Shown piece after piece: positions 1-64,000 of a DNA stretch of 64,000 bases. The translations under genes and the position numbers were made by a program. The DNA is taken from assembly GCA_022841465.1 (NCBI GenBank), contig JALHRL010000007.1:28458-92457 (forward strand). Reading direction: 5' to 3'. Positions within the stretch are counted from its first letter, which is position 1. Every line of letters starts with the position of its first letter. The DNA comes from Bacteroidia bacterium. GTDB taxonomy: Bacteria > Bacteroidota > Bacteroidia > B-17B0 > Aurantibacillaceae. Below the pieces are notes generated by a model, which saw nothing but the letters and a program-made list of their open reading frames with translations, did no database searches and had not been told where the DNA came from.

Positions 1-95
1 GCAATAAGCGATCCTCAGGTAACATAGATGTTCTTGAGATTGATACTGGCGAGTAAGTTCATACTATGGACGGCCCCGTCTCCGCGCTAGCGGAG
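1..95. other. Sequence of unclear origin at the left edge
   Basis: These bases are richer in G+C than what follows. They hold a short hairpin (arms 80-86 and 91-97, loop of four) right where the neighbouring secreted-protein gene meets an abrupt stop codon. No gene or known element was recognised here. It may be a contig-end artefact, a chimeric join, or the edge of a rearranged or repeated segment. Confidence 0.35.
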
Positions 96-977
96 AACGG
101 AAGGACAAAATGAATTGGATGACACACCTGTTCCGCTCCATGTACCTGGGCCATATGCTGTTGGAGCTAACTGGTTATTTAAGTTTATACAAGGGCCATT
201 AGGACATAAATTTGTTGCAACTGAAAAAGTTGATCCGGCACCAACAAATGGATTTACAATTTGTAAAGTTCTAGTGGCGGTGGTTGTACAACCAGGAGTT
301 GCAAAAGTATAAGAAACAGTATAAGTACCGGCGGCCATCTCCCAAGGATCATAAATAATAGAGCCATTACCATTATTTTGAACGATAGCAGCAGGGGGAA
401 CTGCTGGGCTAATTGCAAAAGAAGCAGCTCCTATTGCAGTATTTGCAGGTACTGTGAAACTTTGACAATTGTTAGGTGTAGCCATATTCCAAGTACCGGA
501 GGTTATTGGTATATTGTCATAACATGAGAAAACAGTATAGGTAATATTACCTGCTGTTGCTATATTACAAAGGCTATAAGAATGAGGTAAAGAAGGTGTT
601 AAGCCAGGCCAGTATAGTGTGAATAATGAATTGTTTGGGACACTTACCGCGCAGGTACTACACACAAATTGTGGGGCTTGTGTTCCTTGTTGCAAAGCCA
701 TTGAATTATTAGTTGCAGAATTCATGTTGGTTAAACTGGTTGCAAATCGTAAGCAAGGAGTATTTCCCTGCGTTAAAGCACCGTTAAATACAGGGTTTGA
801 TCTAACCATAATATAACCATTGTAACTACAATCAATTACACTTGGAATTGTTGGATTACCGGATACAGTTGGGTCGGTTAAAACTAAAGTTGGCGTTAAA
901 CAACCTAATGTTTGCGCAAAGGATTTATTTGTACCAACTAAAAGTGATAAGGCAACTAAAAATAATAATTTTTTCAT
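87..977 (-). CDS. Secreted cell-surface protein, C-terminus apparently cut off
   Basis: The 296-residue product starts with a clear signal peptide (about residues 1-22, ending SFAQ), so it is exported. The body is rich in Thr, Ser, Asn, Pro and scattered Cys. Near the C-terminus it carries a GTWSGTGVSSNSF stretch, the pattern of the Ig/PKD-like repeats found in large Bacteroidota adhesins and T9SS cargo. The frame ends in SVLR and a stop just inside the GC-rich left edge, in the middle of such a repeat and with no sorting domain, so the natural protein was probably longer. It follows the small secreted gene upstream by 17 bases, so the two are probably co-transcribed. Exact function unknown. 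Confidence 0.6.
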   Translation of the reverse strand: MKKLLFLVALSLLVGTNKSFAQTLGCLTPTLVLTDPTVSGNPTIPSVIDCSYNGYIMVRSNPVFNGALTQGNTPCLRFATSLTNMNSATNNSMALQQGTQAPQFVCSTCAVSVPNNSLFTLYWPGLTPSLPHSYSLCNIATAGNITYTVFSCYDNIPITSGTWNMATPNNCQSFTVPANTAIGAASFAISPAVPPAAIVQNNGNGSIIYDPWEMAAGTYTVSYTFATPGCTTTATRTLQIVNPFVGAGSTFSVATNLCPNGPCINLNNQLAPTAYGPGTWSGTGVSSNSFCPSVLR

Positions 978-994
978 TGGGTGATATTAGATGA

Positions 995-1330
995 TTAGTC
1001 GTTAATTACTTTATTAATGTTTTCAGGCTTAACAAAAGAGGAGTTGTCTTTTAACCATTTATTAATGGCTGTTTTGTAAGCCTGTTTTGATGAGTAGCCT
1101 TCTTTTGTGGGCAAGGCAGCAGGTATTGCATCATTAACGCAAATTTGCTTTATTTGATTATCATAACCGAAGTAACTGCTGTTCTCTGCCGGACTTGAAG
1201 TTGTAGCTACCGGTGTAACGTTTTCTGCTAAAATAGCTCGTTTTGTTCCAATTGTTTTGTGTTGTGTTTGACCTGAACATAAATTAATTGTTAACAGGTA
1301 AACAAATGCAATACTGGCTAATTTTTTCAT
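995..1330 (-). CDS. Small secreted protein of unknown function
   Basis: This 111-residue product has an N-terminal signal peptide (about residues 1-21, ending LCSGQ). The mature part is short and hydrophilic, with one Cys. No family is recognised. Its start codon is the only Met that gives a proper signal sequence, and the gene lies 17 bases upstream of the truncated surface protein on the same strand, which suggests that the two are expressed together. The 124-base gap before valS holds no other frame worth calling. Confidence 0.5.
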   Translation of the reverse strand: MKKLASIAFVYLLTINLCSGQTQHKTIGTKRAILAENVTPVATTSSPAENSSYFGYDNQIKQICVNDAIPAALPTKEGYSSKQAYKTAINKWLKDNSSFVKPENINKVIND

Positions 1331-1454
1331 TTCTATTAATTTGTATCGCGAATTTAGTGATAAATACCTAAAGTTTATCGTCGAAATTATAATATAATAA
1401 GACTAAAACCGTTTTAGAAATGTTAAAACGAAGAATTGTTTCAATATTTTATTT

Positions 1455-4097
1455 TTATGTAATGGATTTCAGTTGATTTTCTAAGGTTTGAATTTTTTGA
1501 ATAGTATCGTTTTCTTTCTTTTTTTCTAATTCAATTAATTCAGGTTTTGCATTATTTACAAATTTTTCATTTGTCAATTTTGCTTGTACGCTTTTTAAAA
1601 ATCCTTTGCTGTAATCTAATTCCTTTAATATTCTTGCCTTTTCCTCAACTGTATTAATATTATTTACTAATGGAACATAAAATTCAGCATTTGAAATCAT
1701 AAAACTAAACGCGCCATCTGTTTTTTGTTGTGTGTTTTCAAAGGAAGAAAGATTTGCCAATTTGCTTACAACTGGATTTAGCGATATTCTTTCATTATTA
1801 GAATTTTCAAAAAGTTGTAGTTTTTCTTTTGGCGATATTTGTTTTTGTGCCCTCAAATTTCTTAATGTTGCAACAACTTCTTTAATAACTTCAAAATTAT
1901 TTAATAAAGCTTCATCTGTTTTCTTTAATGCAGGCCAAGAAGCGAGCATGCAACAATCTTTTTCTGCACGTTCTGCTATTAGGTGCCAAATTTCTTCTGT
2001 AATAAATGGCATCCAAGGATGCATAATAACTAAAAGTTTTTCCAGAAAATTCAAAGTTGCTTCGTAAGATACTTTATCAATTGGTTGGGCCTTTCCGTCA
2101 ATAAAATCAGGCTTAATGGCTTCTAAATACCAAGCACAAAAATCGTCCCAAACCAATTTATAGGTAGCCATTAACGCATCGCTCATTCTGTACTTAGCAT
2201 AATAATCGTTAATAAGGTTTAATTGCTCATTTAATTTATGATCAAACCAATTAATAGCAGAAATTTGCGCCTCTGTTTGTTTAATAGCACCAACTTCAAA
2301 GCCCTTTATTAACCTAAATGCATTCCAAACTTTGTTTGCAAAATTTCTTCCTTGTTCACAATAACTTTCATCAAATAATAAATCATTTCCTGCCGGTGAA
2401 CTTAACAACATACCAACACGTACACCATCGGCTCCGTATTTTTCAATTAAATCAAGAGGATCAGGGCTATTACCTAAACTCTTACTCATTTTTCTTCCTT
2501 GTTTGTCACGCACAATTCCGGTTAGGTAAACATTATTAAACGGAACTCTACCGGTGTATTCTTTTCCGGCAATAATCATTCGCGCAACCCAAAAAAACAA
2601 AATTTCCGGAGCTGTTACTAAATCGTTTGTTGGGTAATAATATTTTAAATCTTCATTTGCCTTATCCCATCCGTTTTTAATTACATTAGAATCAAATACT
2701 GTTAGTGGCCAAAGCCAGGATGAAAACCATGTATCCAGCACGTCTTCATCTTGATGAATGTTTTCTATACTTAATTCAGAATTTTTACTTAGTAATTTTT
2801 CAAAGGCATCTTCTTTTGTTTTGCAAACCACTGTATTTCCTTTGTTATCATACCATGCCGGAATTCTTTGACCCCACCAAAGTTGTCTGCTAATACACCA
2901 ATCGTGTACATTTTCCATCCAATGCCTGTAGGTATTAATAAATTTTTCAGGAATAAGTTTTACTTCACCGTTTAATACAACATCTAAAGCTGGTTTAGAA
3001 ATTTTTTCCATCTTTAAAAACCATTGCATTGAAAGTTTAGGTTCAATAACAGCGTCTGTTCTTTCACTATGCCCTACTTTATTTTTAATGGTATCAATTT
3101 TTAATACAAAACCTTGTTCTTGTAAATCCTTTACTATTTGTTTTCTGCAAGCAAATCTATCTATGCCCACATAAATTTGTGCGGCTTCACTAATCTTGCC
3201 ATCTGCCGTTAGTCCATCTATTACCGGAAGTTGATGTTTTAGTCCTAAATTGTAATCATTAATATCGTGCGCAGGCGTAACTTTTAAAGCACCCGTTCCA
3301 AACTCCTTATCTATGTAATCATCATAAATAATAGGTACTTCTTTATTGATTAAAGGAATAATTGCAAATTTTCCTTTTAAATGAGCATAACGTTCGTCTT
3401 CCGGATGTACACAAACTGCGGTATCAGCCATTATTGTTTCAGGGCGCGTGGTTGCAATAGTTATAAAGTCATCGCTATCTTTTATTTTGTAATTAATGTA
3501 TATAAGCTGACTATCTTTTTCTTTATAGATAACTTCCTCGTCACTCACAGCAGTTAATCCAACAGGATCCCAATTCACCATTCTAACGCCTCTGTAAATA
3601 TTTCCTTTATTGTAAAGGTCAATAAAAACATCAATTACAGCTTCACTCAATTCAGGTTGCATGGTAAATTTTGTTCTGTCCCAATCGCACGAAGCACCTA
3701 ATTTTTTTAATTGTTCTAAAATTATACCACCGTATTTTTCTTTCCACTCCCAAGCATGCTTTAAAAAATCTTCACGCGAGATATCTGTTTTTTTTATTCC
3801 TTTTTCTTTTAAAAGTGCAACTACTTTAGCTTCGGTAGCAATACTTGCATGGTCGGTTCCGGGTACCCAGCAAGCGTTGTAGCCTAACATTCGCGCTCTT
3901 CTTATTAAAACGTCTTGTATCGTATTGTTCAACATATGTCCCATATGCAGCACTCCGGTAACATTTGGTGGAGGTATAACAATGGTATAAGGTTTTTTAT
4001 TTGAGTTAGGCTTCGACGCAAAAAAACCTTTATTCATCCAATAGGGATACCATTTTAATTCTGCTTCTTTTGGGTTGTATGTTTTACTGATTTCCAT
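1455..4097 (-). CDS. valS: Valine--tRNA ligase
   Basis: Class Ia aminoacyl-tRNA synthetase that charges tRNA-Val with valine in the cytoplasm and edits mischarged threonine. Visible marks are the HIGH-type motif HMGH at residues 51-54 after PPNVTGVL, the KMSKS motif in GRKMSKSLGNSPDPLD, the editing-domain segment TTRPETIMADTAV, and a C-terminal Lys/Glu-rich coiled coil. Length is 880 residues, normal for the family. The frame is open for 13 more codons upstream, but the Met at 4097 gives the usual N-terminus (MEISKTYNPKEAE) and is preferred. It is divergent from the DUF1573 genes. The gap between holds possible promoter-like AT-rich sequence but no clear box. Confidence 0.97.
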   Translation of the reverse strand: MEISKTYNPKEAELKWYPYWMNKGFFASKPNSNKKPYTIVIPPPNVTGVLHMGHMLNNTIQDVLIRRARMLGYNACWVPGTDHASIATEAKVVALLKEKGIKKTDISREDFLKHAWEWKEKYGGIILEQLKKLGASCDWDRTKFTMQPELSEAVIDVFIDLYNKGNIYRGVRMVNWDPVGLTAVSDEEVIYKEKDSQLIYINYKIKDSDDFITIATTRPETIMADTAVCVHPEDERYAHLKGKFAIIPLINKEVPIIYDDYIDKEFGTGALKVTPAHDINDYNLGLKHQLPVIDGLTADGKISEAAQIYVGIDRFACRKQIVKDLQEQGFVLKIDTIKNKVGHSERTDAVIEPKLSMQWFLKMEKISKPALDVVLNGEVKLIPEKFINTYRHWMENVHDWCISRQLWWGQRIPAWYDNKGNTVVCKTKEDAFEKLLSKNSELSIENIHQDEDVLDTWFSSWLWPLTVFDSNVIKNGWDKANEDLKYYYPTNDLVTAPEILFFWVARMIIAGKEYTGRVPFNNVYLTGIVRDKQGRKMSKSLGNSPDPLDLIEKYGADGVRVGMLLSSPAGNDLLFDESYCEQGRNFANKVWNAFRLIKGFEVGAIKQTEAQISAINWFDHKLNEQLNLINDYYAKYRMSDALMATYKLVWDDFCAWYLEAIKPDFIDGKAQPIDKVSYEATLNFLEKLLVIMHPWMPFITEEIWHLIAERAEKDCCMLASWPALKKTDEALLNNFEVIKEVVATLRNLRAQKQISPKEKLQLFENSNNERISLNPVVSKLANLSSFENTQQKTDGAFSFMISNAEFYVPLVNNINTVEEKARILKELDYSKGFLKSVQAKLTNEKFVNNAKPELIELEKKKENDTIQKIQTLENQLKSIT

Positions 4098-4216
4098 GAA
4101 GTAACATATTTTGTTAAATTTCGTAAAATTACACAAAGTATTGAAGTATCGTAATAACTTTCGGCACGATTTTTAGTATCTTTACTTTATAAAATTTAAC
4201 CCAAAAAACCAACAAC

Positions 4217-4726
4217 ATGAAAAAAATTGCTTTAACTCTAGGTTTATTTATTAGTATGGCAACATTAGGTTTTGCCCAAGAAGGACATAGTGCAAATGAT
4301 GGTCACAACCACGGTGCGGCTGCAGTTCCACAAACTACAACTCCGGTTAGTTTAGCCGATATTAAAATGGATAAAACTACTCACGATTATGGAAATATTA
4401 TGCAAGGTGGTAACGGTGAATGTGAATTTAAATTTGTGAATAATGGTAAAGAACCTTTAGTAATTACAAACTGTCAAGGAAGTTGCGGTTGTACTGTTCC
4501 ACAATGTCCTAAGGAACCAATTTTACCTGGAAAAAGTGGTTTAATTAAAGTAAAGTATGATACCAATAGAGTTGGTGGAATATATAAAACTGTTACTGTT
4601 ACTTCTAACGCAAAAAGCGGAAACGTTGTTTTAACAATAAAAGGTAATGTTGAACAAAAACCAGTTGAAGAAACTTTCCCTCAAAATAAAACATCACAAG
4701 GTGCTCCTGTAGAGAAGAAAGGTTAA
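4217..4726 (+). CDS. DUF1573 secreted protein, first of three
   Basis: A 169-residue exported protein with a signal peptide (residues 1-20, ending GFAQ), then a short His/Asn/Gly-rich linker and one DUF1573 domain (about residues 50-145). The domain shows the family pattern: DYGNI at its start, a Cys cluster SCGCTVPQCP, then EPILPGKSG and VKYDTNR. DUF1573 domains are immunoglobulin-like (related to the ASH/MSP group) and common in Bacteroidota, but have no settled biochemical role. The second copy starts 21 bases downstream, so they form an operon. The C-terminal tail is charged and probably disordered. Confidence 0.85.
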   Translation: MKKIALTLGLFISMATLGFAQEGHSANDGHNHGAAAVPQTTTPVSLADIKMDKTTHDYGNIMQGGNGECEFKFVNNGKEPLVITNCQGSCGCTVPQCPKEPILPGKSGLIKVKYDTNRVGGIYKTVTVTSNAKSGNVVLTIKGNVEQKPVEETFPQNKTSQGAPVEKKG

Positions 4727-4747
4727 TTTAATTTTTAAAAAACACAT

Positions 4748-5191
4748 ATGAAGAAAGTTCTATATACTTTACTAATGGCACTGGGTTTATCCGGTATTAT
4801 TTTAGCTCAAGAATCTGTTACGCCTAATCCAGATCCCAATGCTCCTGATATGAAATTTGACAGTGAAGTGATTGATTTTGGGTCTGTAGATTATGATGCA
4901 AATGGAATAAGAGAATTTAAATTTACCAATGTAGGTAAATCGCCTTTAACTATTACCGGTGTTAGTGCAGAATGCGGCTGTACTACCACTACAATTGATG
5001 GTAAACCGGGGTGGCCTACAGAGCCTATTTTACCTGGGAAAAGTGGTGTTATAAAAATTAAATATGATACAAAACGTGTTGGTCGTTTTGAGAAAAATAT
5101 TACAATTAGTTCTAATGCCAAATTTGCCTCTAAAAAGTTAAAACTGAAAGGCGAAGTTAAACCTAAACCGGGTGCTGATGGAGAAGGTTAG
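4748..5191 (+). CDS. DUF1573 secreted protein, second of three
   Basis: A 147-residue exported protein: signal peptide (residues 1-20, ending ILAQ) followed almost at once by a DUF1573 domain. It shares with the first copy the motif order DFGSV, CGCTT, EPILPGKSG and IKYDTKRVG, so it is a tandem duplicate. The clustered cysteines at CGC are conserved, suggesting a disulphide or metal site, though which is not known. Its 3' end overlaps the longest possible reading frame of the third copy by 20 bases. A strong terminator-like hairpin stands 17 bases after its stop codon. Function unknown. Confidence 0.85.
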   Translation: MKKVLYTLLMALGLSGIILAQESVTPNPDPNAPDMKFDSEVIDFGSVDYDANGIREFKFTNVGKSPLTITGVSAECGCTTTTIDGKPGWPTEPILPGKSGVIKIKYDTKRVGRFEKNITISSNAKFASKKLKLKGEVKPKPGADGEG

Positions 5192-5612
5192 TGAATTAAA
5201 AATATTTAAAAATCCCGCAATTTGCGGGATTTTTAATTTAACGCAGGTGTTTTTTATATTACTTGTTTTTGCATCAAGCAATTATAAAGCACAAGCTATT
5301 ATAAAGATAGATGATGCTAAAAAAAACTTTGGAATTGTAAACAAGGGTGAAGTGATTGATATGAATTTTACCATTACAAATATTGGAACTGAGCCTTTGA
5401 TAATTCAAAAAACGGAAGTAACGTGTTCGTGCACGTCGGTTACCTTTGATGAAAAACCTGTTTTACCCGGACAAAATACCGTTATAAATGTAAAGTTTGA
5501 TACTAAAACAGTTTACGACCGTCAAGATAGAATTGTGAAGGTTTTTAGTAATAATAAAACCGGCGAGACAAAATTGCGATTTAAGGGTTTTGTAAAACGA
5601 AAAAGCAATTAA
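5172..5612 (+). CDS. DUF1573 secreted protein, third of three, start uncertain
   Basis: The third DUF1573 copy, with FGIVNKG, a variant Cys motif CSCTSV, EKPVLPGQN and VKFDTKT in the same order as its two neighbours. The start is unclear. ATG codons at 5172 and 5178 lie inside the end of the second copy and would make ribosomes read through the hairpin at 5208-5234. A GTG at 5247 would instead give a short signal peptide (MFFILLVFASSNYKAQA) just after the hairpin. No other ATG lies between. The 3' end overlaps the convergent rRNA methyltransferase gene by four bases. Role unknown. Confidence 0.75.
   Translation: MLMEKVSELKIFKNPAICGIFNLTQVFFILLVFASSNYKAQAIIKIDDAKKNFGIVNKGEVIDMNFTITNIGTEPLIIQKTEVTCSCTSVTFDEKPVLPGQNTVINVKFDTKTVYDRQDRIVKVFSNNKTGETKLRFKGFVKRKSN
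5208..5234 (+). terminator. Terminator-like hairpin between DUF1573 copies two and three
   Basis: An 11-base-pair perfect stem (AAAAATCCCGC with GCGGGATTTTT) and five-base loop ends in a T run, the classic form of an intrinsic terminator. It lies just after the second DUF1573 gene but inside the longest frame of the third, so it may limit expression of copy three rather than fully end the transcript. Confidence 0.75.
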
Positions 5613-6364
5613 AATTTATTTCTAAAGTACTCAGAAGCTATAATAGAGGAGGCAATAGCAGCATTTAAAGATTCAGTTGATAAATCGGCTGATGGTATGG
5701 TAATTTGCTTATTACAAACTTTAATTACTTCTTCAGAAATACCATTTGCTTCATTGCCAATAACAATTAATCCGCCTGTAATTTTTTCTTTATAAATACT
5801 GTCTCCTTTTAAAAGGGTAGCGTAAACTAAATCTATCTTATTAGTTGTAATTAATTCAGTAATTGGGAGGTAATGCACGTTTACTCTTAAAAAAGCACCC
5901 ATGCTTGCTTGAATGCATTTAGAATTATATAATTCAACTGTGCCGGGAGAGCAAAATAAATCAGGAATTCCAAACCAACTGCAAATACGCATAATGGTTC
6001 CTAAATTTCCGGGGTCTCTAATGTTATCTAAATAAAAACTTATTTGTGATTTAAAATTAACGGTAACAGAATTATCTTCAAAATATTTGCAAACGGCAAG
6101 GGTTTCATTGGCACTACTTAGCCCACTAATATGTTCTAATTCACTCTTTTTTACAACTTCGGCCGTTATTTCAACATTCTTTAATTTATCTGCGTTTTCA
6201 ATTATAAAATTTTCTGTAGCATACAAATACTTAATAATGTTTGGTTTAGTTATAAGCAAATCGCATACACTTTTAATCCCCTCCACTATAAAAAGTTTTT
6301 CTTCTTCTCTGTTCTTTTTATTATGAAGGGACTTAATAAACTTTATTTGGTTTTTACTAATCAT
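5609..6364 (-). CDS. TrmH/SpoU-family RNA 2'-O-methyltransferase
   Basis: A SPOUT-fold methyltransferase of 251 residues that should methylate a 2'-hydroxyl in ribosomal or transfer RNA using S-adenosylmethionine. The N-terminal part (MISKNQIKFIKSL, then EEKLFIVEG) is the RNA-binding substrate domain. The C-terminal catalytic domain shows the three SpoU motifs: NIRDPGNLGTIMR, then VIGNEANGIS, then LSTESLNAAIASSI. The exact target nucleotide cannot be told from sequence. The start is secure because the N-terminus is typical. Its 5' end lies across the longest frame of the tamL-like gene, and its stop overlaps that of the third DUF1573 gene. Confidence 0.9.
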   Translation of the reverse strand: MISKNQIKFIKSLHNKKNREEEKLFIVEGIKSVCDLLITKPNIIKYLYATENFIIENADKLKNVEITAEVVKKSELEHISGLSSANETLAVCKYFEDNSVTVNFKSQISFYLDNIRDPGNLGTIMRICSWFGIPDLFCSPGTVELYNSKCIQASMGAFLRVNVHYLPITELITTNKIDLVYATLLKGDSIYKEKITGGLIVIGNEANGISEEVIKVCNKQITIPSADLSTESLNAAIASSIIASEYFRNKF

Positions 6365-6403
6365 AATTTAAAGCTAAATTCGCTACATTGTAAAGGTAGA
6401 TTA

Positions 6404-8944
6404 TTGTTTGGTTTTCGTAAAATATTTATAAGCATTAATTCGGCAGTTTTTTTGGCAAGTATTTTGCTTTTGATGTTGTTTTCATGTAATACTACCAGAA
6501 AACTAAAACCTAACCAATATTTATTAGAATCGCTTGAAATTAAAGGAATAAAACAAACCCAAATTCCGAAAGAAGACTTCGAATCTTTTTTAAAACAAAA
6601 ACCAAATAGAAAATTTTTAAAAGTAGTACCATTTTTTGTTGCCTGGCATAATATGTTTAATGATTCGGTTATTGCACTGAAAAAGGAAAAGCGAAATTTA
6701 AAATACGATGAAAAAAACCTGAAACGTATTCAGAAAACAAACAAGAAGAATGAAGATAGAATTAAAAAAGGTAAAAAACCATTAGAGTATAAGCTATTAA
6801 ATAAAGACGAGAAAAGTTTCAGAGAAAACTTGAGAGATATTGGGGAAGCGCCGGTTGTTTTTGATTCAGCTCTAGCTCAGCAAACTTCTTTACAAATGAG
6901 TAAGTATTTGTTTAGTAAAGGTTTTTTTAATAATAAGGTGAAGTATGAAACAAATGTAAATAAGAAAAATGTGTTTGGTAAGGTTAAACAAAAAAAGCTT
7001 TTTTTAAATTACATTATAGAGCCTTCTGTTTCCTATAAAATTCAAAACCTAAATTACCTGGTAGAGGATGAAAAACTAAAAGATTTATTTTATTCTGATA
7101 CCATAAATTGTTTAATAAAACGTGGCAATAATTATGATGTAGAAATTTTGCAACTTGAAAGAGAGCGTATTACCAGATTTTTACTTAATAAAGGATATTA
7201 CTTTTTTGAAAGTGCATTTATTAACTATTCTGTAGATAGTAATTTAGTAGGAAACTTTGTTTCTATTGAATACAAACTAAAAAAGTTTGCTCGTAATTAC
7301 AGCAGTAACAATGATTCAATCGTTTATGTTAGCCATTCTAAATATCGGATAAACGAAATATTTATAATAACAGAGCAAGTTGTAGGTAATTTAAAAGATT
7401 TAAATTTTACCGATACTTCTTATGCTAAGAATTATGATTTTAAATTTTTGCATAACGCACCTATGAAATACAAACCATCAATGTTAGCAGAATTTATTAA
7501 AATTCAAAAAAATGCATGGTTTAATAGAGATACAGCAGAGGCAACATTTAAGAGTTTAACCGCAATTGGGATTTTTAAAGGCGTTACCATTCAATTTTTT
7601 AAAAGTAATGTAGCTTCCGGAAAACTTGATTGTTATATTGTTTGCACTCCCTTAATTAAGCAATCTATTACCGCAGAAACTGAAGGTATAAACACATTTG
7701 GTAATTTAGGTATTGATGGAAGTTTAATTTATAAAAACAGAAACATTTTTAAAGGAGGTGAACTATTGGAGTTAAAATTGCAAGGCGCTCTTACTGCTCA
7801 ACGACAATTTAATGCAGATGGACAAGTAGGAGTGTCTGATGTTACCTCGTTAACCAGAATTCAGCAAATTTTTAATACTTTTCAATTTGGACCAGAGTTA
7901 AAATTTTCGGTGCCCCGCGCATTTTTTCCTTTTTCATTGTTGCCTTTTAAAAATGAAATGGCTCCTCAAACTTTTGTTAAAATAGCATCCAATTATCAGG
8001 CACGCGCAGAGTTTGTAAGAGAAATTGCCAGTATAGATTATGGATTTAATTTCAGATCCAGAAACCGCTTGTTTAATTACGAAATAATTCCTTTTGAAGC
8101 GTATGTGGTAAATGCAAAATTATTTGGGAATTTTGAAAACGATTTAAAGAAGTTAAACGATGCTTTTTTACTCAACTCATTTTTAGATCATATTACAACA
8201 TTATCTAGATTTGGTGTTGCATATACTTCAAAAGAAAAAGAAAGAAAGCCATATGCCCCGCGGCATTATGTAAAATGGAACATCATGTCTTCCGGAAGTA
8301 TATTAAGGGCATATTTTAAGGCTACCGGGGCAAAACCTGATAGCTTAGACAGATATAATATTTTTAACATACCTTTTGCTCATTTTTTAAAAACTGAAAT
8401 TGAGTATCGTCTTTACATTCCTTTAACACAAAAAAGCAAAATAGTATACAGAATTTCAGGAGGAATTGGTAAAACATTGGCCAATTTAAATGTTTTACCT
8501 TATGAGCAAAGTTTTTTTAGTGGCGGCCCAAACAGTATTAGAGCATGGAGAGCACGTACTTTGGGCCCGGGTGGATACGATGCAACACTCAGTTCTACCC
8601 GATTTGATAAAATTGGAGATTTACTGTTAGAAGGAAATGTTGAATATCGTTTTCATATTATTAAAAAGTTTTATGGTGCATTGTTTGCAGATGCCGGAAA
8701 TATTTGGCGCTTAGAAAAATCAGCCGATAAACCTGATGGAGAATTTAAACCAAGTGAATTTTATAAACAAATTGCAATAGGAGGAGGATACGGAATAAGA
8801 TGGGATTTAGATTTTATTATTTTACGTTTAGATTTAGCAGTGCCGCTTAAAGACCCTAAATACAAAGAAGGCGATAGGTTTATGTTTGATAAACAGCCCT
8901 GGAATAAAATGGTAATTAATTTTGGTATTGGATATCCGTTCTAA
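6404..8944 (+). CDS. tamL: TamL-type outer-membrane assembly lipoprotein (BamA/TamA family)
   Basis: A BamA/TamA-superfamily outer-membrane protein with POTRA-like repeats in the N-terminal half and a surface-antigen (D15) barrel in the C-terminal third. Barrel marks include GGPNSIRAWRARTLGPGGY and a C-terminal strand ending in an aromatic residue (GIGYPF). A lipobox (MLFSC) precedes the mature N-terminus, the mark of TamL, the Bacteroidota lipoprotein form of TamA that works with TamB to insert outer-membrane proteins. A frame opens at ATG 6323, but that start lies inside the divergent methyltransferase gene and would put the lipid Cys at residue 55. TTG at 6404 puts it at residue 28 and is preferred. 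An unusual Lys-rich stretch follows the first POTRA region. Confidence 0.85.
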   Translation: MFGFRKIFISINSAVFLASILLLMLFSCNTTRKLKPNQYLLESLEIKGIKQTQIPKEDFESFLKQKPNRKFLKVVPFFVAWHNMFNDSVIALKKEKRNLKYDEKNLKRIQKTNKKNEDRIKKGKKPLEYKLLNKDEKSFRENLRDIGEAPVVFDSALAQQTSLQMSKYLFSKGFFNNKVKYETNVNKKNVFGKVKQKKLFLNYIIEPSVSYKIQNLNYLVEDEKLKDLFYSDTINCLIKRGNNYDVEILQLERERITRFLLNKGYYFFESAFINYSVDSNLVGNFVSIEYKLKKFARNYSSNNDSIVYVSHSKYRINEIFIITEQVVGNLKDLNFTDTSYAKNYDFKFLHNAPMKYKPSMLAEFIKIQKNAWFNRDTAEATFKSLTAIGIFKGVTIQFFKSNVASGKLDCYIVCTPLIKQSITAETEGINTFGNLGIDGSLIYKNRNIFKGGELLELKLQGALTAQRQFNADGQVGVSDVTSLTRIQQIFNTFQFGPELKFSVPRAFFPFSLLPFKNEMAPQTFVKIASNYQARAEFVREIASIDYGFNFRSRNRLFNYEIIPFEAYVVNAKLFGNFENDLKKLNDAFLLNSFLDHITTLSRFGVAYTSKEKERKPYAPRHYVKWNIMSSGSILRAYFKATGAKPDSLDRYNIFNIPFAHFLKTEIEYRLYIPLTQKSKIVYRISGGIGKTLANLNVLPYEQSFFSGGPNSIRAWRARTLGPGGYDATLSSTRFDKIGDLLLEGNVEYRFHIIKKFYGALFADAGNIWRLEKSADKPDGEFKPSEFYKQIAIGGGYGIRWDLDFIILRLDLAVPLKDPKYKEGDRFMFDKQPWNKMVINFGIGYPF

Positions 8945-9013
8945 CGGTTTTGTTAGTTTTTTAATGATTTAATTCTCATAAACTTTTTTATTTTTACCTA
9001 AAATAATATAAAC

Positions 9014-10516
9014 ATGAAAAAACTTTTATTTACTTTCTTTATTGTATTCATCGGGTGTAAAGTAATATCTCAATCAACATTTCATAAATTGTATAGTTAC
9101 CCAAGCGGCTTTTTAAATGGCTATGAAAAAATTCATCCTGTAGTTTTTGGAAATAGTTTGTTTTATGCTTATATAGATAATAGCGTTTCTCCGCAAACCG
9201 GTCCATGCTTACAAAAAAATAATTTAGACGGAACTCCGGTGTGGAAGAAAGTTTATACCGGCTTAGGGGATGTTCAACAAATGCAAATTTACAATGATAA
9301 AATACTTTTAATCGGACAAACTACTATTGGTACAGGCACTTCATCCATTGCGCATGTGTTTATTGCAAGCATTGATACGTCTAATGGAAGTATTAATTAT
9401 TTAAGCGAACAATCAATTCCAAATTATTACAGCGCAAGTATTAATTGTTCTAAGGTACTAAGTAATGGAGATGTTTTTATTGGCGGTAGTGCATTTATGC
9501 AAAGCAGTATTTGTTGCAGAGGGTATTTTGCAAGATTTAATGCAAATACCGGCGCACTTGTTTATCAACAATTATTATGGATGGATGGCGCTGCAGATTG
9601 TGCAGTTAAATCTGTAGAAGAATTTAATAACGCACATTTAATTATTACCGGAACGTATAGTGTAACTTCTAATTTTGCAGCAAAAATCACAAACAATGCC
9701 ACACCTTTAGTTGTATTTTCCAAATCGTTTAATGCGCAAATAGATCATGTAACAAAACTAAATTCAAACAGATTGTTGTTTCATACCGGAGGCCTAATGC
9801 TAAAAGTTGATTCTGCATTAAATACTACCCCGGCAATGACTGATTGGGTTTCTCATAGCTTCGGATCTAAAAGCTATTATTTTTTAGGGAGGCTATACGT
9901 TGTTGATCCTTCAAAAAGACTAGCAATTATTGATACTACCGGAAATATGCAAACATCTATGTTTACTTATACCTACAATGTTCCCGGAAATAATTATTTC
10001 AGTAGCGCTTATTTTGCAGGCACGGGAACTAATTTATACATTACTTACGATTATGGTTCAACCGGTGGCCCGTTTTCTTTACTTAAAACAAATTTAAACG
10101 GAAATATGAGCTGCGCTGTTACCGAAACCATTTCTCCATCTACATTTGCAGTAGCATCAAGTATTTTAACTTATTCACTTTCTGCTTATACCGGAACACT
10201 TGGAACCACTACACCAACAATTATTAATGGATCGGTTACCTATACCACAAATTGTTTAACGGCAACAGGTATAATAAATAATGTGTTTGATGCGGCAACG
10301 ATATTAATAAACAATTCAAATGCTAAATACACAGTGCAAAGCGATATGTTGCTAAAGGAGGTTCAAATAATGGATATATCAGGGAGAGTAATTCATTCTA
10401 ATACCTTAAATAATCAATATTATCAGATTGATTTAACGAACGAATCAAACGGTATTTATATATTACTGGTTACTGATTATAACGGAAATTATAAACGATT
10501 TAAATTACTGAAATAA
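9014..10516 (+). CDS. Secreted protein with T9SS C-terminal sorting domain
   Basis: A 500-residue exported protein: signal peptide (residues 1-19, ending VISQ), a long central part that reads like a beta-propeller of a kind common in Bacteroidota (repeated ILxG and ITGTY segments), and a type A T9SS sorting domain over about the last 75 residues (LLKEVQIMDISGRVI, then SNGIYILLV, ending KRFKLLK). It should cross the inner membrane by Sec and the outer membrane by T9SS, and be anchored or released at the surface. The passenger's function is unknown. It stands alone between tamL and a glycosyltransferase. Confidence 0.85.
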   Translation: MKKLLFTFFIVFIGCKVISQSTFHKLYSYPSGFLNGYEKIHPVVFGNSLFYAYIDNSVSPQTGPCLQKNNLDGTPVWKKVYTGLGDVQQMQIYNDKILLIGQTTIGTGTSSIAHVFIASIDTSNGSINYLSEQSIPNYYSASINCSKVLSNGDVFIGGSAFMQSSICCRGYFARFNANTGALVYQQLLWMDGAADCAVKSVEEFNNAHLIITGTYSVTSNFAAKITNNATPLVVFSKSFNAQIDHVTKLNSNRLLFHTGGLMLKVDSALNTTPAMTDWVSHSFGSKSYYFLGRLYVVDPSKRLAIIDTTGNMQTSMFTYTYNVPGNNYFSSAYFAGTGTNLYITYDYGSTGGPFSLLKTNLNGNMSCAVTETISPSTFAVASSILTYSLSAYTGTLGTTTPTIINGSVTYTTNCLTATGIINNVFDAATILINNSNAKYTVQSDMLLKEVQIMDISGRVIHSNTLNNQYYQIDLTNESNGIYILLVTDYNGNYKRFKLLK

Positions 10517-10524
10517 TACATTTG
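10517..10524 (+). promoter_or_regulatory. Candidate -7 box for the glycosyltransferase gene
   Basis: TACATTTG matches the Bacteroidota -7 consensus TAnnTTTG exactly and lies 30 bases before the start codon. No good -33 TTG stands at the usual distance, so support is partial. Confidence 0.4.
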
Positions 10525-10553
10525 ATTTCTAATAAACCCTTAATTTAGCCGCA

Positions 10554-11432
10554 ATGAAAGTAACGGGTTTTACCATTATTAGAAACGCAGTAAAGTACGA
10601 TTATCCTGTTATTGAGGCAATACAAAGTATTTTGCCAATATGTGACGAATTTATTGTTTCTGTGGGGAATAGTGATGATGAAACCTTAGCACTTATAAAA
10701 TCCATACCATCCAATAAAATTAAAATTATGCAAACGATTTGGGATGATTCTAAACGTGTTGGTGGTTTAGTATTGTCGGATGAAACAAATAAGGTATTAG
10801 ATTCAATAGCGGCTGATACCGATTGGTGTTTTTATATTCAATCAGATGAATGTGTACACGAACAGGATTTAAAAATTATTCGTGATGCAATGGAAATGCA
10901 TAAAAACAATAAAGAAGTACAAGGTTTGTTATTTGGATACAAACATTTTTATGGAAGTTACAATTATATTGGAATAGGGCGCAGGTGGTACAGCAATGAA
11001 ATAAGAATTGTTAGAAACAGTAAATCGATACGGTCTTATAAAGATGCACAGGGATTTAGAACAGTTAACGGAGAAAAATTAAAAGTAAAAAAAGCGAATG
11101 CCTTTATTTATCATTACGGTTGGGTAAAGCCTCCTAAAGCACAACAAGCTAAACAAGAAAGTTTTCATAAAATGTGGCACGACGATAATTGGATGAATGA
11201 AAATATTAAAATAGTAAAAGAATTTGATTACAGTAATATTGATTTTTTAGCAGAATATAAAGGAAGTCATCCCGCAGTTTACACCACACGTATTGCAAAT
11301 GCCAACTGGAATTTTGTTTACAATAAGTCAAAAATTAAAGTGAGTTTAAAACACCGAATATTATTCTTTATTGAAAATACTTTTGGTTGGCGAATTGGAG
11401 AAAACAGGAATTATATTTTATTAAAAGATTAA
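10554..11432 (+). CDS. Family 2 glycosyltransferase
   Basis: A 292-residue cytoplasmic or membrane-associated glycosyltransferase with the GT-A fold of family GT2. The N-terminus (VTGFTIIRNAVKYDYPVIEA) is the nucleotide-sugar binding strand, and QSDECVHEQDL holds the acidic metal-binding region that stands in for DxD. A later His- and Trp-rich segment (FIYHYGWVKPP) is typical of the small GT2 enzymes used in surface glycan synthesis. Donor and acceptor cannot be named. It has its own -7 box and its stop codon overlaps the convergent transporter gene by four bases. Confidence 0.8.
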   Translation: MKVTGFTIIRNAVKYDYPVIEAIQSILPICDEFIVSVGNSDDETLALIKSIPSNKIKIMQTIWDDSKRVGGLVLSDETNKVLDSIAADTDWCFYIQSDECVHEQDLKIIRDAMEMHKNNKEVQGLLFGYKHFYGSYNYIGIGRRWYSNEIRIVRNSKSIRSYKDAQGFRTVNGEKLKVKKANAFIYHYGWVKPPKAQQAKQESFHKMWHDDNWMNENIKIVKEFDYSNIDFLAEYKGSHPAVYTTRIANANWNFVYNKSKIKVSLKHRILFFIENTFGWRIGENRNYILLKD

Positions 11433-12757
11433 GCATCTACTTCTTCTTGTTTAAGCCTAAGCAGTAATCCTAATCCAATTACAAAAAATAAAATCAAAAT
11501 TAATACTGAGTTTCTCATTCCTCCACTAATTTGGCTTATAACTCCAAAAGAAATAGTTCCCAAAATCATTCCCATTTTTTCCATTACATCGTAAAAGCTA
11601 AAATAGGCCGTATGATCATCTCTTTCAGGTAATAGTTTAGAGTAAGTAGAGCGGGATAATGCTTGTATACCACCCATTACAAAACCTACAGAAGCAGCAA
11701 CAATATAAAAATGAAAAGGTAAACGAAGAATGGCATAGGTGTATATGCAAACACAAATCCAAATAATGATGGCAAGGGTTAAACCTTTTATGTTTCCAAT
11801 TTTTTTAGAAATAAATGAAAAGAAAAAAGAGCCTGCAACTCCTAAAAATTGTATCAAAAGTATGCTTACTATTAATGAGTTTGTTTTTGTTTTTTCATCG
11901 GGCCAAACTACTTCTTTTCTGGCAAATAGCACTGCCATTACCATTATGGTTTGTACGCCCATGTTGTAAAAAAAGTAAGATGAAAGGAATTTTTTTATTT
12001 CAGGTCGGTTTTTAATATCTATCCAAACTTTTTTTAGCTCGTTAAAACCTTTAGAAAGTAAATTTTTTTCGGAACCTTTTGCTTTGCGAGTTTTACCGGG
12101 TAATTTTTTAAAGGTAAGTTGCGCAAATCCAATCCACCACAAACCCGTTAACAAAAACGAATCTTTCACCTCATAAAATCCTTTTCCGCTTGCAGGGTCT
12201 TTTTTAAAAACTATAATTCCTATCAAACATACTATTAATAGTAAGGAACTGCCAAAATACCCAAGGGCAAAGCCGCGAGCACTTACTCTATCTTGATTAT
12301 CTTCCGTAGCAATTTCGGGTAAATAAGAGTTGTAAAAAACCAAGCTTCCCCAAAAACCAATGGTAGCGGTAACAAAAGGAATAAAACTAAGGCCTAACAT
12401 TTCTCTGTCAAAAAAGTATAAGCACATGCATGAAATAGAACCCAGGTAACAGAAAAATTGTAAATACCTTTTTTTGTTTCCGTAATAATCTGCAATACCT
12501 GATAGTATTGGCGCTAAAAAAACCACAATAAGTAAAGCAAATGAGTATACATAAGAGTATATATCTTGGTTTTTAAACTGCATACCAAACAAGGTAACCA
12601 TATCTCCAACATCTTGTCCGTTTATATGACTGGTTTGGTATTCGTAATAATTAGGAAATATTGCCGATGTAATTACCAGAGGAAAAACAGAGTTTGCCCA
12701 ATCGTAAAAGGTCCATGCTTTAATTATTTTTGGGTCGTTTTTTTGAATAACACTCAT
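11429..12757 (-). CDS. MFS transporter, UMF1 (Atg22-like) family
   Basis: An integral membrane transporter with about 11-12 hydrophobic segments. The N-terminal segment KAWTFYDWANSVFPLVITS is the signature of the UMF1/Atg22 group of the major facilitator superfamily, whose members are thought to export small solutes such as amino acids, though bacterial substrates are unknown. The frame runs 29 codons further upstream, into the RadC gene. The Met at 12757 gives the normal family N-terminus and leaves a 10-base gap to radC, so it was chosen. It is probably co-transcribed with radC. Confidence 0.85.
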   Translation of the reverse strand: MSVIQKNDPKIIKAWTFYDWANSVFPLVITSAIFPNYYEYQTSHINGQDVGDMVTLFGMQFKNQDIYSYVYSFALLIVVFLAPILSGIADYYGNKKRYLQFFCYLGSISCMCLYFFDREMLGLSFIPFVTATIGFWGSLVFYNSYLPEIATEDNQDRVSARGFALGYFGSSLLLIVCLIGIIVFKKDPASGKGFYEVKDSFLLTGLWWIGFAQLTFKKLPGKTRKAKGSEKNLLSKGFNELKKVWIDIKNRPEIKKFLSSYFFYNMGVQTIMVMAVLFARKEVVWPDEKTKTNSLIVSILLIQFLGVAGSFFFSFISKKIGNIKGLTLAIIIWICVCIYTYAILRLPFHFYIVAASVGFVMGGIQALSRSTYSKLLPERDDHTAYFSFYDVMEKMGMILGTISFGVISQISGGMRNSVLILILFFVIGLGLLLRLKQEEVDA

Positions 12758-12767
12758 AAAGTTATGC

Positions 12768-13493
12768 TTAAAGTATTCCTTCGTCGGTAAAACTATAATA
12801 TGCCTGATTGGCCACAATAATATGATCAAACAAACTAATATCAAATAATTTTAAACCTTGCTTTGTTTTTTTTGTAATCTCAATATCTTGCTCACTTGGT
12901 TTGTTGTTGCCGCTGGGGTGGTTATGTGCAAGAATAACGCCGCTTGAATTATTTTCAATGGCGCTTTTAGCAATTAATCTTACATCTACTACTGTACCGC
13001 TAATACCTCCCTTACTCAACTTCTCCATTTTAATTACTTTATTAGCTCGGTTTAATAGTATTATCCAAAACTCTTCATAATGCAAATCCATAATTTTTGG
13101 CGCTATTAAAGCATAAGCATCTTTACTGGAGCCAATGTGGTAAAGTTCGTCGGCGTTTTTATCGGTTCTTCTTTTTCCCAGTTCAAAAGCTGCGGCAATG
13201 TTTACTGCTTTAGCCGGACCAACGCCTTTAAACTTCATTAATTCGGTAGTGGTTAACCGGGCTAAATTATTAATATTGTTATTGTTTTCGTGTAAAATGC
13301 GTTGCGCAAGTTGTAATGCCGTTTCTTGGGTGTTTCCGGAGCCTAAAATAATAGCCAATAACTCTGCATCACTAACGTGTTGCCGGCCCAATTGAATTAG
13401 TTTTTCTCTAGGCCTATCATCTTCTGCTAAAGCTTTTAACGGAATATGTTTATTTATGTTTTCCAACAAAGCTAATATATACAATATATGCAT
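12768..13493 (-). CDS. radC: RadC-family JAB/MPN metalloprotein
   Basis: A RadC (YicR/UPF0758) protein of about 242 residues. It has an N-terminal helix-hairpin-helix part (LMKFKGVGPAKAVNIAAAFELG) and a C-terminal JAMM metal-binding motif (AHNHPSGNNKPSEQD). Despite its name the family has no proven role in DNA repair; a nuclease or protease activity has been suggested. The ATG at 13493 is the closest to the usual family start (IPLKALAEDDRPREKL follows 16 codons later). A TAnnTTTG match inside that span (13474-13467 on this strand) hints that a later non-ATG start might be the real one. Confidence 0.85.
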   Translation of the reverse strand: MHILYILALLENINKHIPLKALAEDDRPREKLIQLGRQHVSDAELLAIILGSGNTQETALQLAQRILHENNNNINNLARLTTTELMKFKGVGPAKAVNIAAAFELGKRRTDKNADELYHIGSSKDAYALIAPKIMDLHYEEFWIILLNRANKVIKMEKLSKGGISGTVVDVRLIAKSAIENNSSGVILAHNHPSGNNKPSEQDIEITKKTKQGLKLFDISLFDHIIVANQAYYSFTDEGIL

Positions 13494-13511
13494 AAATTTG
13501 TACACAATTTT

Positions 13512-14768
13512 ATGAGCTTTTTTAATAATCGGATTCCCGAAATTTTCACCATAAAAAATTATCGCTATTTTATTTATGCTCGGTTTTTTTTGGTAATGGG
13601 TATTCAATTGCAAATGAGTACCATTAATTTACAGGTGTACTATCAGTTTACAAAAGAAGAGTTTATTTTAGGAATGATTGGTTTGGCAGAAGCAGTTCCT
13701 TTTATAATTACTTCCTTTTTTAGCGGACACTATGCCGATGTTTTAAACAGAAAAAAAATTGTAATAACAGCTATTTCATTTTTATTATTGGGTGCAGTGT
13801 TGCTTTACATTAACAGTTTACCCTTTGTTAACTTTTTAAAATCTTTTGGTTTAACCGCCTTGTTTGTAATTGTTTTTATTTTTGGGATTATACGCTCCTT
13901 TTTATCTGCCAGCATTCAACCGTTAATGGCTTCATTAATTCCCAGAAATTTATATACACAATCGGCAACATGGAATAGCACTGCCTGGCACATTGGCGCA
14001 ATATTAGGCCCTGTAATTTCAGGTTTAGTTTATGGTTATAATAATGCCATGAATGCAGATTGGTGTTACGCTTTAAATATTGTTTTTTACTCCATTGCAT
14101 TGTTTTACATTTTTATGGTGAAGTATACTGAAACTATTGTAAATGAAAAGAAAGAGCGTTTGGTAGACAGCATGAAAGTGGGCTTAAATTTTGTGTTTTC
14201 TAATAAAATGATTTTAAGTGCACTTTCTTTAGATTTATTTGCAGTTTTATTTGGCGGAGCAGTGGCATTAATCCCTGCATTTACCGATAAAGTTTTAGGC
14301 TTGGGCCCCGAAGCCTACGGTTTATTAAGAACATCGCCTGCCATTGGCGCGGTGGTAATGGCATTAATATTGGCAATTAAACCACCTGGAAAAAATGCAG
14401 GTGTTGCTCTTTTAGTTTCGGTTGCGGCTTTTGGTGTGTTTACTATTTTATTTGCATTAAGTACCAATTACTGGATGGCATTTTTTATGTTGTTTTTAAC
14501 CGGGGCCTTTGATAATATAAGTGTGGTGGTAAGGCATACCATTATTCAATTAATGACACCCGATAACATGCGCGGTAGGGTTAGTGCAGTGAATAGCATT
14601 TTTATTGGTTCCAGTAACGAAATTGGTGCTTTTGAAAGTGGTTTAGCCGCAAGGTTTTTGGGCTTAGTTCCTTCTATTGTATTTGGTGGAGCTATGACAA
14701 TTGCTGTTGTTCTTGGTATTAACAAAGCTAATCCTAAGTTAAAGAAGTTAGATTTAACCGATGTTTAA
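13512..14768 (+). CDS. MFS transporter
   Basis: A 418-residue major facilitator superfamily protein with about 11-12 transmembrane helices, resembling the EntS/MFS_3 exporter group. Between helices 2 and 3 it shows the MFS loop motif GHYADVLNRKKI, and a second-half loop DNMRGRVSAVNS. Substrate unknown, probably an efflux function. Two starts are possible: ATG 13488, which shares bases with the radC start, or ATG 13512, which follows a TAAATTTG -7 box (13493-13500). The second is preferred. The next gene begins at the base right after its stop codon, so the two are translated from one message. Confidence 0.8.
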   Translation: MSFFNNRIPEIFTIKNYRYFIYARFFLVMGIQLQMSTINLQVYYQFTKEEFILGMIGLAEAVPFIITSFFSGHYADVLNRKKIVITAISFLLLGAVLLYINSLPFVNFLKSFGLTALFVIVFIFGIIRSFLSASIQPLMASLIPRNLYTQSATWNSTAWHIGAILGPVISGLVYGYNNAMNADWCYALNIVFYSIALFYIFMVKYTETIVNEKKERLVDSMKVGLNFVFSNKMILSALSLDLFAVLFGGAVALIPAFTDKVLGLGPEAYGLLRTSPAIGAVVMALILAIKPPGKNAGVALLVSVAAFGVFTILFALSTNYWMAFFMLFLTGAFDNISVVVRHTIIQLMTPDNMRGRVSAVNSIFIGSSNEIGAFESGLAARFLGLVPSIVFGGAMTIAVVLGINKANPKLKKLDLTDV

Positions 14769-15536
14769 ATGAAACAAGATATTAAAGCGCTTCTAGATGA
14801 AAAGGTTTTAAAATACAATTCGCCCGAATTTATTGAGAACGATCCTATATTAATTCCACACCAATTTAAATTAAAAGAAGATATTGAAATTGCAGGGTTT
14901 TTAAGCGCAACCATTGCTTGGGGAAATCGTAAATCAATTATTAATAATGCACAAAAATTAATGCATTTAATTGAAGATGCACCTTTTGATTTTATATCTA
15001 ATTGCAACGAAAAGGATTTAAAACGCTTTGATAAATTTGTTCATCGCACATTTAACGGTACCGATTGTACATTTTTTATTCGTGCTTTAAAAAATATTTA
15101 TAAAAAGAACGGTGGCTTAGAAAATGTATTTGCTTTAGGATTAAATAAGAATGACAATAATATAAAAAATGCAATTATTAATTTTAGAGAAGTGTTTTTG
15201 CAAACCAAACATTTGTCCAGAAGTGAAAAACATCTTTCGAATCCATTAAAAAATTCAAGTGCTAAACGTTTGTGCATGTATTTACGTTGGATGGTTAGAA
15301 ACGATGGTAGAGGAGTAGATTTTGGTATTTGGAAATCTATTAAACCTTCGCAATTGTGTTTGCCATTAGATGTACATACGGGTAATGTTAGCAGAACATT
15401 AAAATTATTAAAGAGAAATCAAAACGATTGGATTTCAGTAGAGGAAATTACATCCGTATTAAAAAAGTTTGATGCAAAAGATCCCATTAAATACGATTTT
15501 GCTTTGTTCGGACTTGGTGCAAATAAAGAAATTTAG
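14769..15536 (+). CDS. TIGR02757 (DUF2400) family protein
   Basis: A 255-residue protein of the TIGR02757 family, recognised by PHQFKLKEDIEIAGFLSATIAWGNR cut here to its core FLSATIAWGNR, and by KRLCMYLRWMVRNDG and LCLPLDVHTGN near the C-terminus. The family is found mainly in Bacteroidota and spirochaetes. Its helical fold and the motif LPLDVH recall HhH-type DNA glycosylases of the Ogg/AlkD kind, but no activity is established. It starts directly after the stop of the upstream MFS gene. Its stop codon overlaps that of the convergent secreted-protein gene by four bases. Confidence 0.85.
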   Translation: MKQDIKALLDEKVLKYNSPEFIENDPILIPHQFKLKEDIEIAGFLSATIAWGNRKSIINNAQKLMHLIEDAPFDFISNCNEKDLKRFDKFVHRTFNGTDCTFFIRALKNIYKKNGGLENVFALGLNKNDNNIKNAIINFREVFLQTKHLSRSEKHLSNPLKNSSAKRLCMYLRWMVRNDGRGVDFGIWKSIKPSQLCLPLDVHTGNVSRTLKLLKRNQNDWISVEEITSVLKKFDAKDPIKYDFALFGLGANKEI

Positions 15537-16180
15537 TTTAAAGTGTATATAGGATGTTTTTCGTTATACATTCTTATGTAACGCGACACTTGTTTTTTTC
15601 TATTTCTTTTGCTTAATTTTTTAAATTGAGCATACACTTCTTCATCTCGCTTAATTAATTTTTCTGCCTCACTCATTGAAAAGCTTACAACAATACCGTC
15701 GTAATAATTCATTAAAAACTCCCTCACTTCTTGTGTTTTGGTTGCGCGTGCACCTCCCGGTCCAAATACAGGGTCGTAAATACCATTGTAATATCCAATT
15801 ACTTCTACCACCCCGGCAAAATAACAAATAGAACCAAATACGGGTACTCTGTAAAAGGCCCCATTAAAATTTACAAACAAAGTTTTGTTTTGTACAAAGC
15901 CCCAAATTGTTTTCGATTCTATTGAATAGTTAGCGCCGTTTAAAGAATAATTAATTTTTTCGCGTGTAGTTGTTTTGAAATAAAAATCTAATTGTTCTTT
16001 ATTAATATCGGTGTTAATGTTTTCTTTGGTAACCGGGCTATTTTTTCTAAAATCTGAATGCGTTAAATATAAGCCGTCTTTAAAATAATTTAGTTCGTTA
16101 ATAATGCTGCTATCGCCTTGGGCAAGTAAACAATTGCTTGTAAAAAGAATAAAAAATATTTTAACAATAATGCGTAGCAA
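15533..16180 (-). CDS. Secreted protein of unknown function
   Basis: A 215-residue exported protein with a signal peptide (residues 1-20, ending CLLAQ). The middle part alternates polar and aromatic residues as in a beta-rich fold and includes a Gly/Pro loop (DPVFGPGGARATKTQEV). The C-terminal 50 residues are Lys/Arg-rich and helical. No catalytic motif or known family is recognised. It is divergent from the subtilase gene, with 36 bases between the starts, which must hold both promoters. It overlaps TIGR02757 tail to tail. Confidence 0.55.
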   Translation of the reverse strand: MLRIIVKIFFILFTSNCLLAQGDSSIINELNYFKDGLYLTHSDFRKNSPVTKENINTDINKEQLDFYFKTTTREKINYSLNGANYSIESKTIWGFVQNKTLFVNFNGAFYRVPVFGSICYFAGVVEVIGYYNGIYDPVFGPGGARATKTQEVREFLMNYYDGIVVSFSMSEAEKLIKRDEEVYAQFKKLSKRNRKKQVSRYIRMYNEKHPIYTLN

Positions 16181-16216
16181 AGCAGTAAAAGTTTTTTGTA
16201 AATTTAAAGATAAATT

Positions 16217-18325
16217 ATGCGCAAACTATTATTTTTTTATTTGTTAAGTATACAATTTTCAGTTTTTTCACAAGAAAATTGCAATGCTTTTTTAAAGGCT
16301 TCTTTTTCGGAAGGAAGTTTACCATCTTCATTTGATGTGCTTGTTAAAGGAAATGTTGATTATTTAATATCCAACGCTTCTTCCTTAGGGATTTCAGTAA
16401 ATTATTATGCTGGCGATGTGGCTTCTGTTAGAACTTCTGTTAATTCCTTGGCAATTTTACTTGCTTCCAAATATGTTTCATTTGTGGAATACAATTACAC
16501 TAAAACAGAAACGTTTAGTGATACCATGTTGGTTAAAAATAGAATTAAAGATGTGAAAACCGGGGCATCTCCTCTAGCGCAAGCATATAACGGAACAGGT
16601 GTTGTTGTTGGAATAATGGATAGTGGTATAGATTTTAATCATCCTGATTTTAAATTAAGTAATGGCGATACCCGTATTCAATTTATTTGGGATCAAAATC
16701 AAACTTCAGGCTCAACCGTTCCTGCACCTTATAATTACGGTATTGAATGGACCGCCGCACAAATTAACGCCAGTTTGTGTACACACAGTGATATGGCAAG
16801 TTACGGCCATGGCACGCATGTTTCCGGAATTGCTGCCGGAAACGGTTTAGCAACCGGAACCCACGAAGGAATTGCCTCTCAGGCAGATTTGGTTGTTGTT
16901 TCCATGAAATTTAATTCTATTAATAATATTTATTCAGATGCCGTAAATTATATTTTTTCAAAAGCAACGGCCTTAGGAAAACCTTGTGTAATTAATGCAA
17001 GTGTGGGGAATTATTATGGAAGTCATGATGGTACCGATTTGCAAACGCAATTAATTAATAATATGTTGAATGCAAATTCAGGGAGAGTTTTAGTGGCTGC
17101 GGCAGGAAATGCGGGTAATTTAAAAATGCATACAAAAACTACTATTAATACCACCGATACAACTTTTACTTGGTTAAGAAAAAATGGCTCCCCTATTTAT
17201 CATTTTGTGTATGCTGATACGGCTCAGTTTAAAAACATTAAAATGAGTATTGCTGCTAATCGTCCTAATTTTGAAGATTTGGGTAGAATTCCTTTGCAAA
17301 CCTATACCTATGGAATTTCAGGTATTAAAACAGATACCTTAAAAAATAACGGAAACAGAATTGGAATAATTAAAACAACTTCAAGTATTAATTCATTTGG
17401 AGTGTATGAACGTTTCTTTCAAATTATTCCAGATTCAAATAATTACTATTGGCGGGTTGAAGCAACCGGCAACGGTTTATACGATTCTTGGAATTTTGAT
17501 TTTGTAAGCACTAATTTACCTTCTGTTTCACAATATTCTAACATTGTAAATTATATAATGCCCGATACAATTTCTACCATTGTTTCCGGTTTTCAGTGCA
17601 GCGATGAAGTTATAACCGTTGGAAATTATATTAACAAAAACACCTGGTACGATGTAAACAATACTTTGCAAAATTCAGGCGAAGTTCAGGGTAAAATTAA
17701 AGAAACGAGTAGTGGAGGACCAACCCGCGATAACAGAGTTAAACCTGAGGTTGTAGCAACCGGTGCTAATGTTTTTGCTGCCATGGCTTTAGGAATGCAA
17801 GCTAATTTAGTGGCTAATGCCCCATCGGCAGTAGCACCGGGAAGTATGCATGTACAAGGTGGCGGTACATCGGCTTCATCGCCTGTGGTTGCAGGACTGG
17901 CGGCACTTTATTTAGAAGCCTATCCAAACGCTACCAATCAACAAGTGCGAGATGCCATTAAAAACTGTACCTATAGCGATGGTTTTACAGGTTCTTTACC
18001 CAATAATGTTTACGGTTATGGTAAGTTAGATGGTAAGGCTGCCATGTTGTGTGCTATTTTTACAGGAATAAATACTGTTAAAATTGAAAATGGAATTAAA
18101 GCTTACCCAAACCCGTTTCAGGATAAAATACAATTTACCTTGCCTGATAATTTTAAAGGAACAGTAAATGTATACGATGTTTCAGGAAAACAAATTTTAA
18201 CTGAGCAAGTGAATAACGAAACATACACTTTAAACAAATCTCAATTAACTAATTATAGCGGACTACTAATGATTCATTTTATTGATGAAACTAGTGTATA
18301 TTCTGTAAAAGTTATTGCACAATAA
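16217..18325 (+). CDS. S8 subtilisin-like protease with T9SS sorting domain
   Basis: A secreted serine protease of 702 residues. The catalytic triad is visible as Asp135 (GIMDSGIDFNHPDF), His198 (YGHGTHVSGIAAG) and Ser552 (GGGTSASSPVVAGLA). The oxyanion region AAAGNAGN lies between His and Ser. An extra domain of about 200 residues is inserted before the Ser motif, so the His-to-Ser distance is far longer than in plain subtilisins. The last 75 residues are a type A T9SS domain (AYPNPFQDKIQF, VYDVSGKQI). It should work at or outside the cell surface on protein substrates. prmC follows after three bases. Confidence 0.92.
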   Translation: MRKLLFFYLLSIQFSVFSQENCNAFLKASFSEGSLPSSFDVLVKGNVDYLISNASSLGISVNYYAGDVASVRTSVNSLAILLASKYVSFVEYNYTKTETFSDTMLVKNRIKDVKTGASPLAQAYNGTGVVVGIMDSGIDFNHPDFKLSNGDTRIQFIWDQNQTSGSTVPAPYNYGIEWTAAQINASLCTHSDMASYGHGTHVSGIAAGNGLATGTHEGIASQADLVVVSMKFNSINNIYSDAVNYIFSKATALGKPCVINASVGNYYGSHDGTDLQTQLINNMLNANSGRVLVAAAGNAGNLKMHTKTTINTTDTTFTWLRKNGSPIYHFVYADTAQFKNIKMSIAANRPNFEDLGRIPLQTYTYGISGIKTDTLKNNGNRIGIIKTTSSINSFGVYERFFQIIPDSNNYYWRVEATGNGLYDSWNFDFVSTNLPSVSQYSNIVNYIMPDTISTIVSGFQCSDEVITVGNYINKNTWYDVNNTLQNSGEVQGKIKETSSGGPTRDNRVKPEVVATGANVFAAMALGMQANLVANAPSAVAPGSMHVQGGGTSASSPVVAGLAALYLEAYPNATNQQVRDAIKNCTYSDGFTGSLPNNVYGYGKLDGKAAMLCAIFTGINTVKIENGIKAYPNPFQDKIQFTLPDNFKGTVNVYDVSGKQILTEQVNNETYTLNKSQLTNYSGLLMIHFIDETSVYSVKVIAQ

Positions 18326-18328
18326 TTT

Positions 18329-19192
18329 ATGCGTGTTGCAGGTAACAAGGTTTCTGATTTAATTTCTTTTTTTAATGCCGAATTATCTTCACTTTATTCT
18401 TCGGAAGAAATTAATGAATTGTGTTTTCGCGTGTTTGAACATTATTTACATTTTACCAGAAATGATTTTAAATTAAAAGTAAATGAAAACCTAAACCAAA
18501 GCGATTTAATTCATATTTACGATGCCGCAAAACGATTAGCAACTTCAGAGCCGCTGCAATATGTTTTGGGAACCACCTATTTTTATAAAAACTGGTTTAA
18601 AGTTAATAAACACGTATTAATACCACGTCCCGAAACCGAAGAATTGGTTGAGTTAATTGTGAACGATAGTGAAATTCCTAAACCAAACATTATTGATTTT
18701 GCTACCGGCAGCGGTTGTATTGCCATTGCTTTAAAAACGGCCATGCCAAATGCAACTGTTTACGCATGTGATTTAAGCAAAGAAGCTTTAGCTGTTGCTG
18801 AGGAAAATAAAAAATTAAACAAGGTAGAACTGAATATTTTTGAATCGGATATTTTAAATTTGAAACCAACAGCAACTCAGTTTGATTTAATTGTAAGTAA
18901 TCCTCCGTATATTTTACATAGCGAATCTGCTTCTATTCATGAAAATGTAAAAAATAACGAACCGAATATAGCTTTGTTTGTTGACGGAAACGATTCTATA
19001 ATTTTCTATAAAAAAATTATTGATTTCACTCAAACCAATTTAAAACCCGGCGGTAAATTGTATTTTGAATTAAATCCATTAACAGCAGAGGAAGTAAAGG
19101 CTTATGCACAAAACAAAAATATGTTTTCTGAAATTAAATTAATTAACGATTTATCGGGAAATGTTAGGTTTTTAAGAGCAGAAATAAAGTAA
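18329..19192 (+). CDS. prmC: Release factor glutamine methyltransferase
   Basis: Transfers a methyl group from S-adenosylmethionine to the GGQ glutamine of peptide chain release factors, which they need for efficient termination. Length 287 residues, as usual. The N-terminal helical domain is followed by the Rossmann-type domain with IDFATGSGCIAIAL (cofactor loop, residues 122-135) and the catalytic NPPY at residues 191-194. It starts three bases after the subtilase stop and ends directly against the pbpC stop from the other strand. The link with the protease looks like chance packing rather than a shared pathway. Confidence 0.95.
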   Translation: MRVAGNKVSDLISFFNAELSSLYSSEEINELCFRVFEHYLHFTRNDFKLKVNENLNQSDLIHIYDAAKRLATSEPLQYVLGTTYFYKNWFKVNKHVLIPRPETEELVELIVNDSEIPKPNIIDFATGSGCIAIALKTAMPNATVYACDLSKEALAVAEENKKLNKVELNIFESDILNLKPTATQFDLIVSNPPYILHSESASIHENVKNNEPNIALFVDGNDSIIFYKKIIDFTQTNLKPGGKLYFELNPLTAEEVKAYAQNKNMFSEIKLINDLSGNVRFLRAEIK

Positions 19193-21565
19193 TCACTTAT
19201 CTATCACTTCAAATTTACATTCCTTTTTTTCACCGTTTTCATCAGTAACCATTAACAAATGTTTACCTACCGAGGGTAATAGTGATACTTGATGAAACTT
19301 AGTGGTGCTTGCAATAAAATTTCCATCAAGGTGCCAAAATACAGTTGCATTTTCGTTTTTATGTGTTACTTTAAATACACATTTGCTTTTTTGCCCGCTT
19401 TGGTCTACCGGCACATATACTTTAAAACCTTCTCGCGGATAAACAATGTCAATGTTTCTTATATTCAATTCGTTTTCACATCCTGCTAAATAGGTTGGTA
19501 AACTTCGGTAAAATACATTGTGTTGTTTAAAAAAATACTCTTGTACCGGTGTTGCAATAAACCAAGGTACTGCCTGCATTTTACTTACAGGATAACAGTT
19601 ACTGTTTACACGGTAGGTTTTTGTTTCATCAAGGTAAATTAGTTTATGAAAAGTACATTGGTTTGTTTTTTCTGCACTCTGTGGGCATTTTTGCAATTCT
19701 GTATCCGGGCAAATATCAGAAGCTTTAAAGCCACTTTGTTTGCACACCTTTAGTTTTACCAAATTACTTTCGGGCGCTTTAAACCATTTTTTATTGGGTA
19801 GAAAATTAAATAACTGAAACATTAGTGGAGCAGCGGCAGAAGTTCCGGTAAGTTCCGGTCTACCTTCACCATCGGCATTGCCCACCCAAACGGCAACAGT
19901 ATATTTTTCGTCTATACCCACTGCCCAGGCATCTCTAAAACCAAAGCTGGTGCCGGTTTTCCAGGCAATTTTATTTTTATTTATAAACTGCATCCATCCA
20001 ACAAAATCTTGTGGCCTTATTAATTCCGTCATAGCATTTAAAGTAAACCAAATAGAGGAAGCATTTAATAAACTAGCTTTTTCATTTATCGAAATTTCAT
20101 TTTCTTCGCTTGTTTTATAAGAAAGCGGATGATAAGTATTACCGGCGTATTTTTTTGTTGTATTATCATATTTTTTTAATGAACGACCCATAGATGCATA
20201 GGCCGAAGCAATGTCCCACAACGTTGCTTCGCCACCACCCAGTATTAACGATAAACCGTAATGGTTGGTTGGTTTGGTAAAAGTGCTAAAGCCCAATTGT
20301 TTTAAGCGATGATGAAAAGGAACCGTTCCGTAGGTTTGTAACATTTTTACGGCAGGCACATTTAACGAGCGCGCAATGGCTTGGTTAGCCGGTACCAAAC
20401 CATCGTAAGTTAAATGAAAATTTTTAGGGCCATAAGAACCAATTTGTGTAGGCACATCTTCTATTAAACTTGCCGGTAAAATTTTATTTTCGTTAAGCAT
20501 AAATGCATACAAAAACGGTTTTAGAATACTTCCTGTACTTCTGGGCGCCTGAATAATGTCAACGTAATTGTCGTGTAAATTTTTTTCCGAGAAACTGTTT
20601 CCAACATATGCCAAAACTTTTCCGGTTTCGGTTTCTGCAATTAATGCACAGGCATTATGAATTTCATTTACCGATAAACCGGCAACATGTTTATTTAAAA
20701 TATCACTTGCTTGTTCTTGTATGTTTTTATTAATGGTGGTGTGGTTAATTTTCGATTCTCCATTATCTATAACGCATTTACTTAATAGGTGCGGTGCAAT
20801 TTGCGGTAAGGGAAAAGGTTTTTGCGGTAAACCTTCTTGTACCGATAAATGGAAGGTAGATTCATCTATTACCTTGTTGTCGTATAATTTTTTCAGCAAT
20901 CTGTTTCGTTTATTAATTAAGGCATCGTGGTTTTTACCGGGGTAAATTAAAGAAGGGGCGTTGGGTAATACTGCCAATACCGCACTTTCGGCCCAGCTTA
21001 ATTGTTCGGGGCCTCTGCCAAAATACCGCCACGATGCAGCATTTAAACCAACTACATTACTTCCAAAGGGAGCATGACTGCAATAAATTTTTAAAACACT
21101 TGATTTTTTATAAGATAATTCAATTCTTACTGCCAATAGTAATTCAATTATTTTCTGGTAATAGTTTCTGCTTTTATTACCGCGCATCATTCTCGCAACT
21201 TGCATGGTTAAAGTACTTCCACCACTTTTTATTTTTCCGGAACTTATATTTCTTTTAATAGAATTAAAAATAGAAACCGGATTAAAACCGGGATGCTTGT
21301 AAAAATATTCGTCTTCAAAATATAGAATGCATTTCTCAAATTTCACAGGTACTTTTTCCATTTCCGGAAATCGCCACTGCCCATCGTTTGCAATTTTAGC
21401 AGCCAATAACTGATTGTTGTTATCTACTAGAATTGTACTGTAAGGTTTATTAAAAAGGGTAGAAGGGAGCCACCACCAATACAAAAGCAGTATGGCAGCA
21501 GTAACAAAAAATTTTATTTTATTGCGAAGAATAAATGCTTTTATGAATTGCCATGCTTTAAACAT
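19193..21565 (-). CDS. pbpC: Penicillin-binding protein 1C
   Basis: A bifunctional class A penicillin-binding protein of 790 residues, inner-membrane anchored (helix at about 18-34), acting on peptidoglycan in the periplasm. The glycosyltransferase domain has EDEYFYKHPGF (Glu84) and GGSTLTMQVAR. The transpeptidase domain has the nucleophile motif SILK (Ser346-Lys349), SLN, and KTGTS. The C-terminal BiPBP_C domain is typical of PBP1C. E. coli pbpC is followed by an alpha-2-macroglobulin gene; no such gene is here. The stop abuts prmC, and the pirin gene lies 33 bases upstream, so these two may be co-transcribed. Confidence 0.95.
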   Translation of the reverse strand: MFKAWQFIKAFILRNKIKFFVTAAILLLYWWWLPSTLFNKPYSTILVDNNNQLLAAKIANDGQWRFPEMEKVPVKFEKCILYFEDEYFYKHPGFNPVSIFNSIKRNISSGKIKSGGSTLTMQVARMMRGNKSRNYYQKIIELLLAVRIELSYKKSSVLKIYCSHAPFGSNVVGLNAASWRYFGRGPEQLSWAESAVLAVLPNAPSLIYPGKNHDALINKRNRLLKKLYDNKVIDESTFHLSVQEGLPQKPFPLPQIAPHLLSKCVIDNGESKINHTTINKNIQEQASDILNKHVAGLSVNEIHNACALIAETETGKVLAYVGNSFSEKNLHDNYVDIIQAPRSTGSILKPFLYAFMLNENKILPASLIEDVPTQIGSYGPKNFHLTYDGLVPANQAIARSLNVPAVKMLQTYGTVPFHHRLKQLGFSTFTKPTNHYGLSLILGGGEATLWDIASAYASMGRSLKKYDNTTKKYAGNTYHPLSYKTSEENEISINEKASLLNASSIWFTLNAMTELIRPQDFVGWMQFINKNKIAWKTGTSFGFRDAWAVGIDEKYTVAVWVGNADGEGRPELTGTSAAAPLMFQLFNFLPNKKWFKAPESNLVKLKVCKQSGFKASDICPDTELQKCPQSAEKTNQCTFHKLIYLDETKTYRVNSNCYPVSKMQAVPWFIATPVQEYFFKQHNVFYRSLPTYLAGCENELNIRNIDIVYPREGFKVYVPVDQSGQKSKCVFKVTHKNENATVFWHLDGNFIASTTKFHQVSLLPSVGKHLLMVTDENGEKKECKFEVIDK

Positions 21566-21598
21566 TACAATTCAAAAATAAACATAAGAAATAGATTT

Positions 21599-22747
21599 TT
21601 AGCCAATCTTTATTTCCTCTTTGCCATCGGCATGCTTGGCAAATCTGCTTTTTTCGCGTGGATGCACCTGATCGTACTTTGGCCAAGGCCAGCCTCCAAA
21701 TTTTGTTTTGTGATAATCTTCAAAGGCTTGATTTATTTCTTCTTTCGTATTCATTACAAAAGGTCCGTATTGAATTACAGGCTCACCAATAGGTTTACCT
21801 TGTAATAGTAAAATGCTTGTTTCATTAGCACCCGCTTTTAAAACCGTTTCAATATCGGGGTGTAATTCAACCGCATTGTATTTTGGAATAGCTTTGCCTG
21901 AAATATCCAGTGCACTTCCTTCGTAAAAATAAATGGTGCGGTTAATGCCTTTACTTGCTTTTGGTAAAACCCATTCTGCTCCGGCATCCATCATGATGTT
22001 CCAAACTGCCACTTCATTTTTTTCATCGTTAGCCCACGAATCGGGCGGAGGAGTAGAAGCTTTGGTGTTGTTAATTTTACCTGCAATTATTTCAACTCTG
22101 GTTTCTTTTTTGTTTGTATCACTTTGTTTGTAAGTGGGTATAGCTTCTTTCCACATCATTTTAAAATGTGGTTGAACCATTTTATTTTTCTTTGGTAAGT
22201 TTAACCATATCTGAAATAATTCCATTGGGTTGGGTTTATCCTTATAAATTAAAGGAAACATTTCTGAATGTTGAACGCCTTTTCCGGCAGTCATCCATTG
22301 TACATCACCATTGCCATAGCGTCCGGCTGCTCCCATAGAGTCTGCATGATCAACAATTCCCTGGCGCACTACTGTAATGGTTTCAAAACCACGGTGCGGG
22401 TGGCCCGGAAAGCCCGGTACTGTTTGGCCGTGGTACATTCTAAAGCCATCTTTAATAATAAAATCATCGCCCATGTGCCTGCCTTTTAAATACGATTGTT
22501 CAGGACCCATTGCTTCGTTTCCTTTTGGGAATGCATCTTCATGGTGTACACAAAACAAAAAAGGATCTGCGGTTTCCCATTGAAATCCCAAGGGTTTAAT
22601 TTTTATAATTGGATTCATATTTATGGCTGTTTGTTCGTAAGCTTCTTTAAATGATTTTGAAAAACCGGTAAAGGGCATTGCCAAAGTAGAGGCAAAAGCT
22701 ATTGAAACTCTTTCTATAAAGTTTCTTCTTGGTAATTTTTCGCTCAT
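21599..22747 (-). CDS. Pirin-family cupin protein with Tat-like signal
   Basis: A 382-residue bicupin of the pirin family. The metal-binding motif HPHRGFET in the first cupin supplies two His, with His and Glu later (TAGKGVQHSEMF). Pirins act as quercetin dioxygenases or redox-sensitive regulators and are normally cytoplasmic. Here about 35 extra residues at the N-terminus start LPRRNFIERVSIAFASTL, which fits a twin-arginine export signal (RRxFI plus hydrophobic stretch). If real, the protein works outside the cytoplasm. Another reading is an uncleaved membrane anchor. A TAnnTTTG match lies at 22812-22819 upstream. Confidence 0.85.
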   Translation of the reverse strand: MSEKLPRRNFIERVSIAFASTLAMPFTGFSKSFKEAYEQTAINMNPIIKIKPLGFQWETADPFLFCVHHEDAFPKGNEAMGPEQSYLKGRHMGDDFIIKDGFRMYHGQTVPGFPGHPHRGFETITVVRQGIVDHADSMGAAGRYGNGDVQWMTAGKGVQHSEMFPLIYKDKPNPMELFQIWLNLPKKNKMVQPHFKMMWKEAIPTYKQSDTNKKETRVEIIAGKINNTKASTPPPDSWANDEKNEVAVWNIMMDAGAEWVLPKASKGINRTIYFYEGSALDISGKAIPKYNAVELHPDIETVLKAGANETSILLLQGKPIGEPVIQYGPFVMNTKEEINQAFEDYHKTKFGGWPWPKYDQVHPREKSRFAKHADGKEEIKIG

Positions 22748-22837
22748 TGTTTTAAATTGTATTTTAAAGTTAAAACAAAAAATTTAATTAAAAGTTTAAT
22801 TGCTTTTATACCAAAAGTAATTTTATAATATTTTTTT

Positions 22838-22980
22838 GGGCGCCTTATCGCGCTTTCACTTCAAGCCGGCTTAAATTTTGCAGTGTTTATTGGGCTCCGG
22901 TGGCTTCTTTGGGTCGCCTCCTCGCCTCAATAACACTAAGCAAAATTTTTTACCGGGCTTTTCGCTCAATCACGGGCGCA
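22838..22980. repeat. GC-rich nested inverted repeat between genes
   Basis: This gap differs sharply from its AT-rich surroundings. It is built as nested inverted repeats: outer arms GCGCC 22840-22844 with GGCGC 22975-22979; middle arms AAGCCGG 22863-22869 with CCGGGCTT 22953-22960; and long inner arms 22873-22892 with 22928-22947, which match over about 19 bases with one or two indels. The loop is itself GC-rich. There is no reading frame. It looks like the interspersed intergenic repeat elements with a GGGCG start and a CGCTCAATC end that occur in many Bacteroidota genomes. It may be a structured RNA, a terminator for both sides, or a non-autonomous mobile repeat. Confidence 0.55.
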
Positions 22981-23040
22981 GCATTAGGGTAAACTTTAGT
23001 TTTGAAAGATATCAATTCTAAAAAAGTTTAAAATGTTATA

Positions 23041-24435
23041 CTAATAAATATTTTTTTTTATCGTTTCCGGAAAAGCAATGGTTTTTACTTTGTTTTTCTT
23101 TAGCCAAGCTTTAATAAGAAGGTCGGCATCGGGGTAATAGGGTGCCTTTTTTATTAAGCCTTTTAATTCTTCTAAACTGCCAAAGCTATCGTTTTCTGTT
23201 ATGTATCCATAACCGGTATATTTTCCATTTTCAATTAGTATAACCGATCGTTCTTCATCCGTTCTTCCTTTTTCAATAAGAGCAAAGTTTGTTTTTTTAT
23301 AAATGAAATCGTTCAGTATGTTTTGCGCTCTTTTGTTGTATTCATCAATTTCTTCGGTACCGGCACAAATTCCGTTGCATTTTTTTAGTTGATGATTAAA
23401 GCAAACGGCATCTGCACTTGCTAAGCCTGTATGGCTCATGCATAATGAAAAATCTTCTATCCATTGTTCAAGTTTTTCTCGTGCAGAAGAGTAATTATTA
23501 AACGAACACAAAGCATTTTCTGAATTTTCTTGCTCTACTATTTTAAAATTTATAATACCATCATCATTTATAAACCAATCTATACTATGCGTAAACAATT
23601 CGGCTTTACGCATTCTGTTGTAAATGGGTTTATGTTTTTTTATTTCTTCCGCTTCTAATAAAAGAGCAATTAATTCGCTTCCGGTAGATACAAAATCGGC
23701 ACCATATAAGTCATTCAGCATTTTTTTGCTTTTATATTCTTTGTTGTTAAAATGTGAAAGAGCTCGGCTATATGCGTTGGTGCTTTTGCCAATATAAATT
23801 ATTTCTTCTCTTTTATTTAAAAAATAGTAAACGCCACATTCCTCCGGAAGTTTATCTAAAATGTATTGTTTCATTTTATCAATTCTTCTGGTCATTAAAT
23901 CCTCTACCCCCTGATTTTTATATTGAGGATGCATACCTTTCATTTGAATTAAAAAATCAAACAACTTTGCTGTTGCTACGGCATCGCCTTCTGCACGGTG
24001 ACGCGCTTCATTTTCTATTCCTATTGATTCGCATAAGGTTCCTAAACTGTATGAAAGTTTACCCGGTATTAATTTTCTGCTTAAGCGAACGGTGCAAAGG
24101 GTTTCTCGTTTAAATTTGGCTCCTAAAGAAGCAAACTCATCTCTTATAAAATTATAATCGAAACCAACATTGTGCGCAACAAAAATTCTACCTTCTGTCA
24201 TTTCCCATATTTTTTGGGCCACCTCATGAAATTTTGGTGCATGGGCTACCATTTCATTGGTAATACCTGTTAAGCTTGCAAAAAAGGGTGTAATGTTACA
24301 CTCCGGATTTATGAGTGTGGTATACTTTTCAGTTACCTGTAAGCCATCGTGCAGTAAAATACAAATTTCGGTAATTCTACCTTTTTTAAATTCGTATTTA
24401 CCCGCACAGGTTTCTATATCTATAATGGCAAACAT
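23041..24435 (-). CDS. DnaQ-type exonuclease fused to GIY-YIG (UvrC/Cho-like) nuclease
   Basis: A 464-residue two-enzyme protein. Residues 1-165 form a DEDDh 3'-5' exonuclease: Asp6 and Glu8 (IIDIET), AHNVGFDYNF with its Asp, and His146/Asp151 (RHRAEGDA). Residues 195-275 form a GIY-YIG endonuclease (GVYYFL, then IIYIGKSTNAYSRALSHF) as in UvrC and Cho. The rest matches the UvrC/Cho-like middle region with a Cys-rich part (CFNHQLKKCNGICAG). The same architecture is known in several phyla and is presumed to act in DNA repair by incision and trimming, but its in vivo role is poorly defined. Start ATG is clear. Confidence 0.9.
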   Translation of the reverse strand: MFAIIDIETCAGKYEFKKGRITEICILLHDGLQVTEKYTTLINPECNITPFFASLTGITNEMVAHAPKFHEVAQKIWEMTEGRIFVAHNVGFDYNFIRDEFASLGAKFKRETLCTVRLSRKLIPGKLSYSLGTLCESIGIENEARHRAEGDAVATAKLFDFLIQMKGMHPQYKNQGVEDLMTRRIDKMKQYILDKLPEECGVYYFLNKREEIIYIGKSTNAYSRALSHFNNKEYKSKKMLNDLYGADFVSTGSELIALLLEAEEIKKHKPIYNRMRKAELFTHSIDWFINDDGIINFKIVEQENSENALCSFNNYSSAREKLEQWIEDFSLCMSHTGLASADAVCFNHQLKKCNGICAGTEEIDEYNKRAQNILNDFIYKKTNFALIEKGRTDEERSVILIENGKYTGYGYITENDSFGSLEELKGLIKKAPYYPDADLLIKAWLKKNKVKTIAFPETIKKNIY

Positions 24436-24511
24436 TATTAATTGCTTTTTTAAAGATACAAAATGTACAAATGAAAAGTAAGAAAGGGATTTAGGCTTAA
24501 ATTAATTTAAT

Positions 24512-25201
24512 TTAACCTTCTGTTATTGCACCGGTTTCGTCTTTTGTGAAATATTCAGTGTTAACCTCGTTTCTTTTGGCTAGGTAATTTTTGTATTCAG
24601 CGCCAAAATCTGTTCTAATTTTTAAAACATTATCAAAATTACCTCTTAGTTCCATCAACATTTCACACGACTCTCTAATGCCGTGGTTACCGCCATCGCA
24701 TGCTGTAACGTAATCTGCCAAGTTGTTTTTAATACAGTAGTTTGTAAATAGCTGAATGGCGGGTTTATTAACTAAAATTCTTACGCCGCAAATTTTAGCA
24801 ATGGATAAATCCAGTACATCATCAAAAAAATAAACTACTTCGTTTGGTTTTATGTTTTTTTGTTTGCAGATAAAATTAAGCGCATCAATTTTATTGGCTA
24901 TTTTATAAAAGGCAAAATCAAAATGCTCGCGGTTGGCAAAAAACTGAGCGCTTTCATTTTTTTCTCCGCTTATTATAGCGGTTAAAGGAAATTCATTGTT
25001 ATTAAGAAAGTGAGAGAAACGCAATAGGTTTGTCCCCATACTATCTATTTCGCTAAAGCCGCTACCAAATTGCCCTTGCTTAAAACTGTTGTTAAACACA
25101 CCGTCCCAATCAAAAATATAAGCTTTGGCTTTACTTAATTTTTCAAGCAATATTTTTTCAGGAGTAATAAATGAACCGATAAAGCTATTTTTGTTTTCCA
25201 T
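24512..25201 (-). CDS. HAD-superfamily phosphatase, KdsC-like
   Basis: A 229-residue haloacid dehalogenase-type phosphatase. The nucleophile motif is IFDWDGVFNN (Asp31, acid/base Asp33), motif II is ISGEK, and motif IV is YFFDDVLDLSIA. The lack of a cap domain and the layout match KdsC and related C0-type enzymes that remove phosphate from 8-carbon or 9-carbon sugar acids or from CMP-sugar precursors. The C-terminal 60 residues (GNHGIRESCEMLMEL) also fit KdsC-like enzymes. The neighbouring transaldolase carries a KdsD-type CBS tail, which strengthens a link to sugar phosphates. Exact substrate unknown. Confidence 0.75.
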   Translation of the reverse strand: MENKNSFIGSFITPEKILLEKLSKAKAYIFDWDGVFNNSFKQGQFGSGFSEIDSMGTNLLRFSHFLNNNEFPLTAIISGEKNESAQFFANREHFDFAFYKIANKIDALNFICKQKNIKPNEVVYFFDDVLDLSIAKICGVRILVNKPAIQLFTNYCIKNNLADYVTACDGGNHGIRESCEMLMELRGNFDNVLKIRTDFGAEYKNYLAKRNEVNTEYFTKDETGAITEG

Positions 25202-25213
25202 TTTCTGTAAAAT

Positions 25214-25248
25214 AAAAAAATCTGAAAGAATTTGCTTTCAGATTTTTT
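25214..25248. terminator. Terminator after the transaldolase-CBS gene
   Basis: A 14-base-pair stem (25214-25228 with 25235-25248) with six-base loop and T or A runs on both sides. It follows the transaldolase gene on the minus strand and precedes the KdsC-like gene, so it should at least reduce read-through between them. Confidence 0.75.
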
Positions 25249-25258
25249 ACTTAAAGTT

Positions 25259-26269
25259 TTAAGATTTTAAATCTTGTATATCCAGCATTCCAACTGGTTT
25301 GCCGTTATCGGTAACAACTATGGTATCTACATTGGTTTTCTTAAATAACACATTTGCTTCGTTTAATAAAACATTTCCTTCAATAGTAATTGGTTCGCGG
25401 TATTGTAAGTCAGATAATTTTTTCCCTAATACATCGCGTCCTTCATCCATAATTAATTTGCGTAATGAACCATCAGTAAACACGCCTTTAATGCTGCCGT
25501 CTGCTTTTGTAACGGTAATAGCCCCAAAGCCAAATTCTGTCATTTTTACAATAGCTTCTGTAATAGAAGTGCTTTCAGCAACTAAGGGATTAATTCCTTT
25601 TATAACTTCCTTAACTTTCACCATCATTAAACGGGTATCCATAATAAATTGATCGGTACCAACAGTGGTGAAGTTGTTTTCAGTAAGTTGTTTTAAAACT
25701 TTTAATGGAACGGTAATGGTATGCACACCAACATTAATTGCGTTTCTAACATGTTCTGTATGGCGAACCGAAGAGAACATTATTTTTGTATCGTATCCGT
25801 ATAAATCAACGGCGTTTACGCATTGTTCAACCAAGGCTAATGCATCGTGTCCTTGATCTTGTAAACGGCCAACCAAAGGACAAACATAGGTTGCACCGGC
25901 GTGCATGGCCATATAAGCTTGTTGTAAGGTGTACACCAAATGAACGTTTACCAATAAATCTTTATCGCGCAACAATTTGCAAGCTCTAACTCCTTCTAAT
26001 GAAACAGGTATTTTAAAAACGGTTTTTGTTTTATCTAAACCTAATGCTAATTGACGTTCTGCTTCAGCAAGAATTTCTTCGGCACTATTTCCTAAGGCTT
26101 CTATTTGCAACACTGGTACCATTTTGCTTAATTTTACAATGGTTCCGTCTATATCAGTAATCCCTTCCTTTTGCATAAAAGTTGGGGTGGTGGTTAAGCC
26201 GTTTAAAAAGCCAAGTTTAAAGCCTTCTTCGATTTCTTTAAGGTTGGCTGAATCTAAGTATAATTCCAT
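25259..26269 (-). CDS. Transaldolase/fructose-6-phosphate aldolase fused to CBS domain pair
   Basis: A 336-residue fusion. Residues 1-212 are a small transaldolase of the TalC/FSA type: MELYLDSANLKEIEEG at the start, Schiff-base Lys86 in VFKIPVS, and MFSSVRHTEHV. Such enzymes move or release dihydroxyacetone units from sugar phosphates. Residues 220-336 are a tandem CBS module whose wording (FGFGAITV, GVFTDGSLRK, TNVDTIVVTD, GMLDIQDL) is that of the tail of arabinose-5-phosphate isomerase KdsD. CBS pairs often bind nucleotides and regulate the attached enzyme. The KdsC-like phosphatase next door makes a joint role in sugar-acid or pentose-phosphate metabolism likely. Confidence 0.85.
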   Translation of the reverse strand: MELYLDSANLKEIEEGFKLGFLNGLTTTPTFMQKEGITDIDGTIVKLSKMVPVLQIEALGNSAEEILAEAERQLALGLDKTKTVFKIPVSLEGVRACKLLRDKDLLVNVHLVYTLQQAYMAMHAGATYVCPLVGRLQDQGHDALALVEQCVNAVDLYGYDTKIMFSSVRHTEHVRNAINVGVHTITVPLKVLKQLTENNFTTVGTDQFIMDTRLMMVKVKEVIKGINPLVAESTSITEAIVKMTEFGFGAITVTKADGSIKGVFTDGSLRKLIMDEGRDVLGKKLSDLQYREPITIEGNVLLNEANVLFKKTNVDTIVVTDNGKPVGMLDIQDLKS

Positions 26270-26321
26270 TTTATTTTTGTTTGCGTAAAGAAAATAAAAA
26301 TAATCAATTCTACCTAAAACA

Positions 26322-26351
26322 AAACAAGCAAGTTTTTCAACTTGCTTGTTT
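26322..26351 (-). terminator. Terminator after the coiled-coil lipoprotein gene
   Basis: An 11-base-pair perfect stem (26322-26332 with 26341-26351) with an eight-base loop and T-rich flank on the minus strand, 22 bases after the lipoprotein stop codon. Confidence 0.7.
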
Positions 26352-26373
26352 AATTTGTTGGTTAAATGTTTAA

Positions 26374-27234
26374 TTATTCAATAATTATAACTAAGTACTT
26401 AGATGCACTCCAGAATTCTTCAGGGTTAATTATTTCAATTTTCTCTACTGATTTAGCGCCAATAATTTTGTAAGAGCCACTTGGATGAGTTGTAATAATT
26501 TTAGCTTTTTTAGCTCCTATGTTAATAGAATTTACTTGGTCAATATCAATTTTTGTAAAGTAATCTTTGTTAAAGTCATCCTTAACTTTGGTAGACTTTC
26601 CTAAACCAATAAAACCACCTTCTTTGGTAATAATATTTTTTTCTTTTAGCTCTTTGCTTGTTCCAAAAGCATAAAAAGCTGTTTTAATTACTTGTGTTTT
26701 TACTTCGTTTTCACCTTGTAAATCTTTGTAATCGGTTTGTATACTGCTTAATTCTATGTTTAAACTTTCAATTCTTAGTTTTAATTCAGCAATTTCTTCA
26801 TCTTTTAGGTTTAAAGAATTTTGCAAATTGGCAATCATGGTTTCCAAACCTTCCATTTTTACATTGCTTTGTTTTAACTTTCTAGATAAGGTATTAATGC
26901 GGTTTTTGTTTTTACCCATTAAATCGTAAATGGCCTGAATATCTTCCTTAATTTGATCTTCTTTGTTTTTCACATCTCCGGTTGTGCTACTTGAGGTAAC
27001 AATTTTTTCTTTTTCTTTAATGGTATTTAAATTATCCTGAATTTCGTTAAAGGCATTTACAAACTCTTGCAATGCAAGTTCTTTTACGTTTAACTCACCA
27101 TTTAAAGAATTGTTTACGGTTTTTAAGCTGTCTGCTAAAGGATTTGCTTCTTTTTCGCCGTTTCCGCAAGAGCTAAGAAACAAAGTAGCTGATGAAAATA
27201 ATGCAACAGCAGCAATAATTAATAATTTTTTCAT
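26374..27234 (-). CDS. Coiled-coil lipoprotein
   Basis: A 286-residue protein with a lipoprotein signal (lipobox LSSC, Cys23), so it is probably fixed to the inner face of the outer membrane. Residues 30-180 are a long heptad-type coiled coil rich in Lys, Glu, Asn and Leu. The last 95 residues form a compact beta-rich domain (GGFIGLGKSTKV, then SGSYKIIGAKSVEKIEI). Proteins of this layout are widespread in Bacteroidota and sometimes labelled as adhesins, but no function can be claimed here. Transcription ends at a clear hairpin after the gene. Confidence 0.7.
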   Translation of the reverse strand: MKKLLIIAAVALFSSATLFLSSCGNGEKEANPLADSLKTVNNSLNGELNVKELALQEFVNAFNEIQDNLNTIKEKEKIVTSSSTTGDVKNKEDQIKEDIQAIYDLMGKNKNRINTLSRKLKQSNVKMEGLETMIANLQNSLNLKDEEIAELKLRIESLNIELSSIQTDYKDLQGENEVKTQVIKTAFYAFGTSKELKEKNIITKEGGFIGLGKSTKVKDDFNKDYFTKIDIDQVNSINIGAKKAKIITTHPSGSYKIIGAKSVEKIEIINPEEFWSASKYLVIIIE

Positions 27235-27330
27235 GAATGTAGTTTATTGATTAATATTTAAATGTATTAAATGTAACCCAAGTTTGTTTAACAAAAAAGA
27301 AACAAAATAGTAAATCTATTTACTTAATGT

Positions 27331-27741
27331 TTAGCAAAACTCGTCGTAAACCATCTTTAAGTGTTCAGCAATCATGGCCGCAGTTCTTCCTTCAATGTTA
27401 TGGCGCTCAACCATATGCACAAGTTCACCGTTTTTAAATAAGGCTATACAAGGGCTGCTTGGCGGGTACGGTGCAAAATGCTGGCGAGCAGTGGCAACCG
27501 CATCTGTATCAAATCCTGCAAAAACAGTGGTTAATTTTGAAGGAGTTTTTGAATTACTTAAACTTAGTTTTACACCCGGACGGCATGCACCTGCTGCGCA
27601 TCCGCAAACAGAATTTACAACCATTAATACAGTTCCTTGTTGTTTAATTGCGTTTTCAACAGCGCTTGAACTTGTTAAATCTTCAAATCCCGAACTCGTT
27701 AATTCGGCTTTCATTGGTATTACTATTGCTTCTGGATACAT
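27331..27741 (-). CDS. BrxA/BrxB family bacilliredoxin
   Basis: A 136-residue thioredoxin-fold protein of the YphP/YqiW family. The redox motif is CGC at residues 46-48 (VVNSVCGCAAGACRPG) with a third Cys at 53. In Firmicutes these proteins remove bacillithiol from oxidised proteins. Some Bacteroidota make bacillithiol, so the same de-thiolating role is likely here, though the bacillithiol genes are not in this window. The start follows a TAAATTTG -7 box by 16 bases. Confidence 0.9.
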   Translation of the reverse strand: MYPEAIVIPMKAELTSSGFEDLTSSSAVENAIKQQGTVLMVVNSVCGCAAGACRPGVKLSLSNSKTPSKLTTVFAGFDTDAVATARQHFAPYPPSSPCIALFKNGELVHMVERHNIEGRTAAMIAEHLKMVYDEFC

Positions 27742-27757
27742 ATGTTTAATTTTTGTA

Positions 27758-27765
27758 CAAATTTA
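27758..27765 (-). promoter_or_regulatory. Candidate -7 box for the bacilliredoxin gene
   Basis: TAAATTTG on the minus strand matches the TAnnTTTG consensus exactly, 16 bases before the start codon. No TTG is seen at the ideal -33 spacing. Confidence 0.4.
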
Positions 27766-27970
27766 TACATTAAACCCTTACACGTTCTTAAGATTTTCTA
27801 AAAGCTTTGTTAATTTATCAGCAATTATTACCGTACAACAAATATTACCAACATTAATTTTAACGAATAACTATATTTACCAAAATTTAATTATATGAAA
27901 TAATCGTGTTGCAACTTGCACAAACACTAAACACGGTTACACCATATGAGAATTAAAAAATAAACTATTT

Positions 27971-30847
27971 ATGCATATGAAATTAAATCAATTTTTACCT
28001 GCTGCATTATTGCTTTCAGTATTAACAGTTAATGCTCAAAAGCCCATGCCGGCAACAAAACCCGCAAACACAACTTTTACTACACCGGCTTATGTGGATG
28101 AAGTAAAGAAAACAGGAAACGAAATTGTAATTCCTTTTAAACGATACAAATTAGCTAATGGTTTGCAAATTTTAATTCACGAAGATCATAGCGATCCTAT
28201 TGTTTATGTTGATGTTACCTACCACGTAGGAAGTGCTCGCGAACAACAAGGTAGAAGTGGCTTTGCTCATTTTTTTGAACACATGATGTTTCAAGGTTCA
28301 AAAAATGTTGCAGACGAGCAGCATTTTAAAATTATTACCGAAGCAGGTGGGACTTTAAACGGAACTACTAATACCGATAGAACGAATTATTTTGAAGTAG
28401 TTCCAAGCAATCAGTTCGAAAAAATGCTTTGGTTAGAATCGGATAGAATGGGGTTTTTACTGGATTCTGTTACTCAACAAAAATTCGAGGTACAACGTGC
28501 CACTGTTAAAAATGAACGCGGGCAAAGATATGATAACGCTCCCTATGGTTTAGTGAGTGAGAAAATTGGAGAGGCATTGTATCCAAAGGGACATCCTTAT
28601 AGTTGGACAACAATTGGTTATATAGATGATTTAAACAGAGTGGATGTAAATGATTTAAAACGCTTTTATATGCGTTGGTACGGCCCAAATAACGCTGTTA
28701 TTACCATATCAGGTGATGTAAATACCGAAAATGCTTTAAGCTTAATTCAGAAATATTTTGGAAGTATACCACGCGGTCCGGAAGTTAAACCTCAAAACAT
28801 TGCGCCGGTTGCCTTAACAGAAAACAGATATCTATCTTATGAAGATAACGTGAAGCTGCCGATGTTACGTATGGTTTATCCAACAGTAAAAATGAATACA
28901 AAGGAAGATGTTGCTTTAGATTTTTTAACCAACATTTTAGCCGGTTCTCAAGGTTCGCCATTTTACAAAGCATTTATAGAATCTAAAAAGGCTGTTGGAG
29001 CAAATATGTTTCAATATTCTCGCGAATTGGCCGGACAGTTAGAAATTATGATTCGCGCTAACCCAAATTCTCCTTTATCTGATATTGAAAAGGAAGTTTA
29101 TAAAGTATTAGAGGAGTGGGAAAAGAAAGGTGTTACCGATGATGATATTGCAAAGTACAAGGCAACTTATACCAGTAATTTATACAACCGTTTAGCAACT
29201 GTGCAGGGTAAAGGCGCAACATTAGCCGCTTATTTTACTTTTACCGGAGATGCAAATTATATTAAAAAAGAATTAGCCATGGTTAAGGCTATTACAAAGG
29301 CAGACGTAATGGCCGTTTACGCTAAATATGTTAAAGGTAAAAAAGCAGTTATTTTAAGTTGCGTTCCTAAAGGAAAACCTGAATTAATTGCTCAAAAAGA
29401 TACCTGGAAAATGTACGAACGCACTGTTGAAAATGAAAGTGCAGAGTATAAAAATTTAAGTTACACCGAACCAAAAGATAATTTTGACAGAAGTAAAATG
29501 CCAGTAGCACCTGCAGCAAAACCGGTTCCGGTGCCTGATTTCTTTAAGGATAAACTAACCAACGGAATTGAATTTATTGGTGTTACAGATAATGAAATTC
29601 CTAAAGTGAATATATTAATTAGTATAAAAAATGGGCATCGTTACGAGCCCTTAAACAAAGCCGGATTGGCTTCTTTAACTGCTGCAATGTGGGGGCAAAG
29701 CACCGTGAAAACCAGTGTAGATGAAATAGAAAATAAACTAAATAGGTTAGGAAGCTCAATTAGAGTAAGTGCCGGAGATGATGAAATTTATTGTAGCGTA
29801 GAGTGTATGAAAGAAAATTTAAATGCCACAATTGATATATTAAAAGAATCGTTTTTTGAACCAAAATTTGATGCCGGTGAATTTGAAATTGAGAAAAAAG
29901 GACAGTTGGATGGAATTATGCAATCGCAAATGTCTGCCGCTTCCTTAGCACAAGATCAATATCGTTTATTATTGTACGGTAAGGATAATGTAATGGGTTT
30001 AAAAACAAGCGGAACAAAAAACACAGTAAACGGAATTACTTTAGAGGATGTAAAGGCGCATTACCAATCTTGTTTAAACAGCAAGTTAATTACCGTTTCT
30101 GTTTCAGGAAGTATCAACAAAGAAGAGGCTTTAAAGAGTTTATCTTTTTTAAACACAATTAAAGCCGGCGCCGATTTAAATTATACAGAACCAAAATATC
30201 CAACAATAGATAAAACTAAAATTTACTTTACCGATAAAAAAGGCGCAGCACAAAGCGAAATTAGAGTAGGGTATATGGCAATGCCTTTCGACGTTACCGG
30301 AGAGTTTTATAAAAGTCAGATTATGAATTTTAGCTTAGCAGGCGCATTTAACAGCCGTATAAATTATTTTTTAAGAGAGGTAAAAGGCTGGACCTATGGT
30401 ACACGTGGAGGATTTAGTGGTGGAAAATATAGCGGTGCTTACACAATTTCAGGTGGTTTTAAAGCAAACACAACAGATAGTACCATCGTAGAAATTGTAA
30501 AAGCCGTTAAAGGCTTTAGAGAAGGGGGTATAACCGACGAAGAATTAAGTTTCACCAAAAATGCCATGTCGCAGTCAGATGCTTTAAAGTACGAATCGCC
30601 CGACCAAAAACTGTACTTTATTAAACGCATTATGGATTATAACTTAAGCAAAGATTACGTAAGTAAACAAGTTGAAATTTTAAATTCCATTACCAAAGAA
30701 GAAATCAATCAAATTGCTAAAAAGAATTTACCAATAGATAATATGATGATTTTTATTTTGGGAGATAAGCAAAGTAATTTAAGTAAACTAAAGGCTTTGG
30801 GTTATGAAGTGATTGAAATTGACTTGGATGGGAATGTAATTAATTGA
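27971..30847 (+). CDS. M16 family zinc metalloprotease, two-domain form
   Basis: A 958-residue exported protease (signal peptide residues 1-22, ending NAQ). The N-terminal half is an active M16 peptidase with the inverted zinc motif HFFEH (His100, Glu103, His104) and a later Glu in VKNERGQRYDN. The C-terminal half is an M16 domain without HxxEH but with the substrate-binding Arg/Tyr stretch (SRINYFLREVKGWTYGTRGGFSGG). The halves correspond to the two subunits of processing peptidase-type enzymes. It should degrade or process peptides in the periplasm. Start at 27971, with a second Met two codons on. Confidence 0.92.
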   Translation: MHMKLNQFLPAALLLSVLTVNAQKPMPATKPANTTFTTPAYVDEVKKTGNEIVIPFKRYKLANGLQILIHEDHSDPIVYVDVTYHVGSAREQQGRSGFAHFFEHMMFQGSKNVADEQHFKIITEAGGTLNGTTNTDRTNYFEVVPSNQFEKMLWLESDRMGFLLDSVTQQKFEVQRATVKNERGQRYDNAPYGLVSEKIGEALYPKGHPYSWTTIGYIDDLNRVDVNDLKRFYMRWYGPNNAVITISGDVNTENALSLIQKYFGSIPRGPEVKPQNIAPVALTENRYLSYEDNVKLPMLRMVYPTVKMNTKEDVALDFLTNILAGSQGSPFYKAFIESKKAVGANMFQYSRELAGQLEIMIRANPNSPLSDIEKEVYKVLEEWEKKGVTDDDIAKYKATYTSNLYNRLATVQGKGATLAAYFTFTGDANYIKKELAMVKAITKADVMAVYAKYVKGKKAVILSCVPKGKPELIAQKDTWKMYERTVENESAEYKNLSYTEPKDNFDRSKMPVAPAAKPVPVPDFFKDKLTNGIEFIGVTDNEIPKVNILISIKNGHRYEPLNKAGLASLTAAMWGQSTVKTSVDEIENKLNRLGSSIRVSAGDDEIYCSVECMKENLNATIDILKESFFEPKFDAGEFEIEKKGQLDGIMQSQMSAASLAQDQYRLLLYGKDNVMGLKTSGTKNTVNGITLEDVKAHYQSCLNSKLITVSVSGSINKEEALKSLSFLNTIKAGADLNYTEPKYPTIDKTKIYFTDKKGAAQSEIRVGYMAMPFDVTGEFYKSQIMNFSLAGAFNSRINYFLREVKGWTYGTRGGFSGGKYSGAYTISGGFKANTTDSTIVEIVKAVKGFREGGITDEELSFTKNAMSQSDALKYESPDQKLYFIKRIMDYNLSKDYVSKQVEILNSITKEEINQIAKKNLPIDNMMIFILGDKQSNLSKLKALGYEVIEIDLDGNVIN

Positions 30848-30872
30848 TAATCATACCCTTATAATATAAATT

Positions 30873-30911
30873 TAAAGGACTCTTCCGGAAATAGGAAGAG
30901 TCTTTTATTTT
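30873..30911 (+). terminator. Terminator after the M16 protease gene
   Basis: A nine-base-pair stem (GACTCTTCC 30878-30886 with GGAAGAGTC 30894-30902) and T-rich tail, 25 bases after the stop codon. It isolates the protease gene from the ribosomal protein operon. Confidence 0.8.
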
Positions 30912-30955
30912 TTGGTTAATAAATGTTTGAAATTAAGCCCATTTTATTGAATAAA

Positions 30956-30988
30956 GTTTGTTCGGATAAAAAAAACTTCTTACATTTG
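30956..30988 (+). promoter_or_regulatory. Promoter of the rplM-rpsI-rpsB operon
   Basis: TTTG at 30957-30960 and TACATTTG at 30981-30988, 20 bases apart, are an excellent match to the Bacteroidota -33/-7 promoter (TTTG and TAnnTTTG). Transcription should start near 30995, giving a 5' leader of about 35 bases. Confidence 0.8.
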
Positions 30989-31030
30989 CAGCCCTTATTT
31001 TTGGGAACAAACGCTTAAAATTGAATAAAA

Positions 31031-31486
31031 GTGGACGCATTAAGTTATAAATCGAAGTATCAAACCAAATCTACTGTTAAGAAAGAGTGGGTATTGATAG
31101 ACGCAGAAAATGAAGTTGTAGGTCGTTTAGCTACAAAAATTGCCATGATTTTACGTGGTAAACATAAAGCTAATTACACACCGCATATGGATGGTGGAGA
31201 TAACGTAATTGTTATCAACGCTGAAAAGGTAAGATTTACCGGTAAAAAATTTACCGATAAGGAATACTTACGTTATACAGGTTATCCGGGAGGGCAAAGA
31301 AGCGCTACTCCAAAAACCTTGTTAATTAACAAACCGGGAGAAATATTGAGTCATGCTGTGCATGGAATGTTACCAAAAGGCAGATTAGGTCGTGAATTAA
31401 ACACAAACCTTCGTGTATTTGCCGGAACAGAGCATGGAATGGAAGCTCAACAACCTAAAAAAATTGATTTAAGCAAAATTAAATAA
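31031..31486 (+). CDS. rplM: 50S ribosomal protein L13
   Basis: Large-subunit ribosomal protein of 151 residues that binds 23S rRNA early in assembly. The family segment EWVLIDAENEVVGRLATKIA and the RGKHKANYTPHMDGGD loop are clear. The start codon is GTG, giving the typical Bacteroidota N-terminus MDALSYKSKYQTK. The gene follows a strong promoter at 30956-30988 and precedes rpsI by two bases, the standard L13-S9 pair. Confidence 0.98.
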   Translation: MDALSYKSKYQTKSTVKKEWVLIDAENEVVGRLATKIAMILRGKHKANYTPHMDGGDNVIVINAEKVRFTGKKFTDKEYLRYTGYPGGQRSATPKTLLINKPGEILSHAVHGMLPKGRLGRELNTNLRVFAGTEHGMEAQQPKKIDLSKIK

Positions 31487-31488
31487 GA

Positions 31489-31875
31489 ATGGAAATTATC
31501 AATACATCAGGACGTAGAAAAACATCAGTAGCCCGTATCTACATGAAAAAAGGTACAGGTAATATTGAAGTGAACGGAAGAGATTATAAATCATATTTTA
31601 CAACTCCAACGTTACAATATTATGTAACACAATCTTTAAACATAGCTAAGGCCTTAGGTGAATACGATGTGAAAGCAAATGTAGCAGGAGGTGGAATTAC
31701 CGGTCAAGCGCAAGCTATTCGTTTAGCAATTTCTAAGGCACTTGTAGAAGTAAATCCGGAATACAAAAAAGATTTACGTGCAGAAGGCTTAGTAACTCGT
31801 GACCCTCGTATGGTAGAGAGAAAGAAATTTGGTCAGAGAAAAGCTCGTGCTCGTTTCCAATTCAGCAAACGTTAA
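31489..31875 (+). CDS. rpsI: 30S ribosomal protein S9
   Basis: Small-subunit ribosomal protein of 128 residues whose C-terminal tail reaches the P-site tRNA. The tail motif KARARFQFSKR and the internal GGGITGQAQAIRLAISKAL are diagnostic. It is the second gene of the L13-S9 pair, two bases after rplM, and rpsB follows after 25 bases. Confidence 0.98.
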   Translation: MEIINTSGRRKTSVARIYMKKGTGNIEVNGRDYKSYFTTPTLQYYVTQSLNIAKALGEYDVKANVAGGGITGQAQAIRLAISKALVEVNPEYKKDLRAEGLVTRDPRMVERKKFGQRKARARFQFSKR

Positions 31876-31900
31876 TTTTAAATCAAGAGAAGAAAAAGAT

Positions 31901-32755
31901 ATGTCAACAAGAACAAACTTTAATGCATTATTAGAAACAGGCGCACATTTCGGCCATTTAAAACGTAAATGGAATCCGGCAATGGCTCCTTATATTTTTG
32001 CTGAAAAAAACGGAATTCATATTATTGATTTAAACAAAACGGTTGTTAAAATTGATGAAGCTGCAAATGCTTTAAAACAAATTGCACGTTCTGGGAAGAA
32101 AATATTATTCGTTGCTACTAAAAAGCAAGCAAAAGATATCGTTGCAAACAAAGTAAAAGAGGTAAACATGCCTTATGTAACCGAGCGTTGGCCGGGTGGT
32201 ATGTTAACCAATTTCAGCACCATTCGTAAATCAGTGCGTCGTATGTCGCAAATTGATAAAATGACTACCGATGGAACTTTTGGTAACATATCAAAACGTG
32301 AACGTTTACAATTTGCACGTGAAAGAGCAAAACTAGAAATTCAATTTGGTTCAATTGCTGATTTATCACGTTTACCTGCTGCATTATTTATTGTTGATAT
32401 TACAAAAGAACATATTGCAGTTGCTGAAGCAAAACGTTTAAATATTCCAACATTTGCAATTGTTGATACTAATTCAAATCCAAATTTTGTTGATTACGCA
32501 ATTCCTGCAAATGATGATGCTTCAACATCAATATCATTTATTATTGGTCTAATGTGTGATGCAGTAAGAGAAGGTTTATCAGATCGTAAGGCTGATAAAG
32601 AAGCAATTGCTGAAGAAAAAGACACAAAAGAATTAAGCGCAATGGAAGCCGAAGAGCTTACTAAAAGTGCTAGAATTAAAGGCGTAGAATTAGAGCCGGA
32701 AGAAGAAAAATCTGGAGCTAAAAAACCTCGTAAAAGAGTGAGCGCAAAAAAGTAA
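31901..32755 (+). CDS. rpsB: 30S ribosomal protein S2
   Basis: Small-subunit ribosomal protein of 284 residues. The core (LLETGAHFGHLKRKWNPAM, then WPGGMLTNFSTI and FAIVDTNSNP) is typical. The C-terminal 45 residues are an extra Lys/Glu-rich extension (about 698 kb is not implied; it simply runs past the usual S2 fold), as in many Bacteroidota. The frame is open 24 codons further upstream into rpsI, but ATG 31901 gives the normal start MSTRTNF. A hairpin terminator follows before tsf. Confidence 0.97.
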   Translation: MSTRTNFNALLETGAHFGHLKRKWNPAMAPYIFAEKNGIHIIDLNKTVVKIDEAANALKQIARSGKKILFVATKKQAKDIVANKVKEVNMPYVTERWPGGMLTNFSTIRKSVRRMSQIDKMTTDGTFGNISKRERLQFARERAKLEIQFGSIADLSRLPAALFIVDITKEHIAVAEAKRLNIPTFAIVDTNSNPNFVDYAIPANDDASTSISFIIGLMCDAVREGLSDRKADKEAIAEEKDTKELSAMEAEELTKSARIKGVELEPEEEKSGAKKPRKRVSAKK

Positions 32756-32777
32756 TTTTATAAATTATATATAATTG

Positions 32778-32811
32778 CGGTCATTCTGGTAACAGTTTGA
32801 CCGTTTTTTTT
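32778..32811 (+). terminator. Hairpin with T run between rpsB and tsf
   Basis: The arms CGGTCA (32778-32783) and TGACCG (32798-32803) enclose an inner CTG/CAG stem capped by a GTAA loop, with TT opposite TT between. Eight T follow. It has the form of an intrinsic terminator and probably lets only part of the transcription pass into tsf. Confidence 0.75.
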
Positions 32812-32835
32812 AACTAAATCTAAAAATAAAACAAA

Positions 32836-33660
32836 ATGGCTATCACAGCAGCAGATGTAAACAAATTACGCCAGCAAACAGGCGCAGGAATGATGGATTG
32901 TAAAAAAGCATTGGAAGAAACCAATGGAGATTTTGAAGCAGCAATTGATTATTTACGTAAAAAAGGAGCTAAAGTAGCAGCTAACCGCCAAGATAGAGAT
33001 GCTAAAGAAGGTGTTGTGCTTTCTAAAACTTCTTCAGATAATAAAAATGCAGTTGTTGTTAGCGTAAATTGCGAAACAGACTTTGTAGCAAAAAATGCAG
33101 ACTTCATTTCTTTTGCAGAGCAAATTGCAAAAATTGCCTTAGAAAAAAATCCAGCAAACATAGATGCTTTAAAAGCATTACCTTTTGATAATAATGTAAC
33201 AGTTGGAGATAAATTTATGGAGCAAGTTGGTAAAATTGGTGAAAAAATTGACATCGCTTACTACCAAATTGCAGCGGCAGATTTTGTTGCATCTTATATT
33301 CACCCCGGAAATCGCTTAGCGGTTGCTGTTGGTTTTAATAAGCCTGTTAGCGCTGAAGTAGCAAAAAATATTGCAATGCAAGCAGCTGCAATGGCTCCGG
33401 TAGCAATTGACAAAGATGATGTTGATTCTGGTACCATTGAAAGAGAATTAGAAATTGCACGCGAACAAATTCGTGCAGAAGGTAAACCGGAAGATATGGT
33501 TGAAAAAATTGCTCAAGGTAAATTGAATAAGTTTTACAAAGAAAGCACTTTATTAAACCAAGAATATTTTATTGATAATAAAGTTTCGGTGCGTCAGTTT
33601 TTACAAAGTGTTGACAAAGACCTTACCATCACAGCCTTTAAGCGTTACTCACTTTCATAA
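32836..33660 (+). CDS. tsf: Elongation factor Ts
   Basis: Guanine nucleotide exchange factor for EF-Tu, 274 residues. The N-terminal UBA-like domain has VNKLRQQTGAGMMDCKKALEE; the core has VSVNCETDFVAKN and YIHPGNRLAVAVGF. The S2-EF-Ts order is the usual one, here split by a hairpin terminator (32778-32811). A strong terminator also follows the gene. Confidence 0.98.
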   Translation: MAITAADVNKLRQQTGAGMMDCKKALEETNGDFEAAIDYLRKKGAKVAANRQDRDAKEGVVLSKTSSDNKNAVVVSVNCETDFVAKNADFISFAEQIAKIALEKNPANIDALKALPFDNNVTVGDKFMEQVGKIGEKIDIAYYQIAAADFVASYIHPGNRLAVAVGFNKPVSAEVAKNIAMQAAAMAPVAIDKDDVDSGTIERELEIAREQIRAEGKPEDMVEKIAQGKLNKFYKESTLLNQEYFIDNKVSVRQFLQSVDKDLTITAFKRYSLS

Positions 33661-33665
33661 TTATT

Positions 33666-33699
33666 AAAATCCCCCAAATGATATTGGGGGATTTTTTTT
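33666..33699 (+). terminator. Strong terminator after tsf
   Basis: An 11-base-pair stem (AAATCCCCCAA 33667-33677 with TTGGGGGATTT 33684-33694), six-base loop and a run of eight T. It separates tsf from pyrH. Confidence 0.9.
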
Positions 33700-33750
33700 G
33701 ACATATTTTGAAATTATTTTACTTATATTGTTTTACTTTTAAAAAATTAA

Positions 33751-34473
<723 letters not shown>

Positions 34474-34530
34474 TTTCAAACACTCATTTAACAAATCTTC
34501 TTAATAATGTTTTCTTATCTTTATAAACGT

Positions 34531-37500
34531 ATGTTTAAAAAGATAATATTACTCTCTTTATTACTCACCGTACAATTTATTTTTTCTCAAAGCTTTCAAA
34601 AAGATTTAGAAAAAATTCAATCTAAAGTGGAGAATGGCGCTTCTGTAGAGCCTTTAGAATACGAAAATCTAATTCAAAAATACGAAAAGGAGTTTTTAAA
34701 TTTTCCGGATGAGGCAACTCAAGTTTATTTTTATTTGGGTAACAGCCTTTATTTAAATGAAAAAACAGACGATGCCATTTTAAATTACAAAAATGCTTAC
34801 AATTATTCTTTAAAAGCAAAGGACACTACGTTAAAATATTTAATTATTCTTACTTACGCTCGCATTAGTAATAACATGGGTAATTATCAAAAAGCAGATG
34901 ATTATTACAGGTATGCATTACCCGGTCTTGCAGTTATCTATGGTCAATCTAGTTTAGATTATACTGCCGTTTTTATGGAATATATTCGGGTGTTAATTAA
35001 TATGGAACGATATAGTGAAGCACTACCTTTATTATCTTCTTTAGAAACGTATTTTAAAACATTAAATATGGAAAACCACCCCATGTATTTAATGGTAATA
35101 GGCAACCAAGGTTATGTTTATAACGAGCAAGGATTATACAACGATGCAATTGCCAAATACGAATATGTTTTAGAAGGAGAAAAATTAATTAAGGCAGGAG
35201 ATACATTAGAGCACGTGGTGTTAACTACCAATATTGCTGAATCTTATCGAGAAATGGGCGAGTACGATATGGCAATTAAATACCAACAAAATGCTAAACG
35301 AATGATGCAACAGTATCGTGTTAATAATCCGGCGCAAAGTGCAAGTATTGAAAACAATTTAGGTTTAATTTATAAATCAATTGGAAACTATAAGGCCTCT
35401 GAGGAAGCATTTGATAACGCTATTTTCATTTACAAGAAAAATAATTTTGATGAGTCGGAAGAATATTGTAGCGCTTTAAGTAACAAGGCTGATTTGATGC
35501 GAGTGCTAAGCAGAAGAGAAGATGGTCTGAAATTATTAACAGAAGCCTTAAGAATAAGAAAATCTAAATATGGAACTGATTCTGAAAACTACGCCAATGC
35601 ATTAAGTAATTACGGCTTAATTTTATTTGAGGACGGGAACACAAAAGAAGCATTATCATATTTTGAAGAAGCAACTAAAATTTACGAAGGAACAGTTTCT
35701 AAAAAACATCAAAGCTATGCTAATAGTTTAAACAACCTTTCTGCCTGTTATTTAGATTTAGGAAAGTTGCAAGATGCGGAAAAGTATAAAACAGAAGCTA
35801 TTAAAATTATTGAAGAAACACTTGGTAAAAATCATTTTCGTTATATTTCTTTTTTAATAAGTGCATGGGAAATATACGTGCAAAAAAAGGAATATGATAA
35901 AGGCGCTGCTTTATTAAAGGAAGCAAAAGAGTTAGCGTTAAAAAAATTCGGCAAATCGCATTATTTGTATTTAAGAGCCAATTTTAATTTGGCAGTTATA
36001 AATACCTGGCAAAAGAATTACAAAGAAGCCGTTGATTTATATACTCATGTTTTGGATATTCAACTACAAAACATCAATACTTATTTTTTTACCATGAATA
36101 AGGTAAACCAAATGAGTTTTTTAGAAGAATCTCAAATTAATTTATTTTATTTTTCTACTACTCTGTTTAATTATATGGAAGAGAATCCTAAAGTTGATTT
36201 GAGTGTATATATAGAAAAAATGCTGAATTATCAATTACTTGTAAAATCGTTGTTAAACAAAAGCACAACTCAATGGCAAAAAACGCTGGTGCAATCAAAC
36301 AATGATGCCTTAAAAGAAGATTATAACAAATGGTTAAAGTTGCGCAATGCCTTAAACGATTTGTATAAAATGGATTTTACGTTAGAAGAACAAGACAGGT
36401 TAATTGAAGATATTAATTCGCTGGAAACAACAATAAAAAAGCAAGTAAATGTTGAAAGTGAAAAACCTTTAAGTTTTTCGGAGTTAAAGAAGAGTTTAAA
36501 AACCGGTGAATTGGCAGTAGAAATTTTAAGTTATAATTGCTTGGTGAACGATACAACTTCTATTGTTAAGTATGTTGCCATTTGTTCTAATTCTAAAGAC
36601 ACAAAACCAAGTTGTATTTTGTTAAATAATAGTGAGTTTAATGAAACAAGAGCACTTGAATATTATAATTCTTTAATGGAAGATGAAAAATTAGATTCCT
36701 TATCTTATGGTGTTTTCTCTGAAAAGTTATTAAACAAAAACAGAATTGAGCGAAAAATTTACATTTCGGCTCAAGGAGTTTATAATAAAGTAAACTTAAA
36801 CTCACTCTATAATACTCAAACTAATAAGTACTTAATAGAAGAGTATGAAATTACTTATTTAGCAAGTTTAAGCGCAATTAAGAATTTTACATTAAGCGGT
36901 AACAGTCAGTTAAGTGCTGAGCTTTTTGGTAATCCTGATTTTGCTTATGATTTTAGAAACAATAAGGCTTCCAAAAATAAAGAAAAAACACAATTGCTTG
37001 CCAAGCGTTATGGCTTAACTCAAATTGATGAATTGCCCGGAACTGAAACCGAAATTAACGGTGTAAGTAAAACCTTGGAGTTGAAAAACTGGAAATATAG
37101 TATTTACAAAAAGAAAGATGCCAATGAAGAGAATTTGAGAAAGGTGCAGTCGCCAAAGTTATTACACATTGCAACGCACGGTTATTTTATAAAAGATATT
37201 GAAACGGAAGATAAAAAGTTTTTGGGTTTTAACAGCGAAGCTTTTAGTCAGCTAGCAGATTTAAAATCAGGTTTAATTATGGCAGGGGCTGCTGTTAATA
37301 CAAACGATAGTGTTTTTGTAAGCGCAGAAAAAGATGGGATATTTACAGCCCGTGAAGCTTCACAGCTGAATTTAAGCAATACCGATTTGGTGGTGCTTTC
37401 CGCTTGTCAAACCGGCTTGGGTTTCGATTTTGGAAATCAAGGTGTAATTGGTTTGCAACAAGCACTTAGCAATGCGGGAGCTAAAAATTTAATTATGAGT

Positions 37501-37677
37501 TTGTGGCCTGTTGATGATAATGCAACGCAGCTATTAATGACTAAATTTTATGAGGCTTGGGCTTTAGACAGTAGTAACCAAAACATTGCTTCTGCATTTA
37601 GGTTAGCTCAAAATGAAGTAAAAAAAGTTTACAAACATCCTTACTATTGGGGAGCATTTGTGCTTTTTAAAAACTAG
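34531..37677 (+). CDS. Exported TPR-CHAT domain protein (putative caspase-like protease)
   Basis: A protein of about 1048 residues: signal peptide (MFKKIILLSLLLTVQFIFSQ), then about a dozen tetratricopeptide repeats over the first half, then a C-terminal CHAT domain. The CHAT catalytic pair is visible: His in LLHIATHGYF (37165-37194) and Cys in VVLSACQTGLG (codon at 37405), followed by SLWPVDDNATQLLM. CHAT proteases belong to the caspase/separase clan. TPRs usually supply protein recognition. Most described CHAT systems act in the cytoplasm, so export of this one is notable. The Met at 34531 was chosen over 34507 because it begins the signal peptide. Confidence 0.88.
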   Translation: MFKKIILLSLLLTVQFIFSQSFQKDLEKIQSKVENGASVEPLEYENLIQKYEKEFLNFPDEATQVYFYLGNSLYLNEKTDDAILNYKNAYNYSLKAKDTTLKYLIILTYARISNNMGNYQKADDYYRYALPGLAVIYGQSSLDYTAVFMEYIRVLINMERYSEALPLLSSLETYFKTLNMENHPMYLMVIGNQGYVYNEQGLYNDAIAKYEYVLEGEKLIKAGDTLEHVVLTTNIAESYREMGEYDMAIKYQQNAKRMMQQYRVNNPAQSASIENNLGLIYKSIGNYKASEEAFDNAIFIYKKNNFDESEEYCSALSNKADLMRVLSRREDGLKLLTEALRIRKSKYGTDSENYANALSNYGLILFEDGNTKEALSYFEEATKIYEGTVSKKHQSYANSLNNLSACYLDLGKLQDAEKYKTEAIKIIEETLGKNHFRYISFLISAWEIYVQKKEYDKGAALLKEAKELALKKFGKSHYLYLRANFNLAVINTWQKNYKEAVDLYTHVLDIQLQNINTYFFTMNKVNQMSFLEESQINLFYFSTTLFNYMEENPKVDLSVYIEKMLNYQLLVKSLLNKSTTQWQKTLVQSNNDALKEDYNKWLKLRNALNDLYKMDFTLEEQDRLIEDINSLETTIKKQVNVESEKPLSFSELKKSLKTGELAVEILSYNCLVNDTTSIVKYVAICSNSKDTKPSCILLNNSEFNETRALEYYNSLMEDEKLDSLSYGVFSEKLLNKNRIERKIYISAQGVYNKVNLNSLYNTQTNKYLIEEYEITYLASLSAIKNFTLSGNSQLSAELFGNPDFAYDFRNNKASKNKEKTQLLAKRYGLTQIDELPGTETEINGVSKTLELKNWKYSIYKKKDANEENLRKVQSPKLLHIATHGYFIKDIETEDKKFLGFNSEAFSQLADLKSGLIMAGAAVNTNDSVFVSAEKDGIFTAREASQLNLSNTDLVVLSACQTGLGFDFGNQGVIGLQQALSNAGAKNLIMSLWPVDDNATQLLMTKFYEAWALDSSNQNIASAFRLAQNEVKKVYKHPYYWGAFVLFKN

Positions 37678-37793
37678 AAAGTGCAAACTCGCTACACAAG
37701 CCTGTTTATAGGAGAAAAAGTAAATATTCCGGATAATTAAAACGCTTCAGATTTACAGTTCAAGAAAAATAATTATCCCGAAATCAAAAATAA

Positions 37794-37827
37794 TTTTGCA
37801 TTATTCATTTTTATTTTTCAATATTTG
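37794..37827 (+). promoter_or_regulatory. Candidate promoter of the arginine operon
   Basis: TTTTG at 37794-37798 and AATATTTG at 37820-37827 (one mismatch to TAnnTTTG), 21 bases apart. A start near 37834 would give a leader of about 260 nt before the first arg gene. The stretch 37678-37793, between the CHAT gene and this promoter, holds only an inverted repeat (37731-37739 with 37770-37778) without a T run. Confidence 0.45.
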
Positions 37828-37872
37828 CAAAATCAATTTTTAAAAACAAAAACACAAGAGCAAAAATCAAAA

Positions 37873-38010
37873 ATGAAAACACTTAATTTCATTCTCTGCT
37901 CAGCCGCATTCGGCAGTAAAATAAGCTCCTTGAGCAAGAGTGTGTTTTTTTCAACAGCAAATATGTTGTTTGTTTTACCCGTACGCCCCGTTTTTTGTAT
38001 CCGACGTTGA
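37873..38010 (+). CDS. Possible arginine-operon leader peptide
   Basis: A 45-codon frame in the long leader ahead of the arginine operon. Its last nine codons read VRPVFCIRR and stop, with three arginine codons (CGC 37984, CGA 38002, CGT 38005), two of them just before the stop. A shorter version from ATG 37963 gives the 15-residue peptide MLFVLPVRPVFCIRR. Control codons for the end product of the operon, followed by hairpins, are the plan of an attenuation leader. Whether it is translated is not known, and three Arg codons could be chance. Confidence 0.4.
   Translation: MKTLNFILCSAAFGSKISSLSKSVFFSTANMLFVLPVRPVFCIRR
37894..37951 (+). promoter_or_regulatory. First hairpin with T run in the arginine leader
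   Basis: The arms CTCTGCTCA (37894-37902) and TGAGCAAGAG (37931-37940, one bulge) enclose a small GCCG/CGGC hairpin. A competing GCTC/GAGC hairpin (37925-37935) uses the same right arm. Seven T follow four bases after the stem. It may be an early terminator inside the leader frame. Confidence 0.35.
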
Positions 38011-38074
38011 TTAGAGCCTAATCTTCTTAAAACTTATTTTGCAGGTCTGTAAAATAGGTCTTCTTTAATTTTTT
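38009..38074 (+). promoter_or_regulatory. Putative attenuator hairpins ahead of the arginine operon
   Basis: Directly at the stop codon of the leader frame stands a perfect hairpin GATTAG-AGC-CTAATC (38009-38023). It is followed by a second one with arms 38035-38043 and 38048-38056 (one G-T pair), extended by two pairs and then a T-rich tract 38061-38074, like a terminator. Bases 38013-38020 can also pair with 38055-38062 (seven of eight, counting G-T), which would open both hairpins. This mutually exclusive pairing is what an attenuator needs, but it has not been folded by program. Confidence 0.4.
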
Positions 38075-38093
38075 CACTTTTAATTTTAATTGA

Positions 38094-38753
38094 ATGCAAC
38101 ATTTTGTTGTGCAGGTTGCTAATTTGCAACACCTGCATTTTGCAGAAATTATCTGCAATGAAATGGAGTTATCGGCTAAAGCCAGAGGAACTGGTATAGC
38201 CAAAAGAACTCCAGATTATATCCGGCAAAAAATGCTGGAAGGTAAAGCGGTAATTGCTCTTCATAAAAATGGCAATTGGGCAGGGTTTTGCTATATCGAA
38301 ACCTGGAGCCATGGTAAGTACGTGGCTAATTCCGGTTTAATTGTTTCTCCTGAATATAGAAAAAGTGGACTAGCAACTTTAATAAAACAAAAAATATTTC
38401 AGCTTTCAAGGAATAAATTTCCGGAAGCAAAAATATTTGGATTAACTACCGGTCTTGCTGTTATGAAAATTAATTCGGAATTGGGTTACGAGCCTGTTAC
38501 CTATTCTGAATTAACGCAAGATGAAGCTTTTTGGAAAGGTTGTCAGAGCTGTGTAAACTTTGAAATTTTAAAAAGCAAAGAACGAAAAAATTGCCTTTGT
38601 ACTGCCATGCTTTTTAATCCTGCAGAAAAGAATAAACCACGACGATGGTTTGATTTAGGTCAACAAAAAGTGATGGAAAGATTATTGCGAATGAAGCAAA
38701 CTATTTTTCTAAAAAAATTAAGAATTACTAAAAAAGAAACGATAACAATTTAA
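38094..38753 (+). CDS. GNAT acetyltransferase, probable N-acylglutamate synthase
   Basis: A 219-residue GNAT-fold acyltransferase as first gene of the arginine operon. The acyl-CoA binding region is SGLIVSPEYRKSGLATLIK, and FGLTTGLAVMKINSELGYEPV forms the next conserved part. No argA or argJ is present, so this enzyme probably makes the N-acyl (succinyl or acetyl) glutamate that enters the pathway. A similar gene of Bacteroides thetaiotaomicron has been linked to this step by genetics. The C-terminal part has Cys pairs (GCQSC and NCLC) that could bind metal. argG follows after three bases. Confidence 0.75.
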   Translation: MQHFVVQVANLQHLHFAEIICNEMELSAKARGTGIAKRTPDYIRQKMLEGKAVIALHKNGNWAGFCYIETWSHGKYVANSGLIVSPEYRKSGLATLIKQKIFQLSRNKFPEAKIFGLTTGLAVMKINSELGYEPVTYSELTQDEAFWKGCQSCVNFEILKSKERKNCLCTAMLFNPAEKNKPRRWFDLGQQKVMERLLRMKQTIFLKKLRITKKETITI

Positions 38754-38756
38754 AAA

Positions 38757-39977
38757 ATGAAAAAGAATATACTATTAGCATTTAGCGGCGGCTTAGATAC
38801 TACTTTTTGCGCCATTTATCTGAAAAATGAATTGAGTTACAATGTTCACGCTGTATGTATTGATACAGGCGGATTTAGTGATATTGAAAAATCAAAACTT
38901 GAAATACATGCTACGCAATTAGGTGTTGCCAGTTTTAAAATAATTGATGTAAAAAATAATTACTACAATAAAATAATTAAATATTTGATATTTGGAAACA
39001 TTTTAAAAAACAACACTTATCCACTTTCAGTAAGTGCAGAAAGAATTATTCAGGCATTGGCAATTGCCGATTATGCCAAAATTTTAAATGTTGATGCAAT
39101 TGCACATGGAAGCACAGGCGCCGGAAACGACCAGGTTCGTTTTGATATGGCTTTTCAAATTTTAGCACCAGACTTAAAAATTATTACACCTATTAGAGAT
39201 TTAAAGCTTTCAAGGCAAGAAGAAATTGACTATTTGAAAAAGCACCAAATTGAAATGAATTTTGAGAAAGCAGTTTATAGCGTAAACAAAGGAATATGGG
39301 GCAATTCGGTTGGTGGTAAAGAAACACTTACATCACACCTGCCATTACCAGATGATGCTTGGCCAACACAGGTTTATAAAAATGGAAATGAGAAAATAGA
39401 ATTGGATTTTAAAAATGGAGAATTAATTGGTATAAATAATGAAGTTTTTAATAGTAAGGTAGAGGCTATTGAAAGATTATCAGAAATTACTTCGCCCTAT
39501 GGTATAGGCAGAGATATTCATGTAGGAGATACTATTATTGGTATTAAAGGAAGAGTTGGTTTTGAAGCAGCAGCTCCATTAATTATAATAAAAGCACATC
39601 ATGCTTTAGAAAAACACGTGCTTACAAAATGGCAATTATATTGGAAAGATCAAATGGCATTATGGTATGGCAATTGGTTACATGAAGGGCAGTATCTTGA
39701 TCCTGTTATGCGAGATATGGAATCTTTTTTTGAAAGTACCCAACAACAGGTAAGTGGAAAGGTGTTTATTTCTCTTAAACCATATCGTTTTGTTATTGAT
39801 GGAATTACTTCTCCACACGATTTAATGAATAACAGTTTTGGTACTTACGGAGAAATGAATAAATCCTTTACCGGCGACGATGTAAAAGGCTTTACAAAAA
39901 TATTTGGAAATCAAACAGCCATTTATTACAAAGTAAATGAATTGAAAAACCAATTAATGTTTGAAGAAAATGATTAA
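38757..39977 (+). CDS. argG: Argininosuccinate synthase
   Basis: Joins citrulline and aspartate with ATP to argininosuccinate. The 406-residue enzyme has the PP-loop SGGLDT near its N-terminus (ILLAFSGGLDTTFC), AHGSTGAGNDQVRF and SPYGIGRDIHVGDTI. It stands second in the operon. In an acylated-ornithine pathway it acts after removal of the acyl group from N-acyl citrulline by the argE-like enzyme. Its last bases overlap the start of argC by eight bases. Confidence 0.95.
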   Translation: MKKNILLAFSGGLDTTFCAIYLKNELSYNVHAVCIDTGGFSDIEKSKLEIHATQLGVASFKIIDVKNNYYNKIIKYLIFGNILKNNTYPLSVSAERIIQALAIADYAKILNVDAIAHGSTGAGNDQVRFDMAFQILAPDLKIITPIRDLKLSRQEEIDYLKKHQIEMNFEKAVYSVNKGIWGNSVGGKETLTSHLPLPDDAWPTQVYKNGNEKIELDFKNGELIGINNEVFNSKVEAIERLSEITSPYGIGRDIHVGDTIIGIKGRVGFEAAAPLIIIKAHHALEKHVLTKWQLYWKDQMALWYGNWLHEGQYLDPVMRDMESFFESTQQQVSGKVFISLKPYRFVIDGITSPHDLMNNSFGTYGEMNKSFTGDDVKGFTKIFGNQTAIYYKVNELKNQLMFEEND

Positions 39978-40944
39978 AGCAGGAATAATTGGTGGAGCGG
40001 GCTATACCGGAGGTGAAGTGCTTAGATTATTGCTAAATCATCCTAATGTAGAAATTGCTTTTGTTCAAAGTGAAAGTAAAAGTGGTGAAAAGGTGTATTT
40101 AACGCATTTAGATTGCTTTGGTGCCACTGATTTAAATTTTCAAAAAGAAATTGAAAATGCAGATGTGTTCTTTTTATGTAAGGGTCATGGTGAATCAATA
40201 AAAGTATTAGAAAATAATAATATTTCTAATAAAACCAAGGTTATTGATTTAAGTCAGGATTTCAGACATCAATCAAAATCTGTGTTTAAAGAAAGAAAAT
40301 TTATATATGGTTTACCGGAATTAAACAAAGCATTTATTGAAAGCTCCAATAGTGTTGCTAACCCGGGTTGTTTTGCAACCGCTATTCAACTGGGTTTACT
40401 ACCTCTTGCAACCAAGCAATTGCTTTGTAGTGATATTCATATTAATGCCGTAACGGGTTCTACCGGAGCGGGACAAAGTTTATCGCCAACCAACCATTTT
40501 TCGTGGAGAAATAATAATCATAGTGCTTATAAAACTTTCCAACATCAACACGAAGTTGAAATTTTAGAAAGTTTGTCTTCCTTACAGAAATCTAACATTG
40601 GCGACTTGTATTTTAATCCGCAGCGTGGCGCCTTTACAAGAGGAATTTATATGAATGCTAGTATTAAGGGTGATTTTAACTTGAAAGAACTGGAAGAGTT
40701 GTATAAAAGCTATTATTACAATCATCCATTTACAAAGTTAGTTCCCTTTGAACCGGATGTGAAGCAGGTAGTTAATACCAATAATTGTTATGTGCATTTA
40801 CAGATTCAAAAAAACAGTTTAATAATTACTTCCGTGATAGATAATTTATTAAAAGGCGCAGCGGGTCAAGCCATACAAAACATGAACTTAATGTTTGGCT
40901 TAAGCGAAACTTCTGGGTTGAAATTAAAAGCATCTGTTTTTTAA
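39970..40944 (+). CDS. argC: N-acyl-gamma-glutamyl-phosphate reductase
   Basis: Reduces N-acylglutamyl phosphate to the semialdehyde with NADPH. The 324-residue enzyme shows the cofactor loop GIIGGAGYTGGEVLRLL and catalytic Cys134 in SVANPGCFATAIQLG, plus the HQHEVEI motif. The frame opens at a TTG three codons earlier, but ATG 39970 gives the regular N-terminus and overlaps argG by eight bases, a sign of translational coupling. Confidence 0.95.
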   Translation: MIKAGIIGGAGYTGGEVLRLLLNHPNVEIAFVQSESKSGEKVYLTHLDCFGATDLNFQKEIENADVFFLCKGHGESIKVLENNNISNKTKVIDLSQDFRHQSKSVFKERKFIYGLPELNKAFIESSNSVANPGCFATAIQLGLLPLATKQLLCSDIHINAVTGSTGAGQSLSPTNHFSWRNNNHSAYKTFQHQHEVEILESLSSLQKSNIGDLYFNPQRGAFTRGIYMNASIKGDFNLKELEELYKSYYYNHPFTKLVPFEPDVKQVVNTNNCYVHLQIQKNSLIITSVIDNLLKGAAGQAIQNMNLMFGLSETSGLKLKASVF

Positions 40945-40983
40945 ATAGTATTAGTAAAAATCAATTTATAATAAAAATAAAAA

Positions 40984-42126
40984 ATGAAAACATTCAATGT
41001 ATATCCTCTAACACCCATTACTCCGGTAAAAGCGAAAGGCTTGTGCTTATGGGATGAGAACAACGTTAAGTATTTAGATTTGTATGGAGGGCATGCTGTA
41101 ATTTCAATTGGGCATAGCCATCCACATTATATAAAAAAAATATCAGATCAGTTAAATACTATTGGATTTTATTCTAATTCGGTGCTAAATCCTTTGCAAG
41201 AAGAGTTAGCGTATAAATTAGGAAAAGCCAGTGGTTATGGTGATTATAGTTTGTTTTTGTGTAACTCAGGAGCGGAAGCAAATGAGAATGCATTAAAGCT
41301 GGCATCGTTTAAAAATAAAAGAAAAAAAGTAATTGCTTTTACAGGAAGTTTTCACGGAAGAACTTCTTTGGCAGTAGCAGCTACTAACGATAACTCAATT
41401 CAAGCAATGGTTAATTTAAATCATGAAATTGAGTTTTTGCCTTTAAATGATGAAGCAGCGTTTGTAAATTCTATGCATGAAAACGTTTGTGCTGTAATAA
41501 TTGAAGGAATACAAGGTGTTGCCGGTATTGAGTTGCCTAGTACTTCTTTTTTACAATTATTAAGAAAAAAGTGCGATGAATTTGGCGCTGTATTGATTTT
41601 AGATGAAGTTCAATCGGGTTATGGTAGAAGCGGTAAGTTTTTTGCGCATCAGTCTGCAAATATAAAACCGGATTTAATTACTGTTGCAAAAGGTATGGGT
41701 AATGGTTTTCCAATTGGCGGAGTTTTAATTTCTCAGGATTTTGAAGCCAAATACGGTATGTTAGGGACAACATTTGGAGGAAATCATTTGGCTTGTGCTG
41801 CTGCAATTGCTGTATTAGATGTTTTAGAAAATGAGAAGCTAATTGAAAATGCAGCCAAACTTGGTGAAAGATGGATAGAACAATTGAAGCAAATAGACGG
41901 TGTAAAGGAGGTAAGAGGCAAAGGTTTAATGATTGGTTTAGAATTTGATTTTCCAATTGCAGAAATTAAAATCGCGTTAACAAACAAACACCATATTTTG
42001 GTGGGTACCGCTTCCAATAAAAAGGTAATACGATTATTACCGGCTTTAACCATTACCGAATCCGAAATAAAATCTTTTAATGAAGCTTTGCAGAAAGAAC
42101 TTCATAGTTTAAAACTTAAAGGTTAA
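40984..42126 (+). CDS. argD: N-acylornithine aminotransferase
   Basis: Class III PLP-dependent aminotransferase that forms N-acylornithine from the semialdehyde with glutamate as amino donor. The 380-residue enzyme has NSGAEANENALKLA, the PLP-contacting ILDEVQSGYGRSGKFFAHQ, and the Schiff-base Lys in TVAKGMGNGFPIGG. The position in the operon and the carbamoyltransferase downstream suggest an N-succinyl or N-acetyl substrate rather than free ornithine. argF' follows after 21 bases. Confidence 0.94.
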   Translation: MKTFNVYPLTPITPVKAKGLCLWDENNVKYLDLYGGHAVISIGHSHPHYIKKISDQLNTIGFYSNSVLNPLQEELAYKLGKASGYGDYSLFLCNSGAEANENALKLASFKNKRKKVIAFTGSFHGRTSLAVAATNDNSIQAMVNLNHEIEFLPLNDEAAFVNSMHENVCAVIIEGIQGVAGIELPSTSFLQLLRKKCDEFGAVLILDEVQSGYGRSGKFFAHQSANIKPDLITVAKGMGNGFPIGGVLISQDFEAKYGMLGTTFGGNHLACAAAIAVLDVLENEKLIENAAKLGERWIEQLKQIDGVKEVRGKGLMIGLEFDFPIAEIKIALTNKHHILVGTASNKKVIRLLPALTITESEIKSFNEALQKELHSLKLKG

Positions 42127-42147
42127 TTAATTAAAATAATAATTACA

Positions 42148-43143
42148 ATGAAACATTTTACCACAGTAAATGATATAGCTAATCCTGAATTATTAATAGA
42201 GGAGGCTATACAATTAAAATCAAATCCCTATCAATTTAGTGAATTGGGTAAATTTAAAACATTAGGACTTGTTTTTTTAAATCCAAGCTTAAGAACGCGT
42301 TTAAGTACTCAAAAAGCCGCTAAAATACTGGGAATGGAAGTTATGGTTATGAATCTTGATAAAGAGAGTTGGGCCATAGAATGGAATGATGATGTAATAA
42401 TGAATAGTAATAATGTTGAACACATAAAGGATGCAGCTACTGTTTTAGGTTCTTACTGCGATATAATTGGTATAAGATGTTTCCCTTCATTAACAGATAA
42501 GAAATTAGATTACAGTGAGAAAATATTACTGCAATTAATGAAGTATTGCAATGTACCGGTTATTAGCCTTGAGTCGGCAACATTACATCCATTACAAAGT
42601 TTAGCAGATGCAATTACAATTAAAGAAAATTGGAAAGAACCTTACAAACCTAAAGTAGTATTAACCTGGGCACCGCATATTAAAGCATTGCCTCAGGCTG
42701 TGCCTAATTCTTTTGCTGAATGGATGTGTAAGTTGGATATTGATTTTACTATAGCACAACCCGAAGGTTATGAATTATGTGATGATTATACATCAGGCGC
42801 TAAAATTACTTACAATCAAGAGGAGGCATTGAATGAAGCAGATTTTGTATATGTAAAAAATTGGTCGTGTTACCATAATTATGGAAAAACACCGGAGGTA
42901 AATAGCAACTGGATGATGGATTTGGAAAAGTATAAACTTACGAATGAAGCAGGAATTATGCATTGTTTGCCGGTAAGAAGAGATGTGGAATTAAGCAGCA
43001 AGCTAATTGATCATACAAACAGTTTAATTCAACAGCAAGCGGCAAACAGAGTATATGCCGCACAAACGGTTTTAAAAAACATTTTGCAGGGAGGATATAT
43101 GAAGAAAAATTTATCAGAGAAATACAGTTTAGAAGAGGCATGA
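42148..43143 (+). CDS. argF': N-acylornithine carbamoyltransferase (argF' type)
   Basis: Transfers the carbamoyl group to N-acylornithine, giving N-acylcitrulline, the special step of the Bacteroidota and Xanthomonas route. The 331-residue protein shows the carbamoyl phosphate motif SLRTR (residues 47-51), HPLQSLADA and HCLPVRR. At the position that tells the two known types apart (Pro90 in the Bacteroides succinylornithine enzyme, Glu92 in the Xanthomonas acetylornithine enzyme), this protein has Val90 in NNVEHI. Mutational work on the Xanthomonas enzyme indicates that small or hydrophobic residues there favour succinylornithine, so a succinyl substrate is the better guess. The stop overlaps argB (ATGA). 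Confidence 0.92.
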   Translation: MKHFTTVNDIANPELLIEEAIQLKSNPYQFSELGKFKTLGLVFLNPSLRTRLSTQKAAKILGMEVMVMNLDKESWAIEWNDDVIMNSNNVEHIKDAATVLGSYCDIIGIRCFPSLTDKKLDYSEKILLQLMKYCNVPVISLESATLHPLQSLADAITIKENWKEPYKPKVVLTWAPHIKALPQAVPNSFAEWMCKLDIDFTIAQPEGYELCDDYTSGAKITYNQEEALNEADFVYVKNWSCYHNYGKTPEVNSNWMMDLEKYKLTNEAGIMHCLPVRRDVELSSKLIDHTNSLIQQQAANRVYAAQTVLKNILQGGYMKKNLSEKYSLEEA

Positions 43144-43916
43144 AAAAATTAATTATTGTAAAAATTGGTGGAAATGTAATTGATGATGAGATTGCCTTAA
43201 AAAAGTTTCTAATTCTGTTTTCTAAAATAAAGGGAGATAAAATATTGATACATGGTGGTGGTAAATTAGCTACGCGATTGTCTGAAAAGCTTGGAATTGA
43301 AACGGAACTTATAGAAGGAAGAAGAATTACAAATAAAGAAACTTTAAAAGTTACAACCATGGTTTATGCCGGTTGGATAAATAAAAGTATAAGTGCTCTT
43401 TTAAATTCAAATAATTGCAAGGCAATAGGTTTATCTGGAGCAGATGCATTTATAATTCCTGCTAAAAAAAGAAAACTTGGTAAAATTGATTATGGCTTTG
43501 TAGGAGATGTTATAAAAGAAAAGATTAACATCAAATTAGTAAAAGCGTTGTTGGATTCTAAATTAACTCTGGTAATAGCGCCAATTACAAGTGATAAAAA
43601 CGGACAGTTACTGAATACAAATGCCGATACCATTGCTGCTTCTTTGGCAAGCGCATTATCAAATCTATACAAGGTTAAATTAATTTATTGCTTTGAAAAG
43701 AATGGTGTTTTAAATGGTGGAAAAGTAATTAAACAATTAGGATTTGGAAGTTATAATGAATTAAAAGAAAAAGGAATTATTAAAGATGGTATGATACCAA
43801 AATTAGATAATGCATTTTCCACAATTGAAAATGGAGTTAAGGAGGTAGTAATTGGTAACGCAAATCAATTAAATAACATAATAAGTAAAAATGCAGGTAC
43901 AAGTATCATCAAATAA
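43140..43916 (+). CDS. argB: N-acylglutamate kinase
   Basis: Phosphorylates N-acylglutamate with ATP, the second step of the pathway. The 258-residue amino acid kinase-fold protein has VKIGGNVIDD, ILIHGGGKLATRLSEKLG and NTNADTIAASLASAL. There is no N-terminal helix of the kind seen in arginine-inhibited kinases, so feedback inhibition by arginine is not expected at this enzyme. That would leave control to the transcript leader. It overlaps argF' by four bases and argE by 26 bases. Confidence 0.94.
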   Translation: MKKLIIVKIGGNVIDDEIALKKFLILFSKIKGDKILIHGGGKLATRLSEKLGIETELIEGRRITNKETLKVTTMVYAGWINKSISALLNSNNCKAIGLSGADAFIIPAKKRKLGKIDYGFVGDVIKEKINIKLVKALLDSKLTLVIAPITSDKNGQLLNTNADTIAASLASALSNLYKVKLIYCFEKNGVLNGGKVIKQLGFGSYNELKEKGIIKDGMIPKLDNAFSTIENGVKEVVIGNANQLNNIISKNAGTSIIK

Positions 43917-44988
43917 AAGCTCAGAGTTGTTGTATAACAATGCAGTTGACTTATTAAGTGAGTTAATTAGGACCCCAAGTTATAGCAAGGAAGAGGATAA
44001 AACAGCGCTTATTATAGAGTTGTTTTTAAAAGAAAAGGGAGTAGAGGTAAACAAATATTTAAATAATGTATGGGCAAGAAATAAATATTTTGATGATTCT
44101 AAACCTACCATTTTGCTTAATTCTCATCACGACACTGTTAAGCCAAATAAACAGTACACTTTTAAACCATTTGAGCCTATATTAAATGGCGGGAAATTAT
44201 TTGGCTTAGGAAGTAATGATGCAGGTGGAGCACTTGTAAGTTTATTAGTAACCTTTTTATATTATTATGATTGTGAAAATTTGAAATACAATTTAATTTT
44301 TGCAGCCAGTGCAGAAGAAGAAATTTCGGGCAACAATGGTATTGAAGCCTTGTTGACATTATTAGGCGATATAGAATTTGGTATTGTGGGAGAGCCAACA
44401 CAAATGCAAATGGCTGTGGTAGAAAAAGGTTTGTTGGTGTTAGATTGCAGGAGTATTGGTAAAGCTGGACATGCTGCAAGAGAAGAGGGTGAAAATGCAA
44501 TTGCAAAAACATGGGAAGATATTAACTGGTTTAATAGTTATAAGTTTGATAAGGTATCGGAATTATTAGGTCCGGTTAAAATGAACGTTACTGTTATTGA
44601 AACAGAAAACAAAGCGCATAATGTGATTCCATCGTCATGCAAATTTGTTGTTGATATAAGAGTAAATGAGCTTTATACGTTTGATGATGTTTTATCAATA
44701 ATTACTGAACATGTTAAGAGCGAAGTAAAACCCAGAAGTTTAAGAATGAAATCTAGTAGTATCTCGCTTAATCATCCCATAATAAAAAGTGGTTTAAGTA
44801 TTGGTAGAACATACTACGGTTCACCAACAACCAGCGATAAAGCTTTAATGAATTTCCCAACCTTAAAAATGGGACCCGGAGATAGTGCCAGAAGTCATAC
44901 TGCTGATGAATTTATTTATTTGCAAGAAATTAAAGAGGGGATAAGTATTTATTTGAAATTACTAGAGAATGTTTTATTAAACAATTAA
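43891..44988 (+). CDS. argE: M20-family deacylase, probable N-acylcitrulline/N-acylornithine deacylase
   Basis: A zinc peptidase-fold deacylase of 365 residues that should remove the acyl group from N-acylcitrulline. The metal ligands are in LNSHHDTVKP (His, Asp), GSNDAGGALVSL (Asp), and SAEEEISGNNG (catalytic Glu and Glu ligand), and a further VGEPTQ. The last metal His is in the C-terminal SARSHTADEF. The start overlaps argB by 26 bases, an arrangement consistent with coupling. In Bacteroidota the equivalent gene is often annotated as argE or dapE-like. Confidence 0.88.
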   Translation: MQVQVSSNKSSELLYNNAVDLLSELIRTPSYSKEEDKTALIIELFLKEKGVEVNKYLNNVWARNKYFDDSKPTILLNSHHDTVKPNKQYTFKPFEPILNGGKLFGLGSNDAGGALVSLLVTFLYYYDCENLKYNLIFAASAEEEISGNNGIEALLTLLGDIEFGIVGEPTQMQMAVVEKGLLVLDCRSIGKAGHAAREEGENAIAKTWEDINWFNSYKFDKVSELLGPVKMNVTVIETENKAHNVIPSSCKFVVDIRVNELYTFDDVLSIITEHVKSEVKPRSLRMKSSSISLNHPIIKSGLSIGRTYYGSPTTSDKALMNFPTLKMGPGDSARSHTADEFIYLQEIKEGISIYLKLLENVLLNN

Positions 44989-45000
44989 AATTTAAATGAA

Positions 45001-46197
45001 ATGAAAACAAAATTGTGGGAAAAAGATACTTTAACCGATAATGTTATTGAAAAGTTTACCATTGGTAATGATAAAGAGCTTGACTTATTAATTGCTCCAT
45101 TTGATATTGAAGCTTCTATGGTTCATGCTAAAATGCTTCAAAAAGTGGGTTTAATAAGTAATTTAGAATTGCAACAATTACTGGAAGGTTTGAATGAATT
45201 AAAACTTTTGGTGAATAACGGTGAATTTATAATTGAAGAAGGGATTGAAGATATTCACTCTCAAATAGAATTTCATTTAACCAAAAAATACGGAGAAACA
45301 GGTAAAAAAATTCACACTGCAAGAAGTAGAAACGATCAGGTTCTTACTGCCATTAAGCTATTTATTAAACATGAATTGGTTGGTATAAAGGAAAAGAGTT
45401 TGTTGTTAAAAGCTTTATTTAATCAAACAGCTGAAAAACATAAAGGCATTACTTTACCCGGTTATACCCATTTTCAAATTGCAATGCCCTCTTCGTTTGA
45501 TAATTGGTTAAATGCGTTTGCAGAAAGTTTAGATGACGATTTAGAATTATTAAATGCTGCATTTAATATTGCAAATAAAAACCCTTTAGGAAGCGCAGCC
45601 GGTTATGGCACTAATTTTAAAATTGACAGAGAATTTACAACAACCGAGTTAGGATTTGATAGTTATAATGTTAGTCCGGTTTATGCGCAAATGACCAGAG
45701 GTAAAACGGAGAAGGTGGCTGCAATTGCTATTTCGTCTTTGGCTCATACACTTTCAAAGTTTTCATACGATGTGTGTTTGTATTTGTGTCAGAATTTTGG
45801 TTTTATATCGTTCCCTGATAGTTTAACTACAGGAAGCAGTATTATGCCACATAAAAAAAACCCCGATGTTTTTGAATTAATTAGAGCTAAATGTAATGTT
45901 TTACAGGGCTTACCGAATCAGCTTACCTTACTTACCAATAATTTACCAAGCGGCTATCATAGGGATATGCAACTAACTAAAGAACTTTTATTTCCTGCAA
46001 TTAAAGAATTAAAAGAATGTATTGAGGTATTGATTCATGTTCTACCTAAAATGGAGGTCAATAGCAATTGCGCTGAAGATGAAAAGTATAAATACATGTA
46101 CAGTGTAAATAAGGTAAATGAATTGGTAATGCAAGGTTTGTCGTTTAGAGAAGCGTATGGCATAATTGCCGATAAAATTGAAAAGCAAGAGTTTTAG
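45001..46197 (+). CDS. argH: Argininosuccinate lyase
   Basis: Splits argininosuccinate into arginine and fumarate, the last step of the pathway. The protein is 398 residues, shorter than the common 440-460, with the C-terminal helical part reduced. The fumarase-superfamily signature GSSIMPHKKNPDVFEL and the early THTARSRNDQV-type segment (HTARSRNDQVLTA) are intact. It is the last gene of the operon. An inverted repeat follows at 46269-46292. Confidence 0.94.
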   Translation: MKTKLWEKDTLTDNVIEKFTIGNDKELDLLIAPFDIEASMVHAKMLQKVGLISNLELQQLLEGLNELKLLVNNGEFIIEEGIEDIHSQIEFHLTKKYGETGKKIHTARSRNDQVLTAIKLFIKHELVGIKEKSLLLKALFNQTAEKHKGITLPGYTHFQIAMPSSFDNWLNAFAESLDDDLELLNAAFNIANKNPLGSAAGYGTNFKIDREFTTTELGFDSYNVSPVYAQMTRGKTEKVAAIAISSLAHTLSKFSYDVCLYLCQNFGFISFPDSLTTGSSIMPHKKNPDVFELIRAKCNVLQGLPNQLTLLTNNLPSGYHRDMQLTKELLFPAIKELKECIEVLIHVLPKMEVNSNCAEDEKYKYMYSVNKVNELVMQGLSFREAYGIIADKIEKQEF

Positions 46198-46268
46198 AAT
46201 TTTGTAATTTCTGATACGATTGTTCCTTTATTTCCCAAGTGTTTATGCTAAAGTATGTAAAAGGTTGT

Positions 46269-46292
46269 TAAATCAGTTCAAGAACTGATTTA
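46269..46292. repeat. Perfect inverted repeat after argH
   Basis: Arms of 11 bases (TAAATCAGTTC and GAACTGATTTA) are separated by two bases. A T-rich but interrupted stretch follows. It may end the arginine transcript or serve as an operator for the gene at 46357. Confidence 0.5.
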
Positions 46293-46356
46293 TGTTAGGT
46301 TTATTGAAGATAGGAACCGCTAACTTTGACTTAATAAATAACATTAATCTTATAGC

Positions 46357-46989
46357 ATGGAAGCAAACTTAAATACACAAACTCCAATTTTAGTAAAAAT
46401 TGCCGATGAATTAGTTAAAGGTCAAAAAGCCTTAGATGAGTTAGCTTTACAAATTTCATTAGGTAAGGCGGAAGCATCTGATAAGTTTGAAGAATACAAA
46501 AAAGACTTTAAAGCTAACTTACACGATTACAAAGAATTTTTAAAGTCGGAGTTTAAACACGATTTGAAGATTGCCGAAGAAATAATGGATAAAATTGCTG
46601 ATTTAGAAGGTTTGTTAGAAAAAGGCAAAGCAGAATCGAAGAAAATTTACGAAGAGCAAAAACAAAATATTTCTGAAGGAATTGAGAAAGTGAAGGTATC
46701 TATTAAAAACAATCCTTCTGTATTAAAAGTTGAAAACTATTTTACTTCGGTTTCTGAGCGCATGCGTTTACAAATGGCGCTTTTAAGCATGGACATTGAT
46801 TCCAAAAAAACGGAGTTAACAAAAGAGTTTAAAGATGAAATGAATTCGGCAAAAGCTAAGTTTAATAGTGTTTCTGATAAAATTAAAAGCAAGGCAAATG
46901 ATGCTGAAACCAAATTAGAACATTTTACCGATGAAATTAAACATTCCTTTCATCACCTAACTAAAGCGATTGATTCTTTAATTGGTTAA
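46357..46989 (+). CDS. Helical, Lys/Glu-rich protein of unknown function
   Basis: A 210-residue protein without signal peptide, almost all amphipathic helix, rich in Lys, Glu, Asp and Ala, with repeated patterns such as KADDE-like heptads and few aromatic residues (recalling LEA- or apolipoprotein-like proteins). No known domain is recognised. It stands alone, with an inverted repeat 65 bases upstream and a strong terminator after it. It might be a stress or surface-coating protein, but that is a guess. Confidence 0.55.
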   Translation: MEANLNTQTPILVKIADELVKGQKALDELALQISLGKAEASDKFEEYKKDFKANLHDYKEFLKSEFKHDLKIAEEIMDKIADLEGLLEKGKAESKKIYEEQKQNISEGIEKVKVSIKNNPSVLKVENYFTSVSERMRLQMALLSMDIDSKKTELTKEFKDEMNSAKAKFNSVSDKIKSKANDAETKLEHFTDEIKHSFHHLTKAIDSLIG

Positions 46990-47011
46990 TAAATACACTT
47001 AAGCAAACTAA

Positions 47012-47037
47012 AAAGCACTGTTGTTTAACAGTGCTTT
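47012..47037. terminator. Two-way terminator between convergent genes
   Basis: An 11-base-pair perfect stem (AAAGCACTGTT 47012-47022 with 47027-47037) with a four-base loop, and A and T runs on the two sides, serving both the helical-protein gene and the TonB-like gene. Confidence 0.85.
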
Positions 47038-47059
47038 ATTTATGAATTTTATTTGGGTG

Positions 47060-47740
47060 TTAACAAGCTCCAAAATTCCCTACGTTAAAAACAAATTCTT
47101 GTTTCACTTTTAAACCTTTAGCATTAATTGCAGGTTTCCATTTTGGCATATTGTTAATGGCCTCTATAATTAAATTGTCTAGTTTGGTGTTTCCGGTTGT
47201 TTGAGTTATTTTGGTATTAATAATTTCTCCGCTTTCGTTAACTGTAAAATAAACTTTAGCAGATTTATTTTTTAATTCAGGTATTTTATTAATTAAATTG
47301 GTTTTAATGTAATTAGACATTTCTACTTTTCCGTCATAAAATTCTGCTTCAACTTCCGGTATAAGCGTGGCAGTATATTTCATGTTGTTTATTTCAACTT
47401 CATTGGTTACAGAGTTTTTTGATTTGTATTGAATATTAATGGCTAATTCGTTATATAAACAGGCGTTGCGCAAAAGACTTAATTGTTCCTCCGTAAGCAC
47501 ATCGTTTTTGCTTTTAACAATGTTTTTTTTACCATTGTTTGTAACAGTTAATTCTACCGAAACATATCCTAAAATCCAACCAGATGGATAGCCTGAAATT
47601 AAATCAGCCATTGTTTTGGCTTTATCAATTTTTTCTTTGTGAATTGCATTTTTGTAATTTCCACGCAATTCGTAATTTATGTTTTGAGAAATAATATTGC
47701 CTGTAATTAATGCTAAAAGCAAAGCGATAATTTTTTTCAT
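47060..47740 (-). CDS. Secreted protein with TonB C-terminal-like domain
   Basis: A 226-residue exported protein (signal peptide residues 1-18, ending IISQ). The last 85 residues match the TonB C-terminal domain pattern: AKVYFTVNESGEIINTKI, then LDNLIIEAINNMPKWKPA and KVKQEFVFNVG. It lacks the N-terminal membrane anchor and Pro-rich stretch of a working TonB, so it probably uses the fold as a periplasmic protein module. The C-terminal end has a Cys. Function unknown. Confidence 0.7.
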   Translation of the reverse strand: MKKIIALLLALITGNIISQNINYELRGNYKNAIHKEKIDKAKTMADLISGYPSGWILGYVSVELTVTNNGKKNIVKSKNDVLTEEQLSLLRNACLYNELAINIQYKSKNSVTNEVEINNMKYTATLIPEVEAEFYDGKVEMSNYIKTNLINKIPELKNKSAKVYFTVNESGEIINTKITQTTGNTKLDNLIIEAINNMPKWKPAINAKGLKVKQEFVFNVGNFGAC

Positions 47741-47852
47741 AAAATTTTGTTTTAATTAAAGGTAGTTAATTCAAAGAAAGTTAATTTTTTAAATTGTTAA
47801 ACGCGTTTACATTTAACAGGTATTTAACTTTATTTAAAGATAATGGAGAGGG

Positions 47853-50225
47853 TTAAAGATTTTCTGCTCTGTTGATGTTCTCAATTCCTTTTATTAGTGC
47901 ATCCGGGTTAAATGAAATGCTATCAATACCATGACTAACCAAAAACTCAGCAAATTCAGGATAATCGCTTGGGGCCTGTCCACACAAACCAATTTTTGCT
48001 TCACACAATTTAGCAGCAATTATAACCTGCGCAATGGTATGTTTTACGGCTTTGTTATTTTCATCAAATAAATCACTTATTATTTCAGAGTCTCTGTCAA
48101 TCCCTAAAGTAAGTTGTGTTAAATCGTTAGAGCCAATTGAAAATCCATCAAATACTTTTGCAAAATCTTCAGCTAAAATTACATTGCTTGGTATTTCTGC
48201 CATTACATAAATTTCTAAACCATTATCTCCTTGTTTTAAGCCATAACTCTGCATTAACGAAATTACCTTTTTACCTTCTTCAACTGTTCTGCAAAATGGT
48301 ATCATTAGCTTTACATTGGTTAAGCCCATTTTGTTACGAACGATTTTCATGGCTTCGCATTCCAATTCAAATCCTTCTTTGTATTTTTCGTGATAATAAC
48401 GCGATGCACCTCTAAAACCTATCATCGGATTCTCCTCAATTGGTTCAAATTGTTGTCCTCCCAATAAATTGGCATATTCATTCGTTTTAAAATCACTCAT
48501 TCGTACTATAACATCTTTTGGGTAGAAGGCTGCAGCTATGGTTCCAACGGCTTGTGATAATTTATCAATAAAGTAATCTTTTTTGTTGGGGTAGAGGTAA
48601 GTTAGTTCTTCAATTTCATTTTTAACTGCCGCATCTTTTAACTCATTAAATTTAAGTAGAGCCATTGGATGAATTCGAATACTATTATTGATTACAAATT
48701 CTAAACGCATTAAACCTACACCATGGTTAGGATAAAAAGAATATTTGTATGCTTTATCAGGGTCAGCCAAAATCATCATGGCTTGGGTTTGTGGCATTTT
48801 TAAATTTTTAAAATTGTGTTCTGTTTCTTTCCATTCCAATTTGCCGCTATAAACCATTCCAACTTTTCCTTGCGAATTATCGATGGTAATTAAATCACCT
48901 GTTTTTATTTTTTCGGTAGCACCTGCCGCACCAACTATGGCAATGGCTCCTAATTCTCGGGCAACAATTGCGGCATGACTGGTACGCCCACCTTTGTTGG
49001 TAATTATAGCCGCTGCTTTTTTCATAATTGGGTCCCAATCGGGGTTTGTTTGATCGGTAACCAAAACCTCACCCTGTTTTAATAAATCTGCATCTGCAGT
49101 AGAATTTAAAACACGGGCAATACCCGAAGTAATTCCGGTTCCAACAGCATTTCCTGAAACCAAAACGTTTCCTTTTTTAATTAATTGAAATTCTTTAATA
49201 ACCAATGGATTTTTTGATGAATGAACGGTTTCTGGTCTGGCTTGTACAATAAAAAGTTCATTGCTATTCCCATCTTTTGCCCATTCAATATCCATGGGCA
49301 TTTGGTAATGCTTTTCAATTTGTTGTGCCCATAGTGCAATCTTTAAAATTTCGTTTTCACTTAAGGTGTATTGTTTTTGTTTTTCAATGTTGGTATCAAT
49401 ATTTATTGTTCCTGAACCTTCTTTATTATAAATCAGGGTTTTTAATTTAGAACCAATTTTTTTTGAAATAATTGGATTTTCTGATTTTCCAAGTGTAGTT
49501 TTAAAAACATGAAACTCATCGGGGGTTACAGTGCCTTGTACAATATTTTCGCCCAAGCCCCAGCAACCTGTAATAACGATTACATTATTAAAACCCGAAT
49601 CGGGTTCAATGGTAAAAACAACGCCTGAACTGGAAATATCAGAACGCACCATAAGTTGTATACCTGCTGATAAGGCCACTTTATTGTGTTCGAATCCCTG
49701 ATCAATTCTGTATTTAATGGCTCGTGCGTTGTAAAGCGATGCAAAACAATTTTTAACGGCAATTAAAACATTTTCATTTCCTCTTACATTTAAAAACGAT
49801 TCATGTTGTCCTGCAAAACTTGCCGTTGGTAAGTCTTCGGCTGTGGCGCTGCTTCTAACGGCAACATCAACTTCACGGTTGTGTTTTTTACAAAGTTGAT
49901 TGTAGTGGTCTGTAATTTCTTTTTTAAATTCTTCTGAAAACGATGCGTTTTTTATTAATGTTTTTGCATCGTTAGAAATTTGATGGAGATTAGAATAATC
50001 AGTGGTGTTTAACGATTTTAATAAATTGTTTAATTTTTCATCCAATTTGTTTTCATTCAAAAAAATCCGGAAAGCTTCTGCGGTGGTGGCAAAACCTTCA
50101 GGAATATTAATACCCAACGGTTGCAAATGTTGGTACATTTCACCAAGCGATGAGTTTTTACCACCAACAAGTGCCACATCTTTTTTACCAACTTCGGTAA
50201 AATTTAAAATATATTTATTTGTCAT
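47853..50225 (-). CDS. ppsA: Phosphoenolpyruvate synthase
   Basis: Makes phosphoenolpyruvate from pyruvate and ATP for gluconeogenesis. The 790-residue cytoplasmic enzyme has the N-terminal ATP-binding domain (VGGKNSSLGEMYQ, RSSATAEDLPTASFAGQHE), the swivelling phospho-His domain (GGRTSHAAIVARELG) and the C-terminal pyruvate-binding barrel (GLCGQAPSDYPEFAEFL). It begins at an ATG with no upstream alternative. The dnaJ terminator lies upstream, so the gene has its own promoter. Confidence 0.95.
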   Translation of the reverse strand: MTNKYILNFTEVGKKDVALVGGKNSSLGEMYQHLQPLGINIPEGFATTAEAFRIFLNENKLDEKLNNLLKSLNTTDYSNLHQISNDAKTLIKNASFSEEFKKEITDHYNQLCKKHNREVDVAVRSSATAEDLPTASFAGQHESFLNVRGNENVLIAVKNCFASLYNARAIKYRIDQGFEHNKVALSAGIQLMVRSDISSSGVVFTIEPDSGFNNVIVITGCWGLGENIVQGTVTPDEFHVFKTTLGKSENPIISKKIGSKLKTLIYNKEGSGTINIDTNIEKQKQYTLSENEILKIALWAQQIEKHYQMPMDIEWAKDGNSNELFIVQARPETVHSSKNPLVIKEFQLIKKGNVLVSGNAVGTGITSGIARVLNSTADADLLKQGEVLVTDQTNPDWDPIMKKAAAIITNKGGRTSHAAIVARELGAIAIVGAAGATEKIKTGDLITIDNSQGKVGMVYSGKLEWKETEHNFKNLKMPQTQAMMILADPDKAYKYSFYPNHGVGLMRLEFVINNSIRIHPMALLKFNELKDAAVKNEIEELTYLYPNKKDYFIDKLSQAVGTIAAAFYPKDVIVRMSDFKTNEYANLLGGQQFEPIEENPMIGFRGASRYYHEKYKEGFELECEAMKIVRNKMGLTNVKLMIPFCRTVEEGKKVISLMQSYGLKQGDNGLEIYVMAEIPSNVILAEDFAKVFDGFSIGSNDLTQLTLGIDRDSEIISDLFDENNKAVKHTIAQVIIAAKLCEAKIGLCGQAPSDYPEFAEFLVSHGIDSISFNPDALIKGIENINRAENL

Positions 50226-50306
50226 AAAAGGCTAATGCATAGTTATTGAATTAAGGTAACTAAAGGAATGATTAAATCCTACAATGAACTTGATATATAT
50301 CAGTGT

Positions 50307-50343
50307 AAAAAAAAAGAGGCAAACTGTTAATTTGCCTCTTTTA
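50307..50343 (-). terminator. Terminator after dnaJ
   Basis: A 12-base-pair stem (50312-50323 with 50331-50342) with a seven-base loop, followed on the minus strand by a run of U from the A-rich stretch 50307-50315. It ends the grpE-dnaJ transcript. Confidence 0.85.
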
Positions 50344-50361
50344 CTGCTAAATATCAATTTT

Positions 50362-51513
50362 CTATTCAAAGTAATCCTTCATTCTTTCGAAAAAGCTTTT
50401 TTGTGTTTTTCCCGGATTAGGTTTAAAATTTTTCGAATCGCGTAACTGCTCCATCATTTTCTTTTCTTCAGCGCTTAAAGTATTAGGTGTATAAACGCTT
50501 ACTTCCACCATTAAATCGCCTTTGTAATAAGAGTTTACATCAGGTAAACCTTTTCCTTTTAAACGCAATACTTTTCCACTTTGTGTTCCGGGTTCAATTT
50601 TTATTTTGGCTTTACCTTCTACTAAAGGCACATCAACACTGGTTCCTAAAATAGCATCGGGCATACTAATGTGTAGGTTGTATACCAAATGTTGTCCTTC
50701 ACGTTTTAAATCCGGATGTTCTTCTTCTTCTATTAAAACCAACAAATCTCCGTTAATTCCACCTCTTACAGCAGCATTTCCTTTACCGCTTACATTTAAC
50801 TGCATTCCTTCTGCAACACCTGCAGGTATTTTTATGGAAATTGTTTCTTCCCCTCTTGTAACTCCTTCGCCGTGGCACGTGTTGCATTTATCTTTAATAA
50901 TTTTGCCTTCGCCATGACATGAACTACAAGTAGTTTGCGTTTGCATGGCTCCTAACATAGTTTGTTGCACTCTGGTAATTACTCCCGAGCCGTTGCAAAT
51001 TCGGCAGGTATCAAAGCTGTTTCCTTTTGCACCGCTACCATCACAAGTTTTACAGGCAATTTGTTTGTTCACCTTAATTTTTTTCTCAACTCCATTTGCA
51101 ATTTCAGCAAGATTAAGTTTTACTTTAACTCTTAAATTACTTCCTTTATTTACTCTGCGTCCTCCGCGCGAACCACCACCACCGCCAAAACCAAATCCGC
51201 TACCAAAAATATCTCCAAACTGACTGAAGATATCCTCCATGTTCATTCCTCCTCCACTAAAGCCGCCTTGTCCGCCACCTGCTGCGCCACCAACTCCGGC
51301 ATGGCCAAATTGGTTGTAGCGTTGACGTTTTTCGGCATTACTTAAAACTTCATAAGCTTCTGCAGCTTCTTTAAATTTATCTTCGGCCGATTTATCGTTT
51401 GGGTTTTTATCTGGGTGGTATTTAATGGCAAGTTTGCGATATGCTTTTTTTATTTCATCATCGCTTGCGCTTTTGGCTACACCTAATATTTCGTAATAGT
51501 CTCTTTTCGACAT
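50362..51513 (-). CDS. dnaJ: Chaperone protein DnaJ
   Basis: Hsp40 co-chaperone of DnaK, 383 residues. The J domain has HPD in [10 protein letters not shown], followed by a Gly/Phe-rich linker ([15 protein letters not shown]), four CxxCxGxG zinc motifs ([32 protein letters not shown]) and the C-terminal substrate domains. It follows grpE by 18 bases, the usual pair. No CIRCE-type inverted repeat is seen upstream of grpE. Confidence 0.97.
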
Positions 51514-51531
51514 AATAATTTGTTACGTGTT

Positions 51532-52125
51532 TTAACTTCCTACAACAACTTTAGCAAAACGTATAACCTTATCACCCAGCTTATAACCTTTTTCTAACTC
51601 ATCAATTACTTTACCTTTTTCTTCTTCAGCAGGTGCAGGAATATGTGTAATGGCTTCCATTAAATCGTCGTTAAAAGCTTCTCCTTTTGTTTCAAATGCT
51701 ACTAAACCTTTTTGTTGTGTAGTGCTTTTTAATTTATTATAAATAAGTTGAACACCTTCTTTTATTGCTTCAACATCGCTTACATTTTCGTTTGCTTTAA
51801 TGGCTCTTTCAAAATCATCAATAACTGGTAAAATGGCTTTTAATACATCTTCATTGGCTGTTTTTAAAAAATCACTTTTTTCTTTAATGGTACGTTTTCT
51901 AAAATTATCAAACTCAGAATAAAGTCTTAAATACTTATCATTAAGTTCGTTGTATTTACTATTTAAATCTTCGGTATTCGCTTGGTTTTCTGTGTTTTGC
52001 GATGTATTAACGCTTTCTGCACTTTCGTCAGTTTTATTATTGTTTTGGCTCAAATTGTCAGTTTGCTCCATACCTGAATCTTCATTAACCTCAGGGTTAA
52101 AGTCATTTTTATCAGTGTTTTCCAT
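51532..52125 (-). CDS. grpE: Nucleotide exchange factor GrpE
   Basis: Releases ADP from DnaK in the heat-shock cycle. The 197-residue protein has a disordered Asn/Glu/Thr-rich N-terminus of about 50 residues, a long coiled coil with LYSEFDNFRKRTIKEK, and the C-terminal beta domain ending DKVIRFAKVVVG. dnaJ follows 18 bases later. The Tlp/OmpA gene lies 66 bases upstream, so grpE-dnaJ may be read from that operon as well as from its own promoter. Confidence 0.95.
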   Translation of the reverse strand: MENTDKNDFNPEVNEDSGMEQTDNLSQNNNKTDESAESVNTSQNTENQANTEDLNSKYNELNDKYLRLYSEFDNFRKRTIKEKSDFLKTANEDVLKAILPVIDDFERAIKANENVSDVEAIKEGVQLIYNKLKSTTQQKGLVAFETKGEAFNDDLMEAITHIPAPAEEEKGKVIDELEKGYKLGDKVIRFAKVVVGS

Positions 52126-52191
52126 AGTTTCCGCTTTTATTTCAGCCTAACAAAGCAATTACTTTGCCAATTAAAGGAGTAGGCTAAATTG

Positions 52192-53418
52192 TCAGTTTTT
52201 GTAGATTCTAAATTGTGTGCGCTGGTTTAAAAAATGCTGACCGTCATTACAGGCTGATGCGCCACTTCCGCTTTTACATTTATTTAGTGGTGTTGTGTTT
52301 CCTTTTGAGATTCCTTTAATTTGTCCGGCAGGAATACCTTTTTTTTGGAAGAAATTTTTAATGGCCAACACATGTTTTTGTGTTAAGGTTTCTCCTGCTT
52401 TGGGTTCTAGTTTGGTAGAAGCATGGCAAGTGTATTCTAAATTAAAGTTTTGATTTTTCTTTAATAAATCTACAATTCCCTTTATTTCATCTTCGTTGCT
52501 AACAGCAAGTTCTGAACCGATGGATTTATAAGAAATATATTTGTTAACGTTTAGTTGATCTATCTTACTATCTGGTTCTTCCATTTCTACTTTAAACTTT
52601 TTTGTGTATTGAGCGGGTACATAAAATACAAAATGATCATTAATAGTTTTTGATTCTAAAATTCTATCGCCCTTTATATTAAACAAAGCCAATGGATCTG
52701 AAACTTCAATATTTGTTTTATTGTCAATTGTAATTACAAAATCTTGATTCATTCTTACATCATTAAATGTAAATTTACCCTTTGCATCTGTTATGGATGA
52801 ACCCAAGGAATCGCCATAAGCATTAGAAAGTTGAATTTTTGCAAACGAATACAAATCTGTACTATTAGAACTAAGTGCAATGGTGCCGCTTAAATCATTT
52901 ATTTCGGGTTGATAGTTTTTCTTTTCATCAAGTAATTCTTCTACCAAAGTATATTTTGGATTAACAGCTATTACTACACCGTTTTCATCAATTAAAATAT
53001 CGGTAGGCAAACTAGTAACGCCGTATTTTTTACACACATCTTCGTTATATCCTCTTATAGCAATAGCATTTATAAATTCATTTAAGCTATCTTTTTTTAT
53101 GGCTTCCATCCAGGCATTTTTATCACTTTGCACGGCAATGGCAATAGTTTCAAAACCATCTGCAGTTTTATAAAAGGAATTTTTATATCGTTTGGTTAGG
53201 CGGTTTATTGCGGGATTGTATTGGTTTGATTTTGAAACGGAAGTGCTCCAGAAGTGAAGTAATACAATACGTTTCATAAAAGGCATGGAAACACCTTGCG
53301 TTCCGTTTTGTGGCAAAGTAAGAATAAAGTTTTGCGCTAAATCTCCGGGTTTAATGGTGGTTTGAGAAAAGCTGTAAAGGTTTAGAACTATTATTATGTA
53401 AGTAAAAAACTTTTTCAT
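52192..53418 (-). CDS. Thioredoxin-like protein without redox cysteines fused to OmpA-type domain
   Basis: A 408-residue exported protein (signal ending YSFSQ). Residues 25-165 have the TlpA/thioredoxin fold, but where TlpA has FWASWCVPC this protein has FWSTSVSKS, so both redox Cys are lost (Val61 and Ser64 by alignment). A beta-rich middle (about 175-275) resembles a carboxypeptidase-regulatory-like domain. The last 110 residues resemble the OmpA peptidoglycan-binding domain (FNLEYTCHASTKLEP, LAIKNFFQKKGIPAGQIKG). The start ATG overlaps the stop of the active TlpA gene (ATGA). Role unknown, perhaps a cell-wall anchored partner of TlpA. Confidence 0.75.
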   Translation of the reverse strand: MKKFFTYIIIVLNLYSFSQTTIKPGDLAQNFILTLPQNGTQGVSMPFMKRIVLLHFWSTSVSKSNQYNPAINRLTKRYKNSFYKTADGFETIAIAVQSDKNAWMEAIKKDSLNEFINAIAIRGYNEDVCKKYGVTSLPTDILIDENGVVIAVNPKYTLVEELLDEKKNYQPEINDLSGTIALSSNSTDLYSFAKIQLSNAYGDSLGSSITDAKGKFTFNDVRMNQDFVITIDNKTNIEVSDPLALFNIKGDRILESKTINDHFVFYVPAQYTKKFKVEMEEPDSKIDQLNVNKYISYKSIGSELAVSNEDEIKGIVDLLKKNQNFNLEYTCHASTKLEPKAGETLTQKHVLAIKNFFQKKGIPAGQIKGISKGNTTPLNKCKSGSGASACNDGQHFLNQRTQFRIYKN

Positions 53419-53996
53419 TCAGCTAAATATTTTTCTAAAGCCTTTGTTAAATCTTCGCTTCTTAAATTTTTAGCAATTATTATGCCATCTCCGTTAATTA
53501 AGTAATTATTGGGAATTCCGGAAATGTTGTATTTTAATCCGTGGGCGCTGTTCCAACCTTTTAAATCGCTAATATGATAAGGCCATGTTAAATTATCCTT
53601 TTTTATAGCGTTTTTCCATGAAGTTTTATTTTCATCTAATGAAACGCCAAATATTGTAAAACCATTTCCGTTTTTAAATTTTTTGTCTTTAAATGCATCG
53701 TAATTTTTTACAACATTGGGATTTTCGTGTCTACATGGCACACACCAACTTGCCCAAAAATCTATTAACACCAATTTACCATTTAAACTACTAAGTTTAA
53801 TAAGTGAATCGCTTGGATTATTTCCAATTAGTTCAGGAGCTTTATTGCCAAGGTTTAAACCAACAGGTTCTTCTAAAACAATTGCTTTTACTTCTTCTTT
53901 TTTAGGCAGAGTAATTTCAGTAGTGTTTTTTTCTTTTGATTTACAAAAAGTTAAACCAAAGCAAAGTAGTATATAAATAAAAATATTTAGTCTCAA
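53415..53996 (-). CDS. TlpA-like thioredoxin lipoprotein
   Basis: A 193-residue periplasm-facing disulphide oxidoreductase. A lipoprotein signal ends in the lipobox LTFC (Cys18). The thioredoxin motif is WASWCVPC (Cys85, Cys88) and the cis-Pro loop is ISGIPNNYLI. The start codon is TTG, placed in a TTGA overlap with the murA stop; no ATG gives a signal peptide. It is translated from the murA message and is followed by a redox-dead relative in an ATGA overlap. Confidence 0.88.
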   Translation of the reverse strand: MRLNIFIYILLCFGLTFCKSKEKNTTEITLPKKEEVKAIVLEEPVGLNLGNKAPELIGNNPSDSLIKLSSLNGKLVLIDFWASWCVPCRHENPNVVKNYDAFKDKKFKNGNGFTIFGVSLDENKTSWKNAIKKDNLTWPYHISDLKGWNSAHGLKYNISGIPNNYLINGDGIIIAKNLRSEDLTKALEKYLAE

Positions 53997-55303
53997 CTTT
54001 CTTTTCTTATAATTTGTGCCCCAATTGCATTTAAGCGAGTATCAATGTTTTGATAACCCCTGTCTATTTGATTAATATTAAAGATTACGCTTTTTCCTTT
54101 AGCACTCATGGCTGCAATTAATAACGCCACACCGGCTCTAATATCAGGACTAGCCATTTGTATTCCGCGTAATTGTACTTTTCTATCTAAGCCCATTACT
54201 GTTGCTCGGTGCGGGTCGCATAAAATAATTTTAGCACCCATATCAATTAGTTTGTCTACAAAAAACAACCGGCTTTCAAACATTTTTTGATGAATTAACA
54301 CGTTACCGCGCGCTTGAATGGCAGTAACCAATGCTATACTTATTAAATCGGGAGTAAAGCCCGGCCAAATGGCATCGCTAATGGTTAAAATAGAACCATC
54401 AATAAAAGTATCCAATTCGTAATGTTCTTGTTCAGGAATAAAAATATCATCACCTCTGCGTTCCATTTGAATTCCCAACCTACCAAAAATTGTAGGTATA
54501 ATTCCTAAGTTATCGTAGCTTACATTTTTAATAGTAATTTCTGATTGAGTAATGGCGGCCATTCCAATAAAGGAACCAATTTCAATCATGTCAGGAAGTA
54601 AACGATGTGTTGTTCCTTTTAATTCTTTTACACCTTCAATAGTAAGTAAGTTAGAACCAACCCCTGAAATTTTAGCGCCCATGCGGTTAAGCATTTTACA
54701 CAATTGTTGTAAATAGGGCTCGCAAGCAGCGTTGTAGATGGTGGTTGTACCTTCTGCTAAAACAGCAGCCATTACAATGTTTGCAGTTCCGGTAACAGAG
54801 GCTTCGTCAAGTAACATGTAAGTTCCTTTCAGATTTTTTCCCTCAACGGCAAATAATTCACTATCGGTATCATAATTAAATTTGGCACCTAAAGCTTCAA
54901 ATCCTAAAAAGTGAGTATCAACTCTTCTTCTTCCTATTTTATCTCCTCCGGGTTTTGGCATATAAGCTTTCCCAAAACGAGTAAGCATTGGGCCAACAAT
55001 CATCATGCTTCCGCGTAAACTTCCGCCTTTCTTTTTAAACTCAGGAGAAACGAGGTATTCAATATTTACATCATCAGCCTGGAAAGTGTATTCTTCATGA
55101 CCGGTTTTTTCTATTTTAACGCCTAAATCTTTAAGTAAATCAATAAGTTTATTAATATCTACAATGTTGGGAACATTGCTTATTGTAACTTTTTCTTTGG
55201 TAAGCAAAACGGCACATAATATTTGTAAGGCTTCGTTTTTTGCACCTTGTGGTATAATATCGCCTTTTAATTTGTGTCCGCCATGTACTTCAAATAATGC
55301 CAT
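53993..55303 (-). CDS. murA: UDP-N-acetylglucosamine 1-carboxyvinyltransferase
   Basis: First committed enzyme of peptidoglycan synthesis: it transfers enolpyruvate from phosphoenolpyruvate to UDP-GlcNAc in the cytoplasm. The 436-residue protein shows PQGAKNEALQILCAVLL (Lys22-Asn23), LRGSMMIVGPML and PDMIEIGSF. The usual active-site Cys (Cys115 in E. coli) is Asp121 here, in PKPGGDKIGRRRVD. Cys-to-Asp enzymes are active but are not inactivated by fosfomycin. It starts nine bases after the DUF4290 gene and overlaps tlpA by four bases. Confidence 0.96.
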   Translation of the reverse strand: MALFEVHGGHKLKGDIIPQGAKNEALQILCAVLLTKEKVTISNVPNIVDINKLIDLLKDLGVKIEKTGHEEYTFQADDVNIEYLVSPEFKKKGGSLRGSMMIVGPMLTRFGKAYMPKPGGDKIGRRRVDTHFLGFEALGAKFNYDTDSELFAVEGKNLKGTYMLLDEASVTGTANIVMAAVLAEGTTTIYNAACEPYLQQLCKMLNRMGAKISGVGSNLLTIEGVKELKGTTHRLLPDMIEIGSFIGMAAITQSEITIKNVSYDNLGIIPTIFGRLGIQMERRGDDIFIPEQEHYELDTFIDGSILTISDAIWPGFTPDLISIALVTAIQARGNVLIHQKMFESRLFFVDKLIDMGAKIILCDPHRATVMGLDRKVQLRGIQMASPDIRAGVALLIAAMSAKGKSVIFNINQIDRGYQNIDTRLNAIGAQIIRKES

Positions 55304-55312
55304 AAATTGTGG

Positions 55313-55945
55313 TTAGAATTTTCTGTTATTATTGTTTTTATGTTTGTGATGTTGGTGTCCTTTACCTTTGTGTTTGTGAAAATGTTTTTTAGTACCGCGC
55401 AATTCTTGGTGCGAACTTAATACGGTGTTTTCATCCATTACCAAAGCACCATCCGATAATTCTTTTAAATTTTTTAATACTACATCATCTGTAATAGAAT
55501 CTTTGTTCCAATTGAGGTACGATTTTTTTAAGTGATTTGCTATTTGGCGGGTAAGTTCGGCGCGTTCAGGTCCCTCCGGTAATTCTTTTGCTTTTTTAAT
55601 AATTTCTTCAATGGTTTTACCGTAATGTTTGTATTTAATTTTTCCTGAAGGGTATTTTAAAGTTTCGGGTTTATCTTTAAAAGACTCTGCGTTTGGCTTA
55701 GGGTAGGGGCTATCTACATCTAGATCAAACTTTGAAATGATAAACAAATGATCCCATAACTTGTGATTGTAATCAGCTACATCGCGTAAGTGCGGATTTA
55801 GTTGCCCCATTACCTGAATAATGGCTTTTGCGCAAATATTTCTTTCTTCACGTTCTTTAATGGTTTTACAATATTCAATCATATTTTGAATATTTCTGCC
55901 ATACTCCGGAATTATCATTTTTTCCAGCTGTGTATTGTATTCCAT
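55313..55945 (-). CDS. DUF4290 family protein with His/Lys-rich tail
   Basis: A 210-residue cytoplasmic protein of family DUF4290, a Bacteroidota family of unknown function usually found beside murA, as here. The family core is MEYNTQLEKMIIPEYGRNIQ, NICAKAIIQVMGQLNPHLRD and KLWDHLFIIS. The last 30 residues are a run of His, Lys, Gly and Asn that could bind metal or nucleic acid. ATG 55945 was preferred to 55954 because it starts with the family's normal MEYNTQ. It leads a run of genes through murA, tlpA and the Tlp/OmpA protein. Confidence 0.85.
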   Translation of the reverse strand: MEYNTQLEKMIIPEYGRNIQNMIEYCKTIKEREERNICAKAIIQVMGQLNPHLRDVADYNHKLWDHLFIISKFDLDVDSPYPKPNAESFKDKPETLKYPSGKIKYKHYGKTIEEIIKKAKELPEGPERAELTRQIANHLKKSYLNWNKDSITDDVVLKNLKELSDGALVMDENTVLSSHQELRGTKKHFHKHKGKGHQHHKHKNNNNRKF

Positions 55946-56073
55946 GCCTTCCATATAAGCACTAAAGATAGTTAAAATACCCGTTAAATGCTTCTTAATA
56001 ATTATTTTAATTAAAATTGAATTGTTAGTAGCGAAAATCTATTATATTTAGCTAAATTTTTAAAACTTTTATT

Positions 56074-56517
56074 ATGTCATTTGATTTAAAAACAGCAGTA
56101 ACCAATATTGCAAATCGTTGGAAGTATAAATTAGACGAAGTAAATCCGGGAGTATATAGAATTGATGTTGCCATTAAAATGAAAGACGGTAATTTTCGTT
56201 ATCAGTTTGTGTGGGTATGGATAATTGCCGGCCGACATTTTGGAAAAGATGTGGTTTATATGAACAGCCGTTGTGGTGAATACAATGCAAATCTTAATCA
56301 TTATAAATTATTAAAAGAAAGTGGATACGGAACTTATGCGCAGGTTACCATTACAACTGATAAACGTGCAGATGGAAGCCCATGTGAAAGCATTATTGTT
56401 CAATCGGTTCAACCGGTTGCATTAACAAATGAGGACATATTAAATGAAGCCATTTATGATGTAGCTTATAATGCAGATATTATTGAAGAAACGTATTTTG
56501 GTGGAGATAATAATTAG
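56074..56517 (+). CDS. Conserved-looking small protein of unknown function
   Basis: A 147-residue cytoplasmic protein, no signal peptide, with an alpha-beta look: a helix at the start (FDLKTAVTNIANRWKYKLDEV), then strands (YRIDVAIKMKDGNFRYQFVWVWIIAG, shown here by its core YRIDVAIKMKDGNF) and a Tyr-rich middle. An acidic C-terminus follows. It recalls small YbjN- or secretion-chaperone-like folds but no family is firmly recognised. It lies between DUF4290 (divergent) and sucD (115 bases downstream, same strand). Confidence 0.55.
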   Translation: MSFDLKTAVTNIANRWKYKLDEVNPGVYRIDVAIKMKDGNFRYQFVWVWIIAGRHFGKDVVYMNSRCGEYNANLNHYKLLKESGYGTYAQVTITTDKRADGSPCESIIVQSVQPVALTNEDILNEAIYDVAYNADIIEETYFGGDNN

Positions 56518-56632
56518 TTATTAGTTGATAGTGTTAAGTTTTTAGTTCAGAACTAAACACTAAAAATGGTAACTAATTGATTTTTTTTGTGTTTTAAAGT
56601 GATTATATTCGTAAAGTTAAAAATAGAAAGAT

Positions 56633-57520
56633 ATGGCAGTATTAGTAAATAAAAATTCTAAAGTAATAGTACAAGGATTTACAGGTGGTGAAGGTACTTT
56701 TCACGCTACCCAAATGATAGAATTCGGAACCAACGTGGTGGGTGGTGTAACCCCTGGTAAAGGCGGTACAACACATTTAGAGCGTCCGGTTTATAACACA
56801 GTTGCCGATGCGGTGAAACAAGCAGGTGCCGATGTGTCTATTATTTTTGTACCGGCTGCTTTTGCAGCTGATGCAATTATGGAAGCTGCCGATGCAGGAA
56901 TAAAAGTAATTGTTTGTATTACAGAAGGTATTCCTGTAAAGGATATGATTCAGGCAAAAGAATATATTAAAGCAAAGAATTGCAGATTAATTGGTCCTAA
57001 TTGCCCTGGTGTTATTAGCGCCGGTGAAGCAAAAGTAGGTATTATGCCGGGTTTTGTTTTTAAGAAAGGAAAAATTGGAATTGTATCAAAAAGCGGAACT
57101 TTAACCTATGAAGCAGCAGATCAAATTGCTAAAGCAGGATTAGGTGTTAGCACAGCTATTGGTATTGGTGGCGACCCCATTATTGGCACTCCAACAAAAG
57201 AAGCGGTTGAATTATTAATGAACGACCCGGAAACAGAAGCAATAGTAATGATTGGTGAAATTGGCGGAAGTTATGAAGCTGATGCTGCGCGTTGGATAAA
57301 AGCAAACGGAAATAAAAAACCGGTGGTTGGTTTTATTGCAGGGCAAACAGCTCCAAAAGGACGTACCATGGGGCACGCCGGAGCAATTGTTGGTGGAGCT
57401 GATGATACCGCACAAGCAAAAATGAAAATCATGCGCGAATGCGGAATTACTGTTTGCGAAAGCCCTGCAGAAATTGGTAAAACAATGGCAAAGGTTTTAA
57501 AAGGAGAAAAAGTTGCTTAA
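56633..57520 (+). CDS. sucD: Succinyl-CoA synthetase, alpha subunit
   Basis: Subunit of the citric acid cycle enzyme that makes ATP or GTP from succinyl-CoA. The 295-residue protein has the CoA-binding [28 protein letters not shown] and the phosphorylated His248 in [11 protein letters not shown]. The beta subunit gene (sucC) is not next to it, a split seen in many Bacteroidota. A good terminator follows. Confidence 0.96.
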
Positions 57521-57538
57521 AAGAAAAATATAAAATTT

Positions 57539-57567
57539 AAAAGCTGTTCGAAAGGACAGCTTTTTTT
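57539..57567 (+). terminator. Terminator after sucD
   Basis: The stem 57539-57549 with 57554-57564 (one G-T pair) has a GAAA loop and ends in a run of seven T, 19 bases after the sucD stop codon. Confidence 0.85.
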
Positions 57568-57604
57568 ATTGGTTAAAGTGAGAATATAAATTAATAATAA
57601 AACT

Positions 57605-58444
57605 ATGAAACTCTACTCCGTAAACTCAGGTTATTTTAAGTTAGATGGCGGCGCTATGTTTGGTGTTGTACCTAAAAGTATGTGGAACAAATTAAACCCT
57701 GCAGATGAAAACAACATGTGTAACTGGGCCATGCGTTGTTGGTTAATTGAAGATGGAAACAAATTAATTTTAGTAGATAATGGAATGGGGGATAAGCAAG
57801 ATGCTAAATTTTTTGGCTATTATTTTTTAAACGGTGATGATAGTTTACAAAAATCGCTGGCCAAACACGGTTTTAGTTTTGACGATGTTACCGATGTGGT
57901 ACTTACTCATTTACATTTCGACCATTGCGGCGGAAGCATTCAATTTAACGATGATAAAACAAAATTAATTCCGGCTTTTAAAAACGCTACCTATCATGTA
58001 AACGAAAAGCATTGGAACTGGGCTATAAACCCTAATGCCAGAGAAAAAGCCAGTTTTTTAAAAGAAAATATTTTACCCATTAAAGAAAGCGGGCAGTTAA
58101 ATTATATTACAGAAAGTTCTAAAATAATTGAAAGTTTAAGTTTTGTTGAGGTAAACGGACATACAGAAGCTATGATGTTACCAAAACTAAATTACAACGA
58201 AAACACCCTGTTGTTTATGGCCGATTTAATTCCAAGTGCAGCGCATTTACCTTTGCCTTATGTAATGAGTTACGATGTTCGTCCGCTTGAAACCATGAAA
58301 GAAAAAACGAGTATTTTAAATGATGCCGCTAAAAACAATTGGCTGTTGTTTTTTGAACACGATAACAGTGTGGAGTGTATTAGTTTAGAAGCAACAGAAA
58401 GAGGAGTAAAGAAAAAGGAAGAATTAAAGGTGAGTGATTTGTAA
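57605..58444 (+). CDS. Metallo-beta-lactamase fold hydrolase
   Basis: A 279-residue cytoplasmic MBL-fold protein. The zinc motif HLHFDHCGG gives His102, His104, Asp106 and His107; further His are in VNGHTEAMM and FFEHDNSVE. The N-terminal layout (LVDNGMGDK) fits the lactonase/hydrolase subgroup rather than true beta-lactamases, so an ester or thioester substrate is likely, unknown which. It stands alone between sucD's terminator and a convergent lipoprotein gene. Confidence 0.85.
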   Translation: MKLYSVNSGYFKLDGGAMFGVVPKSMWNKLNPADENNMCNWAMRCWLIEDGNKLILVDNGMGDKQDAKFFGYYFLNGDDSLQKSLAKHGFSFDDVTDVVLTHLHFDHCGGSIQFNDDKTKLIPAFKNATYHVNEKHWNWAINPNAREKASFLKENILPIKESGQLNYITESSKIIESLSFVEVNGHTEAMMLPKLNYNENTLLFMADLIPSAAHLPLPYVMSYDVRPLETMKEKTSILNDAAKNNWLLFFEHDNSVECISLEATERGVKKKEELKVSDL

Positions 58445-58446
58445 GC

Positions 58447-59103
58447 TTAACATCCACCTATATTTACAGAAGCATTTTTAATGTTGTTTATTAAGCCAAT
58501 TTTAGTTTTGGCAAATTTGAGATTTCTAGTAAACCAAAAATCGGTAATTTTATTATTACAATGCTCAAACATGGCCACCTGTTGAGAATTTCCGCGGTCT
58601 GATGTGTAATAAGAGAGCATGGCGTATTTTTTTCCAAAACCAAAATAAATTAATTGTTTATCGGGTAAATTTGCGTTTACTTTAACTAAAACAACTACTG
58701 AATCTTGTGCAAATTCATCAAAAACTTTTGTAGGCGCCAATTGCCCCAGGCTGTTATTATTATTGTTCCAAGCCTCGTTTACGCCTGCCATTTTAAAAGT
58801 GCCGTTACTGTTGGTTTTATTTAAAAAATCTAAAATAAAACCGGGGATTTCTACCGTTGTTTTCTTTTCTGAAAATTTTTCTGCTGCAATACCTTTCAAA
58901 AGTTTTTGTTTGTTTAGGTTATCGACAATTACATTTGTATCTATTTTATATTTATCGTTTACAAAAGTTATACTGCTTTTATATTTAGGTTCTAATCTAT
59001 TTTCAGTATCCAAAGAACTTTTATTACAAGAACTAATTAATAAAATGGACACAACAACTAAAAGAGAAGCACCTTTACTATTTATTTTAAAAAGTTGATT
59101 CAT
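58447..59103 (-). CDS. Lipoprotein of unknown function
   Basis: A 218-residue protein with a lipoprotein signal (lipobox LISSC, Cys26). The mature part is mixed alpha-beta, with a Cys pair near the C-terminus (EHCNNK and GGC at the end). No domain is recognised. It is convergent with the MBL gene, two bases between stops. The 185 bases upstream, to 59288, hold only a weak inverted repeat (AAGTTCA near 59207-59213 with TGAACTT near 59238-59244) and no frame. Confidence 0.55.
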   Translation of the reverse strand: MNQLFKINSKGASLLVVVSILLISSCNKSSLDTENRLEPKYKSSITFVNDKYKIDTNVIVDNLNKQKLLKGIAAEKFSEKKTTVEIPGFILDFLNKTNSNGTFKMAGVNEAWNNNNNSLGQLAPTKVFDEFAQDSVVVLVKVNANLPDKQLIYFGFGKKYAMLSYYTSDRGNSQQVAMFEHCNNKITDFWFTRNLKFAKTKIGLINNIKNASVNIGGC

Positions 59104-59288
59104 ACTTGTTTAATGAAGATACAAATTTGTTTAATTGTAATTACTATTTAAGGAAATTTGGCAAACAATAACCTTGTTATAGGTTTATACACTTGAATAA
59201 TAAAAAAGTTCAGTATAGTAAAAATGACAACGTTTATTGAACTTAAATAGCTGCAGGTAAAACAATTATAGGTTTTTGAGAGGAAGCA

Positions 59289-61247
59289 TTAAATTCTAAT
59301 TCCAATTACCAATAAATCATCTAACTGTTCTTGTTTACCTTTCCATTTTACAAAAAAATCTTCCAGTTTGTTTTTTTGTTCTTTGGTACTATCTTCTTTT
59401 AACGAGTTTAGTAAATCTTTAAAGCGTTTGGTAGTAAGTTTTTTGTTATTATCACTTCCAAATTGATCGGCGTAACCATCGGTAGTAATTATAAGTGTAT
59501 CACCTTTAGAAACATTAATTTTATGTTCAATAAAAACCTGATTGGTATCTGTAAATCCACCCACTGCATTTTTGGTGGCTTTTATTTCTTCAATTCCTGC
59601 TAAATCTTTCTTTAAGAGGTATAATGGGCGGTTTGCTCCGGCAAAATTAACCTTTGCATTACCATTTGCTTCTTTTTCTATTCGCAAAATAGCGGCATCC
59701 ATTCCGTCTCTGCTCTTAGTGTTTTCATTTTGGTTTAAAGAGCGTTTTACTCCACGGTTTAGTTCGCTTAAAATTTCTCCTGGGTTGCTGGTTTTTGCAA
59801 CCGCTTTATCTAAATTTTCTTTGCCAATTAAACTCATAAATGCGCCGGGTACACCATGTCCGGTGCAATCAACACAGGCAATTAAAAAACCGTTTTTGGT
59901 TTCAGAGGCCCAATAAAAATCACCGCTTACAATATCTTTAGGTTTATATAAAATAAAATAACTGTCTAAGTTTTTATCCAGCATATCTTTAGATGCCAAT
60001 AAACTTTCCTGAATTAATTTGGCGTAATTAATACTATCGGTAATTTCACGATTTTTTTCTTCTATAACCTGATTAATTAAAGCAAGTTTGTGTGCATTTC
60101 TTTTATTTTGCTTGTAACTGCGATAAATAAAGAAAACTGCAATTAACATCATAAACAAAGCAATGCCTGATGCAATAATCATTATTTTTTGTTTGGTGTT
60201 TTCTGCCAGTTGCGATTTTAATTGTTCTTGTTGAATGGCTATTTCTGAATCTTTTTTTTCGGTTTCGTACTGCGAAGTTAACTCGGCAATTGCCTTGTTT
60301 GTTTCTTCTTCATTTAATGAGTCAGCAATTTGTTTGCTTCTTACATAAAGTATTGCAGAATTTTTATAATCACCAGTTTCAAAATGGAGTTCTGCTAAAT
60401 TTTGAGTGCCAATTTTAAAAAAATTACCGGCTTTTGCTTCTAGGGCTAATAAACGACCTTTCTCATAATTTTCTTTTGCTTCCTTTATTCTATTGGTATT
60501 TGCATATACATCACCCAAATTTATAGTAGAGCCCGCTGTTCCTTTTTTGTCTTTTAATGCAATTTTAATTTCCAACGATTTTTTTAAAAATTCTTCAGCT
60601 TTTGTATAATCTTTTAATTTAGAATAAACTAATGCCAAGTTATTGTAAGTATGCGCAACTCCCATTTTATGATTGCTTTTTAACCTTATTTCGAGTGCTA
60701 GGTGATGGTATTTTAAAGCAGAGTCTAGTTGGCCAAGATTTTTAAAATTTGTACCGAGTAAATTATAAACTTCACCTATTTGCTTTGTGCTATCTGTTTT
60801 TTCAAGATAGTTTTTTGCATAATATAAATGTTTTTGAGCAAAGGCTTTGTTTTTAAGCAACTGGTAGGTTTCTGCAATGTTATCATGCGCTGTTCCAATA
60901 TAAAAAGCATTATTCAGTTTTTCGGAAATCTTTAAAAGGCTGAAATACTGCGTTAGCGCATCATTTCCTTTGTTTTGATAAAAGTAGATGTTGCCTATTG
61001 ATTTTTGAATTTTAAACTGAGTATCAAAATCGGAGCTCTCTTTTTCAAACGATCGTATTTTATTTAATACAAGGTTAATTTCTTTATTACTTAGTTTTAA
61101 TTTACTTGAAACATTTTCTAATTTACCTAATTTGCGATTTAATGAAGGTAATGTATCAATTATATTAAAAATGCTATCTAGTTTAACTTGCGAATAACCG
61201 GCTAAACTAAAAATCACCAATAAAAAGTATAAACAAATTTTTCTCAA
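59289..61247 (-). CDS. TPR-containing SpoIIE-type PP2C phosphatase
   Basis: A membrane-bound regulator of about 652 residues. Signal peptide, then about seven TPR repeats in the periplasm (motifs such as AHTYNNLALVYSKLKDYTKA, cut here to its core NNLALVYSKLKDY), one transmembrane helix (IASGIALFMMLIAVFFIY), a short coiled coil, and a cytoplasmic SpoIIE/PP2C phosphatase with DIVSGDFYWA and DCTGHGVPGAFMSLIG (metal Asp and Gly). It likely dephosphorylates an anti-sigma-antagonist-like partner in response to a periplasmic signal. TTG 61247 follows the pruA stop directly and starts the signal peptide (RKICLYFLLVIFS), preferred to ATG 61295 inside pruA. Confidence 0.88.
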   Translation of the reverse strand: MRKICLYFLLVIFSLAGYSQVKLDSIFNIIDTLPSLNRKLGKLENVSSKLKLSNKEINLVLNKIRSFEKESSDFDTQFKIQKSIGNIYFYQNKGNDALTQYFSLLKISEKLNNAFYIGTAHDNIAETYQLLKNKAFAQKHLYYAKNYLEKTDSTKQIGEVYNLLGTNFKNLGQLDSALKYHHLALEIRLKSNHKMGVAHTYNNLALVYSKLKDYTKAEEFLKKSLEIKIALKDKKGTAGSTINLGDVYANTNRIKEAKENYEKGRLLALEAKAGNFFKIGTQNLAELHFETGDYKNSAILYVRSKQIADSLNEEETNKAIAELTSQYETEKKDSEIAIQQEQLKSQLAENTKQKIMIIASGIALFMMLIAVFFIYRSYKQNKRNAHKLALINQVIEEKNREITDSINYAKLIQESLLASKDMLDKNLDSYFILYKPKDIVSGDFYWASETKNGFLIACVDCTGHGVPGAFMSLIGKENLDKAVAKTSNPGEILSELNRGVKRSLNQNENTKSRDGMDAAILRIEKEANGNAKVNFAGANRPLYLLKKDLAGIEEIKATKNAVGGFTDTNQVFIEHKINVSKGDTLIITTDGYADQFGSDNNKKLTTKRFKDLLNSLKEDSTKEQKNKLEDFFVKWKGKQEQLDDLLVIGIRI

Positions 61248-61248
61248 A

Positions 61249-62880
61249 TTAATCTGCCTGTAAAAATGGATATTTATAATCAACCGGCGGAACAAAAGTT
61301 TCTTTAATGGTACGTGGGCTTACCCACCGCAGTAAATTAATTTTTGCCCCTGCTTTATCATTGGTTCCGCTTCCTCTAGCGCCACCAAAGGGTTGCTGAC
61401 CAACCACGGCTCCGGTACATTTATCGTTTATATAAAAGTTTCCGGCTGCGTTACTTAATTTTTTTGTTGCTAATTCTATTGCATATCTGTCTTGGCAAAT
61501 AATAGCACCGGTTAAAGCATAAATAGAGGTGGTATCCACTAACTCTAATGTTTCTTCAAATTTATTTTCGTCGTATACAAATAAAGTAAGTACCGGGCCA
61601 AATAATTCTTCGCACATGGTTACATATTTCGGATCTTTCGCTACAATTATTGTTGGCTCAATAAAATATCCTTTGCTTTTATCGTAGTTTCCACCGGCAA
61701 TAATTTCAACGTTTTTATCTTTCTTAGCTTCATCAATATATTTTGCTAACTTATCAAAACTTTTCTCGTCAATTACCGCATTAATAAAATTGGTAAAATC
61801 TTCGGTGCCACCCATTTTCATGGTTTTTAAATCGGCTAAAATGTAACCTTTTGTTTCTTCCCAAATATTAGAAGGAACGTAAGCGCGTGAAGCTGCAGAA
61901 CATTTTTGCCCTTGGTATTCAAACGCACCTCTTGAAATAGCCACCGAAAGCGCTTTTGTATCTGCGCTTGGATGTGCCATAATAAAATCTTTTCCTCCGG
62001 TTTCGCCAACAATGCGCGGGTATGATTTGTATTTGTGAATGTTGTTGCCAATAGTTTGCCAAATGTTTTGAAACACTTCTGTACTTCCGGTAAAATGTAT
62101 ACCTGCAAAATCTCTGTGATTAAAAATTACTTCTGCTGCATCCGGTCCGCTTGGATAAATTAAATTAATTACACCATCGGGTACGCCGGCTTTTTTAAAT
62201 ACTTCCATTAACACATTGGCGCTGTAAACCTGAGTATTACTAGGTTTCCAAACTACTACATTTCCCATTAACGCACAGCTTGATGGCAAATTGCCTGCAA
62301 TGGCAGTAAAATTAAACGGAGTTAAAGCGTACACAAAACCTTCTAATGGTCGCCATTCTAATCTATTCCAAACACCGGGAGAAGAAATAGGTTGTTCGGC
62401 ATAAATTTCGGTCATGTATTGCACATTAAACCTTAAAAAATCTATTATTTCGCAAGCGCTATCAATTTCTGCCTGAAAAGCGTTTTTACTTTGGCCTAAC
62501 ATGGTTGCAGCGTTTAGTTTTGCGCGGTAAGGGCCGGCAATTAAATCAGCAGCCTTTAAAAATATAGAGGCGCGGTGTTCCCAACTTAAAGCTTGCCATT
62601 TTGGTTTTGCAGCCAATGCAGCATCTATGGCTTGTGTTACATGTGTTTTATCACTTTTATGAAAAAAACCTAAAGTGTGTTTGTGATCGTGTGGCGGAGC
62701 AAGGCGCGATTTATTACCACTGGTTACTTCTTTACCGCCAATATACATGGGTATTTCAATTTCTTTGCTTCTTAGCTCTTTTAACATGGCTTGAAGTTCT
62801 TTTCTTTCTGCCGACCCTGCAGCATATGACTTAATGGGTTCGTTTACGGCAACCGGTACTTTATAAATTCCTTTAGGCAT
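61249..62880 (-). CDS. pruA: L-glutamate gamma-semialdehyde dehydrogenase
   Basis: Oxidises glutamate semialdehyde (pyrroline-5-carboxylate) to glutamate with NAD, the second step of proline breakdown. The 543-residue aldehyde dehydrogenase has IHFTGSTEVFQ, the catalytic Glu in VGETGGKDF and catalytic Cys in EYQGQKCSAASRAYVP. The N-terminal KVPVAVNEPI segment fits the PruA1 group. The proline dehydrogenase partner is not in this window. Promoter elements and an overlapping inverted repeat lie just upstream (62914-62949). Confidence 0.95.
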   Translation of the reverse strand: MPKGIYKVPVAVNEPIKSYAAGSAERKELQAMLKELRSKEIEIPMYIGGKEVTSGNKSRLAPPHDHKHTLGFFHKSDKTHVTQAIDAALAAKPKWQALSWEHRASIFLKAADLIAGPYRAKLNAATMLGQSKNAFQAEIDSACEIIDFLRFNVQYMTEIYAEQPISSPGVWNRLEWRPLEGFVYALTPFNFTAIAGNLPSSCALMGNVVVWKPSNTQVYSANVLMEVFKKAGVPDGVINLIYPSGPDAAEVIFNHRDFAGIHFTGSTEVFQNIWQTIGNNIHKYKSYPRIVGETGGKDFIMAHPSADTKALSVAISRGAFEYQGQKCSAASRAYVPSNIWEETKGYILADLKTMKMGGTEDFTNFINAVIDEKSFDKLAKYIDEAKKDKNVEIIAGGNYDKSKGYFIEPTIIVAKDPKYVTMCEELFGPVLTLFVYDENKFEETLELVDTTSIYALTGAIICQDRYAIELATKKLSNAAGNFYINDKCTGAVVGQQPFGGARGSGTNDKAGAKINLLRWVSPRTIKETFVPPVDYKYPFLQAD

Positions 62881-62913
62881 ATTGATTGTTATTATGTAAT
62901 TTTAAATGAGTAT

Positions 62914-62949
62914 CAAATTTACTTGTAATTGAGATAAACTACAAGTAAA
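62914..62949 (-). promoter_or_regulatory. pruA promoter overlapped by an inverted repeat
   Basis: On the minus strand TTG (62944-62942) and TAAATTTG (62921-62914) stand 20 bases apart, a full match to the Bacteroidota promoter. The perfect inverted repeat TTTACTTGTA (62918-62927) and TACAAGTAAA (62940-62949), 12 bases apart, covers both elements. That is the layout of an operator for a dimeric regulator. Confidence 0.65.
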
Positions 62950-62984
62950 AGTGTAAATTAATAATCATTCTACAAATTACTGAA

Positions 62985-63938
62985 TTGAAAGGGATTACAA
63001 AGATATTTAGTTTGTTTTTCGTTATCGTTTCAATTACTGTAAATGCACAACAAAACGATACAATAAAGCGGTTTGAGAATTACACTCGAAGTTTTCATTA
63101 CACCTACGAAAACGATGTATTTACTTCAACTGATCGTTATTATACTCAAGGTTCTTTTTTAGAATTGAGGCATCCTGTTTTTCAAAAATCACCTTTTTCA
63201 AGAATATTAATAAAAATTAATCAGTACAAAAGCAATAGTTATGGTCTTAAATTTCGTCAAGATGTGTACACGCCAAAAACCATTTTAAATAAAACTTTAG
63301 ACAGCACAGATAGGCCTTATGCAGGAACAATGTTTTTTTCTCAAACGCTGGTTTCAACCGGAATGTATAACAAACTAAGCACTAGTTTAGATATTGGTGT
63401 TATTGGCCCCGCTGCACTTGGTGAAGAACAACAAAAATTTATACACAAACATACGCGTAATGACGAACCAATTGGTTGGGAAAATCAAATAGCCAATAGT
63501 TTTTTGGTTAATTATAATTTGCTTTACGAACATGGAATTTTATTAATGCCTTGGATAGAAGTAATAGCACAAGGAGGATTAAAAGCAGGTGTATTAAATA
63601 CAAATGGATTGCTAGGTGTATTAACCCGCATTGGAAAAAAGCGCTCTTATTTTGGAAGCACTAAAAGAAAACAACAGAATTGGGAACTTTACGGAATTGT
63701 AAACGGAACAGCTACGTACATTTATTACAACGCTGCTCTGCAAGGAGTGCCAATGGTTAAAAGTGTGCACGTTTTACAGGCAGATAAGTTAGAAAGATTT
63801 GTTTATAAGCTAAACGCAGGCATTACATTTTCTGTAAAAAGAGTAAGTTTAACTTATTCAAACACATTTATAACACCTGAGTTTAAGGGAGGTTTGGCGC
63901 ATGGCTGGGGATCGTGTAATTTAGTGATGCTCTTTTAG
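62985..63938 (+). CDS. LpxR-like (DUF2219) outer-membrane lipid A deacylase family protein
   Basis: A 317-residue outer-membrane protein read from TTG: no ATG lies near, and the TTG gives a proper signal peptide (ending VNAQ). The mature part matches the LpxR/DUF2219 family with YENDVFTSTDRYYTQG, SYGLKFRQDVYTPK and the STDRPYAG motif, and ends in an aromatic-terminated strand (NLVMLF), all typical of the 12-strand barrel that removes 3'-acyloxyacyl groups from lipid A. Bacteroidota members are mostly untested. It is divergent from pruA, sharing the 104-base gap with the inverted repeat. Confidence 0.85.
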   Translation: MKGITKIFSLFFVIVSITVNAQQNDTIKRFENYTRSFHYTYENDVFTSTDRYYTQGSFLELRHPVFQKSPFSRILIKINQYKSNSYGLKFRQDVYTPKTILNKTLDSTDRPYAGTMFFSQTLVSTGMYNKLSTSLDIGVIGPAALGEEQQKFIHKHTRNDEPIGWENQIANSFLVNYNLLYEHGILLMPWIEVIAQGGLKAGVLNTNGLLGVLTRIGKKRSYFGSTKRKQQNWELYGIVNGTATYIYYNAALQGVPMVKSVHVLQADKLERFVYKLNAGITFSVKRVSLTYSNTFITPEFKGGLAHGWGSCNLVMLF

Positions 63939-64000
63939 AATTAATAAGCTTTTATGATTAATTTTGCGCATCGATCGGCCTCGTATATATTATTCTTCTG

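Follow-up and report, generated by a model that had tools for sequence, protein, structure and literature searches.

A candidate leader-peptide regulator of the arg operon in Bacteroidia without ArgR

How might a bacterium without the arginine repressor ArgR adjust the expression of its arginine biosynthesis genes to the supply of the amino acid? The question is raised by the arg operon of a Bacteroidia genome, which we examined in a window of 64,000 nucleotides (the whole stretch of DNA analysed; coordinates count from its first letter). The first gene of the operon (38094-38753, + strand) encodes a GNAT acetyltransferase (Pfam PF00583), a probable N-acetylglutamate synthase, and is followed by genes for argG, argC, an argD-like aminotransferase, a carbamoyltransferase, argB, an argE-like M20 peptidase and argH (38757-46197, + strand; Pfam matches and ORFs). 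From 562 loci on genome contigs we kept the best 80, and argG lay 3' of the GNAT gene on the same strand in all 80 of them. The gene just 5' of the arg region in the window (34507-37677) encodes a repeat-rich protein of 1056 residues, and no match to it was found beside the arg operon in any of these best 80 of 562 loci. Searches for ArgR returned no match in the window's genome and none over the cut-off in the 87 genomes of the window's order, 17 of which carry the GNAT gene of the arg operon. Arginine synthesis thus looks sporadic in this order.

Upstream of the operon, a pattern search located the promoter-like pair TAATTTTG (37791-37798, + strand) and AATATTTGC (37820-37828, + strand), putative promoter elements judged by the Bacteroidota consensus. 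In the same type of search, an ATTTG(C) element preceded the leader ATG of six relatives by 48-53 nt and the leader GTG of L084 and L086 by 35-39 nt. Downstream of the pair, an ORF of 45 codons (37873-38010, + strand; MKTLNFILCSAAFGSKISSLSKSVFFSTANMLFVLPVRPVFCIRR, then stop) was identified from the ORF list and supported by its homologues and by the ratio of nonsynonymous to synonymous changes (pN/pS). An inner in-frame ATG at 37963 would yield a version of 15 codons. The ORF closes on R-P-V-F-C-I-R-R-TGA, and its tandem Arg codons (CGA CGT, 38002-38007, + strand) are invariant, CGA then CGT, in six close relatives. The earlier note on this DNA had described a frame of 15 to 45 codons ending in these residues before the arg operon, and this frame was confirmed. 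Codons for the end product of the operon stand near the end of the ORF.

A profile built from five leaders and searched in the 87 genomes of the window's order gave strong matches (E <=1e-27) in nine genomes, all nine of them just 5' of a GNAT gene. Three additional matches were weak (E 0.002-0.006), one of which (G282) was also located 5' of a GNAT gene. Sixteen of the 17 GNAT-bearing genomes of the order could be evaluated by eye and 14 of these had an Arg-ended leader; in L148 and L149, which have the GNAT gene, none was visible. Among the best 80 of 562 loci, 77 had an upstream ORF with Arg at position -2 and at least two Arg in the last 12 residues, compared to 7.8% in shuffled sequences and 4 of 80 on the reverse strand. 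When an aromatic residue or Ile was also demanded at -5, 72 of the 80 still qualified (2.0% in shuffles and 0/80 on the reverse strand). The leader length was 44 in all 24 Pedobacter-type leaders, yet the narrow lengths are partly a matter of choice: clades had been selected by the pattern at the end, and among possible starts the one closest to 43 codons was used. Four leaders apparently start with GTG or TTG rather than ATG (L084, L086 and, judged by eye, L027 and L079). Together, these comparisons indicate that the leader is a real, conserved element that belongs to the arg operon and probably takes part in its regulation.

Is the leader translated? The pN/pS ratios fell below 1 in each of four clades and dropped further toward the carboxy terminus, where selection on the peptide is strongest: from 0.49 overall to 0.29 in the last nine codons for six close relatives, from 0.45 to 0.16 for 24 Pedobacter-type leaders, from 0.78 to 0.47 for 28 Chitinophagaceae-type leaders and from 0.55 to 0.41 for 15 Mucilaginibacter-type leaders. 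These values, together with the conserved frame in the four clades, argue that the leader ORF is translated and that residues other than Arg matter. In the Pedobacter-type leaders, for example, Thr at -4 and Pro at -3 are invariant although the third positions of their codons vary, and the last nine codons contain only two Arg codons, which are separated. The motif at the end also differs among leaders, with RRPLGA, RRQPNTAG and others represented. The Arg codons stand out. Those in the last 12 positions were rarer than the Arg codons of genes on the same contig in all five groups (z -6.4, -8.6, -6.8, -13.8 and -9.1), and the other amino acids had a smaller and less regular codon bias, with exceptions such as Ile at z -5.4 and Ser at z -4.3 among Mucilaginibacter-type leaders. 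Of the 96 Arg codons counted in the window's genes, 54 are AGA; the leader, by contrast, closes with CGA CGT.

The ORF itself contains a hairpin (CAACA...TGTTG followed by TTTGTTTTA; 37952-37968, + strand) that folding against shuffles scored at z -1.93 in the window and between -3.88 and +0.47 in relatives, with support in some of these only; it is a possible pause site for RNA polymerase. Between 37930 and 37980 the ORF holds two hairpins that both run into a stretch of T (GAGTGTGTTTTTTT in one case, TTTGTTTTA in the other), and we noted comparable sites in Chitinophagaceae-type leaders and in L084 and L086. Such sites could possibly serve for pausing or early termination. Stop-codon readthrough and a +1 frameshift at CGT-TGA were considered and rejected, as stop codons immediately end these frames in relatives. 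No known Rfam riboswitch, T-box or leader family matched the window at the gathering score, nor did an Rfam leader match any of the 20 loci scanned from the best 80 of 562. The five leader peptides tried against Pfam and NCBIfam had no match either.

A broader sample comprised 149 genomes of the class Bacteroidia. The GNAT protein was matched in 57 of them; one (G026, E 5.8e-4 and three stops) was set aside before counting, leaving 56 GNAT genes. ArgR was found in eight of the 149 genomes, over the cut-off in seven, and coincided with the GNAT gene in four, with argR adjacent in all four. Upstream of the 52 GNAT genes in genomes without ArgR, the tandem-Arg rule was satisfied by 33 (11.2% in shuffles, 6/52 on the reverse strand), the Arg -2 rule by 34 (8.9% in shuffles) and the full motif of Arg -2 with an aromatic residue or Ile at -5 by 20 (1.8% in shuffles). 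Inspection by eye found a plausible leader, weak in several cases, for 41 of the 52 and none for the other 11. These counts, as those for the order, treat genomes as independent and ignore kinship. Further, a set of 92 related leaders used for other comparisons was picked by eye for Arg-bearing ends, which biases its Arg counts and makes the rule-based counts the fair ones. The four genomes with both GNAT gene and ArgR gave 1/4, 1/4 and 0/4 for the tandem-Arg, Arg -2 and full-motif rules; these numbers do not rise above chance (shuffle rates 24%, 20% and 3%) and, therefore, indicate no leader in those four. The leader and ArgR/AhrC repression would carry out the same task, and ArgR is missing over the cut-off from all 87 genomes of the order in which the leader occurs. 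Hence, the best reading of these distributions is that a leader-peptide regulator stands where ArgR is missing.

To act on the operon the leader would need an output, and the region past its stop codon contains two hairpins. The first, P1 (GATTAG-agc-CTAATC; 38009-38023, + strand), begins in the stop codon and has six perfect pairs. The perfect hairpin that the earlier note had placed at the leader stop is thus present, yet it is weak against shuffles in the window (z -1.66, with 10 of 200 shuffles equally good; p=0.107 in a separate test). Across eight relatives its mean z was -1.93 and p was <=0.01 in three of the eight. A hairpin straddling the stop had a Fisher p of 0.007 class-wide and a median p of 0.38, a weak result drawn from 92 leaders that are related and not independent, and we therefore claim P1 for the window's lineage only and, loosely, for Pedobacter-type leaders. 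The second hairpin, P2 (38032-38059, + strand), has 12 pairs and a GGTC loop and is followed by an interrupted T-rich tail (CTTCTTTAATTTTTTC; 38060-38075, + strand). None of 200 shuffles equalled it in the window (z -3.93), and its mean z across the eight relatives was -2.80. In a hand-chosen, ungapped alignment of 28 nt from six relatives, 97.2% of the cells were paired, compared to 31.7-50.0% when the partner was slid, four pairs had changed on both sides, and none of 500 shuffles reached the covariation score. This alignment leaves out L083, L084, L085 and L086, which have other stem lengths, and L141, whose P2 is identical to that of L096. We relied on it because alignment by sequence shifts the stems, and consensus folding of the eight relatives on such an alignment predicted no pairs. 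The comparison of related arg operons thus shows both Arg-rich leader ends and a P2 that is conserved with covariation in six relatives, and the terminator-like hairpin with T tract proposed for this site is borne out. Judged by these sequence data, P2 is a real terminator-like hairpin in the window's lineage. The interval between the ORF and the first gene holds this conserved, covarying hairpin with its T-rich tail, yet a strict terminator scan (37677-38200) found no sites in the window, because no more than two of the P2 stem pairs are G-C and other bases interrupt the T run. The stems of P2 are stronger in some relatives, such as L096.

A third pairing, said to exclude both hairpins (38013-38020 with 38055-38062, AGAGCCTA and TAGGTCTT), fared less well. 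Seven of its eight pairs can form, two of them G-U, and one position is an A-C mismatch; a helix between the post-stop region and the 3' arm of P2 had p=0.175 in the window and a Fisher p of 0.50 over the eight relatives. Nor did any helix of the ORF end, the Arg/stop region or the post-stop region with either arm of P2 beat shuffles over the eight relatives. For a mutually exclusive antiterminator, six region pairs gave Fisher p from 0.09 to 0.83 in those relatives, and no competing helix beat shuffled sequence in the window. With regard to the ribosome-stall switch of the earlier note, the comparisons thus support a translated, Arg-ended leader that is linked to the arg operon in lineages without ArgR, and a P2 conserved in the window's lineage, whereas the three-way switch is not supported.

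Supported antiterminators came from two leaders only, L111 and L112, in another family of the class. Their leaders end RRQPNTAG or RRRPYAAG before the stop. A terminator of the ordinary, G-C-rich type comes next, and its 5' arm is complementary to the closing codons of the ORF (CGGCAGGC; p=0.016 and 0.010). On the evidence of their sequences, both have the complete layout of a classical arg attenuator. A ribosome waiting on the Arg codons would leave CGGCAGGC free, and one at the stop would cover it, which is the expected sign of regulation. Other lineages have a different feature past the leader stop. In ten loci (L005, L006, L007, L012, L015, L075, L088, L097, L098 and L116) we observed a hairpin with a conserved UACGC-like loop about 23-28 nt downstream of the stop; the loop can form 4-7 bp with bases just past the leader stop, a possible pseudoknot. 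A UACGC-like loop without a pairing partner was seen in L118, L120, L122, L091 and L129. The UACGC hairpin had no Rfam match among those scanned (L005, L006, L007, L012, L015 and L075).

Taken together, we favor, as reasonably likely, a reading in which the stretch 37873-38075 regulates the arg operon in cis through a leader peptide that is paced by Arg codons and stands in for ArgR. This reading draws on an ORF under coding selection and linked to the operon, on Arg codons that are rare, on a P2 that covaries and on genomes that lack ArgR. In the proposed mechanism, a ribosome would translate the 45-codon leader behind RNA polymerase and, when charged tRNA-Arg is scarce, pause on the rare Arg codons at the end. 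With plentiful arginine, it would reach the leader stop and leave. The position of the ribosome would then set two things: the formation of P1, whose 5' arm is in the stop region and would be masked by a ribosome that has paused at the Arg codons, and the end of transcription at P2. Under arginine shortage, the operon would be on. Charged tRNA-Arg is the likeliest signal, P2 is presumed to terminate transcription and the operon is expected to be up when arginine is short, so that the leader probably works as a sensor that raises arginine production under shortage. The helix that would undo P2 was not found in the window's lineage, and most leaders of the Pedobacter and Mucilaginibacter types, along with many others, gave no terminator in a looser scan, so that the output may differ by lineage. 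Also weighing against this reading are the negative strict scan in the window, the two separated Arg codons of the Pedobacter type, the rarer codons for other amino acids in some groups, and the GNAT genes without a visible leader (L148, L149 and 11 of 52 in the class sample).

The conservation of residues other than Arg near the leader end counts against pacing, because pacing by codons needs none, and invites a reading in which the peptide itself is the sensor. The carboxy terminus would arrest the ribosome at or near the stop codon in the presence of free arginine (or ornithine), in the manner of TnaC and SpeFL, and turn the operon off. Both peptides are reported to stall at their own stop codons in response to a ligand (PMC8429421), and this precedent, together with the conserved leader end, keeps the peptide sensor in play. 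The combination of Arg -2 with an aromatic residue or Ile at -5 (72 of the best 80 of 562 loci and 20/52 in the class sample), the pN/pS of 0.16 over the last nine Pedobacter-type codons with their invariant Thr and Pro, and the constant length of 44, insofar as start choice allows, all speak for it; conserved residues do form a motif within the last ten positions, with a putative role in arrest. Yet the end motif is not common to all leaders, a preference for rare Arg codons is unexpected if the residue alone matters, and the likeness among the peptides may partly stem from the RNA hairpins and T runs that they overlap. The complete layout of L111 and L112, with the expected sign, led us to prefer pacing by codons and to consider the peptide sensor unlikely. 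Slightly less probable still is a broader form of it, in which an ancient nascent peptide that senses arginine, encoded by a leader of about 33-48 codons, would be common to those Bacteroidia from which ArgR was lost or always absent and would stall the ribosome in response to arginine itself. Its end motif would comprise Arg at -8 or -7, an aromatic residue at -5, Arg at -2 and a final residue that is Arg, Val, Ile or Ala, and its post-stop RNA element would vary by lineage, with a terminator hairpin here and a UACGC-loop pseudoknot in others.

Pacing by Arg codons could also be coupled to an output other than termination, such as access to the start of the first gene, mRNA decay or Rho, as in orf34-speF, with P2 having a structural or stabilizing role. 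In its favor, most leaders outside the window's order have nothing like a terminator ahead of the gene, the A-T-rich P2 goes undetected in the strict scan, and the Salmonella orf34 switch is a ribosome-controlled hairpin 3' of the stop (PMC6386406). Against it stand a P2 and T-rich tail kept with covariation in the window's lineage and the ordinary terminator and antiterminator of L111 and L112, and we regard it as doubtful, below either form of the peptide sensor. A chance ORF followed by chance hairpins in an A-T-rich intergenic region would explain why neither P1 nor the third pairing, taken singly, does better than shuffled sequence in the window. It would not explain a conserved ORF under coding selection, in a fixed place and with a covarying P2 in relatives; the covariation and the profile matches already contradict it, making coincidence scarcely credible.

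The reading that we prefer, pacing by Arg codons, has counterparts among well-studied leaders. The trp, his and leu attenuators (trpL, hisL and leuL) share with the arg leader a short translated ORF, codons for the end product near its end with biased choice, a hairpin at the ORF end and a terminator-like hairpin before the first gene (PMC1183508). The arg leader differs in having 45 codons with two to four Arg codons and no long run, in preceding an arginine operon in Bacteroidota, and in the absence of a supported antiterminator in the window's lineage. As the antiterminator is a defining feature, we do not class it as a member of the trp/his type, though it would work alike. The Salmonella orf34-speF leader shares tandem rare Arg codons, Arg at the end and a ribosome-dependent hairpin just past the stop (PMC6386406). 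It differs in controlling ornithine decarboxylase, in an ORF of 34 codons whose Arg pair lies close to the 5' end, in belonging to a different phylum and in an output that involves RNase G, Rho and start-site access. The tests made here revealed no homology between SpeFL and the leader peptides. In orf34, regulation by arginine was not lost when frequent Arg codons replaced the rare ones (PMC6386406), which advises caution about the weight given to codon rarity. The S. aureus rbfL leader likewise senses arginine shortage by rare Arg codons; it has 8 codons, blocks the start site of a biofilm regulator gene and belongs to a member of the Firmicutes (PMC13009471). By analogy, orf34-speF and rbfL are the nearest working parallels and set precedents for sensing by rare Arg codons. 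Closer in phylogeny, a study of Flavobacterium psychrophilum reports strong clues of leader-peptide attenuation 5' of amino-acid biosynthesis operons (PMC9723704), and these operons may include arg. Searches of open papers turned up no account of an arginine leader peptide in Bacteroidota, the contents of Lopatovskaya (2010) aside.

The arg leader suggests that sensing through translation has widely taken the place of ArgR in a major phylum. Translation initiation in Bacteroidota is not known to rely on Shine-Dalgarno sequences, and the leader makes it testable how such a device is timed under these conditions. It would equally allow one to ask whether, in Bacteroidota, the coupling of translation to transcription is tight enough for attenuation to operate.
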